Position numbers and translations under genes: made by a program | In this document: positions 1-64,000 of the stretch, one piece after another | How the letters are laid out: each line of letters starts with the position of its first letter | How positions within the stretch are numbered: position 1 is the first letter of the stretch | Source of the DNA: Blattabacterium cuenoti | Lineage (GTDB): Bacteria; Bacteroidota; Bacteroidia; Flavobacteriales; Blattabacteriaceae | Length of the DNA stretch: 64,000 nt | Reading direction: 5' to 3' | Assembly: GCF_014251575.1 (NCBI RefSeq) | Contig: NZ_CP059191.1 | Span: forward strand, 372,001-436,000 | The notes under the pieces: generated by a model | The model's input: only the letters and a program-made list of their open reading frames with translations | Told to the model about the DNA's origin: nothing | Database searches by the model: none

Positions 1-101
1 ATAAAGAATTTTTGATTAAACATATAAAAGTAAAAATTTGTAAAGAAAACCCCCCATTACAAGGAGACGTAGATAGAGTGTGTGTTATTTTAGATGATTA
101 A
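1..101 (+). CDS. folB: 3' end of probable dihydroneopterin aldolase (partial)
   Basis: An open frame enters from the left edge and stops with TAA at 99-101, leaving about 32 residues that end in VCVILDD. The tail contains KVKICKENPPLQGDVDRV, which resembles the last strand of flavobacterial FolB (a K-x-NPP-x-GG/D-V pattern). FolB converts 7,8-dihydroneopterin to 6-hydroxymethyl-dihydropterin in folate synthesis. Only the C-terminus is visible and no catalytic residue can be checked, so the call rests on tail similarity alone. Confidence 0.5.
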   Translation, partial: KEFLIKHIKVKICKENPPLQGDVDRVCVILDD

Positions 102-119
102 AATTTTTTGACGTATTTT

Positions 120-190
120 GGCACTGTGGCCGAATGGAAAGGCAGAGGTCTGCAAAACCTTTTATAGCGGTTCGATTCCGCTCTGTGCCT
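120..190 (+). tRNA. tRNA-Cys (anticodon GCA)
   Basis: A cloverleaf folds cleanly: acceptor 120-126 with 183-189, a 3-bp D stem GCC/GGC, anticodon stem GAGGT/ACCTT around loop CTGCAAA (anticodon GCA), and T stem AGCGG/CCGCT with loop TTCGATT. The discriminator is U (190), the usual identity base of tRNA-Cys. The 3' CCA is not encoded. Acceptor position 6-67 is a T-T mismatch (125/184). Confidence 0.93.
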
Positions 191-264
191 TTTTTTTATA
201 TTAATTTTCTGCATAAATTTGCGAATTTAAAATCATAAAAATATTTGAAGAAATAAAGATAGAG

Positions 265-1017
265 ATGAAGATAAATAATATTCTTATTTCACAACCTCTG
301 ACAGGAGGATCTGATTATCCATACTTAAAGCTCAGTAAAAATAAAAATGTAAAGATCGATTTTAGATCTTTTATAGAAGTTAAAGGAGCATCATCTAGTG
401 ATGTAAGAAAACAAAAAATCAATTTTTCTGATTTTACCGTAGTTCTTTTTATAAGTAAAAAATCTGTAGATCATTATTTCAGATTGGCAGATTCTATGCG
501 TTTTAAAGTTCCAATTTCTATGAAATATGTCTGTCAAACAGAAACAATTGCTTATTACTTGCAAAAGTACATTGTCTATAGAAAAAGAAAAATTCATATT
601 GGAAATAAATCATTTCAAGACATATTACCTTATATAAAGAAACATCCAAAAGAAAAATTTCTATTGCCTTCTTCAGATATTTTAAAACCCGATATTCCAA
701 ATATGTTAAATAAACTAAATGTTTTTTGGAAGAGAGCCATATTATACAAAACCAATTCTAGTGATTTATCTGATTTAAAACACATATGTTATGATATTTT
801 GGTTTTTTTCAGTCCAGCAGAAATCAAATCTTTGTTTGAAAATTTTCCTAAATTTGATCAAAAAGGTATAAAAATTGCTACTTTTGGAAAAAATACTTTG
901 GATGCTGCTGCTAAGGCAGGATTAAAAATAGATATAAAAGTCCCGACTCCAGAATTTCCTTCTATGGCTATGGCTTTAGAAAAGTATATCAAAAAACTAA
1001 ACACAATAAAATATTAA
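265..1017 (+). CDS. hemD: Uroporphyrinogen-III synthase (HemD family)
   Basis: The 250-residue soluble protein starts at ATG 265. It has the two-lobed, low-conservation layout of HemD: an N-terminal MKINNILISQPLTGG segment, a middle VLFISKKSVDHYF segment, and a C-terminal lobe with ILVFFSPAEIKSLFEN and KIATFGKNTLDAAAKAGLKI, where family members recognise the tetrapyrrole. It cyclises hydroxymethylbilane to uroporphyrinogen III, the branch point between heme and siroheme. The siroheme branch genes elsewhere in this window (cobA, cysG) are broken, so heme is the likely remaining product. Sequence conservation in this family is weak, but the match to Bacteroidetes HemD is good. Confidence 0.8.
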   Translation: MKINNILISQPLTGGSDYPYLKLSKNKNVKIDFRSFIEVKGASSSDVRKQKINFSDFTVVLFISKKSVDHYFRLADSMRFKVPISMKYVCQTETIAYYLQKYIVYRKRKIHIGNKSFQDILPYIKKHPKEKFLLPSSDILKPDIPNMLNKLNVFWKRAILYKTNSSDLSDLKHICYDILVFFSPAEIKSLFENFPKFDQKGIKIATFGKNTLDAAAKAGLKIDIKVPTPEFPSMAMALEKYIKKLNTIKY

Positions 1018-1097
1018 ATATTTTTTTTGCTTTTAACTAATGAAATATTCTTCCTTTTAAAAAATTGATAGATTCAAAAAATATTTTTCACTCACTT

Positions 1098-2948
1098 TTA
1101 CTCTACTGTTACTGATTTCGCTAAATTTCTTGGTTGATCAACATTTTCTCCTCGTATATAAGCTATTTGATAAGCCAATAATTGAAGAGGAATAACAGTT
1201 AATAATGGACTAAGTTCCTCTGAACTTTCTGGAACTTTAATTACATAATCAGCTAACATACTTACTTGAAGATCTCCTTCATTAACTATAGCTATTATTT
1301 GACCTTTTCTAGCTTTAATCTCTTGAATATTTCCTACTATTTTGTCATAACATCCTTTTTTTGTTGCGATAATAACCACTGGCATATTTTCATCAATCAA
1401 GGCTATAGGTCCATGTTTCATTTCTGCTGCAGGATAACCTTCTGCATGAATATAGGATATTTCTTTTAGTTTTAAAGCTCCCTCTAAAGCAACTGGAAAG
1501 TTTATTCCTCTTCCTAAATAAAGAAAATTATTTACATTATGATAGATTTTGGAAATTTTTCTTATAGAATTATCTTTTTTTAAAAAATGATTAATTTTTT
1601 CTGGAATTAATCCAAGTTCTTGACATAAATATTTATAACGATTGTCATTTATAGACGATCTATGCTTTCCTATTTTCAAAGCTAATAAAACAAGAACTGT
1701 AATTTGTGTAGTAAAAGATTTTGTAGACGCTACTCCAATTTCAGGACCTGCATGAGTATAAGCTCCTGCATCTACATTTCGCGCAATGGATGATCCTACT
1801 ACATTACAAATACCAAAAACAAAAGCCCCTTTACTTTTTGCCAATTTTAAAGCAGCTAAAGTATCGGCTGTTTCTCCAGATTGAGAAATTACAATAATTA
1901 CATCTTTTTTTTCTATAATAGGATTCCTATATCTAAATTCTGAAGCATATTCTACCTCTACTGGAATACGAGCAAGTTCTTCTAATAGATATTCCCCAAT
2001 TAAACTAGCATGCCATGAAGTTCCACATGCTACTATAGTTATACATTTAGCATTAATAAAAATATCTTTATTAGATTCAATTCCATCAATACAAATTATT
2101 CCTTCTGAAATTAATAATCTTCCACGTAATGTATCCAAAATTGTTTTTGGTTGCTCATATATTTCTTTTAACATAAAATACTTATACTCTCCTTTTTCTA
2201 TTTGTTTCAAATTTATTTGAAGTCTTTTAATAATTGGATTTAGCCTATGATTATCTACAATTTTTCTCAAATCTAATTCTTTTCCTTTTCTAAGAATAGC
2301 CATTTCTCCATCTTTTAAATAAATAGCATTTTTCGTATAATCTATGAAAGGAATAGGATCAGATGCAATAAAAAATTCCTTCTTATTAATTCCCAACGCA
2401 ATAGGACTTCCTAATTTCGCAATAATAATTGTTTCTGGATGAGACTGATCCACAACAGCAATAGAATAGGCACCTACAATCTCATTCAAAGAAATTCTTA
2501 CAGCTTCTTCTAAAGATAATTTGTTTTCTTTCTTGATATACTCAATAAAATTTACAAGAACCTCTGTATCTGTCTCACTTTTAAAAGTAAAACCATTTTT
2601 TGACAAAATGATTTTAATTGCATGATAGTTTTCTATGATTCCGTTATGAATTATAATCAAATTATTGGAATTAGAAACATGAGGATGAGCATTAATATCA
2701 TCTGGAATTCCATGTGTAGCCCATCTAGTATGACCGATTCCAGTTGTTCCACTTATTTTTATTTTGCAAGAAGATATTTTTTTTTCCAATTCATAAACTC
2801 TTCCTTTTGTTTTACACAAACTATATCCCCCTTCATAAAAAAGAGCAATCCCGGAACTATCATATCCTCGGTATTCCAATTTTTTTAATCCGTTAATAAG
2901 AATAGGATAAGCTTCTCTGTAACCCAAATAACCAATTATACCACACAT
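1098..2948 (-). CDS. glmS: Glutamine--fructose-6-phosphate aminotransferase (isomerizing)
   Basis: This 616-residue protein is full length. It begins MCGIIGYLG, so Cys2 is the class II amidotransferase nucleophile once Met is removed. The glutaminase domain covers about residues 1-240 (GHTRWATHG, HNGIIENY). Two SIS sugar-isomerase domains follow, with ACGTSWHAS and SQSGETADTLAA near 310-365, and the protein ends in the canonical KSVTVE. It makes glucosamine-6-phosphate for peptidoglycan and lipid A precursors. The gene lies 40 nt downstream of the glycogen-synthase-like gene on the same strand and probably shares its promoter. The neighbour hemD is convergent. Confidence 0.97.
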   Translation of the reverse strand: MCGIIGYLGYREAYPILINGLKKLEYRGYDSSGIALFYEGGYSLCKTKGRVYELEKKISSCKIKISGTTGIGHTRWATHGIPDDINAHPHVSNSNNLIIIHNGIIENYHAIKIILSKNGFTFKSETDTEVLVNFIEYIKKENKLSLEEAVRISLNEIVGAYSIAVVDQSHPETIIIAKLGSPIALGINKKEFFIASDPIPFIDYTKNAIYLKDGEMAILRKGKELDLRKIVDNHRLNPIIKRLQINLKQIEKGEYKYFMLKEIYEQPKTILDTLRGRLLISEGIICIDGIESNKDIFINAKCITIVACGTSWHASLIGEYLLEELARIPVEVEYASEFRYRNPIIEKKDVIIVISQSGETADTLAALKLAKSKGAFVFGICNVVGSSIARNVDAGAYTHAGPEIGVASTKSFTTQITVLVLLALKIGKHRSSINDNRYKYLCQELGLIPEKINHFLKKDNSIRKISKIYHNVNNFLYLGRGINFPVALEGALKLKEISYIHAEGYPAAEMKHGPIALIDENMPVVIIATKKGCYDKIVGNIQEIKARKGQIIAIVNEGDLQVSMLADYVIKVPESSEELSPLLTVIPLQLLAYQIAYIRGENVDQPRNLAKSVTVE

Positions 2949-2988
2949 TCTAACTGATAGAATTAGAAGTTTTTATCTATGAAAAATA

Positions 2989-3807
2989 TTAATTTATTTG
3001 TTCTGAAACAGTTTCTTTATAAAATTGTTGATAAACAGTTTCTATTTTTTCTACAGGATAATATTTTAATACTAATAATTTGTTTATTTTTATATAATCC
3101 TCTATTTCTTCAGGAAAGTAAAGATCTCCTTTTATTATAGCATCCGAAAAATACATACATAATTTGATCAAATTAAAATAATTCGGATTTTCTAACAATT
3201 TTAATTTTTTAGATTTAATTCCATCAAATCTTACTTTTTTAATAATCTCTTTATTTAGGTTACCTTGAAAAGGTTTGTTATAAATAGATACTACTATTTT
3301 TGCGTTTTGATATACAGGATCATTTTTATAAAAATTTTTAATATACAAAGGAATAAAAGAACTAATCCATCCATATATATGGATAATATCAGGTTTCCAA
3401 TTTAATTTTTTTACAGTTTCTAAAACCCCTTTTGTAAAAAATAAAGCTCTTTCGTCATTATCTTGAAAAAAAATTCCTTTTTCATCTTCATATATAGCTT
3501 TCCTTTTAAAATATTCTTCATTATCTATGAAATAAACTTGTAATCTTGCATCAGGAATAGAAGCAACTTTTATCAATAATGGTTGATCTATATCATTAAT
3601 AACTAAATTCATGCCTGACAAACGAATGACTTCATGTAATTGATGTCTTCTTTCATTTATCACTCCAAAACGAGGCATAAATATACGTACATCGTTTCCT
3701 ATTGATTGCATAAACTTAGTGGCTTTTAAAACCGATAAAGAGATTGGATTCTCTGAAGAAAAAGGAAATAAGTCTGAAGAAACATATAATATACGTTTAC
3801 CTGTCAT
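2989..3807 (-). CDS. Glycogen/starch synthase N-domain-like protein (GT5)
   Basis: The 272-residue protein opens with KRILYVSSDLFPFSS, like the N-terminal Rossmann lobe of GT5 glycogen synthases. It keeps SIGNDVRIFMPRFG, DNEEYF, DNDERALFF and WKPDIIHIYGW. The whole C-terminal nucleotide-sugar lobe is absent, so it is about half the length of GlgA. As far as I recall, Bacteroidetes commonly encode this short form near glmS, so it is probably a conserved single-domain protein and not a truncation. Its activity is unknown. It is the first gene of a two-gene unit with glmS and has a promoter-like box upstream at 3865-3872. Confidence 0.75.
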   Translation of the reverse strand: MTGKRILYVSSDLFPFSSENPISLSVLKATKFMQSIGNDVRIFMPRFGVINERRHQLHEVIRLSGMNLVINDIDQPLLIKVASIPDARLQVYFIDNEEYFKRKAIYEDEKGIFFQDNDERALFFTKGVLETVKKLNWKPDIIHIYGWISSFIPLYIKNFYKNDPVYQNAKIVVSIYNKPFQGNLNKEIIKKVRFDGIKSKKLKLLENPNYFNLIKLCMYFSDAIIKGDLYFPEEIEDYIKINKLLVLKYYPVEKIETVYQQFYKETVSEQIN

Positions 3808-3864
3808 CTTAGATTAGAGTTATTTTTTATTTTGATATATATATAGTAAAAAAACGGATCATTG

Positions 3865-3872
3865 CAAATATA
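3865..3872 (-). promoter_or_regulatory. Candidate Bacteroidetes -7 box (TATATTTG)
   Basis: The minus strand reads TATATTTGC, an exact match to the Bacteroidetes sigma -7 consensus TAnnTTTG, 57 nt before the ATG at 3807. About 19 nt upstream is TTTA, a weak -33 element. It would drive the GT5-like/glmS unit. Such boxes occur by chance in AT-rich DNA, so support is moderate. Confidence 0.45.
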
Positions 3873-3984
3873 ATAAATAATATCCAATTACTAAATTTCA
3901 TAATAAAAATGAAAAACGATTTTTTTAGATAAAATCTTGTAGATTGTAGGTTTTTTAGCTTTATTTATAGATAGACATATTATC

Positions 3985-5952
3985 ATGAAATCAGAAAAAA
4001 AAATAAAAAAAAAACATTGTAAGAATTTTTTTACTGGATTCATTAATATTACTAACCATGGATATGCTTTTGTTAATATAGAAGGATTTAAGAAAGATAT
4101 TTTTATTCCAAAAAATAAGACAAACAGAGCTTTAAATGGAGATTTAGTAAAAATAAGATTGAATAGAAAAAATAGTAAAGGAATAAAAATAGAAGGAGAA
4201 GTATTGAAAATAATAAAAAGAAAAAACAAAAAATTTATTGGAATATTAAAAATGAATTTTCAATCTCACTCTAAATATGGAACGGTTATAGTCTACAATA
4301 ATAGTATTCATGTAGATATCTTTGTTTCAATAGATAATGAAAAATATCATCACAATGATAAAGTTTTAGTTCAAATCATATCATGGCCCAAAGAGATCAA
4401 AAATCCTCTTGGAAAAATTATCAAAATATTTGGAAAAACTGGAGAATATAAAGCTGAAATTTATTCATTATTAGAAGAATATGGAATTCACTACGAATTT
4501 TCCAAAGAAGTAGAAAATGAAGCTAAAAAAATTTTTTCAAAAAGAATTTCAGATACAGAAATTAGAAAAGATCTGCGAAATATTAATACTTTTACTATAG
4601 ATCCTTTAGATGCAAAAGACTTTGATGATGCACTATCAATTAGAAAGCTAAATGATGACACTTGGGAAATAGGGGTCCATATATCCGATGTTTCTCATTA
4701 TATAAAAGAAGGAAGCTTGTTAGATAAAGAAGCATATTCACGTGCTACATCTATTTATTTTATAGGAGAAGTCATTCCTATGCTTCCAAAAACATTATCG
4801 AATGATCTTTGTTCCTTACAGCCTATGGAAGACAAATTAAGTTTTTCCTATATTTTTAATATGGACAGTCAAGGAAAAATATTAAAAAGTTGGTTTGGAA
4901 AAACAATTATACGATCTGATAGAAGATTTACATATGAAGAAGTTCAAAAAATTATAGATAAAAAAAAAGGAGATTTTCACGAAGAGATTTATACCTTATT
5001 CTTATTTTCTAAAATATTAACAAAAAAAAGATTAAAAAATGGATCTATTTATCTTGAAAAAGTTGAGGTTAAATTCAATTTAGATAAAAAAAATAATCCA
5101 ATTTCTTTACATTTAGAAAAAAACAATGATGCTCATCGGTTAATAGAAGAATTTATGTTGTTAACCAATCAAAAAATTTCAGAGTTTGTTAGTTTAAATT
5201 TTAATGAAAATCCTTCTAATAAACTCTTTATTTACAGAGTTCACGATAAACCAGATTTTCAAAAAATTTTTTTTCTAAAAAAAATTATAGAGCCTTTAGG
5301 TTATTTTTTAAATTTTAAAAATTTAAAAACTTCCATTAATTGTTTATTAAAAAAAATTAAAGGAAGACCAGAACAAAATATGATTGAAAATTTGATTCTT
5401 CGTGCTATGAGTAAAGCAAAATATTCCACCAAAAATATAGGACATTATGGATTATCTTTTTTTTATTATACTCATTTTACTTCTCCTATAAGAAGATATT
5501 CAGATATAATAGCTCATCGATTACTGCACTATTATCTAACAAAAAATCATAATAATGAAAATGCGTACAAACTAAAAAAAATTGAATTTTATGAAAAACA
5601 ATCCCAATATTGCAGTTATAAAGAACGTATAGCTATAGATTTAGAAAGAGAATTCCTAAAATATATACAAGTGAAATATATCAAAAAATTTTTAGGAAAA
5701 GAGTTTTATGGCATTATTACTGGATTCACTGATTGGAGTGTTTATATTGATCTACTATTATTTCAAACAGAAGGAATGGTAAGATTATGTGATATTAAAG
5801 AAGATTCTTATATTCTGAATTCAAATAATTATAGCATAATTGGAAAAAAAAAAAGAAAAGTTTATCATTTAGGAGACAAAGTAAAAGTAAAACTAATAGA
5901 TGTAAATATGGAAAAAAAACAAATTATCCTTGATTGGATTGATAATAAATAA
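3985..5952 (+). CDS. rnr: Ribonuclease R (RNB family 3'-5' exoribonuclease)
   Basis: The protein has 655 residues, slightly short for RNase R. A lysine-rich N-terminus leads into a cold-shock-like OB domain (GYAFVNIEGFKKDIFIP). The RNB catalytic core has TIDPLDAKDFDDALS with clustered metal-binding aspartates near residues 205-216. HFTSPIRRYSDIIAHRLL lies near 495, and a C-terminal S1 domain starts around 575 (GIITGFTDWSVYIDL). It degrades structured RNA in mRNA and rRNA turnover. The gene holds A9 and A10 tracts right after the start (3995-4003, 4005-4014) and an A11 tract (5844-5854), all in frame. Confidence 0.93.
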   Translation: MKSEKKIKKKHCKNFFTGFINITNHGYAFVNIEGFKKDIFIPKNKTNRALNGDLVKIRLNRKNSKGIKIEGEVLKIIKRKNKKFIGILKMNFQSHSKYGTVIVYNNSIHVDIFVSIDNEKYHHNDKVLVQIISWPKEIKNPLGKIIKIFGKTGEYKAEIYSLLEEYGIHYEFSKEVENEAKKIFSKRISDTEIRKDLRNINTFTIDPLDAKDFDDALSIRKLNDDTWEIGVHISDVSHYIKEGSLLDKEAYSRATSIYFIGEVIPMLPKTLSNDLCSLQPMEDKLSFSYIFNMDSQGKILKSWFGKTIIRSDRRFTYEEVQKIIDKKKGDFHEEIYTLFLFSKILTKKRLKNGSIYLEKVEVKFNLDKKNNPISLHLEKNNDAHRLIEEFMLLTNQKISEFVSLNFNENPSNKLFIYRVHDKPDFQKIFFLKKIIEPLGYFLNFKNLKTSINCLLKKIKGRPEQNMIENLILRAMSKAKYSTKNIGHYGLSFFYYTHFTSPIRRYSDIIAHRLLHYYLTKNHNNENAYKLKKIEFYEKQSQYCSYKERIAIDLEREFLKYIQVKYIKKFLGKEFYGIITGFTDWSVYIDLLLFQTEGMVRLCDIKEDSYILNSNNYSIIGKKKRKVYHLGDKVKVKLIDVNMEKKQIILDWIDNK

Positions 5953-5957
5953 CTCTA

Positions 5958-6443
5958 TTATTCTATTCTCACAGTAGAAGGAACAAATATGGAATAGTCT
6001 CCTCCATTTTTCATAATATCTCTCACAATGTAAGAAGAAATATGAGAATTTTCATAAGAAGAAAGAAAATAGACAGTTTCAATAATATCTTTTTTGTCTA
6101 ATTTTTTATTAGCAAACAATATATCTTTTTCAAATTCAAAATCAAATTGATTTCTAATTCCTCTTAACAAAAATTTAGCTTTTTTTTTTATACAAAAAGA
6201 AATGGTTAATCCATTAAATGATTCTATTTCTATTTTATGTTTATGGGAAAAATCAAGAAAAGTTTTTCTAATCCATTCTTTTCTCTTTTTAAGAGAAAAC
6301 ATATTTTTTTTTTCAAAATTTTTTCCAATAGCTATAATAATTTTATCAAATAAATTCAAAGACCTAATAATAATATCATAATGCCCCAAAGTTATGGGAT
6401 CAAATGATCCAGGAAATACAGCTATTTTTTCATTGTTATTCAT
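5958..6443 (-). CDS. coaD: Phosphopantetheine adenylyltransferase
   Basis: The 161-residue protein begins KIAVFPGSFDPITLGHYDII, the nucleotidyltransferase T/HxGH motif. It keeps LLRGIRNQFDFEFE and the C-terminal ISSYIVRDI segment typical of CoaD. It adenylylates 4'-phosphopantetheine in the penultimate step of coenzyme A synthesis. It is convergent with rnr, with 5 nt between stop codons, and divergent from ricT. An in-frame T10 run (A10 in coding sense) lies at 6180-6189. Confidence 0.95.
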   Translation of the reverse strand: MNNNEKIAVFPGSFDPITLGHYDIIIRSLNLFDKIIIAIGKNFEKKNMFSLKKRKEWIRKTFLDFSHKHKIEIESFNGLTISFCIKKKAKFLLRGIRNQFDFEFEKDILFANKKLDKKDIIETVYFLSSYENSHISSYIVRDIMKNGGDYSIFVPSTVRIE

Positions 6444-6511
6444 AATAATTTTTTTAGATCATATATATTTATATATAATTTAATTTTTTATTAAAAAAAG
6501 TTATTAGGATA

Positions 6512-7579
6512 ATGAACAAATCATGTTCTAATTGTTTAAAAAATAAATGTGAAAAAAAGGATTTATCCTTTTTTCAAAATAATTATAAAAAAAAACAATG
6601 CAATAAACTGAATGTATTAGACTGGTTATCTAACATTCAATCTCCTTTTGAATATCAAAAACATGATGTTGTAGAAGTGCAATTTAAAAATGATAGAAAA
6701 GAATTTTTTGTAAATCAAGAAAAAATATCTCTTTGCAAAGGAGACATTGTTACTGTAGAATCTAAATCAGGAATGGGATATGATGTAGGAACAGTAATTT
6801 TAACTGGAGAATTGGTCAATTTACAAATAAGAAATGAAAATATAAACTTTTTAAAAAAAATATACAAAAAATCAACATATAAAGAAATCAATATTTGGAA
6901 ATCTTTCAGAAAAAAAGAATTTTCAACTCTTTCAAAGGCTAAAAAAATTGCAAAAACTTTAAATCTTTCTATGAAAATTTGCGATGTTGAGTATCAAGGG
7001 GATGGAGAAAAAGCTATTTTCTATTATACAGCTGAAAATAGAGTTGATTTTAGAAAATTAATCAAAGAATTAGCTTTACATTTTCACACACGTATAGAAA
7101 TGCGTCAAATAGGATATAGACAAGAAGCAGCAAAAATTGGAGGAATTGGTTCTTGTGGTCGCGAACTTTGTTGTTCAACTTGGTTAAAAAATTTTAAAAT
7201 TGTCACAACTAATTCTGCAAGATATCAACAACTTTCCATAAATATTCAAAAATTAAATGGACAATGTAGTAAATTAAAATGTTGTCTTAACTATGAATTA
7301 GATGCCTATTTAACTTCTCTAAAAGATTTTCCGGATTTCAACAAAAAAATCCACACAGAAAAAGGAATCGCTCAATGTATGAAAATTGATGTTTTCAAAA
7401 AAGAAATGTGGTTTTCTTACATTAAGAATCCAAATACTTGGTTTAGAATAGAAGTAAAAAAAATTAAAGATATTTTAGAAAAGAATAAAAAAAATCAAAT
7501 AGCACCTCCTCTAGAGGAGTTATCAACAATTGATGCCATTCAGAAAACCGAATTAACATTTAAAGATTTGTCTATATAA
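6512..7579 (+). CDS. ricT: PSP1-domain protein, RicT/YaaT family
   Basis: The 355-residue protein has the PSP1 domain (FLKKIYKKSTYKEINIWK through ALHFHTRIEMRQIGYRQEAA). A cysteine-rich block follows: GGIGSCGRELCCSTWL near 210-225 and NGQCSKLKCCLNYELDAYL near 247-265. These cysteines ligate iron-sulfur clusters in Bacillus RicT, which works with RicA/RicF in RNA processing. A further cysteine cluster sits at the extreme N-terminus (SCSNCLKNKCEK). The role in Bacteroidetes is not established. The penicillin-binding protein gene follows 38 nt downstream. Confidence 0.85.
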   Translation: MNKSCSNCLKNKCEKKDLSFFQNNYKKKQCNKLNVLDWLSNIQSPFEYQKHDVVEVQFKNDRKEFFVNQEKISLCKGDIVTVESKSGMGYDVGTVILTGELVNLQIRNENINFLKKIYKKSTYKEINIWKSFRKKEFSTLSKAKKIAKTLNLSMKICDVEYQGDGEKAIFYYTAENRVDFRKLIKELALHFHTRIEMRQIGYRQEAAKIGGIGSCGRELCCSTWLKNFKIVTTNSARYQQLSINIQKLNGQCSKLKCCLNYELDAYLTSLKDFPDFNKKIHTEKGIAQCMKIDVFKKEMWFSYIKNPNTWFRIEVKKIKDILEKNKKNQIAPPLEELSTIDAIQKTELTFKDLSI

Positions 7580-7617
7580 TTCTCACATTATTTATTATAT
7601 GCTAATAAATTTTTTAC

Positions 7618-9912
7618 GTGTATAAAAAAAGTATAAAATCTTATTTTCGTGTGCTTCTTTTTTATTTTTGGTTTTTCTTTTTTATAGGAATAAGTATTAT
7701 ATTTTTAATTTTTTATGCAGCATCTAAAGGTTATTTGGGAGCTTTGCCTAATACTAAAGATATAGAAACCCCTACTATGGAAGTAGGATCGGAGGTGTAT
7801 GACTCTAATGGAATACTCTTGGGAAGATTTTTTTCAGAAAATAGAACTTTAATCACTTATAAACAACTTCCGAAAGATCTTGTTAATGCTTTAATAGCAA
7901 AAGAAGATATTCGTTTTAAATATCATTCTGGTATTGACGCTAAATCTCTTCTTAGAGCGATTCTTTCACTTGGTAAAAAAGGTGGTGGAAGTACTATATC
8001 TCAGCAATTAGCAAAACTTCTTTTTACAGGACCATCTGCAAAAAATAAATTGCAAAGAATTCATCAGAAACTTTTAGAATGGGTCATGGCTATTGAATTG
8101 GAAAAACGTTATACTAAAGAAGAAATTATTACGATGTATTATAATAAGTTTGATTTTTTATATAATGCAAAAGGGATAGAAACAGCCGCTCACACTTATT
8201 TCAATAAAAAAGTTTCTGAACTTAATTTAGGAGAATGTGCTACATTGGTTGGAATGTTAGAAAATCCTTCTTTATATAATCCTAAAAATTATCCTAAAAG
8301 AGCAAAAAAACAAAGGAATTTAGTTTTATATCAAATGAGAAAATATAATTTTTTAAATGCATATAGGTATGAAAAAGAATTGGAAAAACCTGTAAAAATT
8401 AATTTTAAAATACAAAAAAAAGATTTTGAATTGCTTACTTATTATGGTGAATTTTTAAAAAAAGAAATTCAAGAAGCTTTAGACGAACATGAAAATCAAA
8501 CTGGGCAAAAACTAAATCTTTATTCTAGTGGTTTAAAAATATATACATCTATTGATGCAAGAATGCAAGATTATGCAGAAAAAGCTGTAAAAACACACCT
8601 CAGTAAATTACAGATTTTATTCAATCATTTTCAAAAAAAAAACAAAAATGCTCCATTTTTGAATATATCTCAAGAAAAAACAAAAAGAATATTAATATCT
8701 GCTATGCATAGAACTTCTCTTTACCAAGATTTGAAACAAAAAGGATTAACAGAAGAAAAAATTTTAGAAAAATTTAAAAAGCCACAATCAATAAAATTGT
8801 TTACTTGGAATGGACCAAAAAAAGTATTAATCTCTCCATGGAATTTTCTTCGTTATCAAAAAAGTATTATTCAAGCTGGTTTGTTATCTATAGAGCCATC
8901 TACTGGGTTTATAAAAGCATGGGTAGGGGGAATAGATTTCAATTATTTTCAATATGATCATGTGGCACAAACACAACGTCAAGTTGGTTCTGTTTTCAAA
9001 CCCATTTTGTATGCTACTGCTATTAATGAATTGCATTATAATCCTTGTACAAAAATTTCAAATGAAAAATTTCATTTAGGAAAATGGAGTCCTAGGAATT
9101 CTAATGGAAAATATGGAGGATCCCTTACATTAAAAGATGGTTTAGCTTTATCTGTAAATACGATTTCAGCCCGCTTGATATCACAAATTACTCCAGGTCC
9201 AGTAATTAGTTTAGCAAAAAAAATGGGTATAAAATCTATGATTCCTGAACATCCATCTATAGCTCTTGGTTCTGCAGATCTAACATTATATGAAATGACA
9301 GGAGCATTCAATACATTTACCAATTATGGTTTTTACGTAAAGCCCAGTATTTTAGTTAAAATAGAGGATGAAAACGGAAATTTAATCAAAGAAAATATAG
9401 ATCTTAGCAGAAGACAAGTTTTTAGTGAAGAAGTAGCATATATTATGTTAAAACTAATGCAAGGAGTTGTTAAATATGGAACAGCTAAAAGATTACAGAA
9501 ATATAATATTATAGGAGATATAGCTGGAAAAACTGGAACAACTAATGAAAACTCAGATGGATGGTTCATCGGAATGGTCCCCAATTTAACTACTGGAGTT
9601 TGGGTTGGTTGGGAAGATAGATTTTCTCATTTCGAGAATATTAAATTGGGGCAGGGAGCGAATATGGCTTTGCCTATATGGGCCTATTATATGAAAAATT
9701 TATATAAAGATATTAATCTGATTTATAATCATCAATTATTTTTTCATAAACCTAAAAATTATCAATATCATTGGGATCAATGTGAGGAAAATCATCTGTT
9801 CAAAGAAGAAGAAAATATTATTGAAGAAAAAGAAAATAAAAATTCTTTGAAAGAAATTATAGATATTAATGAAAATTTAAATAATGAAAATAATAAAGAT
9901 TACGATAAATGA
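7618..9912 (+). CDS. mrcA: Class A penicillin-binding protein (PBP1A-type)
   Basis: The 764-residue bifunctional peptidoglycan synthase starts at GTG 7618, the only usual start after the in-frame TAA at 7606. One signal-anchor helix (about residues 10-33) is followed by a GT51 glycosyltransferase domain (ALIAKEDIRFKYHSGID; GGGSTISQQLAKLLF). The transpeptidase domain has SVFKP with the active serine near 457, SVN near 511 and KTGTT near 638. The C-terminal tail is acidic and glutamate-rich. It polymerises and crosslinks glycan in the periplasm. Its TGA overlaps the next gene's ATG (ATGA at 9909-9912). Confidence 0.93.
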   Translation: MYKKSIKSYFRVLLFYFWFFFFIGISIIFLIFYAASKGYLGALPNTKDIETPTMEVGSEVYDSNGILLGRFFSENRTLITYKQLPKDLVNALIAKEDIRFKYHSGIDAKSLLRAILSLGKKGGGSTISQQLAKLLFTGPSAKNKLQRIHQKLLEWVMAIELEKRYTKEEIITMYYNKFDFLYNAKGIETAAHTYFNKKVSELNLGECATLVGMLENPSLYNPKNYPKRAKKQRNLVLYQMRKYNFLNAYRYEKELEKPVKINFKIQKKDFELLTYYGEFLKKEIQEALDEHENQTGQKLNLYSSGLKIYTSIDARMQDYAEKAVKTHLSKLQILFNHFQKKNKNAPFLNISQEKTKRILISAMHRTSLYQDLKQKGLTEEKILEKFKKPQSIKLFTWNGPKKVLISPWNFLRYQKSIIQAGLLSIEPSTGFIKAWVGGIDFNYFQYDHVAQTQRQVGSVFKPILYATAINELHYNPCTKISNEKFHLGKWSPRNSNGKYGGSLTLKDGLALSVNTISARLISQITPGPVISLAKKMGIKSMIPEHPSIALGSADLTLYEMTGAFNTFTNYGFYVKPSILVKIEDENGNLIKENIDLSRRQVFSEEVAYIMLKLMQGVVKYGTAKRLQKYNIIGDIAGKTGTTNENSDGWFIGMVPNLTTGVWVGWEDRFSHFENIKLGQGANMALPIWAYYMKNLYKDINLIYNHQLFFHKPKNYQYHWDQCEENHLFKEEENIIEEKENKNSLKEIIDINENLNNENNKDYDK

Positions 9913-10913
9913 TCAAAAGAATATTAGTTTTAGAAAAAAATCATCCTTTTATTATATACAAACTAAAAAAAGAAGGATTTATTTGTGATGAAAATTATTA
10001 TGACTCAACCGATAAAATTGATATATCTGTATATGATGGGGTCATTTTAAGAAGCAGATTAAAAATAGATAAAAAATTTATTAAAAAAGCTAAAAACTTA
10101 AAATTTATAGCTAGAATTGGATCTGGAATAGAAAACATAGACAAAGATTATGCTTCAAAAAAAGGAATCACTTTAATTTCTTCTCCAGAAGGGAATAAAG
10201 ATGCTGTAGCAGAACATGCAATAGGAATGCTTTTATGTATCATGAACCATATCATTCCTTCTCATCAACAAATTAAAAAAGGAAAATGGGATAGAGAAAA
10301 TAATAGAGGAATGGAAATCATGGGAAAAACAATAGGGATTATTGGATATGGAAATACTGGAAAAGCTTTTGCAAAAAAACTTTCAGGATTTGATGCTAGA
10401 ATATTATGTTATGATATTTTACCTAAAATCGGTGATACTTATGCAATGCAAGTTGACATGAATACAATTTTTAAAAAATCAGACGTAATCAGTTTGCATG
10501 TCCCTTATACAAAAGAAACAAAAGGAATGATTAATTATAATTTTATAAAAAAATTTTACAAGCCTTTTTATTTGATAAATACTTCTCGTGGGGGATGTGT
10601 TCTAACAAATCATTTAGTCAAAGCATTAAGAAACGGAAAAATATATGGAGCTTGTTTAGATGTATTAGAGTATGAAAATTTTTCTTTTGAAAATATTTTT
10701 CATTATCATAAACTTTCAAAAAATTTTTTTGATCTTATTCATTCTAATAAAGTTGTATTAACTCCACATGTTGCTGGATGGACTCAAGAATCAAAATCCA
10801 AGATGGATAAAAAAATTGTCGAAAAAATTCTTTTATTAAACAAACTATTAATTGAAAAAACAATTATACAAAATCCTCACGCTCCAGATAATTACCAAAA
10901 TTCCTATAGATAG
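9909..10913 (+). CDS. serA: D-3-phosphoglycerate dehydrogenase-like 2-hydroxyacid dehydrogenase
   Basis: The 334-residue D-isomer-specific 2-hydroxyacid dehydrogenase has a split catalytic domain (LKFIARIGSGIENID near 75), a Rossmann NAD motif GIIGYGNTGKAFAKKL near 145-160, NTSRGG carrying the catalytic Arg near 226, and TPHVAGW with the catalytic His near 286. It lacks the ACT regulatory domain, as in the short flavobacterial SerA. It would supply phosphohydroxypyruvate for serine, the carbon donor for cysteine. The start overlaps the PBP stop. The last 66 nt overlap the convergent TauE frame; the final residues look unconserved and may be a read-through extension. Confidence 0.85.
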   Translation: MIKRILVLEKNHPFIIYKLKKEGFICDENYYDSTDKIDISVYDGVILRSRLKIDKKFIKKAKNLKFIARIGSGIENIDKDYASKKGITLISSPEGNKDAVAEHAIGMLLCIMNHIIPSHQQIKKGKWDRENNRGMEIMGKTIGIIGYGNTGKAFAKKLSGFDARILCYDILPKIGDTYAMQVDMNTIFKKSDVISLHVPYTKETKGMINYNFIKKFYKPFYLINTSRGGCVLTNHLVKALRNGKIYGACLDVLEYENFSFENIFHYHKLSKNFFDLIHSNKVVLTPHVAGWTQESKSKMDKKIVEKILLLNKLLIEKTIIQNPHAPDNYQNSYR

Positions 10914-11990
10914 AAACATTATTTTTATAGGAAGTTTTCCGGATATTTTTGCTGCTAAAGGCGCAGCAAATAATCCTCCAAAAACTAATCCAAAAACTAT
11001 TCTCCAGTAGTTAATTCCTAATAAAGAAAAAAAAGTTAAAGTACTCGAAAGAGTTACAAAAAATTCAGATAAACTTACCGATCCTATAACATATTTTGGA
11101 GTTCTTCCCTTTGATATTAAAGTGCTAGTAACAAAAGGGCCCCATCTTCCACCTACAAAAGAATCTAAAAAACCTCCACATCCTGCGAGACACCCTATTT
11201 TTCTAGTTTTTTTGTGATCCTTTTTCCATGTCTTTAACAAAATTTTAACTCCAAAGAAAAAAGTATAAGAAGCTAACATTGGTTTAAAAATAGCGTAAGA
11301 CTCTCCAAATTTAGCAAGCAAAAAAGCTACAACAATAGAACCTATAACTCCTGGGATAAGTAATATTTTAAATAATTTTTTGTTTACATTTCCCATCTTA
11401 TAATGACTCAATCCAGATATTCCGCTAGAGAATATCTCTGCAGTATGTATACTAGCACTGATTGAAGGAAGAGGAATTCCAAAAGAAAGTAATATAGTCG
11501 TACAAGTTAGACCATATCCCATTCCTATAGCTCCATCAACGAGTTGTGCAAAAAAACCAGTAAAAATTAGATATAAAAAATTTTGATTAAAATGATCCAA
11601 TATTTTTTGAAAAAAAATACTTTTTGTTAAAAAATGTAGAAAAAAACTGATAGTAATAATAAGTCCTATTATAAAAAACAAATACTTTATTAAATTTTTA
11701 TGTAATTTGTTTTCTTTCAATGATGTTTTTTTGATCAACCATTTTTCAGTTATTAAATTGAGAATTTTCACTTTATATTCAAAATTTCCTTTTAGTTTTT
11801 TTCGTATTTTACACATATTTATCAACACGTCATCTAATTCATGTGGTAAAACATTTATAAAAATTTCTTTCAAACTGTAGGAGACTTTCCGTTAGTAGAA
11901 ATAGCTATCTTTAAATTTCCTTTTTGTACAATAGACCCCATATAAAAATCACAAAGATCAGGAGCATCAGGAACATTAACCAATTTATGG
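10848..11990 (-). pseudogene. 5'-truncated siroheme synthase N-domain / TauE-SafE permease fusion
   Basis: Two frames form one broken gene. From 11989 down to about 11877 the frame reads HKLVNVPDAPDLCDFYMGS, then IAISTNGKSPTV and a stop: the middle of a precorrin-2 dehydrogenase (CysG N-domain). After a frameshift with loss of about four codons, the 341-codon frame ending at 10848 resumes at KEIFINVLPHELDD, completes that domain and runs into a full TauE/SafE permease (about 8 membrane segments, GFFAQLVDGAIGMGYGL, CGGFLDSFVGGRWGP). The first ~105 residues of the dehydrogenase are gone, removed by the same deletion that truncated cysI. The permease half could still be made from TTG 11873 or the ATG about 20 codons later, but this is unproven. 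Confidence 0.8.
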
Positions 11991-12815
11991 ATCTTCAGAA
12001 TCAGAAAAACCAATTACAGTTCCTAACCTAGAATAAGTTTTATAATTACCATGAGTAGTAGATAATCCTCCTCCAACAGATATGTTAAACCCTTTTAAAA
12101 TTTTAGATTTATTGTCAATAATAGCAATTAAACCTATATCATTAGCAAAAACGTCGACATCATTATTAGGAGGGATTGCTATAGAAATTTTGAATTTACT
12201 AGGTAAATAAGTTTCCTTGTAAAGAGGATCTTTTTCTTCTTTTTTTTCATATATCTTATTTCTATCTAACCAAATTTCATAGTAATATTTTGTTTTAGGA
12301 AGTAACATATTGCTAATTTTAGTAGCATAATTCAAAATTTCTTCACGAGAGTATTTACTGTCTATATAGGTACTGCATACCACATTTCTGTTAACATCTC
12401 CACATGTAGCAATAGAATCCAATTGATGAATATCAAAAAATTGAATAGTTGGTTTTATTTTGGATTTTATCAATCCATGTAATTGAATTATTTGTCTAGT
12501 CGTTATTTTGATGACTCCAGTTGAATTTTATTCTGAAATATTATGAATAGATACCCATTGTTTATGATTGATAAGACCTCCTGGAATTCTTAAACGTATC
12601 ATAAAAGAATATAATCTTTCCAGTTTTTTTTTAGATCTCTCTTTTCTTATATCTCTATCATCTTGTTGATAGAACCCATGAAATTTAATAATTACTTGAT
12701 CGTCATCATAAAGACCACCAGATAATTCATTTTGTAAACTATCTATAAGAGTCTCCCTAAGTCCTATGCTTTCTTTTTTTATTTTTTCTTATTTTGTTAT
12801 ACGAGATATTTTCAT
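11985..12815 (-). pseudogene. cysI: Sulfite reductase hemoprotein (CysI), nonsense-mutated and 3'-truncated
   Basis: One reading frame from ATG 12815 encodes recognisable CysI: IKFHGFYQQDDRDIRKER, YSFMIRLRIPGG, ITTRQIIQLHG, CGDVNRNV, IAIPPNNDVDVFANDIGL and VGGGLSTTHGN. It is interrupted by two in-frame TAA codons (12789-12791 and 12528-12530). After about 270 codons homology ends abruptly at GFSDSEDP and the DNA becomes the siroheme synthase remnant. The C-terminal half, with the four cysteines that bind the 4Fe-4S cluster and siroheme, is missing. It starts 31 nt after cysJ. The open 162-codon piece ending at 11985 is a fragment and not a gene of its own. Confidence 0.92.
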
Positions 12816-12846
12816 GTTTACAAAATTGAATTTTTCATCAATTTTT

Positions 12847-14507
12847 TTAGTATACGTCTTTTAAATATCTTCCATGTTTTTTCATTTCTTTCATAAAAGA
12901 TTCTGGATCACATCCTCCTACTTCCTCTATTACACGAAAGATCATTTTTTCAACATCTATGCTCATAGGATTTTTTTTTCCACAAACATAGATATATGCT
13001 CCATTTTTTATCCATGAAAAAAATTCTATTCTATTTTCCCATATTTTATCTTGTACATATATTTTTTTTTCTTGATCTCTAGAGAAAGAGAGACTGATTC
13101 GATTAAGAACTCCTTTTTTTTTCCAATTTTGGATTTCTGTTTGATACAAAAAGTCTGAATAAAAATGTTGATCTCCAAAAAATAGCCAATTTTTCCCTGT
13201 AGCTTCTATAGCTTCTCTTTCATATAAAAAAGAACGAAAAGGAGCTATTCCGGTTCCAGGTCCAATAAGGATTATGTCTTTTTCAGAATTTTTTGGTAAT
13301 CTAAACAATTGATTTCTATAAATAAAAAATGATAATTTTTCTCCTTCCTTTAACTTAGATAAAAAATCAGAGCAATGACCATATACAGTTTCTCCATTCA
13401 ATTGAAAACTATGACGAGATACAGTAATATGTATTTCATTATAATGAGCTTTAGGAGAAGAAGAAATGGAATATAATCTTGGTTTGATAGGTTCCATTAT
13501 TTTTATTAAATCTCTTAATGAAAATTCCTTTTTTATAGGAAATTCTTTTAAAAGATCAATCAGTTTCCATTTTCGATTAGAAGGAATATTTTTTTTTTCA
13601 GATAAAAAAGAATATTTTTTTAAAAAATTATCTGATAAATTAAAAATATTAAATTCTTTCTTGAAAAGATTAAATATATTTATTTCAGATCCTTTTTTTT
13701 TTCTATTTCTTAAAATATATTCTATAATATCATGTATTTCATTCGAAGAATTTTCAGGAAACACTCCTATAGAATCACCCGGAAGATATTTAACTTCATT
13801 TTGAACAGAAATTTCAACATGATAAATTTCTTTATTAGACCCTCTTTTTTTATCACTTAAAAGGATATTATTCAAAACTTTTCCACATATTTTTTCCCTT
13901 CTATTTTCTGTATTTTTTTCATATTTTTTTTTTGAAAAAAATTCAAAATTTCTAAAAACCATTTATTTGCTTTTTCTTCATAATCGACATCACATTTATG
14001 CAATGGAACGATTCTGATTGCTCCTATGTTATTCAAACGTTTATCTACATCGACCCCCGCTTTACAAAAGTAAGAATAAGATTTATCTCCTAAAGCTAAT
14101 ACACTGTATTTTAAATGATTAAGATTAATTTTTTGATTTTCATGAATAAAATCAAAAAAATCTTTTGCGGAAGAAGGTGGTTCTCCTTCTCCATGTGTAC
14201 TAATTATTACGAATAAATAATCTTCTTTTTCCAAATCTTGCAAACGATATTGATCTAAACTCATCAATTTCATTTGCAATTTTTTATTTTTTGCTTTTTG
14301 ATAAATGTCAAAAGCTAAATTTTTGGCATTTCCTGTCTCTGTCCCATAAACTAACGTAATTTTTTCCTCTTTATTTAATTCTTTAGAAGATTTTTTAGTA
14401 TTAGAAGATAATAATCCAGACATATAGCCACACATCCAAATAATCTCTTCTATAGAGGATTCTTTGATTAAATTAAAAAATGTTTTTTTATTTGATTCAG
14501 ATAACAT
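12847..14507 (-). pseudogene. cysJ: Sulfite reductase flavoprotein (CysJ), frameshifted at an A10 tract
   Basis: Two overlapping frames are halves of one protein. The first (ATG 14507) carries the flavodoxin domain: TLVYGTETGNAKNLA, STHGEGEPPSSAKDFF, LALGDKSYSYFC. The second, ending at 12847, carries the FAD/NADPH reductase: LPGDSIGVFPENS, RLYSISSSP, GPGTGIAPFRSFL, YVCGKKNPMS. In the overlap both frames encode similar Lys-rich peptides, which places the shift at the T10 run 13924-13933 (A10 in coding sense). One extra A, or two fewer, restores a continuous flavoprotein. A second A10 tract (13589-13598) is in frame. The partner CysI is dead, so even a rescued product would lack its usual role. 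Confidence 0.88.
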
Positions 14508-14542
14508 TTTATTCAATTTTATAAAAGAAAATATTAATAAAT

Positions 14543-14703
14543 ATCACTCAAAATAATTTTTTTTCTCTTTGAAATAATGATGTAAAACCACTATTTTACC
14601 TACAATGACTAAAAAGAAGGAGACATAAAATGATTCAAAGCTTTTATAGTAATCAAATCAGGATCTCCTGGTCCTGCTGAAAAATTACTTTTTTTGTTAT
14701 CAT
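14543..14703 (-). pseudogene. cobA: Uroporphyrinogen-III C-methyltransferase (SUMT/CobA) remnant
   Basis: From ATG 14703 the frame reads VIFSAGPGDPDLITIKAL, matching the SUMT N-terminal motif (VGAGPGDPxLITxKA), and stops at 14608. Another frame from 14605 to 14543 gives IVGKIVVLHHYF, which loosely resembles the later VGK..G.H segment, so an internal deletion is likely. The rest of the ~250-residue enzyme is absent. The ATG overlaps the cysK TGA (ATGA), preserving the ancestral operon junction. The intact enzyme would make precorrin-2 for siroheme, the cofactor of sulfite reductase. Confidence 0.8.
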
Positions 14704-15611
14704 AAAAAAAGATTTTCAACTGAAAGATATCTTTCTCCAGTATCATAATTAAACGTCAATATTATGGATTTTTCAGAAAAATTAGATAATTGTTGATCTA
14801 TAGCAGATAGAACCGCTCCTGTAGAGATTCCAACAAGAATTCCTTCTTTTTTTGCTATTTTACGAACAAAAGTAAAAGCATCTTCTTTTGAAACTAAAAA
14901 AGATCCATCTAATATTTTTACATTCAAAATGGAAGGGATAAAACCTGCACCTAATCCTTGTAAAGAATGCGGATTTGATTCGCCTCCAAATATCACTGGA
15001 GATTCCACAGGTTCCACAGAAAAAATTTTTAGATTAGGATATTTATTTTTTAATACTTCTCCTATACCAGTAATATGTCCACCAGTTCCAACTCCTGTAA
15101 TAAAATAATCTATTCCTTCAGGAAAAGCATCTATGATTTCTTTTGCTGTTGTATTTTTATGAATATTTGGATTAGATATATTATCAAATTGTTTAGGCAT
15201 CCAGGAATTAGAAATTGTATCAATTAGTTCTTCTGCTTTTTTAATAGCACCATTCATTCCTTTTTCTCTTGGAGTTAAAACAAATTTTGCTCCAAAAATA
15301 GAAAATAATTTTCTTCTTTCAATACTCATAGATTCTGGCATGACTAAAATAAGACGATAATCTTTCACAGCACAAACCATAGCTAATCCTATTCCTGTAT
15401 TTCCAGAAGTAGGTTCTATGATAATATCTCCTTTATGGAGGGCTCCTTTTTTTTCAGCATCTTCTATCATAGATAGTGCTATTCTATCTTTTATACTTCC
15501 TCCTGGATTATTTTTTTCTAATTTCATCCAAATTTGGTGATTCGGATATAATTTATTAAGACGAACATGAGGTGTATTTCCAATAGTTTTTAAAATACTA
15601 TCAAATTTCAT
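14700..15611 (-). CDS. cysK: Cysteine synthase (O-acetylserine sulfhydrylase)
   Basis: The 303-residue fold-type II PLP enzyme is full length and uninterrupted. [13 protein letters not shown] near 33-45 contains the PLP lysine. [12 protein letters not shown] near 67-78 and [15 protein letters not shown] near 175 bind substrate and PLP phosphate, and [11 protein letters not shown] lies near the C-terminus. It joins O-acetylserine and sulfide to give cysteine. It lies 17 nt downstream of cysE, its substrate supplier and likely complex partner. It is one of only two intact genes in this operon, so selection for cysteine synthesis probably persists although the reductive branch is broken. Confidence 0.96.
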
Positions 15612-15628
15612 TTTTTTTCTTTTTTTTA

Positions 15629-16453
15629 TTATATCATAAAATTAATAGGATCAGGAAAAGGACTATTATTTCTCATTTTTATTTCGCTTTTTTGATATAC
15701 TATAGAAAAAGGAGGAACACTTCGTGTTAACCAAACATTTCCTCCAATTACACTATCATGACCTACTATAGTTTTTCCTCCTAAAATCGTAGCCCCCGCA
15801 TAAATAGTAACTTGATCTTCTATAGTAGGATGACGTTTTTGATTAGATAATTTTTTATCCACATGAATAGCTCCCAAAGTAACTCCTTGATATATTTTAA
15901 CTTTATTTCCTATTTTTGTACTGGAACCTATAACTATTCCTGTTCCATGATCAATTGCAAAAGATGTCCCTATTTCTGCAGATGCATGAATATCTACTCC
16001 TGTTTTACTGTGTGCATATTCTGTAATCAATCTTGGAATAATTGGAATTTTCTGAATCCAAAATTGATGAGCTATTCTGTATAATGCAGTAGCGAAAAAA
16101 CCAGGGTAAGAAAGAAAAATTTCTTCTACAACTGTTGCAGCAGGATCAGATTCCAAGATAGCATAAGCGTCTATTATCAATGTTTGATAAATATTGGGAA
16201 GTTCTTCAAAAAATTTTTTAGAAAGATTATTAGAATTTTTTTGATCAATATTTAATTCAAGAAAAATTTCATATAAAAAATTAAAGAGTTTTTTATAATT
16301 CTTTTTGAGAAAAACTTTATTTTGTAAAGTATATCGATCAGAAGTAAATAGAAAATTAAATAAAGCTTCTATAAATTCCTCAGATTTTTTTTTATTAGGA
16401 AAAGGATTTCTTTTTTTGTTATCTTCAAATATAATATTTAAAAAATCTAACAT
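15629..16453 (-). CDS. cysE: Serine O-acetyltransferase
   Basis: The 274-residue protein has a helical N-terminal region (about 1-150, including [35 protein letters not shown]) and a left-handed beta-helix of hexapeptide repeats ([54 protein letters not shown]). The His of DHGTG is a conserved catalytic-region residue. It acetylates serine to O-acetylserine for CysK. It sits 14 nt downstream of the cysHN chimera and 17 nt upstream of cysK, and no disruption is seen. Confidence 0.95.
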
Positions 16454-16467
16454 TTATTTAATTTAAT

Positions 16468-17739
16468 TTATTGAATCATACAAGCAGCCACTGTAGAATA
16501 ACTTGTTTCATCTATTAAAATGCAAGATCCATTTTCTTTTATTTTTTTATAAGGATCATGTGGAACTGGTACAGATGTTTTTACTTTCACTTTAACTAAA
16601 TCATTCAACACAGCATGATCAGGTGTATTTTCTTTTTTTAGAGTATTCACATCTATACGATAAAAAATATTTTTAATCCGAACTGTAACTTGAAAACAGT
16701 GAATTTGAAATAAATACTGATTTCCCATTTTTAATGGTTTATTTGACATCCAGAAAATAATCATCTCAAATTCTTGAGAAAAAATAGGAAGATCATCATC
16801 TTTTTTCACTATAAGATTTCCACGAGAAACGTCTATTTCATCTTCTAAATACATAACTATACTCTGTGGATAAAATCCTTCCTCTACTCTTAATCCACAT
16901 TTTTCTATTTTTTTTATAAATGTATGATTTTCATATGGATAAATGATAATTTCATCTCCAACTTTATATATTCCACTAATAATTTTTCCAGCATATCCAC
17001 GAGATGTATCATACTTATTACTGGAACGAATGACATATTGAACTGTATATATAGAAGCTTCTAAATAAGTTTTTCTTTGAATCACAACATTTTCCAATAA
17101 AGAAAAAAGACTCGGTCCAGTATACCATTTCATATGATATGATTTATCTACTACATTATCTCCATTTTTTGCACTAATTGGAATCATGTCTACGTCATTT
17201 AAACCTACTGGATGATATTTAATCAAATGATATTTTGAATCCCATTCCAAATCATTCAATTTTTTTCTTTCTACAGAATGTTCTGCACGCAATCCAGTGA
17301 CCCATACAAAATTTCCTTGTAAAGCTCTTTTTAGGGGTTCTACTTTGCGTAAAAAACAACATTTTATTCTATTTTTTACATTATCATAAAATGAATTTGG
17401 TCCATTTTTTGACAAAAAATCCTCTAATTTATCTTGATTAGGATAATAAGCAGAAATAGAATATTCATAAAATTTATTTGTATCTTTCCAAACTTTATAA
17501 GTTTCTTCAAACAACCTTCCTGTATCTAAAGTGAATATTTTTATGGAAATTTCATTTGATAAAATAAAATGAGAAATTAATTGATCCTCAATATTCAAGA
17601 TTGTAGAAAAAACGATTTTTCCTGTAAAAAAATTTGAAAGAGCTCTTAATTTATCCTCTACAGAAAAAGAGGACTTGATTTCTTTTGAAAGATCAGATAA
17701 ACATTCTTGTGATGAAATTTTCCATTTCATATTTTTCAT
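16468..17739 (-). pseudogene. In-frame deletion chimera: CysH N-terminal region fused to CysN C-terminal region
   Basis: The open 423-codon frame is two unrelated halves. Residues 1 to ~177 match PAPS/APS reductase (IVFSTILNIEDQLI, FTLDTGRLFEET, NRIKCCFLRKVEPLKRAL, WVTGLRAEHSVERKKLN, LIKYHP). From ~178 the protein matches sulfate adenylyltransferase subunit 1 from its G5 motif onward (DMIPISAKNGDNVV, MKWYTGPSL, VQYVIRSS, RGYAGKIISG, DEIDVSRGNLIV). Missing are the CysH C-terminus with its catalytic Cys region, all of cysD, and the CysN P-loop, switch and NKxD motifs. The deletion junction is near 17195-17210. Neither activity should survive. The frame is open by chance or recency. Confidence 0.9.
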
Positions 17740-17743
17740 TCAT

Positions 17744-17799
17744 TACCATAAAAACAAAAAACCCTTCGAATCATTCAAAGGGATGGTAAATAGATACCA
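17744..17799 (-). promoter_or_regulatory. Attenuator-like leader structure upstream of the sulfur operon
   Basis: On the minus strand, just before the first operon gene, a 9-bp stem with one mismatch (17762-17782, arms CCCTT...AAGGG) is followed by T6-G-T5, the form of a Rho-independent terminator. Segment 17783-17788 (ATGGTA on the plus strand) can pair either with 17795-17799 upstream or with 17744-17749 downstream, which encloses the terminator-like hairpin. Such mutually exclusive pairing is the hallmark of attenuation. The ligand or signal is unknown, and no SAM riboswitch consensus was recognised. Confidence 0.4.
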
Positions 17800-17816
17800 A
17801 ATACATTCTTGTTACA

Positions 17817-17824
17817 CAAATATA
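17817..17824 (-). promoter_or_regulatory. Candidate -7 box for the sulfur operon (TATATTTG)
   Basis: The minus strand reads TATATTTG, an exact TAnnTTTG match, 77 nt before the chimera's ATG and just upstream of the folded leader. A TTTG lies at 17854-17857, but its 29-nt spacing is too long for a good -33 element. Confidence 0.4.
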
Positions 17825-17898
17825 AGAATTTCTTTTATTATTAAATATTTTGCCAAAAATATGTAATATTATTTTGTTTAAAAAAATTTTGCAAATTC

Positions 17899-19128
17899 AT
17901 GAAAAAAATTAAAGTAAATAATCCTATAGTAGAAATAGATGGAGATGAAATGGCTAGAATTATATGGAAATATATTAAAAAATATTTTATTTTTCCTTAC
18001 TTAGATATAGATATCATTTATTTCGATCTAGGAATCGAAAATAGAAATCTTACCAATGATCAAATTACCATAAAGGCTGCTTATGCCATAAAAAAATATA
18101 ATGTTGGAATTAAATGTGCGACAATAACACCGGATGAAGACAGAATGAAAGAATTTCATTTAAAAAAAATGTGGAAATCTCCAAATGGAACTATACGGAA
18201 CATTATTAATGGAACCGTTTTCAGAGAACCTATCATAGTTAATAACATTCCTCGTTTAATCCAAAATTGGAAAAAGCCTATATGTATCGCCCGGCATGCT
18301 TATGCAGACCAATATAAAGCAACAGATTTTATAATTGAGGAAAAAGGAAAATTGTATATTTATTTTCTTCCAGATAACAATAAAAATAAATTAAAAAAAT
18401 TTGAAATCCATCATTTCATGGGACCTGGAATTGCTATGGGAATGTACAACACTGATCAATCCATATGTGGATTTGCTCGTTCTTGTTTTAATTATTCCAT
18501 ACATAAAAAATTGCCTCTTTTTCTTTCTACCAAAAACACCATTCTGAAATCATATGATGGAAAATATAAAAAAATTTTTAAAGACTTATATGAAAATGAA
18601 TTTCAATCAAAATTTGAAGAACTAAAAATCAGTTATGAACATCGTTTAATAGATGATATGATAGCAAAAGCTATCAAATCGAATGGAGGATTTATATGGG
18701 CTTGTAAAAATTATGATGGAGATGTACAATCTGATTGTATTGCTCAAGGATTTGGTTCATTAGGAATGATGACTTCAGTTCTACTTACTCCAGATGGAAA
18801 AACTTTAGAATCTGAAGCAGCTCATGGAACTATAACTAGACATTATAGATTATATCAGAAAGGACAAAAAACTTCCACAAATCCTATTGCTTCTATTTTT
18901 TCTTGGACTAGAGGTCTTAAACATCGTGCTTTTTTAGATAAAAATGTGGATTTAAAATATTTTTCTGAAAAAATGGAAGAAGCATGTATAGATTTTATAG
19001 AATCCGGAAAAATGACCAAAGATTTGTTTAAATTAGCTTATGGAAGTGAATATAACAATGAAAAAAATTATTTAGATACCAAAACCTTTCTAAAAGAATT
19101 AAAAATTTTTTTCGATAAAAGAATATAA
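17899..19128 (+). CDS. icd: Isocitrate dehydrogenase [NADP], eukaryotic-like homodimeric type
   Basis: The 409-residue protein begins with [18 protein letters not shown], typical of the IDH type shared by mitochondria and many Bacteroidetes. It keeps [36 protein letters not shown] (substrate-binding Ser/Asn/Arg), [28 protein letters not shown] (metal-binding aspartates) and [12 protein letters not shown] with [13 protein letters not shown]. It oxidises isocitrate to 2-oxoglutarate, supplying glutamate carbon and NADPH. It is divergent from the decayed sulfur operon and convergent with menE. Confidence 0.96.
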
Positions 19129-19137
19129 TACAAATTT

Positions 19138-20205
19138 TCATGTTTTTATTTTTTGAATTAATTTTTTCATAATCTCTTTTCTTCTCACTTTCCCAAGTGA
19201 ATTTTCTATAAAATGAGGAAAAAAGAAAATATTTTTTGGTTTGTAAAATTTATTTTTTCCATTAAAAATAACTTCTGGAAGTTTGAATGGAAAAGGATCT
19301 CCCTCAATAATTAATACTATTTTTTCCCCAAAAATTTTATCTGGAATTGAAGATATGAAAAATCTTTTATGAAAAGGGATAAAAGAACTTATATTTTTTT
19401 CTATTAATTCAGGAATAATTTTTATTCCTCCACTATTGATTACATTATCATATCTTCCTATCCAGTAAAATGTATCACTAGATATCATATGAACTATATC
19501 ATTTGTTTGTATAAAAGAATCCATAGAATAAATTTTTAAACAATTTCTTTCATCTACACTCAAATGTATATCTTGAAATGATTTATAAAAAGTAAGTTTA
19601 TTTGAACCATTAATTTTTCTTAGAGCTATATGACCTAATGTTTCTGTCATTCCATAAGTTTCATAACAAATAGTTGAAATATTTTGCAATTTTTTTTCTA
19701 AAAAATTGGAAATGGAACATCCTCCTATTAAAATAATCTTAATATATTCTAAATATTTTAAGCTAAAAAAAACTTGCATGGGGACCATTGATATAATATC
19801 GAAACATTCTTTGATATTTATCAAAGGATTAGATGATGGAGGAACACAATAGATTTTCCACTTAAAAATAATAGCACGAACTAAAAACATTTTAGCTGCT
19901 ATAAAGTCTGGAGATAAACATAATAATCCTCTGATTCCTCTTTTTTCTAGTTTTAAAAATTCTACAGTTTTTATAGCTCTTTCAAACATATGCTTTTTTT
20001 TCAAAAATATTATTTTTGGAGAACCTGTTGTTCCAGAAGTTGAAACAGATAATACAGATTCATTATCATACCACTTTTTTAAAAATGAAAAAATAGCGTT
20101 TCTCCAATGAAAATCTTTTTTGCAAGAATTATAATAAGAATCAGTCAATGTTTTTTTAGAAGAAAAATCTATCCACATATTTTCATTTATTAAAATATTT
20201 TCCAT
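19138..20205 (-). CDS. menE: o-Succinylbenzoate--CoA ligase
   Basis: The 355-residue ANL-superfamily adenylating enzyme has the P-loop STSGTTGSPKIIFLKK near 54-70, ETYGMTETLGH near 188, DTFYWIGRYDNVINSGG as the adenylate/hinge motif near 243-260, and a C-terminal SLGKVRRKEIMK lysine motif. It is short compared with E. coli MenE, which is usual for the Bacteroidetes form. It activates OSB for cyclisation by MenB. Its start overlaps the menC 3' end by 16 nt, and it is the last gene of the menaquinone unit. Confidence 0.9.
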   Translation of the reverse strand: MENILINENMWIDFSSKKTLTDSYYNSCKKDFHWRNAIFSFLKKWYDNESVLSVSTSGTTGSPKIIFLKKKHMFERAIKTVEFLKLEKRGIRGLLCLSPDFIAAKMFLVRAIIFKWKIYCVPPSSNPLINIKECFDIISMVPMQVFFSLKYLEYIKIILIGGCSISNFLEKKLQNISTICYETYGMTETLGHIALRKINGSNKLTFYKSFQDIHLSVDERNCLKIYSMDSFIQTNDIVHMISSDTFYWIGRYDNVINSGGIKIIPELIEKNISSFIPFHKRFFISSIPDKIFGEKIVLIIEGDPFPFKLPEVIFNGKNKFYKPKNIFFFPHFIENSLGKVRRKEIMKKLIQKIKT

Positions 20206-21265
20206 TTCATAGATGGATTATACCAAATAGAACCTTTATTAATTTCTAAAGGAGACCTCCAGTTATTCACATATAAAACTCCTGTATTTAATCCATGAAC
20301 ATTAGAGTTTTGATATTTTTTTTTCATCATAAAAGTCCATTGAGCGGCAGCATTAATCCCAATATTACTTTCTAAAGAAGAACTAATCCACCATTTAATT
20401 TTTCTTTTATCAGCTTCTAATATCCATTCTTTAGATCCATAAAAACCTCCATTTATGCTAGGCTTCAATACAACATATTTAGGACAAATAACATCCAATA
20501 ATCTTTTTTTATCTTTCAATTCATGAATTCCTACTAATTCTTCATCTAATGCTATAGGTAATTTTGATTTTTTACAAATTTCTGACATTTTTTTCCAATT
20601 TCCGGATAAAATAGGCTGTTCCATTGAATGAACTATATTTAAATCATAAAGTTTATTTAAACAATACAAAACTTTTTGAAAATTTTCAAAACAACCATTT
20701 GCATCTAAACGTATTTTTATATATGGATATTTTTTTTTAATTTTTTTTAAAATTAAATACTGATCTTCAAAAGAATCCACACTCGTTTTCATTTTTATAA
20801 ATGAAAAACCTTTAATAATTTTTTTTTCTATTTCTTTTATTATATCGTTTTTTACACCCTTCTTTTTTTTAAAAGAATTAAGCCATATCAAAGCATTTAT
20901 AGATATACCTTTTTCTCCATGAGTAAATTCAGAATCATATAATATAGGGAATTTGTTTTTTAAACTTAAAAAAGCTTGTTCTAATCCAAAAAAAATGGAT
21001 GAATATGAAATATATTTACGATAATAATGTATTTCTGTTTTTTTTAAATAAATCACCTTTTTGGAAAGACTCTCTAATTCATTTTTAAAGTGATTTAAAT
21101 TTTTTGAAACTTCCAATATTGGATTACATTCTCCTATCCCTATTCTATTATTTTGTTTCAATATAATAAACCAAATAGTATTATGATTAAATATTCTATT
21201 GGAGTTAAATATTTTTCTTCTGAAAAAGAAAGTTTTTTTTTTAAAAAAAAATTTATTTTATCCAT
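20190..21265 (-). pseudogene. menC: o-Succinylbenzoate synthase, N-terminal frameshift in a T9A10 tract (possibly rescued)
   Basis: The enolase-superfamily barrel is intact: FSFIKMKTSVDSFEDQ with the catalytic Lys pair, IRLDANGCFENFQ, SMEQPIL, ALDEELVG, VLKPSINGG and SSLESNIGINAAAQW. The frame open from TTG 21161 starts inside the domain (KQNNRIGIGECNP). Homology continues upstream in that frame (KIFNSNRIF, IWFIIL, matching the TSRGxL...WFI region of MenC) but reaches no ATG. The natural ATG at 21265, 3 nt after the upstream gene's stop, is in another frame. One extra base in the T9A10 run (21233-21251) joins them. The rest of the pathway looks intact, so functional rescue is plausible. Confidence 0.8.
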
Positions 21266-21268
21266 TAT

Positions 21269-21964
21269 TTAAAGAAATATAGTTTCTCCCATTTCTAACA
21301 GAATTAGTTCTTTTCCTTTTTTAGAAAATCTTTTTTTAGCTTCATTTTTATTAATTTGAATTTCTTCAAAAGTATCATAATGAACTCCTAATATTTTTTT
21401 GCATTTCAGAAAATCTGAAGCAATAATTGCTTCTTCTATATCCATTGTATATCTACCTCCTATCGGTAAAATAGAAAGTTTTAGTTTTCCAAAATTAGGA
21501 ATAATATGCATTTCACTCGTCAAAGAAGTATCTCCCGATATATATAAATTACCCTCATCTGTATGTAACAAAAAACCGCCAGCATTTCCACCATAAGTTC
21601 CATCATTAAAAACACTAGAATGAGATGCCCAAACATATTTTAATTTACCAAAAGAAAAAGAAATAAAAGATCCATAATTCATACCATATGTTTTGATTCC
21701 TTTTTTTTCAAAATAATTAGAAATTTCATAATTAGAAATAACTAAAACATTATTGAATTTTTGTGAAAAAAATTCTACATCACATACGTGGTCATAATGT
21801 GCATGAGTTAATAATATATAATCTACTTTTTTTAAATGATCAAAATATTTCAAAAAATTTTTATTTTGAAAAACAGGATTACCAGAAAAAAAAGGATCTA
21901 TTAATAAATATTTATCATGTATTTCTAATGAAAATGTGCTATGAGAAAAAAAAGTTATTTTCAT
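21269..21964 (-). CDS. Metal-dependent hydrolase, MBL-fold, UPF0173 family
   Basis: The 231-residue metallo-beta-lactamase-fold protein has the zinc motif LLTHAHYDH near 51-59, an N-terminal ITFFSHSTFSLEI strand, LYISGDTSL with a metal aspartate near 145, and GVHYDTFEEI near 195. This UPF0173 family has no settled substrate. Its place between menA and menC is recurrent in Bacteroidetes and hints at a link with menaquinone synthesis, but that is context only. The spacing to menA is 5 nt. Confidence 0.88.
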   Translation of the reverse strand: MKITFFSHSTFSLEIHDKYLLIDPFFSGNPVFQNKNFLKYFDHLKKVDYILLTHAHYDHVCDVEFFSQKFNNVLVISNYEISNYFEKKGIKTYGMNYGSFISFSFGKLKYVWASHSSVFNDGTYGGNAGGFLLHTDEGNLYISGDTSLTSEMHIIPNFGKLKLSILPIGGRYTMDIEEAIIASDFLKCKKILGVHYDTFEEIQINKNEAKKRFSKKGKELILLEMGETIFL

Positions 21965-21969
21965 AATAT

Positions 21970-22875
21970 TTATAAAAAATTGCTGATACCTATACTTAAT
22001 CCATACAAAAAAACAATTAAAATTAATCTTTTTAGTTCTAAATTGAATAAATTATTCTTCTTTAAAAAAAGGATTCTTTTAACATGAAAAATCAAAAAAA
22101 TAACGACTAGTATAAAAAAAATACACTGAAAAATCGTTTTTTGATTCAAAAGAATAAAAAAAATTCCTAAAAGAACTGAAATAAATAAGGAAATTACATG
22201 ATATAATTTTGCACGTTTTATTCCCAACCATACTGCCATAGTATATTTACCGTTTTCATAATCATTATCTATATCTCTCATATTATTTATATTTAGAACA
22301 GCTACATTTAATAATCCCATAGATGAAGATAATAAAAACATATCCATATGTAAAGCATTTGTATATAAAAAATAACTTCCTTCTACCGAAAAAAGACCAA
22401 AAAAAATGAAAACAAATAAATCTCCCATTCCTACCACGTATCCATAAGGAGAAGATCCAATAGAATATTTTATAGAACCATAAATACAAACAAAAATTCC
22501 TATAAAATAGAATAAAAAAACAAAAATATTTTTATACAAAATACTTTGATAAAGTAATAAAAATCCTGATAAAAAAGATAATACGGAAAATAAATAAATA
22601 GCTTTCTTCATATCTAATAAGGAAAGAAACCCACATTGAATTGTTCTTTTAGGACCTATACGTTTAAAATTATCAACTCCTGTTATACTATCTCCATAAT
22701 CATTTGAAAAATTAGCCAGTATTTGCAATAATAAAGCTGTAATAACACATAAAATGTATGTGTGTAAATTTACAGAAACTCTAGACTTAGATATAAGATA
22801 ACTTAAAGTTATTCCAGAAAAGGATAAAGGTAAAGTATGTAAACGAGCTGCATGGATCCAATATTTTAATTTCAT
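21970..22875 (-). CDS. menA: 1,4-Dihydroxy-2-naphthoate polyprenyltransferase
   Basis: The 301-residue UbiA-family membrane protein has about eight hydrophobic helices. The first Asp-rich motif lies in [16 protein letters not shown] near 55-70 and the second in [15 protein letters not shown] near 200; together they bind Mg-polyprenyl diphosphate. It prenylates and decarboxylates DHNA to demethylmenaquinone. The start overlaps the menB stop by 4 nt (22872-22875), so translation is probably coupled. Confidence 0.93.
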
Positions 22876-23702
22876 AAAAATCTTGTAAATTTTTTAAAAT
22901 TAGGATCTCTTTTTTCTAAAAAAGCTTTTTTTCCTTCCTGAGACTCTTCCATCAAATAAAACATTAAAGTGGCATCTCCTGCCAACTGCATTAATCCATG
23001 TTGTCCATCTAATTCCGCATTTAAACAACGCTTGATCATCCTTAAAGACATAGGGCTTTTTTTCTGTATTGTTTTACACCATTTTATAGTTTCTTCCTCT
23101 AATTTTTCTTGACTTACAACTTTATTGATCAATCCCATTTTCAATGCTTCTTTAGCCGTGTATTTTTTACACAAAAACCACATTTCTCGTGTCTTTTTTT
23201 GACCAATATGACGAGCTAAATAAGAACATCCAAATCCTCCATCAAAAGAACCTACTTTAGGACCAACTTGACTAAAAATAGCATTATCAGATGCAATAGT
23301 CAGATCGCAAACTACATGTAATACGTGCCCTCCTCCTATAGCATAACCATTTACCATAGCTATAACAGGTTTAGGTATTTCTCTTATTCTCTTATAAAAA
23401 TCTAAAATATTCAATCTTGTGGTTCCATCTTTTCCCAAATAACCACCCAACCCCCTTGTTGTTTGATCCCCTCCAGAACAAAAAGATTTATCTCCAGCCC
23501 CCGTTATAATTAATATATCTATATCAATTCTATTGCTACATATATCCACAGCATCCATCATTTCATTTACTGTTTCTACACGAAATGCATTATGACACCA
23601 TGGTCTGTTTATTTCTATTTTAGAAACTCCTTTCCAAAAAAGAAATAAAATATCTTCATATTTTTTGATTGGGATCCAATCTATCTCCAAGGTAGAATTC
23701 AT
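22872..23702 (-). CDS. menB: 1,4-Dihydroxy-2-naphthoyl-CoA synthase
   Basis: The 276-residue crotonase-fold enzyme keeps [18 protein letters not shown], the oxyanion-hole segment [15 protein letters not shown] near 70-85, [22 protein letters not shown] and VGSFDGGFG, with the MenB-type SGGDQ signature. It cyclises OSB-CoA to DHNA-CoA. It is the first gene of the menB-menA-hydrolase-menC-menE unit and is divergent from the small membrane protein gene. Confidence 0.96.
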
Positions 23703-23775
23703 AAAAAAATAAATTAAAAATTGATGTTTATTTTTACATTTTTACAAAATAACAAAAAAATACTTCAATTATGCT

Positions 23776-24186
23776 ATGTTTCGTAATATATTATCAGTAT
23801 CTACAGGAGTAATAATAAGCATCATAGAAATACTATTTTCTATCAAATTTATAAAAAAATGGTTTATACAAACACAATCCATCCCGATAAAAAAATTAAA
23901 AAACGTTCTTGTTGAAGCTCCAACTGAATTTTTTTTGGTTATGATTTTTTTCTATGCTTTTAGTGCTTTGTTAGGAGGGACAATAACTGCTTTTTTTGCA
24001 CGAAACGCAAAAAAAGCTTATGCTATGTTGACGGGATTTATTTTATTTTTTATAGCATTATTTCATGGATTTTTCTATCCATTTCCTTTATGGTTTAAAA
24101 TAGTAATACTTCCACTTTTTTTTCCTTTTTCGTATTTAGGAGGAAACTTTATAGAATTCTTACAAAGAAAAAAATGGATAAATTAA
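23776..24186 (+). CDS. Small integral membrane protein, function unknown
   Basis: I do not recognise this 136-residue protein. It shows about four hydrophobic segments: roughly 4-24, 52-76 (with the small-residue stretch SALLGGTITAFFARN), 82-101 and 104-127 (FPFSYLGGNFIEF). It ends with a short basic tail. The ATG at 23776 was chosen because the earlier ATG at 23771 is in another frame. Its last 27 nt overlap the convergent nhaD frame. It lies alone between menB and nhaD, and the overall pattern suggests a small conserved Bacteroidetes membrane protein. Confidence 0.7.
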   Translation: MFRNILSVSTGVIISIIEILFSIKFIKKWFIQTQSIPIKKLKNVLVEAPTEFFLVMIFFYAFSALLGGTITAFFARNAKKAYAMLTGFILFFIALFHGFFYPFPLWFKIVILPLFFPFSYLGGNFIEFLQRKKWIN

Positions 24187-25431
24187 TAAATAAACAAATC
24201 CGGAGATGTATCCAATCAAAGCTATCCAACTAATTTTTTTCAAGTACCAAAAAAAATCTATTTTTTCCATTCCCATAGCAGCTACTCCTGCAGCAGAACC
24301 TATAAGAAAAATGCTTCCTCCTGTTCCAGAAACATAAGCTATAAAATGCCATAAATCATGATCAATTGGATAAGAAGAAAACATGGCTATAGTAGCGGCG
24401 ACCAAAGGGACATTATCTATAATAGAAGAAATCAATCCAAATATAAAAGTTGTAATTTTCCATGTATAAACAGTCTCATTTATCCAATGAGATAAACTAT
24501 ATAATTTTCCCAAGGATTCCAAAGAAGAAACTGAAAGTAAAATACCCAAAAAAAACAAAATACTAGAAAAATCCAATTTTTTAAAAATATCGTCTATAGA
24601 TAAAATAGACTCTGATTTATATTTTTTAACGATACAAAGAATAATTCCAAGAGAAAACATCATACCCATGTATGGAGGAACCCCAGTTATAGTTTTGAAA
24701 ATAGGAACAAGCAACATTAAAAAAAGACCTACTTTCAACATAAAAAAACCTCTATTGAGATTATCTTTTGATAATTTATTTTTTTTAACTTGAAAAGTTC
24801 CATTAAATACAGGCATAAAAGATGCTATCAAAGTGGAAATAAACATGCATAATATAGATGGAACAAGTATCTTTTTAAGAAGATGTATAGTCGTTACTTT
24901 ATTAGAAATCCACAACATTGTTGTAGTTATATCCCCAATTGGGGACCAAACTCCTCCTGCATTAGCAGATATCACAACTGATCCCAAATAATATAAACGT
25001 TCTTTATAATTAGAAACTGTTTTTCTAAGAAGAGAAATTAAAACTATAGTTGCTGTTAGATTATCTATTATTGCAGATAATAAAAAAGAAACTAAACTTA
25101 TTATCCACAAAAATCTACGTTTAGTATTCGTGTAAAATAATTCTCTCAAAGCTTCAAATCCGGAATACTTTTCAATTACAGAAATAATAGACATAGCTCC
25201 AATAAGAAAAAAAACAATTTCAGAAGCTTTACCTAAATGAAGTAATAACAAATATTTGGGATCCTTTTTAATTATTAAATGTTGGTCAAATTCATAAACA
25301 GGAAGATTAAATAACATAATAAATGACCAACAAGTGGTAGCCATCAGAATGGCTGGAATAACTTTATTTAAAGAAAATAAGTTTTCAAGAGTAATAAATA
25401 AATATCCAAGTATAAAAATTAAAATTACCAT
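24160..25431 (-). CDS. nhaD: NhaD-type sodium:proton antiporter
   Basis: The 423-residue protein is very hydrophobic, with about 11-12 membrane helices. It carries ion-transporter (IT) superfamily motifs: SAIIDNLTATIVLISLLRKT near 118-137, ANAGGVWSPIGDITTTMLW near 155, and SSIIDNVPLVAATIAMF near 335, where conserved Asp-Asn pairs sit in membrane segments. A GTGGSIFLIGSAAGVAAMG stretch follows. It would exchange Na+ for H+ across the inner membrane. It is the last gene after eno on the minus strand. Confidence 0.88.
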   Translation of the reverse strand: MVILIFILGYLFITLENLFSLNKVIPAILMATTCWSFIMLFNLPVYEFDQHLIIKKDPKYLLLLHLGKASEIVFFLIGAMSIISVIEKYSGFEALRELFYTNTKRRFLWIISLVSFLLSAIIDNLTATIVLISLLRKTVSNYKERLYYLGSVVISANAGGVWSPIGDITTTMLWISNKVTTIHLLKKILVPSILCMFISTLIASFMPVFNGTFQVKKNKLSKDNLNRGFFMLKVGLFLMLLVPIFKTITGVPPYMGMMFSLGIILCIVKKYKSESILSIDDIFKKLDFSSILFFLGILLSVSSLESLGKLYSLSHWINETVYTWKITTFIFGLISSIIDNVPLVAATIAMFSSYPIDHDLWHFIAYVSGTGGSIFLIGSAAGVAAMGMEKIDFFWYLKKISWIALIGYISGFVYLLIYPFFSL

Positions 25432-25465
25432 TGATTCTTAATTCATCATTGATGGAATATTTTTT

Positions 25466-26752
25466 TTATGTTTGATTCCATCCTGAATAAAAAGAATATT
25501 GACCAAGCGTTTCTTCAATGCGTAATAATTGATTGTATTTTGAAATTCTTTCAGAACGACAAATAGAACCTGTTTTGATTTGTTCAATATTTAATGCAAC
25601 AGAAAAATCTGCTATGAAAGAATCCTCTGTTTCTCCAGAACGATGAGATATAATATTCTTATACTTGTTCTTTTTAGCCAAATTAATTGTTTCAATTGTT
25701 TCTGTTAATGTTCCTACTTGATTAACTTTTATAAGAATAGAATTTGCTATTTTCTTTTTGATTCCTTCATTTAGTTTGCAAACTTGAGTAACAAAAAGAT
25801 CATCTCCTACTAATTGAATCTTGTCTCCCATTTCATCCGTTAATAATTTCCACCCTTCCCAATCATTTTGATCCATTCCATCTTCAATAGATATAATTGG
25901 ATATCTTTTAATTAAATAGGATAAATAATGAACATGTTCTTCTTTAGACTTTTCTGAAGTTTCTGTTTTTTTTTCAAATTTAGAATAGTCATATTGATTA
26001 TCTTTATAAAATTCAGATGCAGCACAATCTATAGCTATTCCTATTTGATCATAAGGTTCATAATTCGCCATATGTATAGCTTCTAATATATGATCCAAAA
26101 CATCTTCTATTCCATCAAAATTAGGAGAAAAACCTCCTTCATCACCAACACTTGTTGAAAAACCTTTTTTATGTAAAAGATTTTTTAATTGATAAAAAAC
26201 CTTATGTCCCATTTGAAGTGCTTCCATAAAACTATTAGACTTAACAGGAACTATCATAAATTCTTGAAAAGCTATAGGAGAATTGGAATGTCTTCCTCCG
26301 TTTACAATATTAATTAAAGGAGTAGGCAGTTTATTCGTATAAACTCCTCCTAAATATTTATAAAGAGGAATTTTTAGTTCATTAGATGCAGCTCTCGCCA
26401 CTGCTAATGAGATAGCTAAAATTGAATTAGAACCCAATCTTTTTTTATTAACTGTCCCATCTAATTCTAACATCAGTTTATCAATATAAACTTGATCAAA
26501 TATAGATTTTCCAATTAATTCAGGATAAATAATATTATTAACATTCTGAACAGCTTTCAATACTCCTTTTCCAAAAAAAACATCTTTTTGATTATCACGT
26601 AATTCAAAGGCCTCATGTTCTCCTTTTGAAGCTCCAGACGGAACAGAAGCACGTCCAAACACATTTTTTTCTGTTATTACATCCACTTCAACAGTAGGAT
26701 TTCCTCTTGAATCTAATATTTGTCTTGCCTTAATTTTTTTTATTTTACTCAT
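25466..26752 (-). CDS. eno: Enolase
   Basis: The 428-residue full-length enolase starts with [20 protein letters not shown]. It keeps [11 protein letters not shown] near 210, [14 protein letters not shown] (metal Glu) near 285, [10 protein letters not shown] near 312, the catalytic Lys in [13 protein letters not shown] near 336, and [15 protein letters not shown]. It interconverts 2-phosphoglycerate and phosphoenolpyruvate. The ATG shares one base with the rplQ stop (TAATG), so eno is appended to the ribosomal cluster. Confidence 0.98.
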
Positions 26753-27171
26753 TATTCATTTTTTTTTCTACTGCGTCTTACAGATTTTATTATTTTCTTA
26801 GATGTATAAATCTTATTAAAATCTACTAATTCAATAAAAGAAAGAGAGGCTTGATCTCCAATACGAAATCCAGTCTTTATAATTCTAGTATATCCACCAG
26901 GACGGACACGAACTTTATCAAAAACATTTTTAAACAATTCTGAAACTGCTGTCTTATCTCTTAGAGACGAAAAAATATTTCTTTTAGAATGAGTTGTGTG
27001 GATTTTAGATTTTCTAATAATAGGTTCAACATATTTTTTTAGAGCTTTAGCTTTGGCTAAAGTTGTAAAAATTCTTTTTTTCTTAATTAAAGAAGAAGCA
27101 AGATTAGAAAGAATAGATTTTCGATGTCCATATTTTCTTCCTAAATGATTATTCTTATTCCTATGATTCAT
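26752..27171 (-). CDS. rplQ: 50S ribosomal protein L17
   Basis: The 139-residue protein has the L17 core: [65 protein letters not shown] basic tail ends in RRSRKKNE. It lies 6 nt after rpoA, as in the standard alpha operon. Confidence 0.97.
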
Positions 27172-27177
27172 CTATTT

Positions 27178-28182
27178 TTATTCTTTATTATTTAATAATC
27201 TATATTCTAAGATATCCATTCCAAAATATAATCCTTTTTCCTTCATTTTACTTTCCAACTCGTCTAAGGATTTTTTCCCAAAATTCCTCATCTTCAACAT
27301 ATTATTTCGATTACAACTGACCAAATCTGCAATAGTTTCTACAGATGCAGATTTTAAACAATTTTTTGTACGAACAGATAAATCCATATCGATTAACCTA
27401 GATTTTAACAAAGTACGCATTCGTAAAAATTCTTCATCATATTTTTTATCTTTTTTGATTTCTTCTTGTTTCTTTTTTCCTATTTTATCATAAGAAAAAA
27501 TAGAAAAATATTGAATTAATATTTTAGATGCTTCCATTAAAGCTGATTTTGGACAAATAGAACCATCCGTTTTAATTTCTAATGAAAGATTCTCAAAATC
27601 AATCTTTTGACCAACTCGACAATTTTCTATTGTATATTTTACATTTCTAATAGGAGTATAAATAGAATCTATAGGAATTGTTCCAATCAAATCATCATTA
27701 TTCCTCTTATTTTCTTCTGCAGGAACATAACCTCTTCCTTCTTCAATTGTGAAACTAATTTCTAGACTCACAGATTCTTCTTTATTACAAATAATCAAAT
27801 CATCGTTTAAAATTTGAAATCCAGAAATAAATTTATTCAGAATCCCTCCCGTTACCTGTTTCCCATGATGAATAGATGCATTAACTACTTCTTTATGAAT
27901 TCCTGTTACTTTTCTTTTTAAACGAATTTTTTTAAAATTTAAAATTATTTCAGTCACATCCTCAACTACACCTTCTATAGTAGAAAATTCATATTTAACT
28001 CCTTTAATTCGAATAGAAGTAACTGCAAAACCTTTTAAAGATCCTAATAAAACTCTTCTCAATGCATTTCCTAAAGTAATTCCATATCCAGGTTCTAACG
28101 GTTTTAAATGAAAAACACCTTTGTTATCTGAAAACTCAGACATTGCAATTCTATCAGGTTTAACAAAATCTAGAATAGCCAT
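27178..28182 (-). CDS. rpoA: DNA-directed RNA polymerase subunit alpha
   Basis: The 334-residue protein has the N-terminal dimerisation domain (FHLKPLEPGYGITLGNALRRVLL near 25-47) and the C-terminal DNA- and activator-binding domain (MDLSVRTKNCLKSASVETIADLV near 265, NFGKKSLDELESKMKEKGL near 300). It nucleates polymerase assembly. The gene is in the canonical rpsD-rpoA-rplQ order. Confidence 0.98.
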   Translation of the reverse strand: MAILDFVKPDRIAMSEFSDNKGVFHLKPLEPGYGITLGNALRRVLLGSLKGFAVTSIRIKGVKYEFSTIEGVVEDVTEIILNFKKIRLKRKVTGIHKEVVNASIHHGKQVTGGILNKFISGFQILNDDLIICNKEESVSLEISFTIEEGRGYVPAEENKRNNDDLIGTIPIDSIYTPIRNVKYTIENCRVGQKIDFENLSLEIKTDGSICPKSALMEASKILIQYFSIFSYDKIGKKKQEEIKKDKKYDEEFLRMRTLLKSRLIDMDLSVRTKNCLKSASVETIADLVSCNRNNMLKMRNFGKKSLDELESKMKEKGLYFGMDILEYRLLNNKE

Positions 28183-28205
28183 ATGATGATGTAATGTATG
28201 ATTAA

Positions 28206-28814
28206 CTATTTTGAATATAATTCAACAATAAGTTGTTCTTTAATATTTTCAGGAATTTGTGTCCTCTTCGGCATCACTCTAAATATACCAAACATATTTT
28301 TTTCATCAAAAATTAACCATTCAACTAATGATCCTGCTTTTTTTTGTATACAATCCAATATAACTGGATGTTTTTTAGATTTTTCTTTTACTCCTATTTT
28401 ATCTCCTGGTTTTAATCTAAAAGATGGAATATTAACTATATGATTATTCACAACAATATGCCTATGTGAAACAATTTGACGTGCAGAAGATCTAGATGGA
28501 GCAAGTTTTAATCTAAAAACTATATTGTCGAGACGGCTTTCACATGCTTGCAATAACAATTCTCCAGTAATTCCTTTTTTTCTTGCAGCTTCAAAAAATA
28601 ACCTTTCAAACTGATTTTCTAATATTCCGTAAGTATATTTTGCTTTTTGTTTTTCTATCAACTGTATAAAATATTCTGAACGTTTTCCTCTACGACGATT
28701 ATTTCCATGTTGTCCAGATGGATACTTTCTTCTTTCAAAATATTTATCTTCTCCATAAATACATTCTCCAAATCTTCTAGAAATTTTAGTTTTAGGTCCT
28801 ATGTATTTTGCCAT
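28206..28814 (-). CDS. rpsD: 30S ribosomal protein S4
   Basis: The 202-residue protein begins [17 protein letters not shown] and contains the S4 RNA-binding domain ([33 protein letters not shown] near 92-124). It is a primary 16S rRNA binder. It lacks the zinc-finger cysteines seen in some S4 proteins. Confidence 0.98.
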
Positions 28815-28830
28815 AATTTTCTAATAAATG

Positions 28831-29217
28831 TTAAACTCTTCTTCTTTTAGGAGGACGACATCCATTATGCGGCAATGGAGTTATATCTTTTATCATTGTT
28901 ACTATAATTCCAGAATTACTTAAAGCTCGTATAGCTGCATCTCTCCCTGCTCCAGGTCCCTTGACTTTTACTTCAACTTTTTTGATTCCAGCATTTATCC
29001 CTTCTTTTGCTACATTTTCTGCGGCCATTTGTGCTGCATACGGTGTATTTTTTTTAGATCCTTTAAAATTCATTTTACCAGCAGAAGACCATGCTATGAC
29101 TTCCCCTTTTTTATTTGTTAACGTTATAATAATATTATTAAAAGTGGATTGAATATGAGCTTCCCCTAAAGAATCTACAACTACAGATCTTTTTTTCCCC
29201 AATGATGATTTTGCCAT
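28831..29217 (-). CDS. rpsK: 30S ribosomal protein S11
   Basis: The 128-residue protein has [50 protein letters not shown] and the C-terminal signature [18 protein letters not shown]. It is placed in the 30S platform. It is 15 nt after rpsM and 16 nt before rpsD. Confidence 0.98.
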
Positions 29218-29232
29218 AAAGATTATTTTTTA

Positions 29233-29613
29233 TTACTTTGTAACCTTTTTTTTATTTGCTACAGTTTTTTTTCTTCCTTTTCTAGTCCTACAATTGTTTT
29301 TTGTTTTTTGACCCCTTAGAGGTAACCCTTTTCTATGTCTTGTTCCTATATAACAACCTATATCCATCAATCTTTTGATATTAAATTGTATATCAGATCT
29401 TAATTCTCCTTCAATCTTTATATTATTAGATATATATTTTCTGATTTTGCTAATATCATCATCAGACCAATTCTCTACTTTTTTATTTTCATCTATTCCA
29501 ACAGAACACAAAATTAGTTTTGACAAACTTACCCCTATTCCATATAAATAGGTAAGACCTATAACACCTCTTTTAGATCTAGGAATATCTACCCCTGAAA
29601 TTCGAACAGCCAT
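29233..29613 (-). CDS. rpsM: 30S ribosomal protein S13
   Basis: The 126-residue protein has [19 protein letters not shown] at the start, a helix-two-turn-helix centre and the rRNA-binding tail [22 protein letters not shown]. Its ATG directly abuts the rpmJ stop (TAA-ATG), so the two are probably co-translated. Confidence 0.98.
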
Positions 29614-29730
29614 TTAACCCTGTTTCTGTTTAAATCTAGGATTTTTTTTGTTAATAATTCGCAAACGTCCTTTTCGACTGACAATTTTACAATTTCCAGT
29701 TCTTTTTTTTAAAGAAGCTCTGACTTTCAT
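29614..29730 (-). CDS. rpmJ: 50S ribosomal protein L36
   Basis: This 38-residue gene runs from ATG 29730 to TAA 29614. The protein is [17 protein letters not shown] followed by [21 protein letters not shown]. It keeps the L36 MKVRAS...K start and the RRKGRxRIIxxNPRxKQRQG tail. Only one of the usual zinc-ligand cysteines is left (Cys14), so this is a zinc-less (C-minus) L36. It stands between infA and rpsM as in other bacteria. Confidence 0.95.
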
Positions 29731-29746
29731 AATATAATAAATTTTA

Positions 29747-29962
29747 TTAATATCTATAAGTTATCCTCCCTCTTTCTAAATCATAAGAAGACATCTCTAA
29801 CCTCACTTTATCTCCTGGCAATATTTTTATATAATGCATTCTCATTTTTCCGGATATATGAGCTTTAACAATACATCCGTTTTCCAATTCAACACGAAAC
29901 ATTGCATTTGGAGACGATTCTACAATGGTTCCATCTACTTCAATATGCTTTTGTTTAGCCAT
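29747..29962 (-). CDS. infA: Translation initiation factor IF-1
   Basis: The 71-residue S1/OB-fold protein starts [16 protein letters not shown] and has [33 protein letters not shown], closely matching IF-1. It occupies the 30S A site during initiation. It lies between secY and rpmJ. Confidence 0.98.
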
Positions 29963-30034
29963 AATAACAATTAAATGTATTCAAGTAAGTTATACTTAAT
30001 TTATATAAATATGAGAAATAATATACAAAAAAAA

Positions 30035-31426
30035 TTATAATCTAGTATATCTTCCACTACGATTTTTCATCATCATCAACCCATCATAATGATAATTTAG
30101 TAAATGAATATTCACTTGTTGTGAAACATCCAAAATAACTCCTACTACAATTAACAATGAAGTTCCTCCATAAAATAATGCAAAATTTTGAGTTACTCCT
30201 ATCCGAAAAACTATAGATGGAAAAATAGCTATTATAGCCAACAAAAAAGCTCCAGGAAACGTAATTTTAGATAAAACATCATCTATGTATTCAGCAGTTT
30301 CTTTCCCTGGTTTAATTCTTGGTATATGACCTCCATTTCTTTTCAAATCATCAGCCATTTGATTTACTGGAATTGTAATAGCTGTATAAAAAAAAGTAAA
30401 TACTATTACCAACAAAGAAATAGTCAAATTGTACCATAATCCATAAATATCTTGAAAAAGATGAAAAAAATTTTTAATTTTTACATTTCTTACATAATCA
30501 GAAAAAGTTAAAGGAAAAAGCATAATAGATTGAGAAAATATAATAGGCATAACTCCAGCAGCAGTCATCTTAAGAGGAAGATACTGATGTTTTTTGTGAA
30601 TTAATTGAGAACCCAACCCCAAAGATTTATAATGGGAAACATATTGAACTGGAATCTTCCTAATGGCTTGAATAATTACAATAGAAAATAAAATAACTAA
30701 TAACCATAATAAAAATTCAAGAAATAATACTATTAATCCTCCATTTCCAATTTCCAGTTTGCTAAAAATTTCTTTAGCTATAGCATCAGGAAAACGTGCT
30801 ATTATTCCAGACATAATTATTAAGGAAATTCCGTTCCCTATCCCTTTATCTGTAATTTTATCTCCTAACCACATAGTAAATAAAGTTCCAGATGTCAAAA
30901 TTATTATTCCTATAACCCAAAACATACTTTTTCCATAAAAAGTATTTATATCAATTAAATAAGTTTTAGAAAAAGAATTTGATGAAAAAGGAATGAATTT
31001 TTGGGTTAAAGAAATGAGATAAACAGGGGCTTGTATTAAACATATCCCGACTGTTAACCATCTTGTAATAAAATTAATTTGTTTTCTACCACTTTCTCCA
31101 TCTCTTTGCAATTTTTGTAAGTAGGGAATAATTATACACATTAATTGAATAATGATAGAAGCAGATATATAAGGCATAATTCCTAAAGCTAAAACTGAAG
31201 CACGATTAAAAGCTCCTCCAGTAAAAGAGGATAAAATTTGCATTAATCCTTTAGATCCTGAATTAAATTTTTCCATAAAATCACTAATTCCCAAAGGATT
31301 AATTCCTGGAAGAGGGATATAAGCACCAAAACGATATACCAACAATAAACTTAGAGTTATTACTATTTTTCTTCGCAATTCTTTAATGTTCCAAATATGA
31401 TGAAAAGATGTTAAAAAATTATCCAT
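30035..31426 (-). CDS. secY: Protein translocase subunit SecY
   Basis: The 463-residue protein has about ten membrane helices. Signature segments are YRFGAYIPLPGINP near 32, the pore plug region after it, QLMCIIIPYLQKLQRDGESGRKQIN near 90-115, and GGHIPRIKPGKETAEYID near 365. I chose ATG 31426 (DNFLTSFHHIWNIKELRRKI). A longer open frame back to 31510 overlaps rplO and encodes no SecY-like sequence. It forms the inner-membrane protein channel. Confidence 0.96.
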   Translation of the reverse strand: MDNFLTSFHHIWNIKELRRKIVITLSLLLVYRFGAYIPLPGINPLGISDFMEKFNSGSKGLMQILSSFTGGAFNRASVLALGIMPYISASIIIQLMCIIIPYLQKLQRDGESGRKQINFITRWLTVGICLIQAPVYLISLTQKFIPFSSNSFSKTYLIDINTFYGKSMFWVIGIIILTSGTLFTMWLGDKITDKGIGNGISLIIMSGIIARFPDAIAKEIFSKLEIGNGGLIVLFLEFLLWLLVILFSIVIIQAIRKIPVQYVSHYKSLGLGSQLIHKKHQYLPLKMTAAGVMPIIFSQSIMLFPLTFSDYVRNVKIKNFFHLFQDIYGLWYNLTISLLVIVFTFFYTAITIPVNQMADDLKRNGGHIPRIKPGKETAEYIDDVLSKITFPGAFLLAIIAIFPSIVFRIGVTQNFALFYGGTSLLIVVGVILDVSQQVNIHLLNYHYDGLMMMKNRSGRYTRL

Positions 31427-31436
31427 AATAATTTTT

Positions 31437-31913
31437 TCATGATATAGATAAAGCTTCCCCACCTGTTTTTTGGATAGATAACAAGGCTTTTTTACTAAAC
31501 TTAGATGCATATATCTTTAATGAAGCACACAATTCACCCCTTCCCAATATTTTAACCGGATTATTCTTTTTTGATAAATTATTTTTTAATAAAACTTTTT
31601 GATCAATAAGATCTTGAATTTTTCCTTGATTCACATAATTTTGAATTGTATCCAAATTAATCAAAGAAAATTTTTTTCTCAAAAAATGTCTTCTAAATCC
31701 AAATTTAGGAATTCTTCTTTGAAGAGGCATTTGTCCTCCTTCAAAACCTCTTTTTTTGGAAAATCCAGACCTAGATTTCGCTCCTTTATGTCCTCTTCCA
31801 CAAGTCCCACCTTTTCCAGATCCTTGCCCTCTTCCCAATCTTAATTTTTTTTTATTAGATCCATTTTTTGGAGACAATTGATTAATATTTCTTGAAGTAA
31901 TTTTTTCATCCAT
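31437..31913 (-). CDS. rplO: 50S ribosomal protein L15
   Basis: The 158-residue protein has the Gly/Arg-rich [29 protein letters not shown] block and the C-terminal [23 protein letters not shown] signature. ATG 31913 was chosen over a longer upstream frame. It overlaps the rpsE stop by 8 nt, a contact that exists because rpmD, normally between them, is absent. Confidence 0.96.
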
Positions 31914-32418
31914 TATATACTTTTTTAATGGTAATTCCTCTCTGTTTTGCAATAATATGAACATCTCTCATATTACTCAATGCTTTAATAGTAGCTTTAA
32001 TAACATTATGGTGATTAGAAGATCCTTTAGATTTTGACAAAACGTTTCTTAATCCTGCAGCTTCAAGAACAGCCTTCAAAGGTCCGCCTGCTATAATTCC
32101 AGTTCCATCAGATGCTGGTCGAATGAGAATATGAGCCCCTCCATATTTAGCTTCTTGATCATGAGGAATAGTTCCATTAGAAATGCAAACCTTACAAAGG
32201 TTCCTTTTAGCTTGTTCTCCAGCTTTGTGAATTGCATCAGGAGCCTCTTTGGATTTTCCAAAACCATAACCTACTATCCCATTTTCATTCCCTTTAACAA
32301 CAATAGCACTAAAACTAAAATATCTTCTTCCTTTAGTAACCTTACAGACTCTCGTTACTCCAACTAATTTTTCTTTTAATTCTAATCCTGTATATTTTAT
32401 TCTTTTATCCGATGCCAT
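31906..32418 (-). CDS. rpsE: 30S ribosomal protein S5
   Basis: The 170-residue protein has the double-stranded-RNA-binding-like N-domain ([43 protein letters not shown]) and the C-domain ([29 protein letters not shown]). It takes part in decoding accuracy. It directly precedes rplO, with no L30 gene. Confidence 0.98.
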
Positions 32419-32423
32419 ATTAT

Positions 32424-32747
32424 CTAAAATTCTAATCCAACTTCTCTAATTCCTTCAGCTAAAGATTTCACTCTCCCATGATATAAATATCTTCCTTTGT
32501 CAAAAACTAATTTTTTTATTTTCAATTTTTTAGCTCTATTTCCCAGTAATTTACCTACTTCATTAGATAACTCTATTTTTGTTTCTTTATAATGAGAAAA
32601 TATTTTTTCTCTTGATGATGATGAAACCAAAGTTTTTCCGGTTTCATCATCTATAATTTGTGCATAAATTCCTTTGTTACTTCTAAAGATAGAAATTCTA
32701 GGTCGTCCTGATTTTCCAAAAATTCTTTTTGATTTTTTCTTTTTCAT
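32424..32747 (-). CDS. rplR: 50S ribosomal protein L18
   Basis: The 107-residue protein has [31 protein letters not shown] and the C-terminal [26 protein letters not shown] motif. It is slightly short because its basic N-terminus is trimmed ([17 protein letters not shown]). It binds 5S rRNA. Confidence 0.97.
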
Positions 32748-32759
32748 TTTTGTTAAAAA

Positions 32760-33305
32760 TTAAGCTGATTTTCCTGATTTTCTACGAACTTCTTCTTTTA
32801 AATACCTTATTCCTTTACCTTTATAAGGCTCAGGAACTCTCAAAGATCTAATTTTAGCACTTATCATCCCCAAAAGTTGTTTATCATGAGATTTCAAAAT
32901 TAGAATAGTATTTTTTCCTTTTTCAGATTCTATCTCTATATGAACTTCCTCAGGAATCTGCATCATAATATTATGAGAAAAACCTAAATTCAGATCCAAA
33001 ATGTTTTCTTTATAAGAAGCTCTATATCCAATTCCTACTAATTCTAATTCTTTCATAAATCCTTTTGTCACTCCTACAATCATATTGTTAATTAAAACAC
33101 GATACAATCCATGCAAAGATTTAGATTCCTTATCTTTTTGATTTCTAGTAATTATTAATTGATTTTCATGAAAAATAAATTTCAGTTTTTTAGAAATTTT
33201 TTGACTCAAAGATCCTAAAATTCCTTTCACTAATATTTTATTATCAAATATTTTTACATTCACATTTTCAGGAATAAAAATAGGTTTTTTCCCAATTCTA
33301 GACAT
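32760..33305 (-). CDS. rplF: 50S ribosomal protein L6
   Basis: The 181-residue protein begins MSRIGKKPIFIPENVNVKI, has two repeated L6 domains and ends in the signature RSLRVPEPYKGKGIRYLKEEVRRKSGKSA. It sits near the factor-binding site of the 50S subunit. Confidence 0.98.
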   Translation of the reverse strand: MSRIGKKPIFIPENVNVKIFDNKILVKGILGSLSQKISKKLKFIFHENQLIITRNQKDKESKSLHGLYRVLINNMIVGVTKGFMKELELVGIGYRASYKENILDLNLGFSHNIMMQIPEEVHIEIESEKGKNTILILKSHDKQLLGMISAKIRSLRVPEPYKGKGIRYLKEEVRRKSGKSA

Positions 33306-33328
33306 CTTAAAAAAAATTATTTATCATC

Positions 33329-33712
33329 TCAATACACATAACACAGAATTTCTCCACCTATTCTTTTTTTTCTTGCTTGTTTATCTGTTATTACTCCATT
33401 AGAAGTAGAAATTATAGCTATTCCTAATCCATTTAAAACACGAGGTAAATTTTTATACTTACAATATATCCTAAGTCCTGGTTTACTTATTCTGATTATT
33501 TGTTGAATAACAGAAATTTTTTCTTGATAGTATTTTAAAGCTATTTTAATAGTTTTTTTATCCTTTTCTATCTTATAACTCAAAATATACCCATCTTCTA
33601 ACAAAACATTAGCAATTTCTTTTTTTATCTTAGAAGAAGTAACTTCTAAAAATCTATGTTTTGCTAAACTAGCATTTCTAATTCTAGTTAAAAAATCAGC
33701 AATTGGATCCAT
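33329..33712 (-). CDS. rpsH: 30S ribosomal protein S8
   Basis: The protein has 127 residues when started at ATG 33712 ([18 protein letters not shown]), the usual S8 N-terminus; an upstream GTG would add eight unconserved residues. The C-terminal [34 protein letters not shown] is characteristic. It binds the central 16S domain. Confidence 0.97.
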
Positions 33713-33729
33713 ACAAAATAGATTTTTTT

Positions 33730-33999
33730 CTACCAACTAGCTTTTTTAACACCAGGGATTAGTCCCTGAGAAACTAAATTTCTAAAAACAATACGAGAAA
33801 CACCAAATTGACGCATATACCCCCTACACCTTCCAGTAATAGAACATCTATTTCTTAAACGAACAGGAGATGCATCTTTAGGTAACTTTTGCAAAAGTTC
33901 ATAACTTTTTGATTTTTTTAGATTTTTTCTTTTATTTGCATATTTCATTACCATTTTCTCTCTTTTTCTTTGTCTTGCTTTGACTGATTCTTTAGCCAT
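33730..33999 (-). CDS. rpsN: 30S ribosomal protein S14
   Basis: The protein has 89 residues from ATG 33999 ([16 protein letters not shown]). The core [31 protein letters not shown] and tail [11 protein letters not shown] match the long, zinc-less S14 form. The start overlaps the rplE stop by 8 nt. A longer upstream frame was rejected because it lies inside rplE. Confidence 0.97.
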
Positions 34000-34555
34000 T
34001 TTTGTTTTTATTATTAAAAGGTATTCCAAAAAAAGATAAAAGACTTTTAGCTTCTGCATCATTTTTAGCAGAAGTGACAAATGTAATATTCATTCCCATA
34101 TTTTTTTTAATCTTATCAATATTTATTTCAGGATAAATCACTTGTTCTGTAATTCCCATATTATAATTTCCACGACCATCGAAACTACTTTCTTTTACAC
34201 CATTAAAATCCCTTACTCTAGGTAGAGAGACTACAATAAGTCTTTCTAAGAACTCAAACATTTTTATTCTTCGTAAAGTAACTTTTACTCCTATAGGCAT
34301 TCCTTTTCTTAGTTTAAACCCAGACTCATCATGTTTAGAATAACAAAAAATAGCTTTTTGTCCTGTTATGTCTGTTATTTCTTTTATAGAAAAATCTATT
34401 ATTTTTTTATCTATAACAGATAAACCAATTCCTTGATGAACCACTATTTTTTTTAATTTGGGAACTTCCATAATAGATCTATATCCAAATTTTTTGATTA
34501 AATTAGGAACTATTTCTTTATTATACAATTTTTGCAATCTAGATAGATAAATCAT
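33992..34555 (-). CDS. rplE: 50S ribosomal protein L5
   Basis: The 187-residue protein has [18 protein letters not shown] near 29-46, [36 protein letters not shown] and the C-terminal [24 protein letters not shown]. It binds 5S rRNA and the P-site tRNA. It overlaps rplX by 4 nt and rpsN by 8 nt. Confidence 0.98.
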
Positions 34556-34782
34556 TCTTTTTCTTTCACTTTTTTTAAGTTAGATATATGAATGGGAGAT
34601 TCTTTTTTTATAATTCCTCCTTTAGGATTTTTCAAACTAGGTTTTAAATGTCTCTTTACCATATTTAAATTATGTACAATAGCTTTATTTTTTCTAGGAA
34701 AAACTTTCAAAACGACTCCTTTACTCCCTTTATAATTTCCTGACAAAACTAATACTTTATCTTCTTTTTTGATTCTTGTCAT
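34552..34782 (-). CDS. rplX: 50S ribosomal protein L24
   Basis: The protein has 76 residues from ATG 34782 (TRIKKEDKVLVLSGNYKGS). The KOW motif VLVLSGNYKGSKGVVLKVFPRK is clear. It is shorter than the ~105-residue family norm, with the C-terminal extension trimmed to about 15 residues. A GTG at 34797 could add five residues but is less likely. Confidence 0.94.
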   Translation of the reverse strand: MTRIKKEDKVLVLSGNYKGSKGVVLKVFPRKNKAIVHNLNMVKRHLKPSLKNPKGGIIKKESPIHISNLKKVKEKE

Positions 34783-34793
34783 AATAAACAATA

Positions 34794-35165
34794 TCACAAT
34801 ACTTCTTGTGCTAAAGATATAATTTTCATATATTCTTTTTCTCTAAGTTCTCTTGCCACAGGACCAAAAACTCTTGTTCCTATCATTTCTCCAGAAGCAT
34901 TAATTAATACACAAGCATTATCATCAAAACTTATATAAGATCCATCTTTTCTTCTCGTTCTATTTTTTGTTCTAATAATCACAGCTTTAGATACTTGACC
35001 TTTTTTTACTGTACTTCCTCCAGAAACAGATACTTTTATAGTAACAACTATGGAATCTCCTAGAGAAGCATATCTTCTTTTTGTTCCTCCTAATACTCTA
35101 ATAATCAAAGCTTCTTTAGCTCCTGTATTATCCGATACTTTACAAATAGACTCTTGTTGCAACAT
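34794..35165 (-). CDS. rplN: 50S ribosomal protein L14
   Basis: The protein has 123 residues from ATG 35165 ([19 protein letters not shown]), the usual L14 start. An ATG two codons upstream (35171) would overlap the rpsQ stop as ATGA and cannot be excluded. Signature segments are [39 protein letters not shown] and [24 protein letters not shown]. Confidence 0.97.
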
Positions 35166-35167
35166 AA

Positions 35168-35446
35168 TCATTTAGATTTTTCTAATATGGATACTAATCT
35201 CCAACATTTTTTCCTACTTATAGGACGTATTTCCATAATACTAACTTTATCTCCATTTTTAGAAATATTTTTTTCATCATGAACCATATATTTTTTTTTC
35301 TTTATAACACTTTTACCATAATATCTGTGTTTTATTTTTTTAACTTCAGAAACTACAACAGTTTTATTCATTTTATCACTTATGACAGTTCCTTGTTTCT
35401 GTTTCCTTCTATTACGAACAATGGATTTTTTATGTTCTACTATCAT
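35168..35446 (-). CDS. rpsQ: 30S ribosomal protein S17
   Basis: The 92-residue OB-fold protein has [22 protein letters not shown] and [30 protein letters not shown], both diagnostic. It overlaps the rpmC 3' end by 17 nt. It binds the 5' domain of 16S rRNA. Confidence 0.97.
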
Positions 35447-35630
35447 TTATTTTTTTATTTAACTCTGTTTTCAATCTAGCAATTTTCTTTCTCATAAATC
35501 TAATGATCATAGGATTTTTATTTATTCTTACAGAATGAGAAAATTTTATATTTTGATAATTATTTTCATAAATTTCGATTTCTTGAATCAAATTATCAAT
35601 TGATAAAGTTTTAATATCTGAATCTTTCAT
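35430..35630 (-). CDS. rpmC: 50S ribosomal protein L29
   Basis: The 66-residue, mostly helical protein begins [19 protein letters not shown] and has the L29-type middle [30 protein letters not shown] (compare LRFQHATGQLENPxxIRxVRRxIARxxT). It overlaps rplP by 4 nt (ATGA) and rpsQ by 17 nt. Confidence 0.93.
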
Positions 35631-36046
35631 AATTTAACTTCATTAGAAAAAATGAATTTCATCTTAATAGGAAGCTTTTGAGCCGCTAATCTTAAAGCTT
35701 CTTTTGCTTCATTTATTTCAACTCCATCGATTTCGAACAAAATTCTTCCAGGTTTAACTACAGATACCCAAAATTCAACAGGTCCTTTTCCTTTTCCCAT
35801 ACGTACTTCTTGTGGTTTCTTAGTAGCAGGTTTGTCTGGAAATATATTAATCCATAGTCTACCTTCTCTTTTCATATATCTAGTAGCAGCTACTCGTGCT
35901 GCTTCCAATTGCTTTGAAGTAATCCAACCTCCTTCTAGGGCTTTTATTCCATATAATCCTCTAGAAAGAAGAATTCCTTTTTTGGAATTTCCACGAATCC
36001 TTCCTTTTTGTTTTTTTTTATATTTTGTTTTTTTTGGTTGTAACAT
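35627..36046 (-). CDS. rplP: 50S ribosomal protein L16
   Basis: The 139-residue protein begins [20 protein letters not shown]. It has the [32 protein letters not shown] and [40 protein letters not shown] blocks of L16. It lies at the A-site side of the 50S subunit. Confidence 0.98.
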
Positions 36047-36058
36047 AAATACAATATC

Positions 36059-36757
36059 CTATTTCTTTTTTCTATGATAGGTTTTATTTCCTCTTTGTTT
36101 TTTTTGCATTCCTCCTAAAAAAGGAGACAATTCTCTTTTTCCATAAACCTCTCCTTTCATAATCCATACTTTAATCCCTATACTTCCATAAACAGTATGA
36201 GCGACAGCCATATGATAATCCACATCAGCACGAAAAGTTCCTAGAGAGATTCTACCTTCTTTATAGATTTCACATCTAGCCATTTCTGATCCATTTAATC
36301 TACCTGAAATCTGAATTCTTATTCCTTGAGCATTCATTCTCATAGCAGAAAAAATAGATAATTTAATTGCTTTTTTATAAGAAATTCGATTTTCTAATTG
36401 TCTAACTAAACCTTTAGCCACTAATGGTGCATCTAATTCAGGACGTTTAACTTCAGATATATTAATTTGAACTTCTTTTTTAGTAAGTTTTTTTAATTCT
36501 TTTCTAATTGTATCTACTTCATCTCCTCTTTTTCCTATAACAAGAGCTGGTCGTGATGTACGAATAGTAATAGTAATAAATTTTAAAGTTCTTTCAATGA
36601 AAATACGAGAAACTATACCTTTTGGTAATCTAGCTTCTATATATCTCCTCACTTTAAAATCTTCCTTTATTCTATCTTTATAATTATTACACCAGCTGGA
36701 TTGCCATCCCATAATGATTCCAAGACGGTTAACAATTGGATTTGTTTTTTGTCCCAT
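36059..36757 (-). CDS. rpsC: 30S ribosomal protein S3
   Basis: The 232-residue protein has the N-terminal [22 protein letters not shown], a KH domain ([20 protein letters not shown] near 80) and the C-domain ([37 protein letters not shown]). It contributes to the mRNA entry helicase. Confidence 0.98.
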
Positions 36758-36764
36758 ATAAAAA

Positions 36765-37136
36765 TTATTTTCTTTTTTCTAAAAAAACTAGAACATTACT
36801 TGACCTTTTTCTGATTCTATGACCTCTACCTTGAGGAACAGGACGTAGCCTTTTTAAGGTTTTTCCTTGATTAACTCTAATTTCCTTTATATACAATAAA
36901 TATTCCCTATTAGCATTAGAATAAGATTCATCATACTTTTTTTCCCAATTAGACAATAAAGAAAGAAGCAATTTCTTAAAAAAAAGAGATATTCTTTTTT
37001 TATGGCTATATGTTAATATATCCAAAGCTCTTTGAATTTCTTTATTTCGAATTAAATTTGCTACCAATCTCATTTTTCTTGGAGATGTTCTCACTCCATT
37101 CAAAGAAGCTGAAACTACATTAGTTTCTTGTTTCAT
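36765..37136 (-). CDS. rplV: 50S ribosomal protein L22
   Basis: The 123-residue protein has [28 protein letters not shown] and the C-terminal hairpin region [29 protein letters not shown] that lines the exit tunnel. It is 7 nt from rpsS and 7 nt from rpsC. Confidence 0.97.
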
Positions 37137-37143
37137 TGTATTT

Positions 37144-37428
37144 TTAATTTTTCGCTTTCAATTTATTCTTGGAACCAGAATGTCCTCTAAAAGTGCGAGT
37201 AGGAGCAAATTCTCCCAATTTATGTCCAATCATATTTTCAGTAACATATACATTGACAAATTGCTTTCCATTATGAACAGCAAATGTTTGTCCAACAAAA
37301 TCTGGTAAAATAGTAGAAGGTCTAGACCAAGTTTTAATAACAGTTTTTTTTTCTGATTTTAGATTGTTTAATACTTTTTTTTGCAATTTTATTGATACAT
37401 ATGGACCTTTCTTTAAAGATCTTGCCAT
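37144..37428 (-). CDS. rpsS: 30S ribosomal protein S19
   Basis: The 94-residue protein begins [19 protein letters not shown]. It has [54 protein letters not shown], nearly identical to the family consensus. Confidence 0.98.
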
Positions 37429-37437
37429 GATAAAAAT

Positions 37438-38262
37438 TTATTTTTTTCTTCTTTGTAAAATATATTTATTAGAATATCTTTTTTTAGAACGAGTTCTAAA
37501 ACCTTTAGAAGGTTTCCCTTTTCTACTTCTAGGTATTCCTCCAGATGCTTTTCCTTCTCCTCCTCCCATTGGATGATCTACAGGGTTCATTGCCACACCT
37601 CTAGTTCTAGGTCTTCTTCCAAAATGTCTTCTTTTTCCTGCTTTTCCATATGTTTCCAATTGGTGATCAAGATTAGAAACAACTCCAATTGTTGCCATAC
37701 AACTTTTCATAATCATTCTCATTTCTCCAGATGGAAGTTTAATTGTAACATATTTTTCATCTTTTGCGAATAATTGAGCAAAAGAGCCTGCACTTCTCGC
37801 TATTTTTGCACCCTGACCAGGTCTAAGTTCTATACAAGATACATTAGTTCCTAACGGAATTTCACTCAAAAAAGTAGAATTTCCCATATGAAAAGGTATA
37901 TTTTTACCAGAAATAACTTTTTGACCTATTTTAAATCCATCTATGGCTACAATATATCTCTTTTCTCCATCTTTGTAATGAAGCAAAGCAATGAAAGAAG
38001 ATCTATTTGGATCATATTCTATAGATTTTATAACAGCAGGAATTCCAAATTTTCTTCTTTTAAAATCTATTATTCTATAGTTTCTTTTATGACCACCTCC
38101 TAAATAACGCATAGTCATTCGTCCAGTATTATTTCTTCCTCCAGATTTACATTTTCCTTTTACTAAAGTTTTTTCAGGATCATAATTTGTTACTTGATCA
38201 AAACAATTTACTATTCTGAAACGTTGACCAGGTGTTACAGGTTTTAATTTTTTGATTGACAT
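37438..38262 (-). CDS. rplB: 50S ribosomal protein L2
   Basis: The 274-residue protein has [17 protein letters not shown] near 54-70, the RNA-binding middle ([27 protein letters not shown]) and the C-terminal peptidyl-transferase-proximal [21 protein letters not shown], which includes the conserved histidine of L2. The ATG shares a base with the rplW stop. Confidence 0.98.
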
Positions 38263-38552
38263 TAGACTTCTTTTTTATTGATAAAATCAATTTTCTGATT
38301 TTCTTCAAATTGAAGAACAGCTTTTTTTATCTTATTAGTTTTTCCATAAAGAAATCCTTTTTTAGTATATTTTGATTTATCTTTTCTGGGATAAATCATG
38401 GTTCTAACATTTTTTACAGAAACCCCAAATTTTTTTTTAATTTCTTTCTTAATTTGAATTTTATTAGATTTCACATCTACAGACAAAATATAACAATTAT
38501 TTTTATTTTCTTTGGTAAACTTTTCTGTAACAAAAGGCTTGATCAAAATCAT
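38262..38552 (-). CDS. rplW: 50S ribosomal protein L23
   Basis: The 96-residue protein has [36 protein letters not shown] and [37 protein letters not shown]. It is the exit-tunnel docking site for trigger factor and SRP. It overlaps rplB by one base. Confidence 0.97.
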
Positions 38553-38563
38553 AGTCCATAAAT

Positions 38564-39193
38564 TTATATAGATAAAAACTCATTAATTTTTTTTATGGAA
38601 TTTTCAGAGAAAACTACATATGGAAAATTTAACAGAGAAAAACAATCCAGTTCATTCACATTTAATAGTTTAAAGTTTTCTAAATTACGAGATGACAAAT
38701 ATAAATTTTTATTTTTTTCTCCAAGTACCATCAATAATTTTTTACCTTTTAATTGTAGTGATTTTAATAATTCTAAAACAAATTTAGTTTTTGGAATATT
38801 TAATTCAATATTTTCTACAATCTTGATTCTATTCTGTATTAATTTTTGTTCAATAATGAACTTTTTAACCCTATTTTTGGTATGTTTATTTAATTTGATT
38901 AAATATTTTCTTGGTTTTGGACCAAATACTCTTCCTCCTCCTCTAAAAATAGGATTCTTAATGTCTCCTTTTCTGGATCCACCGGTTCCCTTTTGTCTAT
39001 GTAATTTCCTGTTACTACCGGATAATTCTCCTTTTTCTTTGGATTTATGTGTTCCTTGACGTTGGGCAAACAAATATCTTTTTACTTCTAAATATATAGA
39101 ATGATCATAAGATTTTTTTGAAAAAATTTTTTCGTTAAATTCTACTTTTTTGTCAGTCAAATTCCCCTTGATATCTAGAACTCTTAATTTCAT
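38564..39193 (-). CDS. rplD: 50S ribosomal protein L4
   Basis: The 209-residue protein has the L4 loop [53 protein letters not shown] near 50-100. Its C-terminal domain covers [20 protein letters not shown] and [19 protein letters not shown]. The start overlaps the rplC stop (ATGA). Confidence 0.97.
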
Positions 39194-39816
39194 TTTTTTT
39201 TATTAATCATCAAATATGAATTTTTGTTTCCTGGAACTGATCCTTTCAAAATTATCAAATTTTGATGAGTATCTATTTTTAATATTTTTAAGTTTTTAAT
39301 CGTTACATTTTTTTTTCCCATTTTTCCGGCCATTTTTTTTCCTTTAAAAACACGCGAAGGATCAGATCCAGCACCTATTGATCCAGGAGCCCTTAATCGA
39401 TTGTGTTGACCATGACTTCTTTCTCCCACACCTGAAAAATTATGTCTTTTAACCACTCCTTGAAATCCTTTCCCTTTAGAAATTCCTTTAATATCAACTA
39501 AATCTCCTTCTTGAAAAGAATCTACACTAACTTTTTTTCCTAAGTCAAAATGAGAAACTGAATCTTCTTTGAATTCTAATAGTTTTTTTTTCGGAGATAA
39601 TCCAGACTTCTTAAAATGACCTAACAAAGGTTTATTTGTTTTTTGAATTTTTTTTTCATCAACTCCAAGTTGAACAGAAAAATAACCATCATTTTCTATT
39701 GTTTTTATTTGCACTACATAACAAGGATCTACTTTTACAACAGTGCAAGGTACGCATCTTCCATCATCCAAGAAGATGCTTGTCATTCCTATATTCTTTC
39801 CTATTAATCCGGACAT
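39190..39816 (-). CDS. rplC: 50S ribosomal protein L3
   Basis: The 208-residue protein begins [20 protein letters not shown]. It has [61 protein letters not shown], the long rRNA-contacting loop of L3. It sits beside the peptidyl transferase centre. Confidence 0.98.
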
Positions 39817-39821
39817 TTTTT

Positions 39822-40127
39822 TTACACTTTTATTTCAGCTTCAACTCCACTAGGTAACTCTAGTTTCATCAATGCATCTACTGTTTTAGATGAGGCATTA
39901 TGAATTTGTAAAAGTCTTTTATGAGTAGGAAGAAAGAATTGTTCTCTTGATTTTTTGTTTACATGTGGAGAACGTAATACTGTAAATATTTTCTTTTCAG
40001 TAGGTAAAGGAACAGGTCCATTCAATACAACTCCCGTAGGGAGTACTGAATTAACAATTCTTTCAGCTGATTTATCTAACAAATTATAATCATAAGATTT
40101 TAATTTAATTTTTATATCATGACCCAT
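39822..40127 (-). CDS. rpsJ: 30S ribosomal protein S10
   Basis: The 101-residue protein has [52 protein letters not shown] and [26 protein letters not shown], all standard S10 segments. It is one nucleotide after the fusA stop, so str and S10 clusters are joined with no gap and no tuf gene. Confidence 0.98.
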
Positions 40128-40128
40128 A

Positions 40129-42237
40129 TCACTTATTTTTTTGTTTTTTATTACGGTTTTCTATAATAATCCTATCTATTACATTAGTAGGAACCGTGTC
40201 ATAATGAGAAAATTCCATAACAGATGTTCCCCTTCCGGAAGAAAGGGTTCGTAAAACTGTTACATATCCAAACATTTCAGATAATGGAACTAAAGCTTGA
40301 ATTATCTTTATATTATTTCGGGTACTCATATCTTGAACTATTCCTCTTCTACGATTTAAATCTCCTATTACTTCACCCATGTTTTCTTCTGGAACAATTA
40401 CTTCTAATTTCATAATTGGTTCTAATAAAACAGGATTAGTTTTTTTAGCTGCTTCTTTAAACCCTAATTTTCCTGCTATTTCGAAAGAGAGCTGATCAGA
40501 ATCAACAGAATGATAAGACCCATCTAGAATAGTTACTTTAGCACTATCTATTTCATATCCAGATAAAGGTCCATTTTTCATCATTTCTTTACATCCTTTT
40601 TCTATAGAAGGAATATATTCTTTTGGAATGTTTCCTCCTTTTATCTTATTAATAAATACCAATCCAGATTTTCCTATATTTCCAGGTTCTAATCTAAACA
40701 ATACATCTGCATACTTTCCTCTACCACCTGTTTGTTTCTTATAAATTTCTCTATGTTCGACACAATCTGTTAAAGCCTCTTTATACTCTACTTGAGGCTT
40801 CCCTTGATTAACTTCAACTTTGAATTCTCTTTTCATACGATCTAAAATGATTTCCAAATGGAGTTCTCCCATTCCAGAAATAATAGTTTGACCTGTATAA
40901 TCATCTGTTCTAACTTGAAAAGTAGGATCTTCTTCCATTAATTTAGATAAAGCAAAAGTCATTTTATCAATATCAGATTTGAATTTAGGTTCAATGGCTA
41001 AACCAATAACTGGATCAGGAAACAATATATTTTCTAATAAAATTGGATGTTTTTCATCACATAAAGTATCTCCTGTTTTAATATCTTTAAATCCAACTAC
41101 AGCTGCTATATCTCCAGCTCCTATTTTTTCTATTGGATTTTGTTTATTTGCATGCATTTGATATATTCTAGAAATACGTTCTTTATTACCAGATCTTGCA
41201 TTAAAACTGTAAGATCCGGATTCTATTTTTCCAGAATAAACTCTGAAAAAAGCTAAACGACCTACAAAAGGATCACTTGCTATTTTGAAAGCTAAAGCAG
41301 AAAAAGGTTCATTTTCATTGGGTCTTCTTATTTCTTTTTTTTGACTAATAGGATTGATTCCCACTATATCCTTAACTTCTAGAGGAGAAGGTAAATATCT
41401 GCATATAGCATCTAATATAGATTGCACTCCTTTGTTTTTAAAAGAAGAACCACATAGGATAGGAATCACTTTCATTTTTATTGTATTCTTTTGTAAAGAA
41501 TGAATAATATCATCCTCTGATATAGGATAATTATTGTATAAAAACTTTTCCATTATAACATCATCATGTTCGGATAGAGTTTCAATAAGTTGATTGTGAT
41601 AATCATCAACTATACTTTTCATATCCTCCGGAATAGGATGAATTTGATAAGTCATTCCATAATTTTTATCATCCCATATTATAGCCTTACTTCCTATTAA
41701 ATCTACCACTCCTATAAAGTTATCTCCACTTCCAATAGGAAGTTGCAACGGAATTGAATTAGCTCCTAAAATTTTTTTTATTTGAGAACAAACATTAAAA
41801 AAATCAGAACCTTGTCTATCCATCTTATTGACAAAAGCTATCCTAGGTATTCCGTATTTATCCGCTTGTCTCCATACAGTTTCTGATTGAGGTTCAACAC
41901 CATCAACTGCGCTAAATAAAACGACCATCCCATCTAAAACTCTCATTGATCGTTCTACTTCCACAGTAAAATCTACATGCCCTGGAGTATCTATAATATT
42001 AATCTGATATTTTTTATTATTATACATCCATTCGCAACATGTAGCTGCAGATGTTATAGTTATTCCACGTTCTTGCTCTTGCTGCATCCAATCCATAGTG
42101 GCAGCTCCATCATGAACTTCTCCTATTTTGTGATTAATTCCCGTATAAAACAAAATCCTTTCTGTGGTAGTTGTCTTTCCTGCATCAATATGTGCTGCAA
42201 TTCCTATATTTCTTGTATAATTTAAGTCTTTTTCCAT
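40129..42237 (-). CDS. fusA: Elongation factor G
   Basis: The 702-residue translational GTPase is full length. It has the P-loop [19 protein letters not shown] near 16-34, the switch region [34 protein letters not shown] near 84, and [11 protein letters not shown] near 142, followed by domains II-V with [20 protein letters not shown] near 465. It drives ribosomal translocation. Confidence 0.98.
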
Positions 42238-42246
42238 AATAAATAA

Positions 42247-42723
42247 CTAAAATCTAAAATGCGAAAAGGCTTTATTGGATTCAGCCATTTTGTGAATATT
42301 TTCTTTTCTTTTAATAGCTTCTCCTTGTTCTTTAAAAGCATCCCATATTTCAGAAGCTAACTTATTTGCCATAGTTTTTTCTTTTCTAATAGATGCGCAA
42401 GATATCAACAATTTCATTGCTTTTGTCATTTTGCTATTAGAGGAAATAGGAACAGGAACTTGAATATTAGATCCTCCCATCCGACGAGTTCTCACTTCTA
42501 CATGAGGCATTACATTTTTTAATCCATCTTTCCATATTTCTAATGCTGATTTTTCTTCTCTTTCTTTTATTAAATCTATTTTTTTCATAGCATTATAAAA
42601 TATTTTATATGCCACGTTTTTTTTTCCATTTTTCATCAAATGATTGACAAAACGTGTAACAAGTGGATCATTGAATTTTGGATCTGGCAAATATATTTTC
42701 TCTTTATTTTTTACTTTTCTCAT
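42247..42723 (-). CDS. rpsG: 30S ribosomal protein S7
   Basis: The protein has 158 residues from ATG 42723 (RKVKNKEKIYLPDPKFNDPLVTRFVNHLM). The longer upstream frame lies inside rpsL and was rejected. It has GLKNVMPHVEVRTRRMGGSNIQVPVP and MANKLASEIWDAFKEQGEAIKRKENIHKMAESNKAFSHFRF. It nucleates the 30S head. Confidence 0.97.
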   Translation of the reverse strand: MRKVKNKEKIYLPDPKFNDPLVTRFVNHLMKNGKKNVAYKIFYNAMKKIDLIKEREEKSALEIWKDGLKNVMPHVEVRTRRMGGSNIQVPVPISSNSKMTKAMKLLISCASIRKEKTMANKLASEIWDAFKEQGEAIKRKENIHKMAESNKAFSHFRF

Positions 42724-42727
42724 TAAT

Positions 42728-43105
42728 TCAACCTTTTTTAGGTAATTTAGCTCCATATTTACTTCTGCTTTTTTTTCTTCCACTGACTCCTGCTGTATCA
42801 CGAGCACCTCGCACAATTTTGTACTTTACTCCTGGCAAATCTTTCACTCTCCCTCCTTTAACCAATACTATTGAATGTTCTTGAAGATTATGACCTTCTC
42901 CTGTTATATAACTAATAACTTCTCTTCCATTTGTAAATCTAACACGAGCTACTTTTCTCATAGCTGAATTTGGTTTTTTGGGTGTCGTAGTATAAACCCT
43001 AGTACAAACTCCTCTTCTTTGAGGACAAAATTCCAATGCAATAGATTTCCTTTTTTTAGAAACAGAAGTACGACCTTTTCTAATTAATTGTTGTATAGTA
43101 GGCAT
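42728..43105 (-). CDS. rpsL: 30S ribosomal protein S12
   Basis: The 125-residue protein begins [24 protein letters not shown]. It has [28 protein letters not shown], where the Lys of PKKPNS is the classic streptomycin-site residue and is wild type, and [32 protein letters not shown]. It is the first gene of the long ribosomal cluster. Confidence 0.98.
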
Positions 43106-43122
43106 ATTCTATATTTAGAACG

Positions 43123-43152
43123 CAAATTATGCTATTTAATAAAAAAATACAA
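43123..43152 (-). promoter_or_regulatory. Candidate promoter of the ribosomal supercluster
   Basis: Upstream of rpsL the minus strand has TAATTTGC (43122-43129), one base short of the TAnnTTTG -7 consensus. A TTG at 43150-43152, 20 nt further upstream, fits the Bacteroidetes -33 position. This 66-nt gap is the largest break at the head of the cluster. The match is imperfect and may be chance. Confidence 0.3.
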
Positions 43153-43171
43153 CTAAATCAATAAATTAACA

Positions 43172-43999
43172 TCAAAAATTGTCAATATTAATTTTTTTGT
43201 TTTGAAAAGGATCCTCTTCGAATGATTGAATATTAAGTTCTTTGTAAATATAACGAAAAGTAGAAAGTAAACAAGGAAATCCATCTACAATAGCTATGTT
43301 ATGTTCATAATGAGCAGATATTTTATTATCTAAAGTAGTAATTGTCCATTCATCTTTGTGAAAAGAAATTTCTGAAGAACCTAAATTAACCATGGGTTCT
43401 ACAGAAAGCACCAATCCATTTTTTAATGGAAATCCTTTTCCTTTTTTTCCGAAGTTAGGAACTTGAGGTTCTTCATGCATTTCTTTACCTAACCCATGAC
43501 CTACAAGATCTTTTACAACATTGTATCCATTCTTTTCAATATAAGATTGTATAGAATAACCTATATCTCCAATATGATTTCCGATTAAACATTTGGAAAT
43601 TCCAATATAAAGAGATTTTTTGGAACAATTGAGAAATTTTTTTATATCGTTAGAAACAGTTCCAACTTCAAAAGTGTAAGCATGTTCTCCATAGAACCCA
43701 TTCATATAAACACCACAATCTATAGACAAGATGTCTCCTTCACACAAAGGAGATTCATTAGGAATTCCATGGACTACTTGATGATTTGGAGAAACACATA
43801 AAGTATTTGGAAAATCATATAATCCTAAAAAAGCTGGTTTTCCTCCGTGATCACGAATAAAACCTTCTGCAAGTTTATCTAAATAAAGAGTATTTACCCC
43901 AGGTTTAACTTCTTTAGCTAACATTCCTAATGTTCTAGAAGCTAAAAAAGCACTTTTTTTGATTAATATTATTTCTTCAATAGTTTTTAACTGTATCAA
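43172..43999 (-). CDS. map: Methionine aminopeptidase, type I
   Basis: The pita-bread metalloprotease removes N-terminal Met. Core segments are GFIRDHGGKPAFLGLYDFPNTLCVS, HGIPNESPLCEGDILSIDCGVYMNGFYGE (metal aspartates), LVGHGLGKEMHEEPQVPNFG (metal His) and SVEPMVNLGS with the metal Glu. No ATG fits. TTG 43999 gives MIQLKTIEEIILIKKSAF, aligned with flavobacterial Map, and leaves 7 nt after gpmI. A GTG at 44044 would add 15 residues and overlap gpmI. The C-terminus is about 20 residues longer than usual. Confidence 0.93.
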   Translation of the reverse strand: MIQLKTIEEIILIKKSAFLASRTLGMLAKEVKPGVNTLYLDKLAEGFIRDHGGKPAFLGLYDFPNTLCVSPNHQVVHGIPNESPLCEGDILSIDCGVYMNGFYGEHAYTFEVGTVSNDIKKFLNCSKKSLYIGISKCLIGNHIGDIGYSIQSYIEKNGYNVVKDLVGHGLGKEMHEEPQVPNFGKKGKGFPLKNGLVLSVEPMVNLGSSEISFHKDEWTITTLDNKISAHYEHNIAIVDGFPCLLSTFRYIYKELNIQSFEEDPFQNKKINIDNF

Positions 44000-44006
44000 A
44001 ACACAA

Positions 44007-45554
44007 TTATTTTTTTCGATATTTTCTAATAATAGAAGTTCCACTCATAACATGAGGAATAGGTAATTCCATTAATTGAAGTATGGTAGGGGCTAAATCG
44101 GGTAAAGAACCTTTATTTTTTAGCAATATATTTTGTTTTTTGATGTCTTGATCTAAAAGAATAAAAGGGACTAAAGATGTCGTATGAGCAGTATTAGGAC
44201 TTCCATCGGGATTAATCATGTAATCTGCATTTCCATGATCTCCCACTATAATAACTGTGTATGAATTTTTTATTGCTTCTTCAGAACAAAATTTTGTATA
44301 TTGATCAACATATTCACAAGCTTTTATTGTCTCTTTCATTTTTCCAGTATGGCCTACCATGTCTGGATTCGCAAAATTTAAACAAATAAAATCTGAGTTT
44401 TTTCTTTTTAATTCGGGAATAATTTTTTTTACAATATTTTTTGCGCTCATTTCAGGTTTTAAATCATAAGTAGAGACTTTAGGAGACTCACATAGAATTC
44501 TAGTTTCTTTATCAAAAGGGATTTCTCTTCCTCCCGAGAAAAAAAAAGTAACATGTGGATATTTTTCTGTTTCTGCTATACGAATCTGTTTTTTCCCTTC
44601 TTTTTCCAAAATTTCGCCTAATGTTTCTGTCAAACACTCTTTTTCAAAAAGAACATAAATATCTTTATATTTTGAATTAAAACAGGTCATAGTAATGTAA
44701 TCAGATAAATTTAACTTTTTTATATCTGAAAAAGAATTATATCCAATAAAAAGTTCTGTGATTTGTCTAGAACGGTCTGGTCGGAAGTTAAAACAAAAAA
44801 CAACATCTCCATCTTCTATTCTTGAAACAGGATTTTCTTGATTATCAGTAATTATTAAAGGAGGTAAAAACTCATCTGTCACTCCATTTTTATATAATTC
44901 TTCTATAGAAGAAAAGACATTTTTAGTATAAAAACCTTTTGAATAAACCATTGCATTATATGCTTTTTTAGTTCTTTCCCATCTATGATCTCGATCCATT
45001 GAATAATATCTTCCAATAACAGAAGATAATTTTCCAACGTATTTTCTAGTTTTTTTTAGAAGTTCTTCAATGTAAGAAATACTATTTTTTGGTGAAGAAT
45101 CTCTACCATCTGTGAACACATGTATAAAAACATCTTTTATTCCTTTTTCATAAGCTATTTTAAGTAAAGCAAAAAGATGATTCATGTGTGAATGGACTCC
45201 TCCATCAGATAATAATCCAATAAAGTGGATTTTTTTTCTGGATAAATAAATTTTATCAAAAATAGTGCTTACCTTTTTTTTGAAAAATCCACTTTCAATA
45301 GATGCATTTATTTTTTCTAAACTTTGAATAACTTTTCTTCCAGATCCTAAACTTATATGACCTACTTCAGAATTTCCCATTTGTCCTTTTGGTAACCCTA
45401 CATAAGATCCTGAAGCTTCCAATTTGCTAAAAGGATAATTATTACAACAATAATTAATAAATGGTGTGTTAGCTTGTTCTATAGCAGAAGAAGATAAATT
45501 TATAGAAGAAGAAATTCCCCAACCATCCAAAATTATCAACATTAGTTTTTTCAT
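44007..45554 (-). CDS. gpmI: 2,3-Bisphosphoglycerate-independent phosphoglycerate mutase
   Basis: The 515-residue alkaline-phosphatase-superfamily enzyme begins LMLIILDGWGIS with a metal aspartate. GQMGNSEVGHISLGSGR near 58-74 contains the catalytic serine. HVFTDGRDSSPKNS lies near 145, RPDRSRQITELF near 263, ANPDMVGHTGKMKETIKA near 400 and VGDHGNADYM near 444 with C-terminal metal ligands. It interconverts 3- and 2-phosphoglycerate, upstream of enolase. Confidence 0.97.
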   Translation of the reverse strand: MKKLMLIILDGWGISSSINLSSSAIEQANTPFINYCCNNYPFSKLEASGSYVGLPKGQMGNSEVGHISLGSGRKVIQSLEKINASIESGFFKKKVSTIFDKIYLSRKKIHFIGLLSDGGVHSHMNHLFALLKIAYEKGIKDVFIHVFTDGRDSSPKNSISYIEELLKKTRKYVGKLSSVIGRYYSMDRDHRWERTKKAYNAMVYSKGFYTKNVFSSIEELYKNGVTDEFLPPLIITDNQENPVSRIEDGDVVFCFNFRPDRSRQITELFIGYNSFSDIKKLNLSDYITMTCFNSKYKDIYVLFEKECLTETLGEILEKEGKKQIRIAETEKYPHVTFFFSGGREIPFDKETRILCESPKVSTYDLKPEMSAKNIVKKIIPELKRKNSDFICLNFANPDMVGHTGKMKETIKACEYVDQYTKFCSEEAIKNSYTVIIVGDHGNADYMINPDGSPNTAHTTSLVPFILLDQDIKKQNILLKNKGSLPDLAPTILQLMELPIPHVMSGTSIIRKYRKK

Positions 45555-45575
45555 CCAAATTATTTTATCATTAAA

Positions 45576-46391
45576 TTAAATACTTACTCTTTTGAAGAGA
45601 TTTATTTTTATATTTTTATTAAATTTATTCAAATACTCCTGAATATTTATTTTATTATCCTTTATAAATTTCTGACTCATAAGAGTATTGTTTAAAATAA
45701 ATTTTTTAATTTTTCCTTGGATGATCTTTTTCTCCATATTTTCTGATTTCCCTTTTTTTTTCACTTGATTTTTGATGATATCTATTTCTTTTTTCATTAG
45801 TAAATCTGGTATTTCAGACTCATTTATAGCTATAGGATTCATAGCAGTAATATGCATTGCTATATTTCTAGCTACAGATATATTTATTTCAGAAGAAAAT
45901 CCAACTAATGTTGCAATTTTATGATTGTTGTGAGTATAATCTATGACAAATGGAGAATCTATTTTTTCAAAAATTTTTAATTCTAATCTTTCTCCCGATA
46001 CACCCATATGACTAATAATCATTTCCTTAACAGTTTTTTTTTCATGGAAAAAACTGGATAAAAAATCTTCTTTAGTATGACATGTTAAAGACTTCTTAGA
46101 TAGTATAGATAAAAAACTTAAAAATTCATAACTCTTAGATAAAAAATCAGTTTCACAACTAAGACCTATAATTGTTCCAGAAGAATAATCAGAATTTATA
46201 GAAGAAATAAGTGCTCCATCTTTTATTTGAAAGTGAGATCGATTAATTGCTATTTCTTCTCCCTTTTTTCTTAAAATAAGAATAGCTTCATCTATATTTC
46301 CTTTGGAATCAATCAAAGCTTTTTTGCAATCCATTACTCCAACCCCTGTCATTTTTCTAAGTTTTTTGATTTGAAATGCAGAAATTTTCAT
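45576..46391 (-). CDS. tsf: Elongation factor Ts
   Basis: The 271-residue protein has the N-terminal UBA-like module and signature IKKLRKMTGVGVMDCKKALIDSKGNIDEAILILRKKG. SCETDFLSKSYEFLSFL follows near 78, with two dimerisation subdomains after it (NIAMHITAMNPIAINESEIP). It exchanges nucleotide on EF-Tu. Its ATG overlaps the rpsB stop by 4 nt. Confidence 0.96.
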   Translation of the reverse strand: MKISAFQIKKLRKMTGVGVMDCKKALIDSKGNIDEAILILRKKGEEIAINRSHFQIKDGALISSINSDYSSGTIIGLSCETDFLSKSYEFLSFLSILSKKSLTCHTKEDFLSSFFHEKKTVKEMIISHMGVSGERLELKIFEKIDSPFVIDYTHNNHKIATLVGFSSEINISVARNIAMHITAMNPIAINESEIPDLLMKKEIDIIKNQVKKKGKSENMEKKIIQGKIKKFILNNTLMSQKFIKDNKINIQEYLNKFNKNIKINLFKRVSI

Positions 46392-47104
46392 AATTTTTTA
46401 TTTGTATAATTTTTTTCTTCTTTGCTGATTTCAATTCCATTTTGAATGGCTTCTGTAACAAATTTTAAAATAATATTTATAGATTTTGATGAATCGTCAT
46501 TAGAAGGAATAGGATATTGAATTCCATTAGGATCAGTATTAGTATCAACCATAGCAAATATAGGTATTCTCAATTTTTGAGCTTCTGTTAATGCTATTTT
46601 CTCCTTATTTGGATCCACTAAAAAAATACCACCTGGTATATGACTCATGTTTGAAATACTTCCTAAGTTCTTATGTAATTTTTCATACAATCGACTAATT
46701 AATAGTCTTTCTTTTTTGGATAAAGTATTGAAAGTTCCATTTTTTTTCATTTTTTCTATACTATTCATCTTTTTAACAGATTTTCGAATAGTTGTAAAGT
46801 TTGTCAATAATCCACCTAACCATCTTTCTGTTACACAAGGCATATTTATACTTTTTGCATAAAAAGAAACCTTTTCCTTAGCTTGAGCTTTAGTTCCAAC
46901 CAACAATATTTTTTTTCCAGTTATTGCTATTTTTTTTAATCCATTACAAGCCTCTTCCAGCTTATAAATTGTTTTTGATAAATCAATAATATGAATTCCT
47001 CCTTTTTTCATAAAAATAAAAGGACGCATATTTGGATTCCATTTTCGTGTAATATGCCCAAAATGAACACCAGCTTTCAACAAATCTTGAGTATTAATTT
47101 TCAT
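46388..47104 (-). CDS. rpsB: 30S ribosomal protein S2
   Basis: The protein has 238 residues from ATG 47104 (KINTQDLLKAGVHFGHITRKWNPNM). Thirty upstream in-frame codons overlap rpsI and were rejected. It has FIFMKKGGIHIIDLSKT, LLVGTKAQAKEKV, WLGGLLTNFTTIRKSV, and IFAMVDTNTDPNGIQYPIPSNDDSSKSI. Confidence 0.97.
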   Translation of the reverse strand: MKINTQDLLKAGVHFGHITRKWNPNMRPFIFMKKGGIHIIDLSKTIYKLEEACNGLKKIAITGKKILLVGTKAQAKEKVSFYAKSINMPCVTERWLGGLLTNFTTIRKSVKKMNSIEKMKKNGTFNTLSKKERLLISRLYEKLHKNLGSISNMSHIPGGIFLVDPNKEKIALTEAQKLRIPIFAMVDTNTDPNGIQYPIPSNDDSSKSINIILKFVTEAIQNGIEISKEEKNYTNKKL

Positions 47105-47132
47105 TTTTATTTTTTCAGTTTTTTTATTTGTA

Positions 47133-47510
47133 CTAACGTTTTGAAAATTGGTATTTTTTTCTAGCTTTTTTTTGACCAAACTTTTTTCTTTCAACTTCTC
47201 TAGAATCTCTAGTTAATAATCCCTCAGATTTTAATTTACTTCTATGTTTTAAATCAAATTGACAAAGGGCACGAGATATAGCAAGGCAAATCGCTTCTGC
47301 CTGTCCGTTAAATCCTCCTCCAACCACTTTTATATTCATATCAAATTGATTTAATTTATCGATCATCTTAATAGGATATAAAACTTTTTGATGAACATAT
47401 CTTGGAAAATACTGATTCAATTTTTTGGAATTAATAGTTATTAATCCATTTCCCAGTTTTAAATAAACACGGGCAAGAGACCTTTTCCTTCTTCCTATAG
47501 TATGTATCAT
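47133..47510 (-). CDS. rpsI: 30S ribosomal protein S9
   Basis: The protein has 125 residues from ATG 47510 (IHTIGRRKRSLARVYLK). The earlier frame overlapping rplM was rejected. It has VVGGGFNGQAEAICLAISRALCQF and the C-terminal LKSEGLLTRDSREVERKKFGQKKARKKYQFSKR, whose tail reaches the P-site tRNA. Confidence 0.97.
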   Translation of the reverse strand: MIHTIGRRKRSLARVYLKLGNGLITINSKKLNQYFPRYVHQKVLYPIKMIDKLNQFDMNIKVVGGGFNGQAEAICLAISRALCQFDLKHRSKLKSEGLLTRDSREVERKKFGQKKARKKYQFSKR

Positions 47511-47517
47511 GATTTTT

Positions 47518-47964
47518 TTAATTAGACTTGAATAAAATAGGTTTTTGAGCTTTATGTTTGTGATTGGATTTTTGATATACATGAAGATTTTTCAAAACTG
47601 AACGTCCTAAACGATTTTTAGGAAGCATTCCTTTTACTGCTTTGTATATCAATATTCTAGAGTCTTTATTAAACAAATTTTTAACAAGAGTTACTTTTCT
47701 TCCTCCAGGATATCCAGTATAACGGATATATTTTTTATGATTCCATTTTTTTCCAGTGAGTCTAATACTGTTAGAATTGATAACAATAACATAATCTCCA
47801 CAGTCTACATGTGGAGAAAAAAAAGGTTTATGTTTTCCTATTATAATAGAAGCTATTCTAGAAGAAAATCTACCAAGAATTTGATTAGTTGCGTCCATTA
47901 TTACCCATGACTTCACTATTGAACTTCTTTTGGATGAAGCAGTCTTTAAACTTAACGGATCCAT
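47518..47964 (-). CDS. rplM: 50S ribosomal protein L13
   Basis: The 148-residue protein has the Bacteroidetes-type N-terminus MDPLSLKTASSKRSSIVKSWVIMDATNQILGR, HVDCGDYVIVINSNSIRLTGKKW, YTGYPGGRKV and AVKGMLPKNRLGRSVLKNLHVY. It is the first gene of rplM-rpsI-rpsB-tsf. Confidence 0.97.
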   Translation of the reverse strand: MDPLSLKTASSKRSSIVKSWVIMDATNQILGRFSSRIASIIIGKHKPFFSPHVDCGDYVIVINSNSIRLTGKKWNHKKYIRYTGYPGGRKVTLVKNLFNKDSRILIYKAVKGMLPKNRLGRSVLKNLHVYQKSNHKHKAQKPILFKSN

Positions 47965-48167
47965 ATTTTTTTATTTTCTTTAACTGTAATATAAGAAATT
48001 TTAAAAATATTCATAAAATGACTTTTTGTCATAAAAAAAATTTTTTTCAAAAGCTTTTTATTGTCATACATTCTTCCCCCTTTATTTGTAAAGGGTTTTA
48101 TTTTCATTATGGCATAATGATTGGAGAGCTATTGATTGACTAATTAATATGAAAAAACGTAATAAAA
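47965..48167. promoter_or_regulatory. Divergent rplM/dnaK control region with repeats
   Basis: This 203-nt space is one of the longer non-coding stretches. It holds a perfect 7-bp inverted repeat with a 4-nt loop (48078-48095, CCCTTTA/TAAAGGG), an ATGAC/GTCAT inverted repeat (48018-48032), and a direct repeat TTGTCATA at 48026-48033 and 48061-48068. No CIRCE element (TTAGCACTC/GAGTGCTAA) and no exact TAnnTTTG box were found. The repeats could bind a heat-shock regulator or form the dnaK 5' leader, but that is inference. Confidence 0.4.
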
Positions 48168-50066
48168 ATGAGTAAAATTATAGGAATAGATTTAGGAACA
48201 ACAAATTCTTGTGTTGCTGTCATGGAAATTAATGATCCCCTTGTTATCCCTAATTCTGAAGGGAAAAGAACTACTCCATCTATAGTTGCTTTTGTAGAAG
48301 GAGGAGAAAGAAAAATAGGAGATCCAGCAAAAAGACAAGCGGTCACTAATCCACAAAAAACTATTTTTTCAATTAAACGATTTATGGGAAGAATGTATTC
48401 GGAAGTAACAGAAGAATTAAAACATATTCCCTACAAAGTTATAAAAGGAGGAAATAATACACCCCGTGTAGATATAGAAAAAAGATTGTATGCCCCTCAG
48501 GAAATATCAGCAATGATTTTGCAAAAAATGAAAAAAACAGCTGAAGATTATCTTGGAGAAGAAGTTAATAGAGCTGTAATCACAGTTCCTGCTTATTTCA
48601 ATGATGCACAAAGACAAGCTACTAAAGAAGCAGGAGAAATAGCAGGATTAAAAGTGGAACGAATTATTAATGAACCTACTGCAGCAGCATTAGCTTATGG
48701 ATTAGACAAAAGCAATCAAAATAAAAAAATAGTCGTATATGATTTAGGAGGAGGAACTTTTGATGTTTCTATTTTGGAATTAGGAGATGGAGTTTTTGAA
48801 GTTCTTTCTACAAATGGAGACACTCATTTAGGTGGAGATGATTTTGATCAAGTAATAATTGATTATCTTGCAAACGAATTTAAATCTAAAGAAGGATTAG
48901 ATCTTAGAAAAGATCCTATGGCTTTACAACGTTTAAAAGAAGCTTCTGAAAAAGCAAAAATAGAATTATCTTCTTCTAACCAAACAGAAATTAATCTTCC
49001 ATATATTACAGCAACAGGGTCTGGTCCAAAACATTTAGTTATTCTTTTAACTCGTGCAAAATTTGAGCAATTATCAGAAAAATTAATACAACGTTCTATC
49101 AATCCTTGTTCTAAAGCTTTAAAAGCTGCAAGTTTAACCACTAAAGATATAGACGAAGTTATTTTAGTAGGAGGATCTACACGTATACCTAAAGTACAGG
49201 AAGAAGTAGAAAAATTTTTCAAAAAAAAACCATCTAAAGGAGTAAATCCAGATGAAGTGGTTGCTATTGGAGCAGCTATACAAGGAGGAGTTTTAACTGG
49301 AGATGTACAAAATGTATTGTTATTAGATGTCACTCCTTTGTCTTTAGGAATTGAAACCTTAGGAGGAGTTTTTACAAAACTTATTGAATCTAATACTACA
49401 ATTCCAACTAAAAAATCTGAAACTTTTTCTACAGCATCTGACAATCAATCAGCAGTAACTATACGAGTTGGACAAGGAGAAAGACCAATGTTCAATGATA
49501 ATAAAGAGATAGGTCGATTTGATTTAGTAGATATTCCACCAGCTCCTAGAGGAATTCCTCAAATAGAAGTAACTTTTGATATAGATGCTAACGGTATACT
49601 TAATGTATCTGCAAAAGATAAAGGAACTGGAAAAGAACAATCTATACGTATTGAAACTTCTTCAGGGTTGAATCAAGAAGAAATAGAAAAAATGAAAAGA
49701 GAAGCGGAAGAAAATGCTCAAAAAGATGATAAAATAAAAAAAGAAATAGAAAAATTAAATCATGCTGATAATCAGATTTTTCAAACCGAAAAACAGTTGA
49801 AAGACTATGGAAATAAATTATCAGAAAATAATAGAAAAAATATAGAAGTTTCGTTAGAAGAATTAAAAAAAGCTCATTCCAAAAAAGATTTTTCTTCTAT
49901 TGATAGCAGCATAAAAAAACTGAATGAAGCTTGGACTAACGCTTCTCAAGAACTTTATGCAAAAAAAAATAATAATCAGTCAAACAAAAAAGAAAATGAT
50001 GAAAAAAGTGACAATAGTAAAGGAAATGAAAATGTACAAGATGTAGATTATGAAGAAGTGAAATAA
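48168..50066 (+). CDS. dnaK: Molecular chaperone DnaK (Hsp70)
   Basis: The 632-residue protein is full length. The nucleotide-binding domain has [16 protein letters not shown] near 5-20, [14 protein letters not shown] near 164, [17 protein letters not shown] near 185 and [18 protein letters not shown] near 330. The substrate-binding domain follows [14 protein letters not shown] near 385. The acidic C-terminus has lost the EEVD-like end in favour of DVDYEEVK, the usual bacterial form. It refolds proteins with DnaJ/GrpE. It is monocistronic and divergent from rplM. Confidence 0.98.
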
Positions 50067-50086
50067 AAATTGATAAAGGGAGTTGA

Positions 50087-50755
50087 TTATGATTGGATAA
50101 TGGAAATTTTAGTTTCCCCTCCAGAAACCTTTTCTCCCTTTTTCACTAAAATCACAGAATTTAAAGGTAAAAAAACATCAATTCTAGATCCAAATTTGAT
50201 AAATCCAAATTCTTCACCTTTTTTCGCTATAGAATTTTTTCTTGCATAAAGAATAATACGTCTAGCCAAAAATCCAGCTATTTGCCTAAATAATACTTTT
50301 TTCCCCTTATTTGTTTCTACAACGATAGTTGTACGTTCATTATTCAATGATGATTTTTTGAACCATGCTATTAAGTATTTACCTGGATGGTATTTGGTAT
50401 AAATCACTTTTCCAGATACAGGAAATCTATTAACATGCACATTAAAAGGAGACATAAAAATAGAAATGCATATACAATTTTTCTTTAAAAATTCAGTCTC
50501 AAAAATATTTTTTATTTCCACAATTTTCCCATCAGCGGGAGAAATTACTATTTCTTTTTCTTTGTCAAAATTTTTTTCATGAAAACTTTTTTTTGGATTT
50601 CTAAAAAAAAAGATCAAAAAAATATAAAAAATCATCAAAAAAATAAATGTTAAAAAAGAAATTAGATTGGAAAATAAAAAAAAAGAAATAAATATTAATG
50701 ATAATATTATTATAAAAGCATAAACTAAAAATAAAATCCCTTCTCTATGAATCAC
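50087..50755 (-). CDS. psd: Phosphatidylserine decarboxylase proenzyme
   Basis: The 222-residue short (type II) Psd starts at GTG 50755 (IHREGILFLVYAF); no ATG fits. Two N-terminal membrane helices (about 6-50) precede the catalytic region, with SPADGKIVEIKN near 82, ISIFMSPFNVHVNRFPVSGKV near 110 and FGFIKFGSRIDVFLP near 182. Its FGS replaces the LGST site, and Ser near 190 becomes the pyruvoyl group after self-cleavage. It makes phosphatidylethanolamine and adjoins cdsA of the same pathway. Confidence 0.93.
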   Translation of the reverse strand: MIHREGILFLVYAFIIILSLIFISFFLFSNLISFLTFIFLMIFYIFLIFFFRNPKKSFHEKNFDKEKEIVISPADGKIVEIKNIFETEFLKKNCICISIFMSPFNVHVNRFPVSGKVIYTKYHPGKYLIAWFKKSSLNNERTTIVVETNKGKKVLFRQIAGFLARRIILYARKNSIAKKGEEFGFIKFGSRIDVFLPLNSVILVKKGEKVSGGETKISIIQS

Positions 50756-50768
50756 TTTGAATATTCTT

Positions 50769-51587
50769 TTAAAATAAATAAACCAAACTAGCTACTATTG
50801 TAGCTATAACTGGAATTACAAAAATAAAACTATCTAATCTATCTAAAAATCCACCATGTCCAGGAAACAAAATACCAGAATTTTTTACGTTATAAGATCT
50901 TTTAATAGCAGATTCAACAAGATCTCCAATAGTAGAGAAGACAGGGACCGTAAAAGATAAAATAAACCAATATTTTTTCCCCCATATTTTATACAGAAAA
51001 AACCCCAATATTAAACAAAATAATAAACCTCCAATAAAACCTTCTACAGATTTTTTTGGAGAAATAGACATAGCTATTTTTCTTTTTCCCCATTTTCTTC
51101 CAATTAAATAGGATAAAGAATCATTTGTCCAGATTAAAATAAAAATACCTAAAATTAATTCTTTTCCATGATGTATGGTGGTATACATGTAAGAAGCTAA
51201 ATAAAAAGGAATTATAATATAGACCAATCCAAAAGTTAAATGACTGATTTGTGTTATCTTTTCTAGATGAGAATATTTTTTAGAGAACAGTTGAATAACA
51301 AAAAAAATTATAGAATAAGGAATAAAACATATGATATATGAAATAAGTCCTTTTTTTATGAAAATATCCATTAAAATGGAAAACAAAAAAAACAAAGAAG
51401 TTACTTTAATTAAAATTATATCAGTACCTGATATAATCAAAAATTCGAATAGACAAAGAAAAGATAACATCATCATTACGATTCTGAAAATTTTATCTCC
51501 TTTCTCGATAGAAAAAATAATCAAAACAACATAAATAAAACCAGTAAAGAATCTTATTAAAAGATCTAAGTCTTTCTTTTTTTTCAT
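50769..51587 (-). CDS. cdsA: Phosphatidate cytidylyltransferase
   Basis: The 272-residue integral membrane protein has about 7-8 helices. The family motif is split between MSISPKKSVEGFIGG near 168 and the C-terminal GDLVESAIKRSYNVKNSGILFPGHGGFLDRLDS near 217-250, with the metal-binding GDxxES and DRxDS. It makes CDP-diacylglycerol, the precursor for phosphatidylserine and hence for the neighbouring Psd. Confidence 0.95.
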   Translation of the reverse strand: MKKKKDLDLLIRFFTGFIYVVLIIFSIEKGDKIFRIVMMMLSFLCLFEFLIISGTDIILIKVTSLFFLFSILMDIFIKKGLISYIICFIPYSIIFFVIQLFSKKYSHLEKITQISHLTFGLVYIIIPFYLASYMYTTIHHGKELILGIFILIWTNDSLSYLIGRKWGKRKIAMSISPKKSVEGFIGGLLFCLILGFFLYKIWGKKYWFILSFTVPVFSTIGDLVESAIKRSYNVKNSGILFPGHGGFLDRLDSFIFVIPVIATIVASLVYLF

Positions 51588-51626
51588 TTCATATATCTAA
51601 GTTTTTTCTTAAATGGAAATAATTAA

Positions 51627-53594
51627 TTAAGAAGAGGAAATATTCCCTAACATATCTCCAATTTCATCAGGATAAGGCCTTTCCCCAAATATCTTTTTCA
51701 AATCTTCTCTAAAGATAACTTCTTTTTCCAATAATTCATTAGCTAACATAGATAATTTTTTTTCATTATTTTTCAATATTTCCTTAGCTCTTTGATATTG
51801 TTCCGTTATAATTTTCGATATTTCTTCATCTATAATTTGAGCTGTTTTTTCACTATAAGGTTTTGAAAAAGAAAATTCATTTTGTCCTTCAGAATCATAA
51901 TAAGAAACATTTCCAATTCTTTCATTTAACCCGAAAATAGCCACCATAGATTGCGCTTGCTTAGTCACTCTTTCTAAATCATTCAAAGCTCCGGTAGAAA
52001 TGCTACTAAAAATGATTTCTTCTGCTGATCTTCCTGCTAATAATGCGCAAATTTCATCTTTCATTTGTTCTGGAGTAGTCAATTGTCTTTCTTCTGGAAG
52101 ATACCATGCAGACCCCAAAGATCTTCCTCTTGGAACTATAGTAACCTTTACTAAAGGAGATGCGTGTTCTAGTAACCAACTTATTGTAGCATGTCCTGCT
52201 TCATGATAGGCTATTCGTTTTTTTTCATTTGGTTTGATTATCTTATTCTTTTTTTCTAACCCTCCTATTATACGATCTATTGCATCCAGAAAATCTTGGT
52301 TTTCTATTTTAGATCTGTCTTTTCTTGCTGCAATAAGAGCAGATTCATTGCAAACATTTGCTATATCTGCACCACTGAAACCTGGAGTTTGCCTGGCTAA
52401 GAAATCTATATCTACATTATTAGATAATACTAATCTTTGAAGATGAACTCTAAATATTTCTTTTCTTTCATTTAATTCAGGAGGATCAACTAATATAGTA
52501 CGATCAAAACGTCCAGGACGAAGTAGTGCTTTATCCAAAATATCTGATCTATTTGTTGCTGCCAATACAATTACATTTGTATGAGTTCCAAATCCATCCA
52601 TTTCTGTTAATAATTGATTCAAAGTATTTTCTCTTTCATCATTTGATCCAGCTATACTACTTTTTCCTCTAGCTCTTCCTATAGCATCTATTTCATCAAT
52701 AAATATTATACATGGAGATTTTTCTTTAGCTTTCTCAAACAGATCTCTTACTCGAGAAGCCCCAACTCCTACAAACATTTCTACAAAATCTGAACCTGAT
52801 AAAGAAAAAAATGGGACTCTAGCTTCTCCAGCTACTGCTTTTGCCAATAAGGTTTTTCCTGTTCCTGGGGGACCTATCAATAAGGCTCCCTTAGGTATTT
52901 TTCCTCCAAGCTTAGTATATTTTTGAGGACTTCTTAAAAATTCTACTATTTCTTGAACTTCTTCTTTTGCTCCTTCTAATCCAGCTACATCTTTAAATGT
53001 AATTTTTACATTATCATTTTCATCAAATAATTTGGCTCTAGATTTTCCTATATTAAATATCTGACCTCCAGGGCCTCCTCCTGTAGAACCTATTCTTCTA
53101 AAAAGAAAAATCCAAAAAATTACTAATAATATAAAAAATATACCATAGTCAAAGAAAAATTTTGTTATTGTATATTCTGGCTGATTCTTAAAATCAATGA
53201 TGGTATTCAGATTATACTTTTTTTTATATTCTTCAAATTTTTTCTGAAAAAATTGCAAATCTCCTATTTCAAATTCGTACTGTAACGGTTGCGTAATAAA
53301 TCTTTTTTCATTTCCATTTCTAGGAAATGTAGTAGTATTTCTATTGATTCCGTCAGAAGATAAAAATTTTTTCTTTAAATAAACATGCACTATTTCTCTA
53401 TGTTTCACTATAATTTTTTGAACTTCTCCTTTTAATAGGATATCAAAAAAAGTATCCTGATCTATTTTTCTAGGATTAGAAAAAGAAGATTTAAAAAAAA
53501 ATATCCCAATAAATATAGCAAATATGACTGCATATACCCAAAAAAAATTATTTTTGCTTTTGGCTTTTTTATCTATCATATTAGGTTTCTTCAT
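51627..53594 (-). CDS. ftsH: ATP-dependent zinc metalloprotease FtsH
   Basis: The 655-residue protein has two membrane segments (about 17-36 and 145-165) flanking a periplasmic domain. The AAA+ module has Walker [14 protein letters not shown] near 237, [13 protein letters not shown] near 297 and the second-region-of-homology arginines in RPGRFDR near 352. The zinc protease has [12 protein letters not shown] near 454. It degrades membrane and short-lived cytosolic proteins. It lies between rsfS and cdsA on the same strand. Confidence 0.97.
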
Positions 53595-53628
53595 TATTGA
53601 ATTTAAATAAAAACCAAATTTTTTTTTA

Positions 53629-53946
53629 TTAATTTTGATTCCAAAGAGTTTCTATATTATAATGCGATCTCACTTCTTTTTGAAAAATATGGACAACAAT
53701 AGAAACATAATCTACCAATATCCACTCTCTTTTTTTTAATCCTTCTATATGCCAAGGTTTTTTCTGTAATTGTTTAATTGTAGTTTTTTCTATAGATTGG
53801 GAAATAGCATAAACTTGATTATGAGAATCACCGTTACAAATAACAAAATAATCACAAATAAAATTTTCCCTGTTTTTTAAGTTTATAACAGATATATCTT
53901 TTCCTTTAACCATTTGAATCCCTTCTATGATTTTTTTTAGCAACAA
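53629..53946 (-). CDS. rsfS: Ribosome silencing factor RsfS
   Basis: The 105-residue nucleotidyltransferase-like protein has KGKDISVINLKNRENFICDYFVICNGDSHNQVYAISQSI and the C-terminal KPWHIEGLKKREWILVDYVSIVVHIFQKEVRSHYNIETLW, strongly diagnostic of RsfS (IojAP). It binds L14 and blocks subunit joining. No ATG exists in frame before the upstream TAA, so TTG 53946 (or ATT 53955) must be the start. The N-terminus is about ten residues shorter than usual. Confidence 0.88.
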   Translation of the reverse strand: MLLKKIIEGIQMVKGKDISVINLKNRENFICDYFVICNGDSHNQVYAISQSIEKTTIKQLQKKPWHIEGLKKREWILVDYVSIVVHIFQKEVRSHYNIETLWNQN

Positions 53947-54055
53947 AACGAGAATTGTTTTTTAATATTGTTAAATAAGTATTTTTTTTTAAATTTCAAA
54001 AAACAAAAATAAGGTTTTCACTTTAAAGAAGTTAAATTTTCCAATATAAAACATT

Positions 54056-54804
54056 TTGAAAAAATTTATTTGGCCTATAGATTTAGTTCTATTACAAAAA
54101 GTAAATTCCACAAACCAATATGCAAGGAAATATACTTATAAAAAAAAAATTGGATAGTGATCTGGTCCATGAATCAAACTAAAGGAATAGGAGTGGGTGA
54201 TAATTTATGGCATTCTGAAAAAGAAAAAAACTTAACTTTCAGTATTATTTTTAGACCTATGAATCCTTTTCCTATCAAAAAAAAATATTTGATCAACGTT
54301 ATCACAAGTAATGCTATTCATAAAGCTTTATTAGACTATAATAAGAAAAAAATTTGGATTAAATGGCCTAACGATATTATTTTATACAGTAAAAAAATAG
54401 GAGGAATTTTAATAGAAAATAGTATTTATCTAAAAAAAATTTATTCTTCCATTATTGGAATTGGTTTGAATGTTCATCAAACGGAATTTAAAAAAGAATG
54501 GAATGCTTCTTCTTTAAAAAAATTTTTTAACATAAATTTTGAATTAGACGATATTTTTTATAAAATTATATATTCTATTCAAAAAGAATATTTTCTTTTC
54601 ACAATTTACGGAGAAAATTTTGTACGAGAATATTATATTAATCATCTTTATTTGAAAGATAAAACTTCTCTTTTTTATATTCACAAAATAAATAGTTTTA
54701 TTCAAGGAACAATACGATCTATAACAGATCAAGGTTTTCTAATAATTGAATTTAATAAAAAATTCTATTCTTTTTATCAAAAAGAAATTAAATTTCTTGA
54801 ATAA
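54056..54804 (+). pseudogene. birA: Biotin--[acetyl-CoA-carboxylase] ligase, frameshifted at an A10 tract (possibly rescued)
   Basis: The downstream frame carries the ligase: MNQTKGIGVGDNLWHSEKEKNLTFSI (cofactor loop), IKWPNDIILYSKKIGGILIEN with the biotin lysine, IGIGLNVHQ, and a C-terminal SH3-like domain. The first open codon usable as a start there is far inside the domain. Upstream, another frame from TTG 54056 encodes IWPIDLVLLQKVNSTNQYARKY, the STN adenylate-site motif, and stops at TAG 54156. The A10 run at 54140-54149 separates them. One extra A gives a continuous 249-residue enzyme. There is no N-terminal repressor helix-turn-helix. Confidence 0.85.
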
Positions 54805-56544
54805 TTATTGAATCGTTTTTTGACTATATTTTCTTAGTTTTTTTTCTTGAATTTTCATAAGAATTTTCTTCTCATCCAACATAAACTCTTTGATGAAAAA
54901 GAAAAAACCAATATTGATCATATTAGAAGTAAAATAATATAGAGATAAAGCAGAAGCATAACTATTTATAAAAAATAACATGATAATAGGCATCAAATAT
55001 AATATGAAGTTCATATCGGGGAGAGAACTATTCTCATCTTGAGAAAAGTCTTTTTTTCCATTATTACTTAATTTAGTATAAACCAACAATGCAAATGAAT
55101 ACAATAAAGTAAGTAAACTCACGTGATTACCGTAAAAAGGAATAAAAAAAGGAAGTTCAAGAATTGAATCATATGAAGTGAGGTCTTCTACCCATAAAAA
55201 AGATTTTCCTCTTAAATTGATTATAGTAGGAAAAAATTTAAATAATGAATAAAAAATAGGAATTTGAAATAGTGTAGAAATACATCCAGACATTGGATTT
55301 ACGCCTACTTTTCGATATAATTCCATCATAACTCTTTGTTTTTTTAAAGCATCTTCGTTATTTTTATATCTATTGTTTAATTCTTCTATTTCCGGACGAA
55401 TTAATTTCATTATAGCGCTTAATTTATATTGTTTATAAGTAATTGGAGATAATATAAGTTTCACTACTATGGTCATCAAAATAATAATAACACCATAATT
55501 TAAATTTGTTTTTTCCAGAAATTGAAAAATTATCAGAAAAAAATATTTATTAATCCACTTTAAAAAACCCCATCCAAATGGAATAATATTTTCAAATCCG
55601 CTCTTATATTCTTTTAATAAATTAAAATCTAAAGGACCAAAATAGAAACGAAAAGAAAAATGAAATTCTTTATTTTCTTTTCTATTTATAGATGTTTTAA
55701 ATTGAATTTTCTTCAGAAAATTTCCTGAAGAAAAATTTTCTGATTGAACAAAAGTATTTTTTAATATTTTTTCCGGAATGAATATAGAAGCAAAAAATTG
55801 TTGTTTATAAGCTATCCAATTTATATTGGATATATTTTTTTCTTCTGTTTTTTTTTCGGATAAATATTTTACAGTTTCAGAATTTTTATTAAAAACAGAA
55901 TAATATGCCTGAGTATAAGAATTTTCCCAATTTCTATCCTTTTCCATGGATAAAATTTTTTGTTCCAAATTGATGGAAACTAATTTACTAAAAGGATAAA
56001 TATTTATTGTTTTTACAGAAAAGCCAATGTCATATTGATTTTCTTTTCCAATTGTATATATGTAATCGAAAAATCCTTTTCCATAAGGATTTTTCGCTCT
56101 CATTATAAGAATTTTAATTCCTTTTTTTTTGTTTTCCAATGAAAAAGGTTGAAAAAGTAAATTTTTTGTATCAATATTTAATTCTTTTTTGTTAGAAAAG
56201 GACATATTGTATAAAAAACTAGAATTTTTTACCAAATAAAGATTTTTTGCATGATATGATAATGAAGGATCATATGCCTTATATTTTTTTAAAAAAACTT
56301 CACTTATTATTCCTCCTACATTAGATATTTTTAGTCTTAATACATTATTTTCCAATAAAAAAAAATTATTTTTTTCTTTTTGTTCCTTTTCAAAAAGGAT
56401 AACTTTTTTTCGATCGAAAAATTCTTTATTATTTATTTTATATTTTTTTTCTTGTTCATTATTAAAATATGTGAAAATCGTTAAAATCAACAATATAAGA
56501 AATAGTCCTATCATAGAACTATAATCTAAATTTTTATCCTTCAT
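54805..56544 (-). CDS. yidC: Membrane protein insertase YidC
   Basis: The 579-residue protein has an N-terminal anchor (about 8-25), a large periplasmic beta-domain (FLLENNVLRLKISNVGGIISEVFLKKYKAYD) and the conserved C-terminal core from about 345 (NYGVIIILMTIVVKLILSPITYKQYKLSAIMKLIRPEI). Further helices follow (CISTLFQIPIFYSLFKFFP). It inserts inner-membrane proteins alone or with SecYEG. It overlaps pyrG by 4 nt and is convergent with birA. Confidence 0.96.
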   Translation of the reverse strand: MKDKNLDYSSMIGLFLILLILTIFTYFNNEQEKKYKINNKEFFDRKKVILFEKEQKEKNNFFLLENNVLRLKISNVGGIISEVFLKKYKAYDPSLSYHAKNLYLVKNSSFLYNMSFSNKKELNIDTKNLLFQPFSLENKKKGIKILIMRAKNPYGKGFFDYIYTIGKENQYDIGFSVKTINIYPFSKLVSINLEQKILSMEKDRNWENSYTQAYYSVFNKNSETVKYLSEKKTEEKNISNINWIAYKQQFFASIFIPEKILKNTFVQSENFSSGNFLKKIQFKTSINRKENKEFHFSFRFYFGPLDFNLLKEYKSGFENIIPFGWGFLKWINKYFFLIIFQFLEKTNLNYGVIIILMTIVVKLILSPITYKQYKLSAIMKLIRPEIEELNNRYKNNEDALKKQRVMMELYRKVGVNPMSGCISTLFQIPIFYSLFKFFPTIINLRGKSFLWVEDLTSYDSILELPFFIPFYGNHVSLLTLLYSFALLVYTKLSNNGKKDFSQDENSSLPDMNFILYLMPIIMLFFINSYASALSLYYFTSNMINIGFFFFIKEFMLDEKKILMKIQEKKLRKYSQKTIQ

Positions 56545-58178
56545 ATATAAGAAGAATTCTGATAATCAAAAGATTTGTAAATTTTGGAAACTTTTACAAA
56601 ATAAGTGAACAAAGGATGTGGATTAGTTACTGTGCTCTGATACTCTGGGTGATATTGAACTCCCAAGAAGAATACATGATTTTCTAACTCAATAGCTTCT
56701 ACTAAACCTGTATCTGGATTTATTCCGACTGCTTTCATTCCAGCATTAGAAAAATATTCTAAATAATTATTATTAAATTCATATCTATGACGATGTCTTT
56801 CTAAGACCTCTTTTTTTTCTCCATAAATAGAGAATATTTTTGATCCTTCTACAAAAGAACACTTCCAGTTTCCTAAACGCATAGTTCCTCCTTTGTGAGT
56901 TATTTTTTTTTGTTTTTCCATTAAACAGATTACTGGATGAGAAGTATATGGATTCGTTTCATAACTTTCTGCTTTTTTTAACCCCAAAACATTTCTAGCA
57001 AATTCTATTACAGCTATTTGCATCCCTAAACATATCCCTAAAAATGGTATTTTATTCTCTCTTGCATATTTTGCTGCAAGAATTTTTCCTTCTATTCCTC
57101 TATTTCCAAATCCTGGAGCGACTAAAATTCCTGAAATTCCCTCAAAATATTTCTTTATGTTTTTTTCTTTTATCATTTCCGAATAAATCCATTTTATATT
57201 AACGTAAGTTTCGTTTTCAGTCCCTGCATGAATTAATGCTTCAGTAATTGATTTATAAGAATCGTGTAAAGAAACATATTTTCCAACTAATGCTATTTTC
57301 GTTTCATATTTTGGTTTTTTATATTTCTTAATAAAAATATTCCATTTTTTTAAATTAGGAGAAATAATAGTGGATAAATTTAAATGATTTAATACTACTT
57401 CATCAAAATTTTGCAAATGCAATAAACAAGGTATTTCATATATAATTTTAGTATCAATTGATTCTATTACATGTTTCGGCTTTACATTGCAAAACAAAGC
57501 TAATTTTTCTCTAATTTCTTTAGAAATTTGTTTTTCTGTTCGACAGACAATAATATCTGCTTGTATTCCATTTTCCATTAAATTACGAACAGAGTGTTGT
57601 GTTGGTTTTGTTTTGATTTCTCCAGTAACTGTTATATATGGTAGCAATGTTAAATGAATTACTAATCCATTGAACTTTCCTAATTCCCACTTTAATTGAC
57701 GTACTGATTCAATATATGGTAAACTTTCTATATCTCCAACTGTTCCTCCTATTTCAGTAATAATAATATCGTAATTATTTGATTCTCCGAGAATTTTAAT
57801 ACGTCTTTTAATTTCATTAGTAATATGAGGAATAACCTGAACCGTTTTCCCCAAATAATTTCCTTTTCTTTCGTTATCTATAACTGTTTTATATATTAAT
57901 CCAGATGTTACATTATTCTCTTTAGTAGTAGGTTGGTTTAAAAATCGTTCATAATGTCCTAAATCCAAATCTGTTTCTGCTCCATCTTTAGTAACAAAAC
58001 ACTCTCCATGTTCATAAGGATTTAAAGTTCCTGGATCTATATTGAAATAAGGATCTAGCTTCAAAATTGAAACTTTATATCCTCTAGATTTTAACAGCAT
58101 TCCTAATGAAGCTGAAACGATTCCTTTTCCCAAAGAAGAGGTTACTCCTCCTGTAACAAAAATATATTTTATTTCCAT
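56541..58178 (-). CDS. pyrG: CTP synthase
   Basis: The protein has 545 residues from ATG 58178 (EIKYIFVTGGVTSSLGKGIV); a TTG one codon earlier is not needed. The synthetase domain has the P-loop GGVTSSLGKG near 9-18 and DPYFNIDPGTLNPYEHGECFVTKDGAETDLDLGHYERF. The C-terminal glutaminase has the GICLGMQ nucleophile Cys near 380 and GVQYHPEYQS near 515. It aminates UTP to CTP. Confidence 0.97.
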   Translation of the reverse strand: MEIKYIFVTGGVTSSLGKGIVSASLGMLLKSRGYKVSILKLDPYFNIDPGTLNPYEHGECFVTKDGAETDLDLGHYERFLNQPTTKENNVTSGLIYKTVIDNERKGNYLGKTVQVIPHITNEIKRRIKILGESNNYDIIITEIGGTVGDIESLPYIESVRQLKWELGKFNGLVIHLTLLPYITVTGEIKTKPTQHSVRNLMENGIQADIIVCRTEKQISKEIREKLALFCNVKPKHVIESIDTKIIYEIPCLLHLQNFDEVVLNHLNLSTIISPNLKKWNIFIKKYKKPKYETKIALVGKYVSLHDSYKSITEALIHAGTENETYVNIKWIYSEMIKEKNIKKYFEGISGILVAPGFGNRGIEGKILAAKYARENKIPFLGICLGMQIAVIEFARNVLGLKKAESYETNPYTSHPVICLMEKQKKITHKGGTMRLGNWKCSFVEGSKIFSIYGEKKEVLERHRHRYEFNNNYLEYFSNAGMKAVGINPDTGLVEAIELENHVFFLGVQYHPEYQSTVTNPHPLFTYFVKVSKIYKSFDYQNSSYI

Positions 58179-58317
58179 CAAAAATCAAAATGAAATAATA
58201 CGAAGAAATCAACAATTTTAATTATGATAATAATTACGAAAAATTTTTATTTCACAGAATGTGAATTTTTATTTAAAAAAATGAGAATTTATGATTTTTT
58301 TTTTATATTTACCAAGA

Positions 58318-58423
58318 TTTGGAGCAAGTTCTACACAATCAGCTCCCTATGAATCCTCCAGGGTGGGAACACAGCAAAGGTAATAAGGTTGTAGCGATGT
58401 GATGTAGTCAAGCTTGCTCCAAT
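58318..58423 (+). ncRNA. ffs: Signal recognition particle RNA (small bacterial 4.5S-type)
   Basis: The ~105-nt segment has terminal arms TTGGAGCAAG (58319-58328) and CTTGCTCCAA (58413-58422) that pair perfectly. It contains the domain IV signature CAGG...GGAA...AGCA: GTG-GGAA-CAC forms the GNRA tetraloop stem at 58363-58372, followed by AGCAAAGG. This is the Ffh-binding hairpin of the 4.5S RNA class. A near -7 box TATATTTA (58304-58311) lies just upstream. It sits between divergent pyrG and clpX. Confidence 0.9.
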
Positions 58424-58449
58424 TTATATGGAAGATGGAATAAAAATTT

Positions 58450-59664
58450 ATGGAAAACTTATTGAAATGTAATTTTTGTGGAAGAAAAAAAAATGATATT
58501 ACTTTTCTTGTATCGGGAATTAACGGACATATCTGTAATTTTTGCATAGAAAAAACTTATTCCATAATTCATAGAGAATTTTTAGATAAAAATATTGAAA
58601 AAAAAAAAAAAACGGATTTACAAAAATTAAAAAAACCTAAAGAAATCAAACTTTTTTTAGATAAATATGTTGTTGGACAAAATGAAGCCAAAAAAATTAT
58701 TTCCGTCGCTGTGTACAATCATTATAAAAGAATACATCATAATTTTTCAAATTCAGAAAATCAAGATATAGAAATAGAAAAATCCAATATATTATTAATT
58801 GGAAAAACCGGAACAGGAAAAACTTTGCTAGCGAAAACCATATCAAAACTTTTGAAAGTTCCTTTTGCTATAGCTGACGCAACTACTTTAACTGAAGCAG
58901 GATATGTTGGAGAAGATGTAGAATCCATATTGACAAAATTATTACAATCAGTCAATTATGATATAAATTCTGCTGAAAAAGGAATTATTTTTCTAGACGA
59001 AATAGATAAAATATCTAGAAAAAGGAATAATCCTTCTATTACTAGAGATGTTTCTGGAGAAGGAGTACAACAAGCATTACTTAAAATATTAGAGGGATCA
59101 GTGATCAATGTTCCTCCCCAAGGAGGAAGAAAACATCCAGACCAAAAAATGATACAAATTAATACTGAAAACATATTATTTATAGCTGGAGGAACATTTG
59201 ATGGAATAGAAAAAATTGTTTCTGATAGAATAGAACAAATTTCGATAGGTTTTTTAACTCAAGAGAAAAGAAAAAAAAATAACTATAAAAATTATATAAA
59301 AAATATTATTGCTACAGATTTAAAAAATTTTGGATTAATCCCCGAATTGATAGGAAGATTTCCTGTCACCACTTATTTAAATCCATTGAATAAAAAGATG
59401 TTGAAAAAAATTTTGTTGGAACCCAAAAATTCCTTAATCAAGCAATATCAAAAATTATTTAATATGGATAATATATCTATGAATATAACAGATGAAGCTT
59501 TAGATATTATAGTAGATAAAACTTTTCAAGTTGGGATCGGTGCAAGAGGGTTACGGACTTTTTGTGAGAAAATATTCTTGGATTATATGTATGATATAGA
59601 AAATATTCGTTCTGTTTTGAATATAGATAAAGACATTGTAATGAATAAACTGAATTATCAATGA
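58450..59664 (+). CDS. clpX: ATP-dependent Clp protease ATP-binding subunit ClpX
   Basis: The 404-residue protein has an N-terminal C4 zinc-binding domain (CNFCGRKKN, CNFCIEKTY). The AAA+ core has [18 protein letters not shown] near 117, EAGYVGEDVESILTKLLQ, FLDEIDKISRKR near 180, GEGVQQALLKILEG and the C-terminal GIGARGLRTFCEKIFLDYMYD. It unfolds substrates for ClpP. The linker between the domains is encoded by a run of fifteen A (58598-58612), in frame as assembled. Confidence 0.96.
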   Translation: MENLLKCNFCGRKKNDITFLVSGINGHICNFCIEKTYSIIHREFLDKNIEKKKKTDLQKLKKPKEIKLFLDKYVVGQNEAKKIISVAVYNHYKRIHHNFSNSENQDIEIEKSNILLIGKTGTGKTLLAKTISKLLKVPFAIADATTLTEAGYVGEDVESILTKLLQSVNYDINSAEKGIIFLDEIDKISRKRNNPSITRDVSGEGVQQALLKILEGSVINVPPQGGRKHPDQKMIQINTENILFIAGGTFDGIEKIVSDRIEQISIGFLTQEKRKKNNYKNYIKNIIATDLKNFGLIPELIGRFPVTTYLNPLNKKMLKKILLEPKNSLIKQYQKLFNMDNISMNITDEALDIIVDKTFQVGIGARGLRTFCEKIFLDYMYDIENIRSVLNIDKDIVMNKLNYQ

Positions 59665-59667
59665 ATA

Positions 59668-60648
59668 TTAACTTTTAATTAATTTCCATAATTTTATTTT
59701 CAATTTTATTAATCCTTCTTTCGTAAAAGAAGAAATAAAAGTAATGTCTTCTTTTAAAAATATTTTTCTTATTTTATCCTTTTCTTTATCATCAATTAAA
59801 TCTGATTTGGAAATTGCTAACAAACGTTTTTTCTTTAAAAGATTTGAGTTAAATTTATTGAGTTCATTTAACAAAATGAAATACTCTTGTCTTCTATTTT
59901 TTGTTTCTGAAGAAATTAAAAACAATAAAACAGAATTTCGTTCTGCATGTCTAAGAAAATGATGACCCAATCCTTTTCCTTCAGATGCTTTTTCTATAAT
60001 ACCAGGAATATCTGCAACTAAAAAAGAATCAAAATTAATCTTGACTACTCCTAAATTTGGAATCTTAGTTGTAAAAGAAAAATTACCTATCTTAGGTTTT
60101 GCTTTTGTGATAACAGAAAGTAAAGTTGATTTTCCAGTGTTTGGAAATCCTATTAATCCTACATCTGCTAAAATTTTTAATTCCAAAAAAATCCAACAAC
60201 CTTTTGTCTTTATACCTTTTTGTGCACAATAAGGAGATTGATGTATTGAATTTTTAAAAAAAGCGTTTCCTTTTCCTCCCTTTCCTCCTTCAAATAAAAT
60301 TTTTTTTTCTTGGTTTCTAGTAATTTCTGTTATTACATTTTTTTTTTCATTTTTTACCACAGTTCCTATCGGAACTTCTATTAATAGATCTTTTCCATTG
60401 GATCCAGTAATATTATTATTTTTTCCAGGGGATCCTGATTTTGCTATCCAATGTTTATTATATCTTAAATGAAAAAAAGTATGAATATGAGAATTTCCTT
60501 GAATAATAATATTCCCGCCTTTTCCCCCTGTTCCTCCATCGGGACCTCCTCTAGTTATAGATTTATCCCTATAAAAATGAATGCATCCAGATCCACCATC
60601 TCCACTTTTACAGTAAATTTTTATGAAATCAACAAAACAATTTTCCAT
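59668..60648 (-). CDS. obgE: GTPase ObgE/CgtA
   Basis: The 326-residue protein has the glycine-rich Obg domain (FYRDKSITRGGPDGGTGGKGGNIIIQG) followed by a G domain with LIGFPNTGKSTLLSVI near 163, NFSFTTKIPNLGVV (switch I), ADIPGIIEKASEGKGLGHHFLRH near 212 and ISKSDLID near 283. It acts in late 50S assembly. The C-terminal variable domain is absent, as in short Obg proteins. It is convergent with clpX and 4 nt after adk. Confidence 0.96.
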   Translation of the reverse strand: MENCFVDFIKIYCKSGDGGSGCIHFYRDKSITRGGPDGGTGGKGGNIIIQGNSHIHTFFHLRYNKHWIAKSGSPGKNNNITGSNGKDLLIEVPIGTVVKNEKKNVITEITRNQEKKILFEGGKGGKGNAFFKNSIHQSPYCAQKGIKTKGCWIFLELKILADVGLIGFPNTGKSTLLSVITKAKPKIGNFSFTTKIPNLGVVKINFDSFLVADIPGIIEKASEGKGLGHHFLRHAERNSVLLFLISSETKNRRQEYFILLNELNKFNSNLLKKKRLLAISKSDLIDDKEKDKIRKIFLKEDITFISSFTKEGLIKLKIKLWKLIKS

Positions 60649-60652
60649 GAGT

Positions 60653-61243
60653 TTAATTTTTTTTTAAAAAATTTTTTATTTTTTCTTCTATGAAAAGAGA
60701 AATTTTTTCTACAGATAGAGAAGCATTTAATTTGATTATATTATTTTTCCATTTAGGATCACTATTCCAAATCAAAGAAGTTTCTTTGTTATATTCTTCT
60801 ATTCTTTTTTGAACCGTCATGATATTTGTGTCATCGTTACGATGACTTGTTTTTCCTCTTTTTAATAATCTATCTATTATCAAATTTTTTTGAATAGAAA
60901 AATAGAAAATTATATTGACTGTTCCCAAACAAAACTTTTTTAAAGTTTTTTCTAAAGAAAAAATTTGATTTCTAGTTCTAGGATATCCATCAAAAATAAT
61001 GCCTTTGGAATAAAAATTTTTTTGAATTTCTATATTTAACATATTTGTAGTAATCATATCAGGAACCAATATTCCTTTATTAATATAAAAACTAGCAAGT
61101 TTTCCTAAATCCGTTTTTCTCTTCATATGATTTCTGAATATCATTCCAGTAGATAAGTGGGAAAAACCAAATTTGTTTGCAATAATTTTAGCTTGAGTTC
61201 CTTTTCCACATCCCGGTGGTCCAAACAATATAATATGTATCAT
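60653..61243 (-). CDS. adk: Adenylate kinase
   Basis: The 196-residue protein has the P-loop ILFGPPGCGKGTQAKII near 5-20, FSHLSTGMIFRNHMKR (NMP-binding), GIIFDGYPRTRNQIFSLE near 79-96 and a short lid with RGKTSHRNDDTN, so it is the lidless-type form without zinc cysteines. It equilibrates ATP, ADP and AMP. Confidence 0.96.
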   Translation of the reverse strand: MIHIILFGPPGCGKGTQAKIIANKFGFSHLSTGMIFRNHMKRKTDLGKLASFYINKGILVPDMITTNMLNIEIQKNFYSKGIIFDGYPRTRNQIFSLEKTLKKFCLGTVNIIFYFSIQKNLIIDRLLKRGKTSHRNDDTNIMTVQKRIEEYNKETSLIWNSDPKWKNNIIKLNASLSVEKISLFIEEKIKNFLKKN

Positions 61244-61357
61244 AAAATAATAAAATTCATAATTTTATGCAAAGAGTAGATGTAAAAAGGTAATTTATTG
61301 GTAATGTGAAATGAATATATGATTGTGGGAACAAAAATACATGTAATGAAAAGAAAT

Positions 61358-62749
61358 TTACAAATGAATAGCTCTACCATAAGCGTTAGCTACAGACTCT
61401 AAAATAGATTCACTCAATGAAGGATGAGGATGTATACTTCCCATAATTTCATAACTGGTAGCTTCCAACTTTCTTGCAACTACTACTTCTGAAATTAAGT
61501 CTGTTACATTGTTTCCAATCATATGACACCCTAACCATTCATCATATTTAGCATCAAAAATTACTTTAACAAAACCATTGGTATTTTCATCGGAAATAGC
61601 TCTTCCAAGAGCACTAAATGGGAATTTAGCTACTTTAATCTGAAATCCTTTTTCTTTGGATTCTTTTTCAGTATATCCTACTGAAGCGATCTCAGGAAAA
61701 GAATAAACACATTTTGGAACATTGTTATAATCTATTTTTTGACAATTTAATCCTTTTATATTTTCAATACAGTTTACTGCTTCATGTGACGCAACATGAG
61801 CCAAAGAAGGAGTCTGAATGACATCTCCAATAGCATAATATCCATCTATGTTTGTACGATAATTTTCATCTACAATAATAAATCCTTTATCAATTTGAAT
61901 CCCTATCTCTTCCAATCCAATATGTTTGATATTAGGAATAATTCCAATAGCGTAAAGAACTATATCTGCTTCTAAAACAATATTTTCTACAGAAGATTTG
62001 ATTTCTACAAGAACTATTCCATTATTAGAAGTAATTTTATTTATAGAAGAAGATGTATAGCTTTTAATTCCCATTTTTTCAAAAGAATATTTCAAATGAT
62101 CAGATATTTCATCATCTCCATTTGGAAAAAGTTTTGTACAAATTTCTATGATGGTAACATGTGTTCCCATAGAATGATAAAAATAAGCAAATTCTAATCC
62201 TATAGAACCAGATCCTATAATGATCATTTTTTTTGGTAAAGAAGATAAAGAAAGAGCTTCTTTATATGTTATGATTTTTTTTCCATCATATTGAAATTTA
62301 TTTTCAATTTTAGGAATTGCACCAGTAGAAATAATAATATGCGAAGCAGAATATTCTCCTATATTTTTTTCATTTTGAAAAATTTCAATTTTTTTTTCTT
62401 TTTTCAATATTGCATTTCCATGAATGACATAGATTTCATTCTTCTTCATTAAAAATGAAATTCCTTTTTTCATTTTTTCTACTACATTTCTACTTTTAGT
62501 AATAATTTGGGAATAATCTATTTTGATTTGATCTTTTTTTATTCCAAAAAGTTCCCCATTTTTTTTTATGGATTGCAAAATTTTTGCACTGTTCAAAAGA
62601 GATTTAGTAGGAATACATCCCCAATTTAAACAAACACCTCCAAGAGATTCTTTTTCAATCAGAGCTGTTTTCATTCCAAGTTGCGCTGATCGTATGGAAG
62701 CTACATAACCCGCTGGTCCACTTCCCAAAATAATAACATCAAAATGCAT
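61358..62749 (-). CDS. lpdA: Dihydrolipoyl dehydrogenase
   Basis: The 463-residue pyridine nucleotide-disulfide oxidoreductase has FAD motif IILGSGPAGYVASIRSAQLG near 5-24, redox disulfide GGVCLNWGCIPTKSLL near 37-52, NAD motif IIGSGSIGLEFAYFYHSMG near 175, YAIGDVIQTPSLAHVASHEA near 308 and the C-terminal HPHPSLSE with the catalytic His. It is the E3 subunit of 2-oxoacid dehydrogenase complexes. Confidence 0.97.
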   Translation of the reverse strand: MHFDVIILGSGPAGYVASIRSAQLGMKTALIEKESLGGVCLNWGCIPTKSLLNSAKILQSIKKNGELFGIKKDQIKIDYSQIITKSRNVVEKMKKGISFLMKKNEIYVIHGNAILKKEKKIEIFQNEKNIGEYSASHIIISTGAIPKIENKFQYDGKKIITYKEALSLSSLPKKMIIIGSGSIGLEFAYFYHSMGTHVTIIEICTKLFPNGDDEISDHLKYSFEKMGIKSYTSSSINKITSNNGIVLVEIKSSVENIVLEADIVLYAIGIIPNIKHIGLEEIGIQIDKGFIIVDENYRTNIDGYYAIGDVIQTPSLAHVASHEAVNCIENIKGLNCQKIDYNNVPKCVYSFPEIASVGYTEKESKEKGFQIKVAKFPFSALGRAISDENTNGFVKVIFDAKYDEWLGCHMIGNNVTDLISEVVVARKLEATSYEIMGSIHPHPSLSESILESVANAYGRAIHL

Positions 62750-62862
62750 AGACTAATATGTATGTTGTATGTGTGAAACGTTATTTTATAAATTTACAGA
62801 TTTTTCTACTCAAAAATTTTTTACAATAGAAAAACAATAAAATTCGTTTTCAAAAAATATTT

Positions 62863-62870
62863 TAAATTTG
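62863..62870 (+). promoter_or_regulatory. Candidate -7 box of the transaldolase gene (TAAATTTG)
   Basis: TAAATTTGC matches TAnnTTTG exactly and lies 22 nt before the ATG at 62893. TTCG at 62843-62846 is a weak -33 candidate at 16-nt spacing. Confidence 0.45.
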
Positions 62871-62892
62871 CATTTAAAATGATATATGGATT

Positions 62893-63555
62893 ATGAAATT
62901 TTTTGTAGATACAGCAAGTTTAAAAGAAATTAATGAAGCAAGATCACTTGGAATATTAGATGGAGTTACGACAAATCCATCCTTAATTTCCAAGGAATCT
63001 GTTTCTAGTCAAAAAGAAATTCATGATCATTATATGTCTATATGCAGTCTTCTGAGAAATGAAGAAGATGTTAGTGCAGAAGTTATTAGTACTGATTATA
63101 TAGAGATGATTCAAGAAGGAGAAAAACTTTCTCTTATACATCCAAGAATTGTTGTAAAAATTCCAATGACTCATGATGGGATCAAAGCAATTAAATATTT
63201 TTCTAATAAAAAAATTAGAACTAATTGTACTCTTGTTTTTTCTACAGGACAAGCCATTTTAGCTGCTAAAGTTGGAGCAACTTATGTTTCTCCGTTCATA
63301 GGAAGAGTAGATGATGTATCTTATGATGGATTGTATTTGATACGAGAAATTAAAAATATATATAACAATTACCATTTTGGTACCAAAATTTTGGCAGCAT
63401 CTATACGTCATCCTTTGCATATCATAGAGTGTTCAAAGATTGGAATATACGCAGTCACCTCTCCTATGAAAGTTATTTATTCTCTACTGAATCATCCATT
63501 GACAAATATAGGATTGGAAAAATTTTTAACAGATTATAAAAAGAAAATCAATTAA
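62893..63555 (+). CDS. tal: Transaldolase (TalC/fructose-6-phosphate aldolase subfamily)
   Basis: The 220-residue short transaldolase begins MKFFVDTASLKEINEARSLG. It has GVTTNPSLISKES near 24-36, VSAEVISTDYIEMIQEG, VVKIPMTHDGIKAIKYFS with the Schiff-base Lys near 88, TNCTLVFSTGQAILAAKVGATYVSPFIGRVDD and ILAASIRHPLHI. It links sedoheptulose-7-phosphate and glyceraldehyde-3-phosphate to erythrose-4-phosphate in the pentose phosphate pathway. It is monocistronic and overlaps the convergent rpoZ by 4 nt. Confidence 0.93.
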   Translation: MKFFVDTASLKEINEARSLGILDGVTTNPSLISKESVSSQKEIHDHYMSICSLLRNEEDVSAEVISTDYIEMIQEGEKLSLIHPRIVVKIPMTHDGIKAIKYFSNKKIRTNCTLVFSTGQAILAAKVGATYVSPFIGRVDDVSYDGLYLIREIKNIYNNYHFGTKILAASIRHPLHIIECSKIGIYAVTSPMKVIYSLLNHPLTNIGLEKFLTDYKKKIN

Positions 63556-63866
63556 GTTTTTATTTTTTCATCCAATAAATATTGAATAGAGATAGATGTA
63601 GCTTTTGGAAGATTTTCATAAAATCTTGATAGTTCTATTTGTTCTTTATTCTCGAAAATTTCTTCCAAATTATTTTTGTTCATCATATTAAATTCTTCCA
63701 ATTTTTTATCCATATCTACCTTAATATCGTTGCTGATTTTATGACTTATTTTTTCCAAAATGCATATAGTTTCATATATGTTTTTTCCTGATTTTTTTTC
63801 TAATTTTACACGATCTATTGTTTCAGTATTTATTGGAACATGATTTATATCTCTCAAAAAATTCAT
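63552..63866 (-). CDS. rpoZ: DNA-directed RNA polymerase subunit omega (Bacteroidetes type)
   Basis: The 104-residue protein matches the Bacteroidetes omega family (Rpb6-like): PINTETIDRVKLEKKSGKNIYETICILEKIS, the helix DMDKKLEEFNMMNKNNLEEIFENKEQIELSRFYENLPKATSISIQYLL. It is quite unlike E. coli RpoZ and easily missed as hypothetical. It stabilises beta-prime assembly. Its ATG overlaps the upstream gene's TGA (ATGA at 63863-63866), the usual flavobacterial bamD-rpoZ arrangement. Confidence 0.85.
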   Translation of the reverse strand: MNFLRDINHVPINTETIDRVKLEKKSGKNIYETICILEKISHKISNDIKVDMDKKLEEFNMMNKNNLEEIFENKEQIELSRFYENLPKATSISIQYLLDEKIKT

Positions 63867-64000
63867 AAATTTGTAAGTCTTTTATACAAAACTTTTAATT
63901 TTTTTGCATTAGAATGGTGTGGAAAACATTTCATATATTCATAATATGACTTAAAAAAATCTTTTTTTCTAGAAAGTTGATATTGAGATACACAAATTTT
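63863..64000 (-). CDS. bamD: 3' end of probable outer membrane assembly lipoprotein BamD (partial)
   Basis: The last 45 codons enter from the right edge and end in LYKRLTNL with TGA at 63863-63865. The visible SQYQLSRKKDFFKSYYEYMKCFPHHSNAKKLKVLYKRL resembles the final TPR helices of flavobacterial BamD (a YxxxxxxYPxSxxxxxA pattern). The position just before rpoZ supports the call. The lipobox and most TPRs lie outside the window. Confidence 0.55.
   Translation of the reverse strand, partial: KICVSQYQLSRKKDFFKSYYEYMKCFPHHSNAKKLKVLYKRLTNL

Follow-up and report, generated by a model that had tools for sequence, protein, structure and literature searches.

Lost assimilatory sulfate reduction in the genome of a Blattabacterium, with probable retention of the CysJ reductase half as an NADPH-linked electron source

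The window, a 64,000-nt stretch of the 633,713-bp genome of Blattabacterium cuenoti (labelled G000) to which all positions refer, contains on its minus strand what is left of an operon for assimilatory sulfate reduction. The first frame, of 423 amino acids (16468..17739, -), joins the N-terminal part of the PAPS/APS reductase CysH to the C-terminal part of CysN: cysH codons 1 to ~175 are followed by cysN from codon ~170, with a junction near 17211 that was placed by separate alignments of cysH and cysN, and a deletion of 1,666-1,673 bp (relative to genomes G005 and G030) spans the end of cysH, the whole of cysD and the first part of cysN. The next two genes, cysE (serine acetyltransferase, 274 amino acids; 15629..16453, -; 100% of the reference covered, 0 stops) and cysK (cysteine synthase, 303 amino acids; 14700..15611, -), are intact and full length. 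The remnant of cobA (uroporphyrinogen-III methyltransferase; 14560..14703, -, ends approximate) has lost 604 bp in one deletion and more in smaller gaps, so that only codons 8-29 are recognisable. Beyond the two frames of cysJ, the cysI remnant (11990..12815, -) contains in-frame stops and is cut at codon ~276, from which a 1,172-bp deletion runs to codon ~105 of cysG. The last open frame, of 341 amino acids (10848..11873, -), consists of a C-terminal remnant of cysG and a complete TauE/SafE (TSUP) domain. Alignment to G005 and G030 confirms the gene order and the damage to the cysH::cysN chimera, cobA and cysI that a previous sequence-only reading had described, and also its description of cysE and cysK as intact. 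The same reading called the siroheme-synthase/TauE gene truncated, which is correct for the siroheme part and incorrect for the TauE domain (PF01925 positions 1-233 of 237, 115.7 bits; 282 of 282 residues matched without a stop in a protein-guided comparison). Since G030 and G005, too, encode siroheme synthase and TauE in a single long frame, the fusion is not a product of damage; its complete PF01925 domain predicts a permease of the TauE/SafE (TSUP) family. Compared with a functional sulfate operon (cysH-D-N-E-K-cobA-J-I-cysG::tauE), the window genome has intact CysE and CysK and lacks intact CysD/CysN and CysH, intact CysI, and the siroheme synthesis enzymes CobA and CysG, the last judged at the locus.

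A search of the rest of the genome for second copies of cysD, cysN, cysH and cysI had been proposed along with these claims; that search, with cobA included, found none. PF01507, which would detect a second cysH/cysD, has one match genome-wide; cysI has none beyond the remnant; no second cobA was found in the genome; and the four other, weaker matches to cysN genome-wide, at 29-33% identity, were taken for translation GTPases. Synonymous and nonsynonymous changes on the branch to the window genome were compared with those on the G005 branch, using protein-guided alignment for cysH, cysN and TauE and DNA alignment only for cysI. The ratio of synonymous to nonsynonymous changes in the cysH, cysN and cysI remnants together is 30:55 versus 58:44 for G005 (p = 0.003), a relaxation of constraint that holds after two cysI stops are dropped (p = 0.008), whereas constraint on cysE plus cysK is unchanged (22:17 versus 37:26, p = 0.84), which upholds the earlier view that the reductive branch was lost while cysE and cysK were kept. 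The TauE domain alone (20:8 versus 28:16 on the G005 branch) differs from the remnants (p = 0.001).

The cysJ gene is frameshifted, as had been claimed, but is not simply another damaged gene of the reductive branch. The lesion is a change of length by one base in a stretch of ten A's (13924..13933, -) in the interdomain linker of a gene that is in frame in the relatives G005, G030 and G042. A frame of 211 amino acids (13872..14507, -) contains the flavodoxin domain (PF00258, 4e-33) and a frame of 371 amino acids (12847..13962, -) contains the NADPH/FAD reductase (FNR) half (PF00667, PF00175); they match residues 1-198 and 190-555, respectively, of the intact protein. Because the frameshift sits in the linker, cysJ has been divided between its domains and not destroyed. 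A diflavin protein with both domains in one frame is missing from G000, G032 and G035, the latter two being broken at the same linker; the other 38 strains with PF00258 have one frame in 37 cases, and G001 is frameshifted near the N-terminus. Runs of at least ten A's occur in 32 of 41 linkers (35 runs in 3,387 bp of linker, versus 29 in the remaining 64,875 bp of the genes). A one-base difference in such a run, with three relatives in frame, could be a sequencing or assembly error in the homopolymer; this is rather improbable given that the linker is also where G035 and G032 are broken, albeit again at A runs, and given that the large deletions of the operon are unlikely to arise so. A stronger contender, though still somewhat short of an even chance, is transcriptional slippage at the A run that corrects the frameshift, so that full-length CysJ would still be made. 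The gene has the features expected for slippage, an A run of at least nine in an otherwise conserved sequence, among linkers rich in such runs; rescue of this kind is reported for genes of Blochmannia and Buchnera in the available text of PMC3017870; and the reductase half shows no acceleration on the branch to the window genome. The flavodoxin half is perhaps accelerated (8:13 versus 16:8 by protein-guided count, p = 0.08) and may be decaying in this genome, and slippage leaves unexplained the eight strains in which the flavodoxin domain is gone.

The state of the operon was read in 17-kb stretches of 48 genomes and in G041, and cysI was searched genome-wide. The operon is intact in 8 of 49 genomes, G043 being among the carriers, and intact cysI is absent from the other 41, none of which has an intact cysH, cysD, cysN, cobA or cysG in the 17-kb stretch. 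Among these 41, cysE, cysK and an uninterrupted FNR half of CysJ are each found in 40; in G041, cysJ is the only intact gene of the operon, cysK is gone and cysE is fragmentary. On a FastTree phylogeny with a midpoint root, the operon was lost independently 10 times (8-12 over 40 bootstraps), a number given as a range because some nodes are poorly supported (0.02-0.47), including the node that unites G036 and G007, a pair used below for pN/pS. Retention of the operon in the relatives G005, G030 and G042 makes the loss in the window genome a recent one. Operon loss is not rare in this genome set. Readable intermediates, which the sequence-only reading had thought uncommon, include G045 and G001 with remnants of several operon genes, and G003, G012, G021 and G025 with fragments of cysH. 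Its statement that the loss is known in the symbiont of Mastotermes is contradicted by the portion of PMC6039017 consulted, which credits that symbiont (BMda) with the sulfate pathway.

The NADPH/FAD reductase half of CysJ is present in 49 of 49 genomes and uninterrupted in 48 (G027 has a frameshift within it), and in all 49 CysJ is the single PF00175 match of the genome. Selection after loss was measured in nine non-overlapping pairs of genomes, both members of which lack cysI. The pooled pN/pS is 0.39 for the FNR half in nine pairs (range 0.20-0.55, p = 5e-65) and 0.35 for the flavodoxin domain, which seven of the pairs retain (range 0.19-0.58, p = 6e-35); reductase-only pairs lie at 0.49 and 0.55, and for G036/G007 and G028/G024 the values are 0.40-0.58. 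These values show that purifying selection on the reductase half persists after loss of cysI. Constraint is weak in the pair G041/G001 (FNR 0.63, p = 0.03; flavodoxin 0.55, p = 0.04), which, together with the broken frame and the hint of relaxation in the flavodoxin half, would suit an explanation by plain decay, with cysJ a pseudogene like its neighbours whose deletion is merely pending. The genus-level data speak against this explanation, which is considered very unlikely: the reductase half is still there in every genome despite about ten independent operon losses, and its pooled pN/pS is low where both genomes lack cysI. Its retention in every strain makes a second job probable.

The reductase half combines PF00667 and PF00175 with conserved FAD, NADPH and C-terminal motifs, and thus has the FAD- and NADPH-binding domains of an NADPH-dependent reductase; the motifs are conserved in the reductase-only forms as well. 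Judged by its domains, it is a candidate to work like an NADPH-dependent ferredoxin/flavodoxin reductase. The closest solved structure is a sulfite reductase flavoprotein (PDB 1ddg, E 1e-72), taken here to be CysJ of Escherichia coli, which has the same FAD and NADPH domains; unlike E. coli, the window genome has no haem subunit CysI and encodes the two domains in different frames. The top-scoring family for the reductase half is still TIGR01931 (cysJ), so there is no sequence sign of a new specificity. The cut-off of TIGR01931, 668 bits, is not reached by the two halves from the window, which score 179 and 363 bits separately, nor by two reductase-only forms at 261 and 299 bits, and the CysI with which CysJ would work is present in the window genome as a remnant only. 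On these sequence comparisons, the protein is CysJ by descent and not as a whole chain.

Sulfate assimilation has collapsed, and the CysJ reductase half, on which selection is demonstrated, has probably been retained to deliver electrons from NADPH to other acceptors. In this collapse, which is recent and specific to the lineage, deletions and stops took out sulfate activation, APS/PAPS reduction, the haem subunit of sulfite reductase and siroheme synthesis, while CysE and CysK remained under selection, most likely for converting sulfide from a presumed external source to cysteine. The FNR half, which would pass electrons from NADPH via FAD, is the sole PF00175 protein and is kept with or without its sulfite-reductase partner; it therefore most likely serves other acceptors. 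A guess at the acceptor is a YfhL-type 4Fe-4S ferredoxin, with the radical-SAM enzymes LipA, MiaB and MtaB possibly fed through the ferredoxin or directly. A small Fer4_7 protein is present in 49 of 49 genomes and belongs to the YfhL family in the window genome, which also has LipA, MiaB and MtaB. The isoprenoid enzyme IspG was rejected as a client, being found in 0 of 49 genomes. No stand-alone 2Fe-2S ferredoxin was found: each genome has one PF00111 match, in a frame of 253-275 amino acids, taken from its size and family for succinate dehydrogenase subunit B. No FNR of the thioredoxin-reductase type was identified in the window genome, where PF07992 has four matches over its cut-off and a fifth below it; one TrxB and two dihydrolipoyl dehydrogenases exceed curated family cut-offs, and the fourth match, which passes no cut-off among 25 of 55 families, was taken for the ndh of PMC2768785.

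The sulfite-reductase flavoprotein of E. coli serves ribonucleotide reductase as a flavin reductase. By this precedent, what maintains the Blattabacterium reductase half might be flavin reduction, for example in restoring the radical of the aerobic ribonucleotide reductase or in mobilising iron, and not the feeding of ferredoxin and radical-SAM enzymes. Retention of FAD and NADPH motifs by the reductase-only forms agrees with this alternative, which is nonetheless unlikely, though less so than a sequence error at the A run: the FMN (flavodoxin) domain is conserved where it is kept (pooled pN/pS 0.35), and plain flavin reduction would not require that domain.

Several elements of the preferred reading, electron supply from the CysJ reductase half to other acceptors, have precedents. 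The Blattabacterium strain Pam of Periplaneta americana resembles the window genome in that cysN, cysD and cysI are missing and cysJ is present; according to the available text of PMC3287516, hydrogen sulfide was assumed to be the source of sulfur, and cysH and cysJ were called isolated genes whose reactions were removed from the model. The idea of a sulfide supply is thus already published for that strain, whereas no second role of CysJ is proposed in that text. It is easy to mistake a symbiont's orphan cysJ for a leftover; if it is the sole NADPH-linked source of low-potential electrons, the reductase half is a core gene and models of this kind miss an essential reaction. Cysteine synthesis overlaps between host and symbiont, as stated in the part of PMC9603385 consulted. 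No proposal of a second CysJ role was found in the consulted passages of the literature on cysJ in Blattabacterium and other symbionts, with gene-loss studies partly covered, and no sulfate or cys-gene content was found in PMC11050582, PMC4567559 or PMC8878154. The apicoplast is likewise a reduced, endosymbiont-derived compartment with an NADPH-fed reductase; its ferredoxin/FNR system is believed to feed LipA and MiaB, and the finding there that LipA and MiaB are dispensable and IspG/IspH essential counts against LipA and MiaB as acceptors here (PMC8844926, in the excerpts available). The apicoplast uses a 2Fe-2S ferredoxin with FNR, whereas Blattabacterium would use a CysJ-derived reductase with a candidate 4Fe-4S ferredoxin and lacks IspG. 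Among the 'dwindling genes' of the aphid symbiont Serratia symbiotica is a cysJ that is shortened, with domains truncated or missing, yet conserved, as in reductase-only Blattabacterium; the account as available does not specify the part of CysJ lost, the state of cysI or the role of CysJ (PMC5013485).

A wider proposal, as likely to be wrong as right, is that CysJ moonlights throughout the genus as the sole NADPH-to-ferredoxin/flavin reductase, even beside a working sulfite reductase; that after loss of CysI this job alone keeps the gene; and that repeated trimming where the domains meet (three splits and about five losses of the flavodoxin domain) yields a free-standing FNR-like enzyme, with the window genome at the split stage. 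If so, the genus is a natural experiment, replicated by about ten losses, in the conversion of a subunit to a stand-alone enzyme, and 'frameshifted' can mean 'divided between domains' and not 'dead'. The linker frameshift might mark the beginning of a path to the reductase-only state of the eight other strains. As in Blochmannia and Buchnera (PMC3017870, in the text available), an A run is the site of a frameshift in a conserved gene of an AT-rich endosymbiont; unlike there, the run falls between two domains, one of which is entirely lost in other lineages. PF00258 is present in 41 of 49 genomes, with 31 columns of the domain invariant over these 41 strains, and on the tree the flavodoxin domain was lost in 5 separate events (4-5 across bootstraps). 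The remaining match to cysJ begins at residues 197-209 in seven of the eight strains without the domain, and in G006 and G014 the reductase begins 3 bases past the cysK stop.

The window (G000:C1:372001-436000) belongs to an assembly of one contig of 633,713 bp that contains no small plasmid of the kind described for some Blattabacterium strains (PMC6039017, in the sections available), and the top matches of its cysE are six Blattabacterium cuenoti records with 65-75% identity. The operon is intact in the relatives G030, G005 and G042, with the order cysH, cysD, cysN, cysE, cysK, cobA, cysJ, cysI, cysG::tauE. In the window, cysD has been lost in a deletion of approximately 1.67 kb, which leaves cysH fused with cysN; 604 bp are deleted from cobA; a 1,172-bp deletion links cysI at codon ~276 with cysG at codon ~105, and the remaining cysI contains in-frame stops; cysE and cysK are complete. 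The sequence-only reading, which had claimed a collapsed sulfate-assimilation operon with intact cysE and cysK, described these lesions correctly except that the cysG::tauE fusion, counted as damage, is also present in intact relatives and the TauE domain, called truncated, is complete. The claim also holds genome-wide: a search of the whole G000 genome for second copies of cysH/cysD, cysI, cysN and cobA (cysG was sought at the locus only) found none. The collapse of sulfate assimilation is genuine, but this kind of loss is already known: in the accessible parts of earlier reports, the Pam strain has lost cysN, cysD and cysI, with cysH and cysJ isolated, and its model imports H2S (PMC3287516), hydrogen sulfide from host or gut is also proposed for whitefly symbionts (PMC4438442), and the treatment of the Bge model includes a discussion of siroheme genes (PMC3819652). 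The finding worth pursuing is the reductase half of CysJ, its NADPH/FAD part, which has been retained and trimmed repeatedly.

A tree of seven proteins nests G000 in a clade with G005, G030 and G042 (40 of 40 bootstraps); as all three relatives have the full operon, its loss occurred on the G000 branch. The contrast in constraint that the sequence-only reading expected was found: synonymous and nonsynonymous changes in the pooled cysH, cysN and cysI remnants number 30:55 on the G000 branch versus 58:44 on the G005 branch (p=0.003), indicating relaxed constraint, whereas cysE and cysK are unchanged (22:17 versus 37:26, p=0.84). Taken one by one, only cysI falls below 0.05 (cysH, p=0.08; cysN, p=0.46; cysI, p=0.03).

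Among 49 Blattabacterium genomes, G000 included, cysI is intact in eight, a remnant in three (G000, G045, G001) and absent in 38; the intact class includes G040, in which one search placed two stops within the cysI match, with a query that started upstream of the start codon, and another search placed none. With cysI as the marker, the tree implies 10 independent losses of the operon (of 40 bootstraps, one gave 8, five gave 9, 17 gave 10, 16 gave 11 and one gave 12). The operon is retained by G043; the complete Periplaneta strain is given inconsistently in the available text of PMC6039017, as BPja in the abstract and BPfu in the body. No intact cysH, cysD, cysN, cobA or cysG was found in the 17-kb stretch fetched from each of the 41 genomes without intact cysI, of which 40 keep cysE (counting G001, with a stop at codon 269 of 271 matched) and 40 keep cysK. 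G001 (stretch L065) illustrates the mid-collapse state more fully than the window: almost every operon gene has left a readable remnant (27 stops in cysH, 9 in cysD, 16 in cobA), and cysK is intact. As for the neighbours in the fetched stretches, no tblastn match spans 60% of the serA-like gene in G006, G009, G010, G011, G014, G015, G023, G029, G038 and G039, which fall in two clades of the tree (G011 holds a fragment), and the icd-like gene has no tblastn match (E 1e-5) in G007, G018, G019, G021, G024, G028, G036, G040 and G045, by loss or relocation.

An uninterrupted CysJ reductase half is present in 40 of the 41 genomes without intact cysI; the exception, G027, has a frameshift within it that leaves the NAD-binding domain open, and in G041 cysJ is the sole intact gene of the operon. 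PF00175 has one match per genome in 49/49, at the CysJ locus, and PF00258, the flavodoxin half, has one match there in 41. The commonest form of cysJ is a single full-length frame. The frame is broken at residues 190-206, the interdomain linker, in G000, G035 and G032, and close to the N-terminus in G001. The flavodoxin domain is absent from eight genomes, through five losses on the tree (four in 14 bootstraps, five in 26); similarity to CysJ begins at residues 197-209 in seven of these, and in the eighth, G037, a remnant with stops extends back to residue 154. The reductase starts three bases past the cysK stop in G006 and G014, and a 360-aa reductase-only form lies downstream of cysK in B. 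cuenoti strain AMAZOsp (NZ_CP059220.1). Across 41 genes, runs of at least 10 A number 35 in 3,387 bp of linker versus 29 in the 64,875 bp outside it; a mutational hot spot thus coincides with the position where a break is least harmful, and the two causes of linker breaks are inseparable here. A penicillin-binding-type protein of G006 (L073:5326-7863) carries C-terminal tandem NQNDENHQS units, and that of AMAZOsp (stretch L083) ends with a different repeat, rich in asparagine and glutamate.

Selection was assessed in nine non-overlapping pairs of strains in which cysI is missing from both members, so that by parsimony their divergence followed its loss. The pooled pN/pS is 0.39 for the reductase half (481/1,734 synonymous versus 821/7,590 nonsynonymous sites, p=5e-65) and 0.35 for the flavodoxin half in the seven pairs that possess it (211/735 versus 333/3,312, p=6e-35); five operon-bearing pairs range from 0.19 to 0.43 over both halves. 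Set against these values are the pairs G041/G001 (reductase 0.63, p 0.03; flavodoxin 0.55, p 0.04) and G045/G021 (0.51 and 0.35). Branch counts for split cysJ cover G000 and G035, G032 having no close relative. Along the G000 branch there is no relaxation of the reductase half (16:20 versus 21:35) and a hint of it in the flavodoxin half (8:13 versus 16:8, p=0.08); neither half of G035 is significantly relaxed relative to two sisters.

The best match of the reductase half is the sulfite-reductase flavoprotein 1ddg (E 1e-72), followed by P450 reductases and FNRs, and reductase-only forms retain the FAD, NADPH and C-terminal motifs. With CysI gone, the reductase half needs another acceptor. A small Fer4_7-domain protein (open frame of 83-141 aa) was counted by hand in 49/49 genomes, that of G000 belonging to the YfhL ferredoxin family; G000 encodes LipA, MiaB and MtaB, and PF04055 has 3-4 matches per genome across the genus. 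NADPH-fed flavodoxin/FNR and ferredoxin/FNR pairs can activate radical-SAM enzymes, the latter as demonstrated for MiaB (PMC10470005, available part). No PF00175 match other than CysJ occurs in the 49 genomes (the thioredoxin-reductase-like FNR class was checked in G000 only), and as the sole such reductase the CysJ half may supply electrons to radical-SAM enzymes. The apicoplast is a parallel to a reductase half that would feed LipA and MiaB, but both are dispensable there, according to the accessible portion of PMC8844926. A literature search with partial coverage of comparative papers found no proposal of another role for CysJ; the part of the Serratia symbiotica report available lists a shortened cysJ without further comment (PMC5013485).

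Of the 41 genomes without intact cysI, G000 alone keeps TauE in the fetched stretch. Constraint on this domain is unchanged on the G000 branch (20:8 versus 28:16, p=0.61), differing from the operon remnants (p=0.001). G047 (stretch L067) otherwise keeps the operon, including cysG, with no TauE domain in its stretch, so TauE is not required for an otherwise intact operon. The putative TauE permease may still transport a sulfur compound in G000, or its decay may not yet have begun. In G042 (L034:12104-13587), cysG and TauE occupy two overlapping frames of 209 and 297 aa rather than one fusion, another interdomain break. The minus-strand TauE frame and the plus-strand serA-like gene (9909-10913) overlap by 66 bp at their ends, at window positions 10848-10913.

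Follow-up and report, generated by a model that had tools for sequence, protein, structure and literature searches.

A probable in-frame deletion scar joining cysH to cysN in a decaying sulfate-assimilation operon of Blattabacterium cuenoti

Results

The chimeric frame

The window, by which we mean the whole 64,000-nt stretch analysed, comes from the 633,713 bp, single-contig genome of a strain (here G000) of Blattabacterium, an obligate endosymbiont of cockroaches. At the head of its sulfate-assimilation cluster lies a frame of 423 codons that the ORF listing reports with zero internal stops, and whose two halves belong to different enzymes (Table 1). In separate NCBIfam searches, residues 10–178 match phosphoadenylyl-sulfate reductase (NF002537, E 2e-36, profile positions 12–177 of 244), and residues 177–423 match CysN profiles beginning at about profile position 166–194 and reaching the last position (E 2e-58 to 2e-66; for TIGR02034, positions 166–406 of 406), with domains II–III of CysN complete. 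Among solved structures, those nearest in sequence are 2goy, an APS reductase, for residues 26–170 and 1zun chain B, sulfate adenylate transferase subunit 1, for residues 184–422. Breakpoints from blastn comparison with relatives place the last cysH base at window position 17210 and the first cysN base at 17209, inside a hybrid codon. A first-pass annotation made from the window alone had described an uninterrupted in-frame fusion with CysH at residues 1–177 and CysN from about 178, and on both the layout and the open frame it was exact.

Table 1. Features of the sulfate-assimilation cluster in the window
Feature	Position	Strand	Evidence
Operon leader: -7 motif and terminator-like hairpin, T-run	17762..17824	minus	comparison of upstream regions
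CysH'::'CysN chimeric ORF, 423 codons	16468..17739	minus	ORF list; Pfam/NCBIfam profiles
cysH 5' part: residues 1–176 and two bases of codon 177; APS-reductase type	17210..17739	minus	NCBIfam, sequence comparison
Deletion junction in hybrid codon 177 (CC from cysH, A from cysN; Pro)	17209..17211	minus	blastn breakpoints, sequences
cysN 3' part: all of CysN from residue 172 (G017 numbering) onward, with G5 motif and domains II–III	16468..17209	minus	NCBIfam, sequence comparison
cysE, intact, 14 bp downstream of chimera	15629..16453	minus	ORF list, NCBIfam, comparison
cysK, intact	14700..15611	minus	ORF list, NCBIfam, comparison
SUMT (uroporphyrinogen-III C-methyltransferase) remnant, 606 bp internal deletion	14547..14680	minus	alignment to relatives
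cysJ, full length, split into two ORFs	12847..14516	minus	ORF list, comparison
cysI remnant, residues 1–275 of 557	11991..12815	minus	alignment to relatives
Precorrin-2 dehydrogenase (CysG N-terminal type) remnant, residues ~109 to end, broken	11694..11995	minus	comparison

The deletion and the ancestral state

In the nearest relatives on a 29-strain tree (G062, G017 and G069) the genes cysH, cysD, cysN, cysE, cysK, SUMT, cysJ and cysI are intact and stand in that order, and the same intact order is seen in further strains. Aligned to relatives by blastn, the chimeric ORF has a single break, at which 1,672 bp are missing relative to G062 and 1,673 bp relative to G017, the missing stretch consisting of the 3' end of cysH, the whole of cysD and the 5' end of cysN. 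Because there is one clean junction and the sister strains carry an intact cysH-cysD-cysN, the original proposal of a deletion that removed cysD holds. What has changed is its extent, which is now set, and the breadth of the damage, which goes beyond the ORF and covers the entire sulfate-to-sulfide cluster (window ~11694–17739).

No other copy of the lost parts was found. With CysD of G017 as query the G000 genome gives zero matches, while G062 and G069 each have a CysD 93–94% identical to it; a search of the strain's own genome found no second copy of the CysH C-terminus, and the CysN N-terminus finds only ordinary translation-type GTPases there. None of the sister strains carries the junction, and neither finding named in the first-pass annotation as overturning its reading, cysD being present after all or an old fusion in a sister strain, was made. 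The single deletion of ~1.67 kb most likely took place after the G000 lineage split from its sister G062, and the two frames matched by luck, with a chance of about 1 in 3. The junction sequence (...AAATATCATCC followed directly by AGTAGGTTTAAA...) has no microhomology, and on that ground a microhomology-mediated deletion was rejected for this join.

Loss of the catalytic motifs

The deletion takes with it motifs that are required for catalysis in both families. Using G017 numbering, CysH has lost the CxxC at 209–212, which serves the [4Fe-4S] cluster, and the C-terminal catalytic Cys238 (ECGLH); the CC at 127–128 is retained, so that the CC...CxxC set of cluster ligands of APS-reductase type is incomplete. 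From CysN, GSVDNGKS at 10 (G1, GxxxxGKS), DAPGH at 91 (G3, DxPGH) and NKMD at 146 (G4, NKxD) are gone, and the only GTPase motif left is G5, PISA (187). The loss of both catalytic cores, first pointed out for the C-terminal Cys of CysH and the P-loop of CysN, is borne out in that both fall within the deleted stretch. The part of CysH that survives has also changed: the PP-loop motif FSTSFNxED of relatives, expected of an APS/PAPS reductase, reads FSTILNIED in the chimera. Specifically, S47I and F48L alter PP-loop sites invariant among the 8 intact strains, S47 being invariant also in the free-living relatives compared, and S47I and R230I fall at sites invariant across all relatives compared. 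If made, the chimera is not expected, judging from its sequence, to act as an APS reductase, because it has no CxxC, no catalytic Cys and a mutated PP-loop, nor to act as a sulfate adenylyltransferase, because it has no GTPase core and the genome encodes no CysD as partner.

Decay of the rest of the cluster

Downstream of the intact cysE and cysK, the cluster is broken in several ways. The SUMT deletion sits at an 8-bp microhomology (AATCATTT), which fits a microhomology-mediated event, and is followed by a frameshift and, a short way downstream, a stop. In cysJ the split comes from one base missing from an A-tract near 13920–13930; the missing base may be a sequencing error, be rescued by slippage or be truly lost. 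The cysI remnant has two in-frame TAA codons and is truncated by a deletion of 1,172 bp that reaches into the precorrin-2 dehydrogenase gene. The damage thus touches siroheme supply, sulfite reductase and APS formation alike. With SUMT, precorrin-2 dehydrogenase and cysI broken and cysJ frameshifted, the known route of sulfate reduction is closed, and selection therefore no longer acts on the upstream genes. A long chimeric frame results from just one of the three large deletions, that between cysH and cysN: the cysI deletion runs into an immediate stop after the join, and the SUMT deletion is a multiple of three, yet lies within a remnant broken by other changes.

Two further observations concern this part of the cluster. 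In the cysI-lacking strains checked (loci L077–L098) cysJ is full length with its sulfite reductase partner gone, and such retention suggests that CysJ may have another role. A second in-frame read-through occupies window 10848–11873 (minus), running from the last ~59 residues of precorrin-2 dehydrogenase into a TauE/SafE-type transporter whose frame is still open; in G069 the two genes are separate and adjacent (L076, 13807–14433 and 14442–15290). The TauE/SafE-type part had no match in the regions examined of the other strains checked, which may end short of the locus.

The character of these lesions bears on whether the chimera might be an assembly or sequencing artefact, with cysD and its flanks really present. 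The damage to cysJ, a change in the length of a homopolymer, affects an error-prone kind of site and would suit such an account. However, the genome is a single contig with no collapse-prone repeat at the junction, and cysD and the other missing parts were found nowhere in it; the lesions in cysI and SUMT are independent and of other kinds, and the surviving cysH and cysN parts show accelerated amino-acid change (see below). We consider an artefact very unlikely.

Comparison across the genus and the class

To place the chimera among its relatives we used it as query against 48 congeners with genomes of about 0.5–0.64 Mb. Intact cysH and cysN were found in 8 of the 48 and fragments in three (G060, G071 and G066), and in the other 37 there was no match at E 1e-3. 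On the 29-strain tree G000 is nested among intact strains, with G062 as its sister (support 0.988), and assuming loss without regain at least six independent losses of cysH/cysN are needed. The fusion itself was absent from all 48 congeners. In a class sample of 119 genomes its two parts match separate places and only G000 has them in a single frame; a scan of genome contigs with the fusion protein gave no relative. An ancient fusion, which was considered, is left unsupported by its absence from both the congeners and the class sample.

The strains that have lost the genes show what becomes of the region. The space 5' of cysE, originally about 3.1 kb, has contracted, in the extreme to 0.1 kb, in some cases with crumbs of cysH or cysN, and the chimera represents an early stage of the same operon erosion. 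An independent scar is present in G071 (L091, 5659–6126), with cysH fragments and then cysN fragments (residues ~85–149 and 392–417) directly upstream of cysE. The gene cysE was detected in 49 of 49 strains, almost always intact. In G007 (L085), unlike every other strain checked, cysE consists only of broken pieces, and the stretch examined yielded no cysK.

Substitutions in the chimera

For the substitution pattern we counted as lineage-specific any codon differing in one of G000, G062, G017 and G069 where the other three agree. On this count 15 nonsynonymous and 4 synonymous codons fall in the chimera, small numbers that may pool changes from before and after the deletion. The same regions in G062 and G017 together have 17:26 (Fisher p=0.006 against the chimera), and cysE, cysK and icd in G000 itself have 12:16 (p=0.018), with cysE and cysK together contributing 4 nonsynonymous and 6 synonymous changes. 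A ratio of 15:4 is near what the numbers of nonsynonymous and synonymous sites would give, these standing at about 4:1 in the cysH part. The chimera evolves as if unconstrained, showing the relaxed constraint of a pseudogene or deletion scar.

Some 19 or more lineage-specific codon changes have not closed the frame, which tells mildly against a scar. In simulations that assumed an AT-biased spectrum and ignored indels, about 22% of such ORFs survive 19 random substitutions unbroken and 13% survive 25, so the open frame is only mildly lucky and not decisive.

These results also bear on a functional fusion retained for some new or partial function, such as CysN domains II–III carried on a CysH-like domain. 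An uninterrupted frame of this length and the completeness of domains II–III are what such a protein would have. Set against them are the near-neutral nonsynonymous:synonymous ratio, the altered PP-loop and changed invariant sites (S47I, R230I), the occurrence in a single strain and the broken state of the remaining pathway, and we regard a functional fusion as extremely improbable. A transient accident and a retained fusion had been left side by side in the first-pass annotation; the 15:4 changes, the broken pathway and the restriction to one strain speak for the former and against the latter.

The leader and the sparing of cysE-cysK

Upstream of cysH on the minus strand there is a Bacteroidetes-type -7 motif, TATATTTG, at 17824–17817, followed by a terminator-like hairpin (CCCTTTGAATGATTCGAAGGG, then T's; stem 17782–17762) about 20 bases before the start codon. 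Intact strains have a -7-like motif, with hairpin and T's in a subset, ahead of cysH, and most of the cysHDN-less strains examined have it ahead of cysE. The leader as a whole is conserved in most intact strains and still lies 5' of cysE in several cysHDN-less ones, and related leaders occur at loci L075, L031, L076, L034, L092, L077, L083, L091, L089, L094 and L095. By its sequence it looks like an attenuator; an Rfam search of the region returned only a chance match under the gathering score.

We infer that the promoter and cysEK are retained, with the deletions falling between them, and the sparing of both probably explains where the deletion in G000 ends. A continuing need to make cysteine from sulfide may be the reason for their retention. 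Strain Pam of Periplaneta americana, which is without cysN, cysD and cysI, was modelled as taking up hydrogen sulfide (PMC3287516), in agreement with the retention of promoter and cysEK here. Since the operon promoter and cysE-cysK are spared, the chimera is probably still transcribed en route to cysEK.

Such an arrangement raises the question of whether the frame was kept by selection for translation-coupled expression of cysE-cysK, in which case a stop in the chimera would bring polarity and in-frame deletions would be favoured. The cysE start lies only 14 bp past the chimera stop, cysE was detected in every strain and is seldom broken, the cysH promoter motif is kept 5' of it in most cysHDN-less strains, and the frame is open although its substitutions look unconstrained. 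However, in the cysHDN-less strains examined cysE persists without any upstream ORF longer than about 90 codons, and the upstream remnants of G060 and G071 contain stops or frameshifts, so cysE can be kept with no open frame ahead of it. Selection for coupling therefore seems distinctly unlikely to us. Taken more broadly, the idea that the chimera is translated and kept for the use of its open frame or its CysN barrel domains, most plausibly as a translated leader protecting cysE-cysK expression after the loss of sulfate reduction, is also very unlikely.

Discussion

The substitution pattern, the broken partners and the presence of the fusion in no other genome searched favour an accident over a retained fusion. 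With high confidence we read the chimera as a recent, strain-specific and short-lived scar of a chance in-frame deletion in a decaying sulfate-assimilation operon, a pseudogene that still looks like a gene rather than a functioning enzyme. It offers a snapshot of early operon erosion in an obligate symbiont, in which one deletion has left an uninterrupted ORF that can be annotated. Automatic annotation would probably name it a sulfate adenylyltransferase or a reductase and so ascribe to the strain a pathway step that it lacks, which calls for caution when the presence and absence of metabolic genes are counted in reduced genomes. An in-frame scar is ordinary for such genomes, but this is a clear example; literature searches on known scars of this kind from endosymbionts brought up nothing specific.

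Compared with the families from which it derives, CysH (TIGR02055, thioredoxin-dependent APS reductase) and CysN (TIGR02034), the chimera has halves 84–90% identical to the intact proteins of its closest relatives, but both are incomplete and each lacks catalytic parts. It resembles CysNC (CysN with APS kinase, PRK05506) in that a CysN part shares one frame with another enzyme of the pathway. The difference is that CysNC retains both catalytic cores, whereas the chimera is cut through both.

The closest parallels are found within the genus itself. In strain Pam, cysH and cysJ are described as isolated (PMC3287516), and in strain BPja cysDCHI are reported lost (PMC6039017); the abstract and the body of the latter paper conflict over whether BPja or BPfu is the keeper of a complete sulfate pathway. 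Unlike the decay in these two accounts, that in the present strain involves a single in-frame deletion fusing cysH to cysN, a junction of which the consulted passages of both papers make no mention. In other respects the likeness is close, since the same operon and the same pathway are affected, the decay is stepwise, and cysE and cysK are retained.
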